A stretch of DNA of 20,263 nt from a virus. Numbering within the stretch: position 1 is the stretch's first letter; every line of letters begins with the position of its first letter. The notes below the pieces were generated by a model, which was not told the origin of the DNA, did no database searches, and saw nothing but the letters and a program-made list of their open reading frames with translations. The stretch spans positions 1 through 20,263 of the IMG/VR virus record IMGVR_UViG_3300021410_000072, one strand, 5' to 3'. The position numbers and the translations under genes were made by a program. This document shows positions 1 through 20,263 of the stretch, piece after piece.

Positions 1-237
1 TCACTTTGTCGGCAAGCCTTGCAGCGTCTCCGCCCAATCGCTCATATTCCGCGACACAGCTTGCAAGTACTCCGATCCAGTCGGCTCCGGCGTCATCAGA
101 TCCGCCGCCGGCATTGGCAGTCGAGGGGCGACGGCGTAGCTGCTCGAGCAGCCCGTCAATGCGAGCGCGCTGAGCAGCGACAGTTTTTTGAGCAGTTTCA
201 CGCGCCAACACGGCGCCACGGTATTGAGCATCGGCAC
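1..237 (-). CDS. Rz1: Rz1-like outer-membrane lipoprotein spanin, nested in Rz
   Basis: A 78-residue lipoprotein in a different frame inside Rz. It has a basic n-region (RVKLLKK), a hydrophobic core and the lipobox LTGC with the acylated Cys at residue 30, followed by a short Ser/Pro-rich mature part (APRLPMPAADLMTPEPTG). Rz1 sits in the outer membrane and pairs with Rz to bridge the periplasm. A GTG at 237 is the best start: AGGAGG lies 6 bases before it. The ATG at 231 is a second choice with longer spacing, and the frame extends to 276. The stop is at the left edge (positions 1-3). Confidence 0.88.
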   Translation of the reverse strand: MPMLNTVAPCWRVKLLKKLSLLSALALTGCSSSYAVAPRLPMPAADLMTPEPTGSEYLQAVSRNMSDWAETLQGLPTK

Positions 238-424
238 GATCGGCCTCCTGTTGTGTTGCTCGTTCGATGTCGGCATTCAGTAGGCGCGCATCAAACTGCG
301 CCTTTGCATATCCCTGAGTGAACTGCTGGCTTCGGTCGTAGCGCCAGGCACACACGGCCAAGGCGAGCGCAACCAGAACAACAAGCGCCGGCCACCATCG
401 GCGAATCACGGCGTATCCAACCAT
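1..424 (-). CDS. Rz: Rz-like inner-membrane spanin (partial, runs off left edge)
   Basis: The frame runs from the ATG at 424 and is still open at the window edge; 141 residues are visible, so the stop lies to the left. The protein starts with a short basic region and one membrane helix (about 10-27, WWPALVVLVALALAVCAW), then a charged periplasmic helix including GYAKAQFDARLLNADIERAT and AQKTVAAQRARIDGLLEQL. This is the layout of an inner-membrane spanin, which with Rz1 fuses inner and outer membranes in the last lysis step. Rz1 is nested inside it in another frame. The start overlaps the preceding gene by 19 bases. Confidence 0.85.
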   Translation of the reverse strand, partial: MVGYAVIRRWWPALVVLVALALAVCAWRYDRSQQFTQGYAKAQFDARLLNADIERATQQEADRADAQYRGAVLARETAQKTVAAQRARIDGLLEQLRRRPSTANAGGGSDDAGADWIGVLASCVAEYERLGGDAARLADKV

Positions 425-888
425 GCTGGCACCTCACCCGTAGGCTTGGGCGCTATCGGCACGGCGTCCAGCGGCACGGTGGTTTCCAACACGGGGAAGA
501 TGTCCTCCACTTTCTGTTGGGCCTGCTGCGCCCGGCCAGCGGCGCGCGTGGCGCGATCGGCGTCCTTCTTGACGGAAGGACCGATCTTTTCGACAAGTGC
601 TTGCGCCGCTTGCGCCGCCTCGCTCGCCCCCTCGGCGGCTTGGCGTACCGATTCGCGCGTGCTCGATGCCTTTGCGCCGTATTCATCGCGCACTCGCAAA
701 ATCTCTTTCGTGTGGCGCGCACCCTGCTCACTCATAAGGTGCGTGGTCTCCACCCGGGCTAGCGAATAGCCTGCAATGCCGCCTCCCAGTGCGATCGCTA
801 TACCGCTTGCAATCGACCCCACGGCGGCCAGTACTGGCTTGTTCAGAACGCAGAACTTATCGAATTCAAGCCGGGACGATTTGTTCAT
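406..888 (-). CDS. Membrane-anchored Ala-rich helical protein of the lysis cassette
   Basis: A 160-residue protein with a hydrophobic segment at about 18-43 (rich in Gly, Ala and Ile, with a GGGIAG turn) that could form one long or two short membrane helices, then an Ala/Glu/Lys-rich helical stretch (about 60-130, e.g. RQAAEGASEAAQAAQALVEK) and a Pro-rich end. I do not recognise a family. It overlaps the 117-residue membrane protein by 23 bases at its start and Rz by 19 bases at its end. A holin, antiholin or accessory lysis role fits the location; the sequence alone cannot decide. Confidence 0.72.
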   Translation of the reverse strand: MNKSSRLEFDKFCVLNKPVLAAVGSIASGIAIALGGGIAGYSLARVETTHLMSEQGARHTKEILRVRDEYGAKASSTRESVRQAAEGASEAAQAAQALVEKIGPSVKKDADRATRAAGRAQQAQQKVEDIFPVLETTVPLDAVPIAPKPTGEVPAWLDTP

Positions 889-1219
889 GATTACCCTTCA
901 ATTCAGCTACCTCGTGGGTCAGGGCGGCAATCTCTTGCCGCATGGCTCGCATTTCCCCTTTCATCTCGCCGACTATCTGGTGCAGGTCGTTGCGCTCCTG
1001 GGCAAAGCGGTCTGCGCGCTCGTTCGCCGTCTTCGTGGCGTCGCGCTCATCCTTCAATTGATCGCTCATACGATTCACCAGATCCAAGTGCGCACTGCCT
1101 GCGGCCTTGTCGATTTTTTGGCTTTTGTAAGACGACCAAGCGTTGTTGATCACCAAGCCAATTACGGCCAGCCAGCCGCCCCAGCCAGAAATCAAGTCTT
1201 GCGTGACGCCGTTGTCCAT
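866..1219 (-). CDS. Membrane-anchored coiled-coil protein, holin candidate
   Basis: A 117-residue protein with one probable transmembrane helix (about residues 12-29, WGGWLAVIGLVINNAW) and a long charged coiled coil after it (about 44-110, with LKDERDATKTANERADRF and MRAMRQEIAALTHEVAEL). It follows the endolysin gene by 3 bases and overlaps the next membrane protein by 23 bases. Position in a lysis cassette and a single membrane helix make it a candidate holin or holin accessory, but the long coiled coil is unlike the commonest holins, and a DUF2730-like structural or spanin-type role is also possible. Confidence 0.75.
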   Translation of the reverse strand: MDNGVTQDLISGWGGWLAVIGLVINNAWSSYKSQKIDKAAGSAHLDLVNRMSDQLKDERDATKTANERADRFAQERNDLHQIVGEMKGEMRAMRQEIAALTHEVAELKGNHEQIVPA

Positions 1220-1222
1220 CCC

Positions 1223-1765
1223 CTACCCCAATACGGCTATTGCCGCCTTATACCGACGTTGACGATCGGCCCACCCGTTGGGTAGTCCGTCTCTGTTCTT
1301 GCCGTTCACTCGAATGGACAGGCGTAAAAAATCGCCGGTGTCGGCGATCTCGTTGCATCCATTGTTTTGCCACCACCAGCCGCTCGCGCGGGCGGCGTCC
1401 GGCGGGCGCTCCAGGTCCTCAGGGCGGCTTTGGTAATCCAACCCAAGGCCACGCGACAGCGCCGCGTAATTTGCTCTTCCAGTGATCTGGATCAGGCCAC
1501 GGCCCATGAACCGCTTCCCGTCGCCCGGCTTCATGTTGCCGAGGTCAGCGCGCATTTCATAGCGCTCTTGTGTGGGCGTCGGCCCCCAGATTTCGCGCGT
1601 GTAGCGGAAGTCCGCGGATTCATGCCCTATCGTCGCCAAGAACATTGCCGCGCGTTGCGGTGAAACGATGGCAAATTCCATCAGCGTCCGCTCAACGGGG
1701 TCGTACCACTTGTCAGCCAGCCCAGCCGCCAATCCAGTAGCCGCCATGAAGTCATCTTTTTGCAT
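1223..1765 (-). CDS. Endolysin, glycoside hydrolase family 19
   Basis: A 180-residue GH19 (chitinase class I-like) lysozyme that cuts the glycan strands of peptidoglycan at the end of infection. The general acid is Glu49 in MFLATIGHESADF; the second catalytic Glu is probably Glu58 in YTREIW. The family segment FMGRGLIQITGRANY (about 86-100) and the later SGWWWQNNGCNEIAD and RVNGKNRDGLPNGW are clear. There is no signal peptide or SAR-type segment, so it needs a holin to leave the cytoplasm. The frame is open to 1843, but the ATG at 1765 has GGAGTG five bases upstream and gives the usual length. Confidence 0.93.
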   Translation of the reverse strand: MQKDDFMAATGLAAGLADKWYDPVERTLMEFAIVSPQRAAMFLATIGHESADFRYTREIWGPTPTQERYEMRADLGNMKPGDGKRFMGRGLIQITGRANYAALSRGLGLDYQSRPEDLERPPDAARASGWWWQNNGCNEIADTGDFLRLSIRVNGKNRDGLPNGWADRQRRYKAAIAVLG

Positions 1766-1767
1766 AT

Positions 1768-2568
1768 TCACTCCAACGTTCTCCGCGACACGGTCACCTG
1801 CGAATTGAGCGCCGATGCGTCGGCCGCTGAGGACATCGACCAATCGCGCACCTGCGGGTCGCCAGTGCCGTCTCCCACTACCGCGGCGTCGGTCACGATG
1901 AACTGCGCGCGGCCGAACCCAGCACCTTGGATTGCCCAGCCGCTGTATCCGTCAGCAAACACTCCGAAGACAACGGTCACAGGCACGATGCCGCTGTTGG
2001 TGAAGCCGTAGGACGGGCTGTAGTCAATGACCGTCCGATAGGCTGTGATGTCCACGACGCCGGCCGCAGTCGTGCCGAATAGGCGGAACGCATAGTCGAG
2101 CTCGGACTGCCAAACGCCCGTCTTGAGAAGGATGGTGTCGGCGCCGTTTGTGGCAATTGAAGCCGGCACCAAAGACGCTTTGCCATTGCCCTCGCCCTGA
2201 GTGTCTCGAATCACCGCTGGCGTGCTCCCCCCTGCCACCTTCATGCGTTGCGCCAGGCCTCCGCCACCGTCCAACTCAGCTACGCCGCCTGGCTGCCCTT
2301 TCAAAGCCGACGGGATCGAGTCGGGTACTGGGTTCGACAAGAAATAGGCCGCGACGGCCGCTGCTATCTGTTCTGAGGTCGCGTTCTTCCCAGGGTCACC
2401 CGCAGCTGGCGGATTGGCGGTCAGGTACTCGGCCACAGCGCTCGCAATTTCCGCCGGCGTTGGCCCGGGCCCCGGTACCGGCGCCCCTCCCGCCAACGCT
2501 ATTGCGCTCGCGCTGGGCATGACCACGTGAACCGTGGGCGGCGCCTCCTGTATTACGACTACCTTCAT
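1768..2568 (-). CDS. Second tail-fibre-like structural protein
   Basis: A 266-residue protein with the make-up of a fibre or fibre-tip protein. After a short N-terminal strand and a Gly/Pro-rich linker (about 27-38) come two copies of a helix-turn unit, TPAEIASAVAEYLTANPP (37-54) and TSEQIAAAVAAYFLSNPVP (64-82), a repeat commonly seen in phage tail and fibre proteins. Then GQPGGVAELDGGGGLAQRM, the spacer that often precedes fibre tips, leads into a 140-residue beta-rich C-terminus with LFGTTAAGVVDITAYRT and FADGYSGWAIQGAGFG. No cleavage or enzyme motif is seen. It starts in ATGA overlap with the BppU-like gene and ends 2 bases before the endolysin start. Confidence 0.7.
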   Translation of the reverse strand: MKVVVIQEAPPTVHVVMPSASAIALAGGAPVPGPGPTPAEIASAVAEYLTANPPAAGDPGKNATSEQIAAAVAAYFLSNPVPDSIPSALKGQPGGVAELDGGGGLAQRMKVAGGSTPAVIRDTQGEGNGKASLVPASIATNGADTILLKTGVWQSELDYAFRLFGTTAAGVVDITAYRTVIDYSPSYGFTNSGIVPVTVVFGVFADGYSGWAIQGAGFGRAQFIVTDAAVVGDGTGDPQVRDWSMSSAADASALNSQVTVSRRTLE

Positions 2569-2903
2569 CGCGTCACCTCAGGTGTCACGAGGTAGCTTCC
2601 CCGGATGATCTTCTTGACGACACCAGATGCAAACTTCACCTCGAGGTCATAGACGCCCGATGCGGTTGGCATTGCGGCTGTATCGTCCGCCGCTATCTGA
2701 AGGTCCAGCCGCCCGGCCTGGCCGATTGTTATGCGGCCATTTTCGGAACTGAGCTCCAGAACGACAGTAGAACTCGTGACGCTCGTGCGCAGTTGCATCT
2801 TTGCGGTCGCGCCAGTCATATCGACCGGCGACCCATCATCATTCGTCCATACGATCTGCAGTGCCCATGTGTCGCCCTGCTGGATGCGCAGTAAGGTTTC
2901 CAT
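2565..2903 (-). CDS. Small tail protein, BppU N-terminal-like
   Basis: A 112-residue all-beta protein. It has IQQGDTWALQIVWTNDDGSP, then DMTGATAKMQLRTSV and the end region with SGVYDLEVKFASGVVKKIIRG, the pattern of Ig-like N-terminal domains of upper baseplate proteins (BppU type) that hold fibres on the tail. The frame would allow a TTG start at 2906, but the ATG at 2903 has GGAG five bases away. It overlaps the following fibre-like gene in an ATGA arrangement, so the two are probably made and used together, perhaps as anchor and fibre. Confidence 0.68.
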   Translation of the reverse strand: METLLRIQQGDTWALQIVWTNDDGSPVDMTGATAKMQLRTSVTSSTVVLELSSENGRITIGQAGRLDLQIAADDTAAMPTASGVYDLEVKFASGVVKKIIRGSYLVTPEVTR

Positions 2904-2917
2904 CAATGCTCCAGGCG

Positions 2918-2941
2918 TTAAAAAGCCCGCACTAGGCGGGC
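2918..2941 (-). terminator. Intrinsic terminator after the fibre assembly gene
   Basis: Stem GCCCGC/GCGGGC with a 5-base loop (2925-2941) followed on the minus strand by five T and AA. It lies at the end of the fibre assembly gene, overlapping its stop codon, and 15 bases before the next start. Confidence 0.82.
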
Positions 2942-3492
2942 CGGTCGGGGTCGGCAGTTTCGTCGGGCGGCGCTGGCCATCCCACCTGGTAGGAAGCGAG
3001 TGCGTCCAAGTCGAGCGTGGCGATCTCCTCCTTCATCTGGCGCTGACGGATATGGATCTTGAAGCCCTGCGCCACGCGCGCGGCCATCATCGCGTCGTAC
3101 AGGCCATTGAGCGCTTGGCTGTCCATCGGCACATCGTCGTTGTTCTCGTCGGTCCAGAAGAACTGCCCCGTCGCTCCAATGCCGGATGCCACCGCGTCCT
3201 GCAGCCGCAGGCGCGACTTATCGCCCCCGTCGTACTGCCGACCTTGAAAGTCGAACTTCACGCCCGCGCGCTCTTCCATATCGCGCCAGGTCTCAATCGC
3301 AACGGACACCTGCGGCCGCAGACTCTCAGCGGTCGGCGCCGGCGGCGTGATGGCGACAGCCTCGCCGCCAATAATGTCCAGCGCATGACCTTGAGCGTTT
3401 GCTGCCAGCAGCGCGGCGTACTGCTCTTCGCTTATCTCCACCGAGCCCTCGCGCTCATCCTCGGTAAAGCCGTGTTCCTTCGAGAACCACAT
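2932..3492 (-). CDS. Tail fibre assembly protein (DUF4376-like)
   Basis: A 186-residue probable fibre chaperone, expected to help the fibre encoded just upstream to fold or trimerise. The N-terminal 50 residues form a small domain (FTEDEREGSVEISEEQYAAL). The C-terminal part fits the DUF4376 pattern: RPQVSVAIETWRDMEERAG, the strand pair VKFDFQGRQYDGGDKSRLRL, then ATGQFFWTDENNDDVPMDSQ and a helix with ALNGLYDAMMAARVAQGF. GGAG stands 9 bases before the ATG and overlaps the end of the fibre gene. Its TAG stop lies in the loop of the following terminator hairpin, so termination may be coupled to translation. Confidence 0.82.
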   Translation of the reverse strand: MWFSKEHGFTEDEREGSVEISEEQYAALLAANAQGHALDIIGGEAVAITPPAPTAESLRPQVSVAIETWRDMEERAGVKFDFQGRQYDGGDKSRLRLQDAVASGIGATGQFFWTDENNDDVPMDSQALNGLYDAMMAARVAQGFKIHIRQRQMKEEIATLDLDALASYQVGWPAPPDETADPDRPA

Positions 3493-3495
3493 GTC

Positions 3496-4101
3496 TCAAT
3501 CTCCAAAAGCGAAGTAGTAGAAGCCCGCGTTCACGTTCGCAACGGTCGTCGTGATGAGACGGTTGGCGGCGTTGAAGCCTGCAGGGCCAAGGTCGCGCAC
3601 CGAAACACTGAACTGCTGCGTCGACGGTGGCTGGCCAACCGGCGTACACACCAGCGACTGGCACCGGTTAGGGAACGCCAGCGGGAAAAAGGTGTAGAAA
3701 TCGCCTGTGCCCTGCGAGTAGCCCCACTTCAGAATTTTCCCGTTGGGAAATTTCATCGTGCCCTGCGCATCGTTCAGGTTCTGACCGAAATAGTTCACGA
3801 GGCCGGCCGGGCTGAGCGCCGTGGTGCCGCTGCCAGCGATACCTTCGGCAGCGCTGGCAATCTTTAAAGCCCGATCCCAAAGTCCCGCGATTTCAACCCA
3901 AGCGGTGTTGGTGGCGTTGCGCCGCTTGACCAGCCCGTTGGCGGTGTCCGCCCATGTCATAAAGGGGCCAGCGAACTGCGCGGGATCGGTCGTCCCTGCG
4001 AAGTCGGTGGCCAGCGTCTGCAGGGCCCGGTTCAATTGCTGGACGAGCGCCAGCCCAGATAGCGGAGGCGACTCCGATACCTGCATCGCAGATTGCGTCA
4101 T
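3496..4101 (-). CDS. Tail fibre protein with gp53-like C-terminal domain
   Basis: A 201-residue short fibre protein. Residues about 15-85 are helical and Ala/Leu-rich (LVQQLNRALQTLATDFAG, KRRNATNTAWVEIAGLWDR), the attachment and shaft part. From about residue 116 to the end it resembles the gp53-like C-terminal domain of tail fibres, with FPNGKILKWGYSQGTGDF, FPLAFPNRCQSLVCTP and the closing FYYFAFGD; this trimeric beta domain is the receptor-binding tip. AGGGA precedes the ATG by 8 bases, and the start follows the tip protein stop by one base. The next gene encodes its likely assembly chaperone. Confidence 0.88.
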   Translation of the reverse strand: MTQSAMQVSESPPLSGLALVQQLNRALQTLATDFAGTTDPAQFAGPFMTWADTANGLVKRRNATNTAWVEIAGLWDRALKIASAAEGIAGSGTTALSPAGLVNYFGQNLNDAQGTMKFPNGKILKWGYSQGTGDFYTFFPLAFPNRCQSLVCTPVGQPPSTQQFSVSVRDLGPAGFNAANRLITTTVANVNAGFYYFAFGD

Positions 4102-4102
4102 T

Positions 4103-7100
4103 TCAATATCCCTGAGAGATGTGATTCATTTGTCGGGAGACCGACGTGTTGCCGTTATAGAAAACGATGCTGAAACCCTGCTCGCTCTGGTTTGAGAGCA
4201 CGTAGCGGTCGCCGTTTACGGCGTTGAGCCAAGTGATCTGCACGTTGGGCGTGGCGTGGAACCACTTGTCGTAGACGATGTGCAACCCGCCCACAGGCAC
4301 AGTCACGAGCTCGCCGCGCTGGATCAGGTCCGGCACGTCCACCGTCCAAGTGAACGACTCGACGAAGGGCACGATCAGCGGATTGCGCGTCTCCAGCACC
4401 AAGCGGACGTCAAAAAAGCGAGCGTTGATCAGCCCGGGCACGTAATCCACCCAATCCGACCATTCGCCAGCGTTCACCGCGCTACGGATCTGCGGCTGGA
4501 TGCTGTAGAACTGCATGCTCGACGCGTTGAGGATGTCGTCTTCCGCGAAAATGTCTTCGACGGAGAGGACGTTCTCGCCGAAATTGAGCGCATAGGCGTC
4601 AATGTCGAAGTCCACGCGCACCGGCGCCGGATACCCGATGTCGATGATGTTCGCGTCGTTCGTCCCGTATATGCCCCTGCCGCTCACGCCCCCATACCAG
4701 AGCACCTCGTCGACTGCGAACACATCGTCCACAGCAAGCATGTCGCCGATACCGCGCAGCGTCAGCTTGTTGTCGATAATGGCAGCGCCACCTTGCATCC
4801 TGCTGCCAGAACCAGTCCAGAGCATGGATGCGCCCGATAATGGGGCAATAGCCGTTGTGATCGTTGCGCCGGAGCGGGTGTAGTCGGTGATCGTGCGGGC
4901 AACATTCACGGGCGCAGAGAGATAAGGGGTCGGCAGGCTTCCCGACTCGAACTGTGCCCCCCACGCGTAAATGCCGCTACTCCCGTCTCCCAAATAAGTT
5001 GCACTGCCGCCGAAAGCGGCTTTCGTGTAGATCGATGGGGCGATCGTCAAATCGGAAGCGGTCTGGATGATCGTGACCGTGGTAGAGATTCGCCACCAAC
5101 CGTCGGGGAACTGTGTAATTACCGTCCTGCTAGGATCTGTGGCGGTGAAATTCCCAGTGAGCAAGTCGATGACGACGGTGTTGCTCGCCACCTGATTCGC
5201 AAAGTTACCGATCTGGATTTGCGCGACGCTTCGCTCAGCTGCCTTGGCAAAAATACTCCAGGTCCATGTCGTGCCACCAGCACGTGGAAATCCTCGCGAC
5301 ACGATGTGCGTGGAGTTCGTCGAGTTCTCGGTGATCTTGTTTGCGGTCAATGTACCGTCAGGAGCAAGCGCCTGAGCAGACTGCACCGTAACTCCGGACT
5401 TGCTCCAGAAAGTCGGTGTGAAGTCCTCTGTATACTGCGCAAAGTTCGTCCGCGCCGTCCGATACAGCAGCTGCCGGCCCTGCCAATCCTCGCGGTAGAT
5501 CACCGGCTCGCCGTCGACTGTGGTGACCGGCAAGCTGAACGCCGTCCGGTTACCATCACCGCCCCCGAAGCGGGCCGGATCTGTGGCCACCACCGGCACG
5601 GTCTCCGCGCCGCCCAGGTCACCAGTCCAGCCGGGATGCTCGGCCTTGGTGACCAGCACGTTGCGCACGAGCGTGGCACCGGCCACTTCGAGCGAGTCGG
5701 CAGGGCCGTACAGCACCTGCCCTTTCGGCGCGTCAAACCGGGCCGACACGAAATAGCGGCCGTTGCCCACCGCGAGCGACTCGACGCTGTTGGTGATGGC
5801 GATCGTCTGCGAGTCATCCCAGGACGCGCCCATACGCAATTCGTACCGCGGCGCGCGTAGATCGACCACCTGGTTCCAACGCAGAACCGTCAAGCCGTCG
5901 CGGTAGACGCTGGTCAGCCCGTCGACGGCCGGCAATGGGATTAACAGCCCGACCACGCTGTATTCCGCATACTTCGGCGTGCCCTGCCCTGTCAGGGTCA
6001 GCGGCGTCACCTGCGCCTGGATCAGGTCACCGGTGTGCGCCTTAAGGACGAAGTTGCGTTCAGTCGTCTCGACCGATGAATAGAACCGGCTGTTGATGTT
6101 GAAGTCGATACGCACGCGGCCAGCCGACGACAACACGTAATCCAGCCGCACCTCGATGTCGTCGTTGCCGACCCCCTGGATCGTCTCGGCGAAGGTGATG
6201 GCGAATACCGTGCTGCCGATCAGTGCGCCGTCGCGCGGCGGCGTGTAGGCGTATGGGTTCCACTCGGCGTTGTAGTAATTCGGGTCATCATCGACGGCCT
6301 CGAAACGCACGCCCTCGTCGTTCAACGGCTGAACGTGCACGATCTTCAGCCGGCGGCCCGGCGTGGTCAGCGGATCGAACTGCCAAGCGAAGTCCAGCGC
6401 GGACGTATACGTGTCGGTGATCTCATCAGGCGCCAGAAAGCCAGCAGGCCAGGCGCTCAACACGTTGACGCGATCCGTCTCGCCGGCGGTCCAGCCCACT
6501 TGGATGTTGGCCATGGCACCATGCGGCGTGCGCAGCGTCATCCAGGCCGGTGCGCCGGTGATGGGTACGAAACGATCAAGTATGAGAAGTTGCCGCGTTC
6601 CACCTTTCAAGCGGCCGGAGTAACCCCACACCGTCAGATCGTGGCTTGCCTGCACCACGTCGCCGCGCGTGCACATCATGCCCTCGATGTCCATTTCCCA
6701 GACCACCCGGCGACGGTGGAAAAGCTGGCTTGCGGCGATCAGATTCGTCTCGCGTGCGGCAAGCTCAGGCGAAATGGTCCCCTCGAGCTCGAATTTCTGC
6801 GGGCTGTTCAGGCGCGGCGCGCCCGGCACCGCCACGCGGATCTCGTCGGCCTCCCAGTTTCGTGCCGGGTTGATGAACGTACCGATTATCTCGTCCACGG
6901 TGGCGTCGGCATACGACACCTCGAATGATCCTGCCTTGATGTTGAACGGGCCGACGATGCCGACATGCGGCTGGTTCGCCGCATCCCAGATCACGCCGAG
7001 CTTGCCCGACTGCCACGTGTAAGAGGCACGGCCGGCACGGGCGATCATGGTCAGCATCTCGTGCGCCGTCTTCTGTTGCGTCAGCACATAATCGAACGTC

Positions 7101-8857
7101 AGACCCTTGCTTTCGCACCACGCCGCCCAGGCGAAAATGCCTTGGTAATCGATTTGTTCAGCGGCAAGCCCTGCGCCCCACAGCCGATTGCCTGCTGCGT
7201 CCGACATGCCCACGGAGAAGTACAGGAACCACCAGGCCGGATTGCTGGTCGCGCGCCACTCCCACGCCGCGCCCGTCCACACCCAGCAATGCGCCTGCAC
7301 CATGGCCGATAGCTGGTTAATCGATCCGTTCAGTTGCGCGGAGGCCCGCAGACGGATGCCCAGCCGAGCCTGCCCCGTGTAATCAGTCGGCGTGTCCTGA
7401 TAGGCGCGGATCTGCGCAACCGACACCGCGTTCGATTCCGTATTCGTCGACACGTCTGGCTGCATTTTGCGCAGACGCACCTCGTACTGGCCATGGCCAG
7501 TGTTGAAGCTGATGGTGATGCGCACCGGCTTGTTGGACGAGCCCGTCAGCTTCACCCCGGTGTTGGTCGTGTAGCCGATCAGCGGATCCGGCGCGACACC
7601 AGACCACGGACGGCCCAACTGGAACGGGTGCGGCAGCCAGCGCCATTCGTAGGTGACGCAGACCTGAACCTGGCCGTAGTTGTCGCCCGAACCGGTCTCA
7701 ACCATGCGGCACTCTTGGTACTGCTCGCCGTTGACGTGATCGCCAGCGTTCAGCGACCCGAAGCGGATCTGTTCCCAATAGCGCAACGCGCCGCTATCCC
7801 CGCTTTCCTGCTCCTTGTATTTTCCAAGCGCCCAGTAATGCGTCGCGTAGATCGGATCGGTGTATCCGCCAACCGGCGTCCAGTTGCCTTCCGGATAGCT
7901 TCGGTACTCGATCGCTACTTCCACCGATCGCGGTTCAAACGCACCGGTTTGCGCGTTGATGTTGTAAAGCGCAGCAACGAGCTCGAGCTGGACGTGATAG
8001 ACGTCTTTCGGCGTGGTGCGCGCCGTCCACCCGTCCACATACAACAGATCAAAGCCTGCCAGCGTATCAACGTTGTCCGGCACGATCGACAGTTGGCCGG
8101 TGTAATCCGACCGCTGGATCGTCACACCCTGGTAGCTCAGGATGTCTGTGTCACCGATGCGTAGATCGCTGATTTCGAGATCCTGCTGCAGGCCGAAGTG
8201 AAACGCCTGGTTCAGGAACTGATCGTCGCCGTAATAGAAGGTGTGCGGGTTGCCGGCCAAGTCGGGATAGACCTTATGCCGGCCGAACACGAACATCATG
8301 GGCTCGAACGGGCGGGCGCGGTTCGATGCCGCCCCGATTGTAAAACTCGGCGCGTCGCTTTCCTGCTGGGCAAGCTTCGCCGTCACCGGCTTCGGCAGCG
8401 GAATAAGGGCGTTTACCAGAAGCGATCCGCCAATCATCACGGCAGAGGCTGCCGCGGCACCGGCCACTGCCATGCCCGTGGTAACAGTGCCAGCAGCCGC
8501 ACCAGCATAGGCTCCGTAGGCACTCGCCGCCCAAGCGCCTGCGCCAGCCGAGGCCACTGCGATTGCTACGAGAGCGACTGTCCGAAGCACCTTATTCCCG
8601 CCGCCCCCTCCCTGCATGCGTGCGCGGATAGTGACCAGATCTCCTGGACGTGGAATCAGGCGCGCCCAAAGATGCTCTGGCACCAGATACCCGTTGTGAT
8701 GCACATAGACAGGACCGGTCGGGATCGCGATAGCATTGCGCAACACGTATGCGCCAAGCGTTTCGCGAGGAAGGAATTCTGCGAAGCAGACTTCGCGTCC
8801 GTCTGCCAGCAACGCATGTGGCATGGATACGAGGCGCGCGCTCTCGATCATTTCCAT
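4103..8857 (-). CDS. Tail tip / host-specificity protein (lambda gpJ-like, TipJ type)
   Basis: A 1584-residue central tail tip protein that contacts the host receptor. Residues about 1-80 look like a beta-grasp domain as in lambda gpI; a Gly run (83-87) and two hydrophobic stretches (about 89-110 and 118-150) follow. Residues about 570-735 form the baseplate-hub-like (Phage-tail_3) core, including GIFAWAAWCESKGLTFDYV and TRGDVVQASHDLTVWGYSG. A fibronectin-like segment (about 977-1059) follows. Residues about 1135-1326 are a lectin-like module beginning ARTNFAQYTEDF and ending in YAWGAQFESG then LPTPYL. The last 250 residues contain an acidic repeat and a strand pair (PNVQITWLNAVNGDRY) like H-type lectins. 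The frame is open to 8929; 8857 is preferred because GAGGG lies about 9 bases upstream, with ATG at 8851 (ATGA with the peptidase stop) as the alternative. Confidence 0.92.
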   Translation of the reverse strand: MEMIESARLVSMPHALLADGREVCFAEFLPRETLGAYVLRNAIAIPTGPVYVHHNGYLVPEHLWARLIPRPGDLVTIRARMQGGGGGNKVLRTVALVAIAVASAGAGAWAASAYGAYAGAAAGTVTTGMAVAGAAAASAVMIGGSLLVNALIPLPKPVTAKLAQQESDAPSFTIGAASNRARPFEPMMFVFGRHKVYPDLAGNPHTFYYGDDQFLNQAFHFGLQQDLEISDLRIGDTDILSYQGVTIQRSDYTGQLSIVPDNVDTLAGFDLLYVDGWTARTTPKDVYHVQLELVAALYNINAQTGAFEPRSVEVAIEYRSYPEGNWTPVGGYTDPIYATHYWALGKYKEQESGDSGALRYWEQIRFGSLNAGDHVNGEQYQECRMVETGSGDNYGQVQVCVTYEWRWLPHPFQLGRPWSGVAPDPLIGYTTNTGVKLTGSSNKPVRITISFNTGHGQYEVRLRKMQPDVSTNTESNAVSVAQIRAYQDTPTDYTGQARLGIRLRASAQLNGSINQLSAMVQAHCWVWTGAAWEWRATSNPAWWFLYFSVGMSDAAGNRLWGAGLAAEQIDYQGIFAWAAWCESKGLTFDYVLTQQKTAHEMLTMIARAGRASYTWQSGKLGVIWDAANQPHVGIVGPFNIKAGSFEVSYADATVDEIIGTFINPARNWEADEIRVAVPGAPRLNSPQKFELEGTISPELAARETNLIAASQLFHRRRVVWEMDIEGMMCTRGDVVQASHDLTVWGYSGRLKGGTRQLLILDRFVPITGAPAWMTLRTPHGAMANIQVGWTAGETDRVNVLSAWPAGFLAPDEITDTYTSALDFAWQFDPLTTPGRRLKIVHVQPLNDEGVRFEAVDDDPNYYNAEWNPYAYTPPRDGALIGSTVFAITFAETIQGVGNDDIEVRLDYVLSSAGRVRIDFNINSRFYSSVETTERNFVLKAHTGDLIQAQVTPLTLTGQGTPKYAEYSVVGLLIPLPAVDGLTSVYRDGLTVLRWNQVVDLRAPRYELRMGASWDDSQTIAITNSVESLAVGNGRYFVSARFDAPKGQVLYGPADSLEVAGATLVRNVLVTKAEHPGWTGDLGGAETVPVVATDPARFGGGDGNRTAFSLPVTTVDGEPVIYREDWQGRQLLYRTARTNFAQYTEDFTPTFWSKSGVTVQSAQALAPDGTLTANKITENSTNSTHIVSRGFPRAGGTTWTWSIFAKAAERSVAQIQIGNFANQVASNTVVIDLLTGNFTATDPSRTVITQFPDGWWRISTTVTIIQTASDLTIAPSIYTKAAFGGSATYLGDGSSGIYAWGAQFESGSLPTPYLSAPVNVARTITDYTRSGATITTAIAPLSGASMLWTGSGSRMQGGAAIIDNKLTLRGIGDMLAVDDVFAVDEVLWYGGVSGRGIYGTNDANIIDIGYPAPVRVDFDIDAYALNFGENVLSVEDIFAEDDILNASSMQFYSIQPQIRSAVNAGEWSDWVDYVPGLINARFFDVRLVLETRNPLIVPFVESFTWTVDVPDLIQRGELVTVPVGGLHIVYDKWFHATPNVQITWLNAVNGDRYVLSNQSEQGFSIVFYNGNTSVSRQMNHISQGY

Positions 8858-9231
8858 GCGTAGAAGCCCTCGATTTTGTAGTGGACGCGAATCATTTCGC
8901 GTAGCTTTTGACGGATCACGAATCCGCAACCTTGATCAGCGTGTAACACCCACCACTCGCCCGAGAGCCAGCACATTACCCCGATATGGCATGTGCGCCC
9001 GCGCCCAACAAATAGTGCTGGCTGACCGTCAATGGGATAGTCGATGCGATCGGCAAGATCGTCCTTGCTGGAATGAATCTGCACCGCTTGGTTGCGCAGC
9101 CCTGTGGCATGGACGTCGGGCAGCCGGCACTCCTTCCGCAAGACATCTCGAGCTACCCTCGCCGCCAAGGCGGCGCAGTCGCCAACGCCGGGGATATATG
9201 GCTCCCCCACATACTTCTCAGACCAGTGCAT
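8848..9231 (-). CDS. NlpC/P60-family tail peptidase (lambda gpK-like)
   Basis: A 127-residue cysteine peptidase of the NlpC/P60 type at the gpK position; it probably cuts peptidoglycan stem peptides or processes tip proteins as DNA is injected. The catalytic Cys is Cys19 in GVGDCAALAARVARDV, His82 lies in TCHIGVMCWL, and a third polar residue may be His97 in WVLHADQGCGF. Lambda gpK also has an N-terminal Mov34/JAMM-type domain; here it is absent and the protein is the NlpC domain only. The start at 9231 has only a weak ribosome-binding site (CTGGA). The end overlaps the start of the tip protein by a few bases. Confidence 0.85.
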   Translation of the reverse strand: MHWSEKYVGEPYIPGVGDCAALAARVARDVLRKECRLPDVHATGLRNQAVQIHSSKDDLADRIDYPIDGQPALFVGRGRTCHIGVMCWLSGEWWVLHADQGCGFVIRQKLREMIRVHYKIEGFYAWK

Positions 9232-9244
9232 ATCGTCCAGGCAA

Positions 9245-9274
9245 TAAAAAACCGCCCGAAGGCGGCTGTTTTTT
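9245..9274 (-). terminator. Intrinsic terminator after the lipoprotein gene
   Basis: Stem CCGCC/GGCGG with loop CGAA (9252-9265). On the minus strand it is followed directly by six T (9251-9246); on the plus strand a T-run follows after three bases, so it could work both ways. It begins right beside the lipoprotein stop and lies 14 bases from the peptidase start. Confidence 0.85.
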
Positions 9275-9659
9275 AGCGGCAGGCTGGCTGCCCAGTTTCG
9301 ATCGATCGCCTCACGGCACCGATCTGTTTGTCATCCCATACACCTTTGCCCCAAACCGTCACCTTGACTTCGGAGGTTTGGTCGCCGGTAGAGCGGATAT
9401 CGACTCTTTCCTGCGCAGCAGTCACGAGGCTCTGGTAGGTGAGGCGAAGCACTGCAGTTCTATTGTCGGTGTACAGGTTGCCAGTAACTCCAGCGTCATT
9501 CCCACAGAAGCGCATTTGCTGGTCTGCCCTTCGATAGGCCTCCTGATACCCCACTGGAACCGTAAACGTCTCTGACGGATAGGTTCCGTCTGGTGTCATA
9601 CCAGTAACGCAGCCAGCAGATAAAACCGCCAAACCTATCGCCATAAATTTTCTGTACAT
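9273..9659 (-). CDS. Small phage lipoprotein, moron candidate
   Basis: A 128-residue predicted lipoprotein. The signal peptide has a basic start (MYRK), a hydrophobic core and the lipobox LSAGC with the modified Cys at residue 17. The mature part contains VGYQEAYRRADQQMRFCGND, LYTDNRTAVLRLTYQSLV and a basic end RRSIETGQPACR; two Cys (about 52 and 127) could form a disulphide. The frame is open to 9719, but the ATG at 9659 has GGAG six bases upstream and gives a proper signal peptide. It interrupts the L-K order of tail genes and is followed directly by its own terminator, as expected for a cargo gene expressed from the prophage. A role in altering the cell surface or excluding other phages is possible, but nothing in the sequence proves it. 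Confidence 0.8.
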   Translation of the reverse strand: MYRKFMAIGLAVLSAGCVTGMTPDGTYPSETFTVPVGYQEAYRRADQQMRFCGNDAGVTGNLYTDNRTAVLRLTYQSLVTAAQERVDIRSTGDQTSEVKVTVWGKGVWDDKQIGAVRRSIETGQPACR

Positions 9660-9669
9660 GTTTTCTCCA

Positions 9670-9693
9670 CTATGGACGGAAAATCTACCATAG
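9670..9693. repeat. Inverted repeat upstream of the lipoprotein gene
   Basis: CTATGG at 9670-9675 is mirrored by CCATAG at 9688-9693 across 12 AT-rich bases; one more base on each flank also matches. It lies between the L-like gene and the lipoprotein ribosome-binding site. It could be a small operator or mRNA hairpin. A TTGATA sequence lies just upstream on the minus strand, but no good -10 box is found at the right distance, so I do not call a promoter. Confidence 0.3.
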
Positions 9694-9715
9694 CGCGTAT
9701 CAACTGCAGAAATTC

Positions 9716-10189
9716 TCACCAGAGCCCGGGCGCCGTAGCAGGCGTGAATGTCTTTGCCACGGCAGCACGGCCAAGTGTGTTGACGAAACCCAGCTGAGCC
9801 GACACCTTCTGGTTGTCGATCTTCATGGCCGTCATGTCCATGGTCATGTCGTACTCAAGCGTATTGGGGTCGCCCGGCAACGCCATCATCATCCGACATT
9901 TAGCCCCCTGACCACCTCGGCTGACCTCAAGCCACTGCGTTAACTCCTGGCCGATATTGTCGACCGAAAGCGTGGCCTGCGGGAGTTGACCCTCGATGTC
10001 ATCAGGCAACATCAATTCGAACGGGCACTTCAGAAACGTCTTGCCCTGGCTTACCAGGTCCTGGGTATCGTTGACCACGCGCACTGGCACTGCGAGTTCA
10101 GCATGCGTGATTTCCAGCATGACCAACATCGGTTCATTTACGCTGGTCGCCAGGACGTTCTTACGGCCATTCTGGGATAGGTTGCGCAT
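9716..10189 (-). CDS. DUF1833-like minor tail protein (gpL position)
   Basis: A 157-residue protein resembling the DUF1833 phage family, found after the M-like gene where lambda has gpL. It carries MLVMLEITHAELAVPVRVVND near the start (about residues 21-41), a GKTFLKCPFELMLPDD segment and LPQATLSVDNIGQELTQWLE. There is a single Cys in PFELM's neighbourhood and one more at the CRMMMALPGDP strand; the cluster of four Cys that binds iron-sulphur in lambda gpL is not seen. It is likely a tip-complex structural protein. Start at 10189 shares one base with the M-like stop. Confidence 0.8.
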   Translation of the reverse strand: MRNLSQNGRKNVLATSVNEPMLVMLEITHAELAVPVRVVNDTQDLVSQGKTFLKCPFELMLPDDIEGQLPQATLSVDNIGQELTQWLEVSRGGQGAKCRMMMALPGDPNTLEYDMTMDMTAMKIDNQKVSAQLGFVNTLGRAAVAKTFTPATAPGLW

Positions 10190-10542
10190 CAGCCCACCGT
10201 CTCGATCGATGCATTGAAGAACCAGAGGGGCCCGGACTTGCTCCAGGCAATGGCGCCGCCCACCAAGCGACCTTGCTTCGACACTCGGTCAACTGGATCA
10301 GTGAACGTGAACCACCCCGCGCCGCCGGATAGCGATAGGCGGTGATACGTGTCGAAGTTGATCTTGTCGGCTGTGCTTGTGACCATGACCCGCACGGTAC
10401 GAGTCACGATTGCCTTGGTACGCGTCGGACGCTGCTTCGCCAAGCCACCGTCCATCTCGCTGCGCAAGATGCCGTAATCCGGCGTCTCGCCATACCCATC
10501 GGCGAGCATTCTAGCGTAAGCAGGGAAAGAGGGACCAGCCAT
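10189..10542 (-). CDS. Minor tail protein (lambda gpM-like)
   Basis: A 117-residue minor tail protein at the lambda gpM position, acting at the distal end of the tail where the tip joins the tube. The pattern is MAGPSFPAYARMLADGY, RSEMDGGLAKQRPTRTKA, TVRVMVTSTADKINFDTYHR and a Trp-bearing C-terminal part with GGAGWFTFTDPVD and GPLWFFNASIE. The start shares one base with the tape measure stop (TAATG), and the next gene starts in a TGATG overlap with this stop, so all three are likely coupled. Confidence 0.82.
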   Translation of the reverse strand: MAGPSFPAYARMLADGYGETPDYGILRSEMDGGLAKQRPTRTKAIVTRTVRVMVTSTADKINFDTYHRLSLSGGAGWFTFTDPVDRVSKQGRLVGGAIAWSKSGPLWFFNASIETVG

Positions 10543-13334
10543 TACGCCATCGCTCCTTTCATTGCGCGCGCCATCGGCCCGTTGGTCTTCATGTCGACGA
10601 TGAAAACGTCCTGGATCATGCGCCTGCCATCGAATCGCATATCGCCCGGCTTGGCCTGTACAGGCTGGCTGGACTGGTTGATCAAATTGAACTCCACTTG
10701 CGGAGCCATGGCCTGGGTAGACTCACCCGCCAACGCTCTCATGGGCGTGACCGACCCGGGCTGATTGCCCATCAGCAAGTACTGCTTACCGCCCACATTG
10801 GCCATCTCAGGCGCGCCTGTCTCGTTGACCCGATAGACGTTCCCAGCAGACACGGGCCCGCCGATCGCACGGCCGCCGGTGATGTCCACCGTCGGGATGA
10901 ACCCGTCCGAGCCAGGGCTGTAGCCAGAAGCGGTCGACGCCACCGCCGGCGCAAAAGCCTGTCCAATCAGACCCGCCAAGCCCGAGATGGCTTGACGCGC
11001 ATAGACCCGCGCCATATCGGCAATGATGCTGTCGGCAAAGCCCGCGAAGTCGAGCTTCCCTTTGGCGATGAAGGTCGTCAGCCGATCTTCCATCCCACCG
11101 AAGACTGTTCCAAATACGTTCCCTGCGCTTTTGTAAGCGTCCGCCGCAGCATCAGCATAATTCTGGAAAGCATTCTGGAATCCCAGTTGCCAGCTACCGC
11201 GCAGTTGATCTTCTTGCTCGTAGAATTGGCGCTGCGCTGCAAGCGCCGCGTCCTGCCCCTCGGCAATCTTGCGACTGGCCTCGATATATTGGTCGCTCTT
11301 GACCAACCCGTCCTGCGCTGCCTTGGCAAGCTGGTCCTGATATCGCTGGTACTCGCGTCGAATACCGCTTTCGGACTGCACACGCTGCTGCGTTCGATCG
11401 CCCTGCCCATAGGCCGAAAGCGTCCGGTCATACTGTTCTTGCCGCGACGACTGGGACGACGCCATCGAGGCCTGAATCTGCGCCGACCGCTCCTCGAGCT
11501 TGATCAGCGCCTCGCGCTGCTTGACCTCCGCGGCCAGCGCCACATTCTTATCCAGCTGCGTGCGGATGGCATCCTGGCTGGCCAGCAGACTTTTCTGGTC
11601 CGCCGTCAAGATTTTCTTATCTTTCAGGTCGGCAATCTGCTGCTCGAATTTGGCCCGATCCTTGGCGGCGTCGGTGATTTTCTTCTCGCCGTCGGCCTGA
11701 GCTCGCAGCGACGCCTCCTGCTCTTTCAGCTGAAGCAGCATCTTGGCGCCGGCATCGTCCCGGTAGGCCTTGCCCGCAGCGGTTTTCGGATCCTTGTATT
11801 TCTCGTTGATCGCCGCGACGCGCTTCGCCGTTTCCTCCGCAGTGGCGCCCGTGATGGCCGCGTCTCGTTTGACCTGTTCGATCTCGCGGGCACGCTTCTT
11901 GGAATTGCTTTCGACCTCTTTGTCGAGTATCTCGTTGCGTTTCAGCGCCTCGATGCGCTCCGCCTCAGTTTTCGCCTGTGCCGCTTTGATTACAGCAGCC
12001 GTGCTGCGCTGCTGCAGTTGCTGGATCTCGGCGCTCAAGCGAGCGCGTTCCCCCTCCAACTGCTTCTGAGCACCTGCTGACGAACCGCGCGCGCCGCCGA
12101 CGGCAGCCCCGCCCGCCGTTTCGCCGAAGCCGCCGGCGTTCTGCAACGAGCGCAGACGATCACTTGCGGCTCGGATCTTCGTTTGCAAGTCGTCTACGGT
12201 ATCGGCGCGGCCAATTCCCTTCATCGCCTCCCAGGCGGTTGAGGCCGCGCCGGTGACGCCACGCCATGCACGCTCGATTACACCGAGATTCTGCGTTACC
12301 AGGCTGGCCTGCTTCTGAAACGCAGCAGCCAGCGTATCCTGCGCGAGAGCCACCGCCTCCTGAGTGCGGCCCTGCTTTTCCAACGCTTTCACCTGCTCGT
12401 ACACAGCAGACGTCAGGAAGTTGTATTTCTCGTTCAGCTTGGCAAGGGCGTCAGCGGGCGCGTCGCCGAGCGATTCGAACTCCTGCACCGTGTCACTGAT
12501 CTCTCGGCCGACGGCTCGATTCATCGCCACTGCGGCAGTAGCAATCGACTCCAGATTTGTTCCAGCGATCTTGCCGCTGGCGGCGATCTGATCAAGGGCT
12601 TCGACCGCTTTCCCGCGCGATCCAGCGACTGCGCCAACGCTGGTGGCCAGTCTCGTCAGATCCTCGGCCGTTTTCCCGACACGGTTGCCGCTTACGATGA
12701 GGGTATCGTTAAATCGTCGAGACTCCTCCGACCCCTTGTAGATCGCATAGCCGAAGGCTGCGGCCGCCGACACGATGAGAAGAAAGGGCGAAACCAAGCC
12801 AGCAATGGTGGACCCAAGCGCCTTGGCGGCTGGCACGACGCCACCGAACATGTCCTTTAATTGTCCGCCCTGCTGCAGGAGCACCGTCATCGGGGCCTGG
12901 CCACCCTGCAAGCCCACGACGATGTCAGTGATCTGCGCGGGCACATTCCGCATCGCCGCCGCCGTCGCCGCCGCGGACATGCCGAGATTGGCAGTGGACT
13001 TGGATGCCGCATCAATACGGCTCACAAGCGGCTCGTAGACGTCCTTCGAGACGCCTGCAGCGATCGCGCGATGGCGCGCATACTCCGCCGTCGTCATGCT
13101 CAGGCGGTTTGCTTGATTCTCAAGCGACTTTTCTACCCGCTTGGCGCTGGCAGAGATCTTGGAAGCCGACTGATCGGAGCTCGTGGCAATGTTGTCGATG
13201 CCCTGCGACACTTTCTTCGCAGACGTGATCGAGCTCGATTCCAGGTTCTGGAACGACTTCTTCACCCCTTCGATGCCGGCCATGGCGGCCGACCCATCGA
13301 CCGCCATCTTCAGGGTAGTTTTAAGCTCCGACAT
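10542..13334 (-). CDS. Tail tape measure protein (lambda gpH-like)
   Basis: A 930-residue protein that sets tail length and is threaded through the tube. The N-terminal 110 residues are helical and rich in Ser, Ala and Lys. Residues about 133-165 hold the family signature (AQITDIVVGLQGGQAP, then MTVLLQQGGQLKDMFGG), followed by a hydrophobic membrane-like segment at about 173-198 and then NDTLIVSGNRVGK. The middle (about 400-720) is charged, Lys/Glu/Gln-rich coiled coil. Near the C-terminus, GNVFGTVFGGMEDRLTTFI and GFADSIIADMARVYARQ match the lambda-type tape measure C-terminal domain. By the rule of about 0.15 nm per residue the tail would be roughly 140 nm. The ATG at 13334 is chosen over 13367 because AAGGAT precedes it and the family start MSELKTTLKM follows. 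Confidence 0.95.
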   Translation of the reverse strand: MSELKTTLKMAVDGSAAMAGIEGVKKSFQNLESSSITSAKKVSQGIDNIATSSDQSASKISASAKRVEKSLENQANRLSMTTAEYARHRAIAAGVSKDVYEPLVSRIDAASKSTANLGMSAAATAAAMRNVPAQITDIVVGLQGGQAPMTVLLQQGGQLKDMFGGVVPAAKALGSTIAGLVSPFLLIVSAAAAFGYAIYKGSEESRRFNDTLIVSGNRVGKTAEDLTRLATSVGAVAGSRGKAVEALDQIAASGKIAGTNLESIATAAVAMNRAVGREISDTVQEFESLGDAPADALAKLNEKYNFLTSAVYEQVKALEKQGRTQEAVALAQDTLAAAFQKQASLVTQNLGVIERAWRGVTGAASTAWEAMKGIGRADTVDDLQTKIRAASDRLRSLQNAGGFGETAGGAAVGGARGSSAGAQKQLEGERARLSAEIQQLQQRSTAAVIKAAQAKTEAERIEALKRNEILDKEVESNSKKRAREIEQVKRDAAITGATAEETAKRVAAINEKYKDPKTAAGKAYRDDAGAKMLLQLKEQEASLRAQADGEKKITDAAKDRAKFEQQIADLKDKKILTADQKSLLASQDAIRTQLDKNVALAAEVKQREALIKLEERSAQIQASMASSQSSRQEQYDRTLSAYGQGDRTQQRVQSESGIRREYQRYQDQLAKAAQDGLVKSDQYIEASRKIAEGQDAALAAQRQFYEQEDQLRGSWQLGFQNAFQNYADAAADAYKSAGNVFGTVFGGMEDRLTTFIAKGKLDFAGFADSIIADMARVYARQAISGLAGLIGQAFAPAVASTASGYSPGSDGFIPTVDITGGRAIGGPVSAGNVYRVNETGAPEMANVGGKQYLLMGNQPGSVTPMRALAGESTQAMAPQVEFNLINQSSQPVQAKPGDMRFDGRRMIQDVFIVDMKTNGPMARAMKGAMA

Positions 13335-13955
13335 TTCGATCCTTGTGCATCTCGTCCAGCGCGGCACCTTCCATCAGGCGCACATCGGCGGTAACCGTCG
13401 GCCACTCGGCCCTATCCACGTGCTGCATCTCGAGCATGAAGGGCAGCACCCCGTAATCCAGGCCGGTAGCGCCAGCAGCGCCCACCCTCCACTGGGTACG
13501 CATCGCTTCGAACACAGCAAAGGACGGGAAAGCCTCCTCCCACACTTCTACGGCCACCTCGACGTCTTCCGGCAAAAGGCCCCAGGCCGCAAGCAACTTT
13601 GGATCAGGGGCCTTCTGGAAAAGCGCGCGTGCGGCCGAGGTCAGTTTTTTGAGCGCGCCTTGCTCAGCTCGGCGAGGTAACAATCGAAAATCGCCGGAAT
13701 GGCACCGTGATAGTTCTGGCAAAGCTCGTCGAGCGCTTCCTCGGAGAACTCCGCATCCACGCCGGTCCAGCCAGCGATAATCTCCGACAGGAGCGAGCCA
13801 TCGGTCTCCTCGGAGGAAGCTGCTCGATCGAAAAATTCCTTCACCTTGTCACGAGTCATGTGCTTGAACGTGAGCGCGAGATCGGCGGTCTGCCCACCGG
13901 GCACAGGAATCTTGACCGTCGCATCGAATGTCGGATTGGCTTTGATGGTGAACAT
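13321..13955 (-). CDS. Tail assembly chaperone, frameshifted long form (gpGT-like)
   Basis: Predicted -1 frameshift product of about 211 residues: 104 from the G frame, then 107 from the T frame beginning LTSAARALFQKAPD. The T part is DUF1799-like and contains LAAWGLLPEDVEVAVEVWEE and a Trp/Gly-rich end (TQWRVGAAGATGLDYGVLPF). In lambda the GT form binds the tape measure through its T part while G fills the rest, so a fixed G:GT ratio matters. The T frame has an in-frame ATG at 13722, but no good ribosome-binding site supports separate translation, and it lies wholly inside G. The end overlaps the tape measure start by 14 bases. Existence of the fusion is inferred from the slippery site and conserved order. 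Confidence 0.85.
13641..13955 (-). CDS. Tail assembly chaperone, short form (gpG-like)
   Basis: A 104-residue protein at the lambda gpG position, between tail tube and tape measure. Such chaperones coat the tape measure during tail assembly and are absent from the finished virion. Features: an N-terminal beta part (PTFDATVKIPVPGGQTADLA), then a helical region containing TRDKVKEFFDRAA and EALDELCQNYHGAIPAIFDCYL. It ends SKARSKN followed by TGA, and those last codons form an A_AAA_AAC slippery site; a fraction of ribosomes should shift to -1 and make the GT form. It begins 6 bases after the tail tube stop. Confidence 0.88.
   Translation of the reverse strand: MFTIKANPTFDATVKIPVPGGQTADLALTFKHMTRDKVKEFFDRAASSEETDGSLLSEIIAGWTGVDAEFSEEALDELCQNYHGAIPAIFDCYLAELSKARSKN
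13644..13650 (-). promoter_or_regulatory. Programmed -1 frameshift slippery site A_AAA_AAC
   Basis: The minus strand reads TCA AAA AAC TGA in the G frame. The heptamer A AAA AAC is in the exact X_XXY_YYZ register and is followed at once by the G stop. After slipping by -1, reading continues CTG ACC TCG in the T frame, which stays open to 13321. No strong downstream stem-loop was found by eye. Confidence 0.88.
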
Positions 13956-13961
13956 GGGCGA

Positions 13962-14618
13962 TTAGGCTCCGGTGTAGCGCGTCGGGGCACCGGCAAGCGA
14001 CAAGGTGACGACCTGCGCCATCGCCTCGTTTTTCGTCAGCGTCGGCATTTCCGAGAAGGAAACGTAGGCGCTGAAATAGATTGCCGAGCCGTTGGCCAAC
14101 GCGAAGCGGACGATCACAGGCGTGCGCGCGTCGTTGGCCGCCTTCAGCACCTGGTACTGCGGCAGCGTCGGGTCGTCTGCAATGGTGAGCGTGAGCGTGC
14201 GCGCGCTGCGATTGGTCGGAAGCTGTCGCTCGTCGCCCACATCTTCCAGGAAGCTGTAGGTGTAGAACTGCTGCTCTCCGCCGGTCATGGCCGCGTCCAG
14301 CACCTGCGTGATCGGTTGCCAGGTCAGAACCTTGCGCGCGCTACCAACGCCGCCGCCAGTCGGATACCGCTGCTGCGAAGTTGTGTCGAAGCCATCCAGT
14401 GCGAAAGTGTCTGCAGCGATCGGTGCCTTAACCCGGGCGGCGCTGCCTGCCAAGTCAGACCAGCCGGAAGCGATTTCTACGATGTCGCCGGCCAAAAAGC
14501 CGTGCGCCACAGCGGTGGCGATCGCGGGTGATGCGTTCGAGATGCCGGTAACGGCTTTGACCGAAGCGTACGTCGCTGCGATCGAGACGGTCGAACCGTT
14601 CGGGAGTGAAACGCTCAT
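13962..14618 (-). CDS. Major tail tube protein (gpV-like)
   Basis: A 218-residue tail tube protein of the long-tailed siphophage type; hexamers stack on the tape measure to form the tail tube. Visible pattern: N-terminal VSLPNGSTVSIAATY, the segment with AVAHGFLAGDIVEIASGW (about 37-55), the central TGGEQQFYTYSFLEDVGDE and the end segment with YVSFSEMPTLTKNEAMAQV and TLSLAGAPTRY, which matches the closing strand of TTP-type proteins. The open frame extends to 14993 but the ATG at 14618 has GGAG upstream and follows the terminator, and the extra codons only shadow the previous gene. As the most abundant tail protein it is a likely place for an internal promoter, though I see no convincing one. 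Confidence 0.9.
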   Translation of the reverse strand: MSVSLPNGSTVSIAATYASVKAVTGISNASPAIATAVAHGFLAGDIVEIASGWSDLAGSAARVKAPIAADTFALDGFDTTSQQRYPTGGGVGSARKVLTWQPITQVLDAAMTGGEQQFYTYSFLEDVGDERQLPTNRSARTLTLTIADDPTLPQYQVLKAANDARTPVIVRFALANGSAIYFSAYVSFSEMPTLTKNEAMAQVVTLSLAGAPTRYTGA

Positions 14619-14633
14619 TTTGAGAACTCCAAT

Positions 14634-14655
14634 AAAAAAGCCGCCCGAAGGCGGC
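14634..14655 (-). terminator. Intrinsic terminator between tail terminator and tail tube genes
   Basis: On the minus strand a 6-base GC stem (GCCGCC / GGCGGC, loop TTCG) is followed directly by six T. The hairpin spans 14640-14655 and the T-run 14639-14634. It lies in the 61-base gap just upstream of the tail tube ribosome-binding site, which is why it would split the late operon unless it is read through. Confidence 0.85.
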
Positions 14656-14679
14656 GCAAGGTGTGCCCCAAAAGGGCGA

Positions 14680-15033
14680 TCAACTGGTAAACCAGATGCT
14701 GAAATCTTGTGTGCTGCCGTACCAGTCCGTCTCCGGCTCGTACGTCGATAAAGCGCCGCCCAAGGTGTCCGCGAGAAGTTCCGGAGCCAGTCGCAGGCGG
14801 TCTTCAGCTTGGCGCGCGATTCTGCTCGCCTCTTCGCGCGATTCTGCCCACACAAATACCTGAAAGCGCCCGTTCCGCTTGTCCGGCGCGCCGCTGTAAA
14901 AGTTGAGTGGCGTGCCGCCTGCTTGCTGATAAACAATGAGTGGCAAGGCAGGGTTCGTCGGCGTGGTATCCGGATAGACTCGATCCTCCACAAGATCCGA
15001 CAACACGCGGCGAATGTCTTCTTCGACTGTCAT
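14680..15033 (-). CDS. Tail terminator protein (DUF3168-like)
   Basis: A 117-residue protein resembling the lambda gpU/DUF3168 tail terminators, which cap the completed tail tube so it can join the head. The family pattern is visible: an N-terminal helix (EEDIRRVLSDLVEDRVYPD), LPLIVYQQAGGTP (about 30-42), a strand RFQVFVWAESREEASRIAR, then a C-terminal aromatic strand region with ETDWYGSTQDFSIWF. ATGA overlap with the upstream neck gene indicates coupling. An intrinsic terminator follows 24 bases after its stop, so it may close a head-and-neck transcript. Confidence 0.87.
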   Translation of the reverse strand: MTVEEDIRRVLSDLVEDRVYPDTTPTNPALPLIVYQQAGGTPLNFYSGAPDKRNGRFQVFVWAESREEASRIARQAEDRLRLAPELLADTLGGALSTYEPETDWYGSTQDFSIWFTS

Positions 15034-15542
15034 AGATCGTCGGCCTCAGCTGCAGCCGCTTCCGGTTCCGTACCGGAAAAAATCTCTTGCAAACGCAGTA
15101 ACGCGCGAGCATCGGCGGCCTTCAGCGCCTCCTGAAAACGGTCTCCCGCACGACGCATAAACGCCGTTCCCGGTACCCATTTGATTTTCCGCTGCGTTCC
15201 GCTTTTCTTCTTGCCTCGAACAAGCCAGTGCCCGTTTTCCACCAGGAAGCCATGCGGCGCTTTCTTGTGGTTCCAGGAAACCTCGTACTGCTTGAGCTCG
15301 TCGGACGATGCAGACTCCGCGAACACCCGATAAATGGCGTCGCGCAGCTGTCCAGGCTTGATGACTCGTTTGCGGTTTGATCCATCCGGGACATACACGG
15401 GCGCATTTGCGCGGGCGGCGTCGTACAGTACGACCGCGCCCGCGTGCGCCGCGGATCGCAACACCTTTTCCTTGATGTCTCCTGCCAGTGCATCCAGTTG
15501 CGCTGCCATGTCGCCGTCAAAGTCGATGCTGAAGCTACCCAT
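15030..15542 (-). CDS. Neck / minor tail protein, HK97 gp10-like
   Basis: A 170-residue protein of the HK97 gp10-like family, thought to sit at the head-tail joint. It shows the N-terminal helix MAAQLDALAGDIKEKVLRSA, then GAVVLYDAARANAPV (about 35-49), followed by the loop with GQLRDAIYRVF and the basic segment GKKKSGTQRKIKWVPG, then FMRRAGDRFQEALKAAD near the end. The frame is open upstream to 15656 but the first 38 codons are a shadow of the head closure gene; the start at 15542 overlaps that gene by 8 bases. The C-terminus has a short Ala/Glu-rich tail. It overlaps the tail terminator gene by 4 bases (ATGA). Confidence 0.87.
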   Translation of the reverse strand: MGSFSIDFDGDMAAQLDALAGDIKEKVLRSAAHAGAVVLYDAARANAPVYVPDGSNRKRVIKPGQLRDAIYRVFAESASSDELKQYEVSWNHKKAPHGFLVENGHWLVRGKKKSGTQRKIKWVPGTAFMRRAGDRFQEALKAADARALLRLQEIFSGTEPEAAAAEADDL

Positions 15543-15876
15543 GCGCCCGCGCTCCGATTTCACATACCAGATCGGTGTGCTGGCGGCCCGCCTCGTCATG
15601 AAGCACCGCCTGGATGTCGTACACCTCGCCTTGATAAACGACCCGCATCGCGTCATTCACTGCCGGGCGGTACCGAATCCGGATCGAATAGCGCGCCACG
15701 GACACCTCGCCGCCGGCGGCGGCCGTCTGCAATCCTGACTTTGCAGCGATGTTCGCCGCCACAGTTGCCACTGGTACCCAAGGCGCATTGACGAGCGGCT
15801 GACCAAGCGAATCGCGATCGGGACCACGCTTCTCGATCGTTATGCGCCGGTTCAACGTGCCTGCGGCAATGCCCAT
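15535..15876 (-). CDS. Head closure / head-tail adaptor protein, gp16-like
   Basis: A 113-residue beta-barrel-type protein of the SPP1 gp16/phage head-tail joining family. The starting pattern IAAGTLNRRITIEKRG, the central segment with WVPVATVAANI and the segment RYRPAVNDAMRVVYQGEVYDI are characteristic, ending with a Cys-containing strand LVCEIGA. The open frame extends to 15927, but the ATG at 15876 is preferred because it gives the family's normal N-terminus and lies directly after the connector stop (TGA, one base, ATG), with GGGGT nearby as a weak ribosome-binding site. Its end overlaps the next gene by 8 bases. Confidence 0.87.
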   Translation of the reverse strand: MGIAAGTLNRRITIEKRGPDRDSLGQPLVNAPWVPVATVAANIAAKSGLQTAAAGGEVSVARYSIRIRYRPAVNDAMRVVYQGEVYDIQAVLHDEAGRQHTDLVCEIGARAHG

Positions 15877-15877
15877 G

Positions 15878-16225
15878 TCAGACCCCAAGGCCGATACGGT
15901 GCGGCCAGAGCAGGAACTCCGCGCCAACCGGAATCTTCACTGCAGCTGAACCCTGCCCCGTCATCACCTCTTCTCGGTTCTTGTACAGATGACCAAGGAT
16001 CAGCAGCATTGCGGCCAGGATGGCGTCGTTGACGACGATAGGATCCTCGCCAGCGCTTCCCGCCAGCACTGCGGCCGCGAGATCGTCCCCCGTCGCGTAT
16101 ACGCGGCGATTCAGGAAGTCCTGGGCGGCTTGCTCTGCGGCGCCAGCATAAACAGAGAGCATCGAATCGTCGTCGCTATCCGCTCTGCAGTGCTGCCGAG
16201 CGCGGTCGGTGGTGATGATCTGCAT
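15878..16225 (-). CDS. Head-tail connector, gp6-like
   Basis: A 115-residue all-helical protein of the HK97 gp6-like connector type, which forms the ring under the portal. The pattern is an N-terminal segment ending in a Leu-Ser-Val-Tyr turn, the helix AAEQAAQDFLNRRVYA (about 28-43), then VVNDAILAAMLLILGHLYKN (about 63-82) followed by REEV, the hallmark of this family. It starts 3 bases after the preceding stop without a strong ribosome-binding site, suggesting coupled translation. The head closure gene begins 1 base after its stop. Confidence 0.88.
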   Translation of the reverse strand: MQIITTDRARQHCRADSDDDSMLSVYAGAAEQAAQDFLNRRVYATGDDLAAAVLAGSAGEDPIVVNDAILAAMLLILGHLYKNREEVMTGQGSAAVKIPVGAEFLLWPHRIGLGV

Positions 16226-16228
16226 GGA

Positions 16229-16555
16229 TCAGGCCAATTTGGTGATAGCAGCTTCGATCGCCTCGACGACAGACTTACGATCCTTGCCAGCCTTTTCTGC
16301 GGCGAGAATACTGGCCAGCTCTGCTGCATCAACCACCTTTTCGAGATCGACCAGCACATCGGCCGCGTTCTGCGCGACAAAGGTGACCGCGTCAAAGCCG
16401 GAACCCGTGGGCGCCGTCGGCGGCACTGGCGTCGTCAGGCGCACTAGCTTGCGCGCCTTCAACTCTTCGGCGTGCTGGTCGGAAACGAGGAACGTGTCGC
16501 CGCGCAGCCGGCGTCCACCGTGTTCAAAGCCCCGCAGGGCTTCAACTTGGATCAT
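16229..16555 (-). CDS. Small head-region protein of unknown function
   Basis: A 108-residue protein lying between the capsid and connector genes. The N-terminal 40 residues have a small beta-rich pattern (VEALRGFEHGGRRLRGDTF followed by SDQHAEELKARKLV), seen in short proteins at this position in many phages. After a Pro-rich linker (TPVPPTAPTGSG, about residues 42-53) comes a helical acidic C-terminus with VDLEKVVDAAELASILAAEK. The start has GGAG 8 bases upstream. It may be a minor head or connector accessory protein; I recognise no catalytic motif and assign no function beyond its neighbourhood. Confidence 0.7.
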   Translation of the reverse strand: MIQVEALRGFEHGGRRLRGDTFLVSDQHAEELKARKLVRLTTPVPPTAPTGSGFDAVTFVAQNAADVLVDLEKVVDAAELASILAAEKAGKDRKSVVEAIEAAITKLA

Positions 16556-16576
16556 GTCATTTCTCCGTAAGGGTTA

Positions 16577-16599
16577 GGGGAGCGCCACGGGCGCCCCCC
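16577..16599 (-). other. GC-rich hairpin after the capsid gene
   Basis: Inverted repeat with a 10-base arm (16577-16586 and 16590-16599) and a 3-base loop, carrying one A/C mismatch. It falls in the 53-base gap between the capsid stop and the next gene. There is no T-run after it on the minus strand, so it is not a standard intrinsic terminator. It could protect the capsid mRNA end or set the transcript ratio of capsid to downstream genes; that is inference. Confidence 0.45.
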
Positions 16600-16608
16600 T
16601 TCTGCCGT

Positions 16609-17805
16609 TTAACCGCCGGCGGGAGCGTCCAGGCCTTCGAAGCCGCCTTTGACGAATGCTTCGGGGCGGAACACCGTCAAGCCAACATCCTTTTCGCACA
16701 GGATCGTGACCATGTTCTTGACGAAGTTGTCACGGTCCGAGTTCGACACGGTGATGTTGGCTTCTTCCAGATCCCAACCCATCGCGCCCAGTTGGAATGC
16801 GCCGACCAGGAAGTCTTCGGCGTCCATGGCCTTGGTGGCCACGACGGGACGTCCCCAGAGACCCGGAACGGCCAAGCCGCGAGGCGTGGCGAAGAGATAG
16901 GCGTTGTCGGTCGTCTTGGTGAGCTCGATCGCCGTCCAGTCGATCGGATTGAGCACGATGCCATCGGCTTCGTACTCGGCCAAGTTGACCTGCAGCATCG
17001 CCAAGCGCAGACGATCCAGGCGGGTTTCGGCCTGCACCACAACGCCGGGGTTGGCGTAGGTCGATGCCTGGGTGTACAGACCGTTGATATTCAGGCCGAC
17101 GCCCGAGCCTTTCAGCAGTTGCGCTTCTTCACGCAGGTCAAGGCCGTACATCAGTCGGCCGTCGATATACGCGCGCAACTGCTGCGCATCACGCAGGACT
17201 TGCTTCGAGGCGCGTGTCCAGTGCGCAATCGTGACCATCTTCGCCGAATCCGCCTCGAAGCTGATCTCCGATTCGGGCTTCGGATCGGTCGGGTTTTCCG
17301 CCACGACGTTCGCGTTGTTCGTGAAGCCCGATTCGCGGACGTACTCGATCGAGTTGCTGGTGGCCGTGCCCCAATTCAACAGATCGCGCAGGAACAGGCG
17401 CTGGTTAGGCGGCGCGATGATGCCCGAAAGACGCTGCGGCGTGATCAGCTCGCCGGCCGAGCCCGCGTCGCGCGTGATCGCCGCCTTGACAGTGAAATTG
17501 CCCTTCATGTTGGTGTTGAAGGACTTGAACTCGTCGGACTCAGCAACGATTTCGCCGGCCGATTTGGTCTTGCCGGCGCGCGCGCCGCCGTTGCTGACCT
17601 GAGCAAGCATCTGCTCAGCGGTCTGCAGTCGAGCTTGCAGTTCACCTTGGACGGTCAACATCTTATCGACGCTGGCCCGCGTTTCTTCGGAAAGCTTTGC
17701 GTGTGCCTTGATCTCTTTCTCGGCATTTTCCGCATGGGCTTTCAACTGATCGCCGACCTGCTTGAGGCTGGCGTTGATGCTTTCGATGTCTTTCTCGACA
17801 GGCAT
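16609..17805 (-). CDS. Major capsid protein, HK97 fold, with N-terminal delta domain
   Basis: A 398-residue phage major capsid protein. Residues about 1-75 are charged and helical (AENAEKEIKAHAKLSEETR and similar), the coiled-coil delta domain that acts as internal scaffold and is normally removed by the neighbouring protease. The HK97-fold core follows, with GELITPQRLSGII near residues 125-137, RDLLNWGTATSNSIEYVRE, and a C-terminal part with DGIVLNPIDWTAIELTK and the P-domain style GLWGRPVVATKAM. The reading frame is open a further 140 codons upstream across the protease gene, but the start at 17805 is preferred: it has AAAGGAA upstream, begins just after the protease stop and gives the normal family length. 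The exact protease cleavage point cannot be read from sequence. Confidence 0.95.
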   Translation of the reverse strand: MPVEKDIESINASLKQVGDQLKAHAENAEKEIKAHAKLSEETRASVDKMLTVQGELQARLQTAEQMLAQVSNGGARAGKTKSAGEIVAESDEFKSFNTNMKGNFTVKAAITRDAGSAGELITPQRLSGIIAPPNQRLFLRDLLNWGTATSNSIEYVRESGFTNNANVVAENPTDPKPESEISFEADSAKMVTIAHWTRASKQVLRDAQQLRAYIDGRLMYGLDLREEAQLLKGSGVGLNINGLYTQASTYANPGVVVQAETRLDRLRLAMLQVNLAEYEADGIVLNPIDWTAIELTKTTDNAYLFATPRGLAVPGLWGRPVVATKAMDAEDFLVGAFQLGAMGWDLEEANITVSNSDRDNFVKNMVTILCEKDVGLTVFRPEAFVKGGFEGLDAPAGG

Positions 17806-17818
17806 GGTCGTTCCTTTG

Positions 17819-18688
17819 TTAAATCCGGGTGGTGAGGAAAGCGGCGAGCGCCGCGGTTTGGCTGAAATCGGCCGCGTCGCGCTGACCGTGATCGGTGGGA
17901 TCTCCCACACCGCTGCCAGCGGGATCACCCGCGCTGGACTTGAATTGACTGATGAGGCGCATGGCCTCGGATTTCGGCATTCCGGACGCGCGCAACGCGC
18001 TTTCCAGCTTGCGCACCGCCGAGGCATTTTTATGGTCGTCTGACTTACCGATCGCGTCGGACGAAAGCAGCGAATCGGCGAACCCCTGATCGACGGCGGC
18101 GCTTCCGCCGATCCAGCTTTCGCGATCCATGAGCTTTTGCATGGATTCGATCGATTCGCCGGTGCGGCTGGCATACACGTCGGCCATGGCCGTATCGAAC
18201 GGCTCGATCTGGTCCGCCAAATCACGAAAATCGTGTCGATTGCCGATGCCGATCGTCCAACAGTTGTGGATCATCAAGAAGCCGGCGCGCGCGATCTGAA
18301 TGTTGTCGCCACCCATCGCAATGACTGACGCAGCCGACGCGGCCAGGCCCATCACCTTGATCGTGACCTCTCCCTGGTGCTCACGCAGCATGCTGTACAT
18401 GGCCAAGCCTTCGAACATGTCGCCGCCCGGGGAGTTGATTGCGACAGTCACCGGCCCAGCACCGAGCGAGCGCAGCGCGGCTGCCATGCGCTTGGCTGTA
18501 AATCCACCGCCAGTCCACCAGTCCTCGCCGATTACGTCGTAGATTCCGATCGTGCGCTCTTCGGGCTGGTCCTCGCCCGCCGCCCGCAGGGTGCTATCCC
18601 AACGATCAAGCGACCGCGGCGAAACGTAGGCGCGCGCGTCGATCTGCGGGCGGCCCATGGGGACGCTCGGCAATGCACGAATGGTCAT
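17819..18688 (-). CDS. ClpP-like prohead maturation protease
   Basis: A 289-residue serine protease of the ClpP/S14 type used by HK97-like phages to cut the capsid delta domain during prohead maturation. By comparison with ClpP the catalytic triad is Ser118 (in GLAASAASVIAMGG), His141 (in FLMIHNCW) and Asp188 (in LMDRESWIGG); the oxyanion-side motif AINSPGGDMFEG is at about residues 83-95. The C-terminal 80 residues are variable and rich in Gly, Asp and Ser. The start at 18688 has AAGGA 8 bases upstream. It sits between portal and capsid genes, 13 bases before the capsid start, the classical order. No separate scaffold gene is seen, consistent with the capsid protein carrying its own scaffold domain. 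Confidence 0.95.
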   Translation of the reverse strand: MTIRALPSVPMGRPQIDARAYVSPRSLDRWDSTLRAAGEDQPEERTIGIYDVIGEDWWTGGGFTAKRMAAALRSLGAGPVTVAINSPGGDMFEGLAMYSMLREHQGEVTIKVMGLAASAASVIAMGGDNIQIARAGFLMIHNCWTIGIGNRHDFRDLADQIEPFDTAMADVYASRTGESIESMQKLMDRESWIGGSAAVDQGFADSLLSSDAIGKSDDHKNASAVRKLESALRASGMPKSEAMRLISQFKSSAGDPAGSGVGDPTDHGQRDAADFSQTAALAAFLTTRI

Positions 18689-18692
18689 GATT

Positions 18693-19979
18693 TCAGTCCT
18701 TCTTGTCGTCTTCGAAGCCGAGGAACGCCCGTAGGGCCCCGCGGACTTGGTTTGCGTCGTCGGCTTTCCCGAGACTGTCCAGAGTGGTCATCGCTGACTG
18801 AACCGTGAGCACTGCGGCGTTTCCACCGAGCGGTTCGCGGTCTTCCAATTCGCGCACTTCGTCGCGCGTCAGGATGCCCTTGTCGACCATGACACCGTAG
18901 AAGGACGCGCGCCCCGCGCTGTCGGCACGAAGCAGGCCTTCCACGGCGAATTTTGGATAGAAGCGAGTGCGCTCCGCAGGCGTCAGCAGATCCTTACTGA
19001 TTGCCTGTTCAATACGTCGCAACCAAGGGCCGAGCGTGAACGTCAGAAACCCGATCATCTGTTGCTCGATACCGGTGCCCCAGCTTGTGGACTTTTCGGT
19101 ATGACCCACCATCCACGGCGGCACGCGAAACCATCGACAGATCGCTTCCACTGAGAACGAGCGGGACTCCAGCAGCTGTGCATCGCCCGGGTTGATGCCC
19201 AAGGTGCCCGCTTCGGTGCCGCCTTCCAGGAGAGGCGCCTCTCCGTTCTGAATCGATTTCGCCAAGTTCTTTTTGAACTCGACACGCTGGCTGGGCTTCA
19301 GAAACGAGTTGATCTTGTAGTAGATGGTTTGAAGCAATCCGTTCTTGAACGTGTTGCTGGCCGCGCGCTCGGCAGCGATTGCAGAGCCGAAAACATTCGC
19401 GCCGTATCGAACCACAGAGACACCGTTGATGCCGTCAATCGTGAATCCTGGGATCGTCCATACGCGATCGGGCGGAATCGGTCGCTGGCGCCCGTTGGCC
19501 TCCGTGTACCGAAATTCCTTCTCGCCTCGGCTGTCCTTACCGATCGAGAGCCGATCCGGGTCAAGGAACAGGAGACCGACCAGACGATTCCCGAGATACA
19601 GCTTTTCAGCCCGGCCGGCACCGCGCAGCAACATCGAGGCGATCATCGCCTCCCAAAAAACTGAGGCCGTTGATTGCGCGCTCGGCTGGTCGTGGATAAC
19701 GAAGTGCAGCGCATGGTCAGACGCCACGCGCTTGCCGGCGGACGTGCGCTCGTACATCGAGAGCGGCAGGGTTGCGATGGTCTCGGAGATAAGCCGCACG
19801 CAACTCCAAACCGCGTCCAACTGCAATGCTGTCGTGGGCGTGACGCTGACGCCGGCTTCGGAGTTGGCGCCGAAACTCGACCAGAATCCGTCGTCGGAGA
19901 GACCAACTGGCAAGCCGATCCAATCGCGGAAGGCGCTGCGGATTGCGCCCAGCTTCGGCGCTTTTCGTGCCGACTTCAT
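18693..19979 (-). CDS. HK97-family phage portal protein
   Basis: A 428-residue protein, the usual length for HK97-type portals. Twelve copies form the ring at one capsid vertex through which DNA enters and to which the neck attaches. The diagnostic parts are the early segment with LDAVWSCVRLISETIATLPL (about residues 53-72), a segment near residues 195-215 with FGSAIAAERAASNTFKNG, and the clip/stem-like region RWFRVPPWMVGHTEKSTSW followed by an IEQQMIGFLTFTLGPWLRRIEQ-type helix. The ATG overlaps the terminase stop by 4 bases, and the end of the gene (AAGAAGGACTGA) supplies the AAGGA ribosome-binding site for the downstream protease. Family and position agree, so confidence is high. Confidence 0.95.
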   Translation of the reverse strand: MKSARKAPKLGAIRSAFRDWIGLPVGLSDDGFWSSFGANSEAGVSVTPTTALQLDAVWSCVRLISETIATLPLSMYERTSAGKRVASDHALHFVIHDQPSAQSTASVFWEAMIASMLLRGAGRAEKLYLGNRLVGLLFLDPDRLSIGKDSRGEKEFRYTEANGRQRPIPPDRVWTIPGFTIDGINGVSVVRYGANVFGSAIAAERAASNTFKNGLLQTIYYKINSFLKPSQRVEFKKNLAKSIQNGEAPLLEGGTEAGTLGINPGDAQLLESRSFSVEAICRWFRVPPWMVGHTEKSTSWGTGIEQQMIGFLTFTLGPWLRRIEQAISKDLLTPAERTRFYPKFAVEGLLRADSAGRASFYGVMVDKGILTRDEVRELEDREPLGGNAAVLTVQSAMTTLDSLGKADDANQVRGALRAFLGFEDDKKD

Positions 19980-20263
19980 GCGCGGCCCGCCAATACAGGA
20001 TCACTCAGCCAATCGTCCATGCTTCCCATACCTTCCGGGTTGAGCGCCATAAGCGTCACGGCATTGAACAAAGCCATCAGCGGGTCGATCTTTGCCGTTC
20101 CGCTCGCCTGCTTCGTGATGTTCATTGCATTGCCCACAGGCACCACCCTTGCGTTTCCGACGCACCAAGCCATGAGAGGCTGGCCGCCGTGCCACAGCCC
20201 GCCTTCGGCAAGCTTGCGTTCCGTTGTCTTGATCGATCCGCCAAGCTTCCAGCCTTGCGAGAT
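19976..20263 (-). CDS. terL: Phage terminase large subunit, C-terminal end (partial)
   Basis: Only the last 95 residues are in the window; the frame is open through the right edge. The large terminase is the ATP-driven packaging motor and DNA-cutting nuclease that loads DNA through the portal. The visible part has the run GGSIKTTERKLAEGG, then a segment with GNAMNITKQ, then KIDPLMALFNAVTLMALNPE, a pattern typical of the end of HK97-type large terminases, where the Asp of KIDPLMA belongs to the nuclease domain. The stop overlaps the portal start in an ATGA arrangement (19976-19979), as expected for translationally coupled terminase and portal genes. The identification rests on C-terminal pattern plus position, because the ATPase motifs lie outside the window. 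Confidence 0.85.
   Translation of the reverse strand: MSQGWKLGGSIKTTERKLAEGGLWHGGQPLMAWCVGNARVVPVGNAMNITKQASGTAKIDPLMALFNAVTLMALNPEGMGSMDDWLSDPVLAGRA

What the first reader, a model, noticed from the sequence alone, without database searches (positions are those of the whole stretch)
9245..9719. Lipoprotein cassette interrupting the minor tail genes
A lipobox protein sits between L-like and K-like tail genes. It has its own ribosome-binding site, an inverted repeat upstream and an intrinsic terminator abutting its stop, the layout of a moron that can be expressed from a prophage. Phage lipoproteins in such places sometimes block infection by other phages. No function is proven here.
Basis: partly seen in the sequence, partly recalled or inferred. 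Interest (0 to 1): 0.55.

Follow-up and report, generated by a model that had tools for sequence, protein, structure and literature searches.

The report
Prophage lipoprotein cassette between tail genes
A small lipoprotein gene with its own stop signal sits between two tail genes of a phage; some relatives keep other lipoproteins or defence genes in the same gap, so it is probably extra cargo that shields the host cell from rival phages, which still has to be tested.

Summary
The feature is real. The minus-strand gene 9659-9273 encodes a 128-aa lipoprotein of a curated family without known function (NF046053, 114 bits, cut-off 50), between an L-like and a K-like tail gene. It has a GGAG ribosome site and a hairpin with a T run 5 nt past its stop. 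Instead, TRTGGTARAT, an extended -10-like motif, is shared by five related cassettes.

Presence varies as for a moron. Of 83 loci with both genes mapped, 71 have less than 250 bp between L and K and 12 have more. Eight of those 12 hold a lipoprotein: the window, L042 and L044 (same family), L043 (broken copy), L045 (unrelated, same motif) and L017, L018, L049 (opposite strand). L022 holds the Kiwa gene kwaB. Family members also occur at M-L and K-J; a distant one lies beside a weakly CI-like gene.

Best reading: a lysogenic-conversion moron acting in superinfection exclusion at the outer membrane. The moron part is well supported. Expression in the lysogen and exclusion are inferred, with tested precedent in mEpimmI coliphages (PMC11893012). 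New variant of a known kind.

The parts
9273..9659 (-). lipoprotein gene, 128 aa, lipobox LSAGC (Cys17), NF046053 'BPTD_2524 family lipoprotein'
   Evidence: predicted fold b-a-b-b-b-b-a, pLDDT 85.7
9665..9668 (-). ribosome-binding site GGAG, 5 nt before the ATG
   Evidence: sequence
9683..9692 (-). TATGGTAGAT, extended -10-like motif TRTGGTARAT; the only copy in the window (0.01 expected), shared with the L042-L045 cassettes
9250..9267 (-). terminator-like hairpin with T run, 5 nt past the stop
   Evidence: like hairpin in L042-L044
   Evidence: 184 of 2000 shuffles, absent in six relatives
9716..10189 (-). upstream flank: L-like minor tail gene (DUF1833)
8848..9231 (-). downstream flank: K-like minor tail gene; link to the NlpC/P60-type K of L001 only indirect (both match one gene of L050)

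Best explanation
The cassette is a moron: an extra gene with its own start and stop signals, set into the junction between tail genes L and K. Shown: a lipoprotein-family gene with ribosome site and terminator-like hairpin; the junction is closed in most of the relatives examined and in others holds different lipoproteins, immunity-regulator genes or kwaB. Inferred: it is transcribed from the TRTGGTARAT motif while the prophage is silent, the hairpin keeps that transcript out of K and J, and late transcription passes the hairpin by antitermination. Inferred: the protein goes to the inner face of the outer membrane (residue +2 after Cys is Val, not Asp; sorting rule recalled) and there disturbs a surface receptor or entry complex used by related phages, so the lysogen excludes superinfection, working like T5 Llp, Rtp45 and the mEpimmI Lpp proteins.
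For: Membership of a lipoprotein family at 114 bits against a cut-off of 50. L-K gap under 250 bp in 71 of 83 loci, 250 bp or more in 12, eight with a lipoprotein (window included). In L042 and L044 the lipoprotein is 40% and 36% identical to the window's while L is 77% and 67% and K 69% and 72%: allele exchange between conserved flanks. An unrelated lipoprotein in the same gap (L045) carries the same upstream motif. Three lipoproteins (L049, L017, L018) lie antisense to the tail genes, so they need promoters of their own. Family members sit at M-L in L001 and K-J in L002, unrelated lipoproteins at K-J in L027, L090, L091. A distant relative in a Nitrosovibrio prophage is antisense to the tail genes and beside a weakly CI-like gene. 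Cargo beside or instead of it concerns phage competition: Arc-like genes plus a Rha/KilAC antirepressor in L044, Arc-like genes in L045, KwaB in L022 (PADLOC E 1e-19). Integrase in 5 of 5 records over 30 kb with a family member or its distant relative. Window against L043: pN 0.20, pS 0.88. Tested precedent: PMC11893012 (section 3.7 read whole, passages of the discussion).
Against: No expression or plating data. No -35 box seen; the motif was written down after seeing the five cassettes, and in L042-L044 part of it is the end of gene L. L042 and L044 bear the same IMG dataset number, so probably two prophages of one host; their J proteins are 84% identical yet the lipoproteins 34%: if each blocks J's receptor, double lysogeny needs explaining. 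No PADLOC match; no Llp or other exclusion lipoprotein among the three weak hits of a profile search of solved structures. The L043 copy has an in-frame stop. The records of L045 and L049 gave no integrase or resolvase match. The window record, a 20-kb piece, has no integrase match either, so temperate life is inferred from relatives.
Confidence: 0.6

Rival explanations
1. Lysogenic-conversion moron, but not for phage exclusion: an outer-membrane lipoprotein that changes the envelope, stress survival or adhesion of the host.
For: The predicted fold is nearest to Flpp3 (Z 11.4, rmsd 2.5, 94 aligned), with the BamC N-domain lower (Z 7.2, rmsd 2.6, 82 aligned), both bacterial lipoproteins. The family name looks like a Bordetella locus tag (recalled), so host copies may exist (not traced).
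Against: Other cargo in the same gap concerns phage competition. No genome of 398 and none of 299 searched had a match over the cut-off, so it is not a common host gene in those two groups.
Confidence: 0.22
2. Late-expressed gene: made only during the lytic cycle, to block the receptor in infected cells or on debris, as T5 Llp does for a lytic phage.
For: In the window, L001, L002 and L042-L044 it is co-directional with the tail genes; T5 Llp belongs to a lytic phage (PMC9586334, abstract and first part of the introduction).
Against: Antisense lipoproteins in three loci, and a distant relative antisense beside a weakly CI-like gene in Nitrosovibrio; a shared promoter-like motif and a hairpin set it apart from the operon.
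Confidence: 0.12
3. Structural or assembly part of the tail, or an o-spanin-like lysis lipoprotein.
For: It lies inside the tail gene cluster.
Against: L-K gap under 250 bp in 71 of 83 loci; broken in L043; a separate Rz1-like spanin is at 1-276, and the lipoprotein's two PHROG hits are weak (E 0.028 and 0.48) and of unknown function.
Confidence: 0.04

Closest known systems
NF046053 BPTD_2524 family lipoprotein (NCBIfam)
   Same: whole-length match, 114 bits, cut-off 50
   Different: the library gives no function; a place in phage tail clusters is not part of its definition
Lpp021/Lpp010 exclusion lipoproteins of mEpimmI coliphages (PMC11893012)
   Same: small lipoproteins of several sequence types in the structural gene cluster of temperate siphophages; shown there to exclude phages (section 3.7 read, passages of the discussion)
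   Different: gp81 of mEp021 (219 nt) is antisense and lies behind J, not at L-K; sequence relation to this protein not tested
T5 Llp, Rtp45 and Cor receptor-blocking lipoproteins
   Same: phage proteins that act on outer-membrane receptors and stop adsorption (abstract of PMC9586334; passages of PMC12685063; Cor in a passage of PMC11436027)
   Different: Rtp45 is about 6 kDa; no Llp among the hits of the profile search of solved structures; T5 is lytic
HK97 gp15 moron and P22 SieA
   Same: prophage-encoded exclusion proteins; gp15 is called a moron in a cited title (passages of PMC10883804)
   Different: SieA is an inner-membrane protein and gp15 is predicted to be one; they block DNA injection
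Defence hotspots of P2-like and P4-like elements (passages of PMC9122126 and PMC9519451)
   Same: a gap between two conserved phage genes with high turnover of anti-phage cargo
   Different: the first P2 gap lies between the replication endonuclease and portal genes; the second holds fun, which from memory lies in the P2 tail cluster, so a tail-cluster gap may not be new in itself; cargo here is often a lipoprotein
Flpp3 / BamC N-domain fold
   Same: predicted fold, Z 11.4 and 7.2
   Different: 8-12% identity; a shared fold shows no function

Membership tests
NF046053 BPTD_2524 family lipoprotein | whole-protein score over the curated cut-off of 50 bits | tested here: met
   114.1 bits over residues 1-128
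Moron (definition seen in a passage of PMC4378225) | extra gene inserted between two genes that are adjacent in related phages | tested here: met
   L-K gap under 250 bp in 71 of 83 loci, 250 bp or more in 12
Moron | flanked by a terminator | tested here: met
   hairpin-T site 9267-9250, like site in L042-L044; in the window alone it is not above chance
Moron | flanked by its own promoter | tested here: inconclusive
   TRTGGTARAT shared by five cassettes, 8 copies in 1.0 Mb of held sequence; no sigma-70 scan hit
Moron | base composition unlike the neighbours | tested here: inconclusive
   GC 0.540 against 0.572 (L), 0.578 (K), 0.605 (M), 0.609 (window): lower, but little
Moron | expressed from the repressed prophage | not testable with these tools
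   needs RNA from a lysogen
Superinfection-exclusion lipoprotein | lipobox and predicted envelope location | tested here: met
   LSAGC, Val at +2; the +2 sorting rule is recalled
Superinfection-exclusion lipoprotein | sequence relation to one with a solved structure (Llp) | tested here: not met
   profile search of PDB sequences gave 3 unrelated chains at E 0.05-0.25
Superinfection-exclusion lipoprotein | expression blocks phage infection | not testable with these tools
   plating assay needed
Tail structural protein | kept in related tail clusters | tested here: not met
   no room for it at this gap in 71 of 83 loci
Rz1-like o-spanin | PHROG spanin match and place next to lysis genes | tested here: not met
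   no spanin among its PHROG hits at E up to 1; the Rz1-like gene is at 1-276

The most novel reading that the evidence does not exclude
The junctions between the tail-tip genes (M-L, L-K, K-J) of lambda-like siphophages are a general exchange site for anti-superinfection cargo. Lipoproteins of several unrelated sequence types, some perhaps sharing one BamC/Flpp3-like fold, are swapped in and out there with their promoter and terminator, in either orientation, together with immunity regulators and defence systems such as Kiwa, next to the gene J that decides the receptor, so lock (J) and shield (lipoprotein) can travel together.
Probability: 0.4. Interest if true: 0.7.

Novelty: new variant of a known kind. 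Interest (0 to 1): 0.5.

Why it matters
It would turn an unnamed lipoprotein family into a testable anti-phage family and mark a small, easy-to-find place in siphophage genomes where such genes gather. My nine paper searches (open-licence PMC papers only, listings of at most 20) turned up lipoproteins in the structural cluster of one coliphage group; I saw no description of the L-K or K-J junction as a shared cargo site, and no paper with the tag BPTD_2524.

Tried and rejected
The upstream inverted repeat as an operator: rejected as chance. The GTG start at 9719: rejected (lipobox Cys would be residue 37). Family search of bacterial genomes: 398 genomes of the family of the Pandoraea genome and 299 of the order of the Luteibacter genome gave no match over the cut-off; the one weak hit in each looked like chance from the reading frames around it. 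Of 8 genomes or records searched by handle, three matched: L001, L002 and, weakly, Nitrosovibrio. The Bordetella gene that seems to name the family was not reached, so whether host copies exist is open. tblastn of phage and plasmid records found nothing for the window protein, two weak partial hits (one phage in two records) for the L002 one and none for the L001 one. Pattern scans with the lipoproteins themselves found only L001 and L002 among viral contigs and missed L042-L044, and a scan of genome contigs found no relative; so those scans do not measure how common the family is. A link by sequence between this family and the L049, L090 or DUF2846-like lipoproteins was not shown (signal-peptide regions or weak alignments). 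The L049 model (single sequence, pLDDT 65) has the same order of strands and helices as the window's, and BamC is among its better matches (Z 9.0), but unrelated domains score as high or higher; suggestive only.

Automatic enrichment test: lipoprotein rule positive in 6 of 79 gap genes against 14 of 892 others, one-sided Fisher p 0.0037. The rule or its choice of ORFs missed the lipoproteins of the window, L001, L049, L090 and L091, and did not count those of L002 and L027 as gap genes; at least some of the other 14 are chance frames; M-L gaps of Alphaproteobacteria hold large genes that look like tail genes and dilute it; loci are not independent (several contigs are near copies). A stricter rule was tried first and then changed (16 of 848 ORFs). 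The window, L001 and L002 were chosen or fetched because they carry the gene, so they say nothing about frequency; without them the L-K gap counts are 11 of 80 with an insert, seven with a lipoprotein. The Mu-type transposase search rang nowhere, controls included, so it shows nothing.

Full report
What is there. The gene runs from ATG 9659 to the stop at 9273 on the minus strand and encodes 128 residues with a lipobox at Cys17. It matches NCBIfam NF046053, 'BPTD_2524 family lipoprotein', at 114.1 bits (cut-off 50), and nothing convincing in Pfam, PHROGs or PADLOC. GGAG stands 5 nt before the start. A hairpin with a T run starts 5 nt after the stop. Upstream lies a DUF1833 minor tail gene, downstream a K-like minor tail gene.

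What does not hold. The short inverted repeat upstream occurs in 184 of 2000 dinucleotide-preserving shuffles and in none of six relatives. The sigma-70 scan finds no promoter there.

Relatives at the same place. Viral contigs with a similar L gene (29 loci) give the key comparison. L042 and L044 have members of the same family at L-K (114 and 82 bits; 40 and 36% identical to the window's), L043 a copy 70% identical with an in-frame stop. L045 has an unrelated, DUF2846-like lipoprotein there (Pfam E 2.5e-5, below the curated cut-off). L049 has a lipoprotein antisense to the tail genes. In most of the remaining loci L and K lie within 30 nt of each other. Over all 83 loci where both genes were mapped, near copies included, 12 have 250 bp or more between them: window, L017, L018, L020, L022, L023, L024, L042-L045, L049. 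Eight of these hold a lipoprotein: the window, L042, L043 (broken), L044, L045, and antisense L017, L018, L049. L022 holds a KwaB gene (Pfam E 6.4e-17, PADLOC E 1e-19) behind an unassigned ORF in the place of KwaA. L020, L023 and L024 hold genes without an assigned function. The gap is closed in eight of nine regions of phage records, K being unmapped in the ninth, L074, and in the 18 loci from two bacterial groups (0-56 nt).

Neighbouring gaps. Family members sit between M and L in L001 and between K and J in L002. In 9 of 72 loci the K-J gap is 250 bp or more; four hold lipoproteins (L002, L027, L090, L091), and I found none in the others. The L027 and L045 lipoproteins are related (32%), so a second lipoprotein type also occurs at two gaps. 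L001, L002, L027, L090 and L091 each have a hairpin-T site behind the lipoprotein; folded for L001 and L002 (z -2.88 and -3.31), seen by eye in the others.

Signals. Window, L042, L043, L044 and L045 share TRTGGTARAT, ending 23-25 nt before the start codon (coordinates). The window has one copy against 0.01 expected; the held sequence, 1.0 Mb, has eight, five of them at these cassettes. The pattern was written from these five, so only its rarity elsewhere is a test; L001 and L002 do not have it. It resembles an extended -10 promoter (TRTGnTATAAT, recalled). In L042-L044 it overlaps the stop codon of L; in the window and L045 it begins 23 and 42 nt past that stop.

Divergence. Between window and L042, L is 77%, K 69% and M 78% identical, but the lipoprotein 40%; between window and L043 all five proteins are 61-75%. 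So the low value is not simply a fast rate; exchange of alleles is the simpler account. Between window and L043, pN is 0.20 and pS 0.88, near the values of L and K (0.17 and 0.80, 0.17 and 0.77).

Lifestyle. A tyrosine integrase is in the records of L001, L042, L043, L044 and L071 (Nitrosovibrio prophage), not in those of L002 (8-kb fragment), L045, L046, L049, L052 nor in the window's; no resolvase in the five records searched (L045, L046, L048, L049, L052). In the Nitrosovibrio prophage the distant relative (27 bits, below the cut-off) is antisense to the tail genes and beside a gene with weak CI-repressor similarity (E 0.015).

Structure. The predicted model (pLDDT 85.7, pTM 0.77) is b-a-b-b-b-b-a. 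The best solved match is Flpp3 (Z 11.4, rmsd 2.5, 94 aligned), then a DUF4468 protein (Z 9.4) and many unrelated domains; the BamC N-domain has Z 7.2. The best viral model match is a protein named only 'Lipoprotein' of an uncultured phage (E 4.8e-8). Cys52 and Cys127 are invariant in six members, as a disulphide in the periplasm would need (inference).

How it probably works. Prophage transcription from the cassette's own promoter, stop at the hairpin, lipoprotein in the outer membrane, interference with entry of related phages. T5 Llp folds receptor loops inward from the periplasm (abstract of PMC9586334) and Rtp45 displaces LptD loops (passages of PMC12685063). The nearest tested case is PMC11893012 (section 3.7 read whole, passages of the discussion): 40 of 48 mEpimmI genomes carry a lipoprotein gene, in the structural cluster; Lpp021 excluded mEp021 and mEp515, Lpp010 excluded mEp010, mEp044, mEp554 and lambda, and neither excluded mEp013. 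In the mEp021 record that gene is antisense behind J, and minus-strand cargo including a putative antirepressor lies between tape measure and M and between M and L. That makes tail-gap cargo with exclusion lipoproteins a known kind; this family, these gaps and the shared promoter-like motif are the new part.

Trouble for the model. L042 and L044, probably from one host, have 84% identical J (66% identical L, 67% K) but 34% identical lipoproteins. Either the two lipoproteins have different targets, or exclusion is narrow, or exclusion is not the function.

Noticed in passing
window 14655-14640, minus strand: A second hairpin almost identical to the one behind the lipoprotein (GCCGCCTTCGGGCGGC, T run) lies before the probable tail tube gene, so this terminator type is not special to the cassette.
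   Followed up: partly
window 4103-8929, J residues about 1108-1352: J of the window and of L044 (about 1600 residues) has a stretch of about 245 residues that is missing from J of L042, L043 and L045 (about 1310-1335).
   Followed up: no
L065 2834-3522, also L066 and L070: The L gene itself is interrupted by about 690 bp; the downstream part lies in a longer open frame.
   Followed up: no
L022 9338-10778: KwaB (Kiwa defence) with an unassigned ORF before it between L and K in an Alphaproteobacterial contig.
   Followed up: partly
L044 8907-10824 and L045 8973-9555: Two Arc-like genes behind the lipoprotein in each (one of the L045 pair is weak), in L044 with a Rha/KilAC antirepressor; recalls the P22 immI region (that comparison is from memory).
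   Followed up: partly
L023 10588-10947: A predicted secreted protein made of short repeats lies between L and K.
   Followed up: no
L081 3328-3972: Xanthomonas phage phiXacJX1 has a gene between K and J whose start looks like a GIY-YIG homing endonuclease (by eye).
   Followed up: no
window 1-276, minus strand: Rz1-like spanin lipoprotein (PHROG E 1.6e-5).
   Followed up: no
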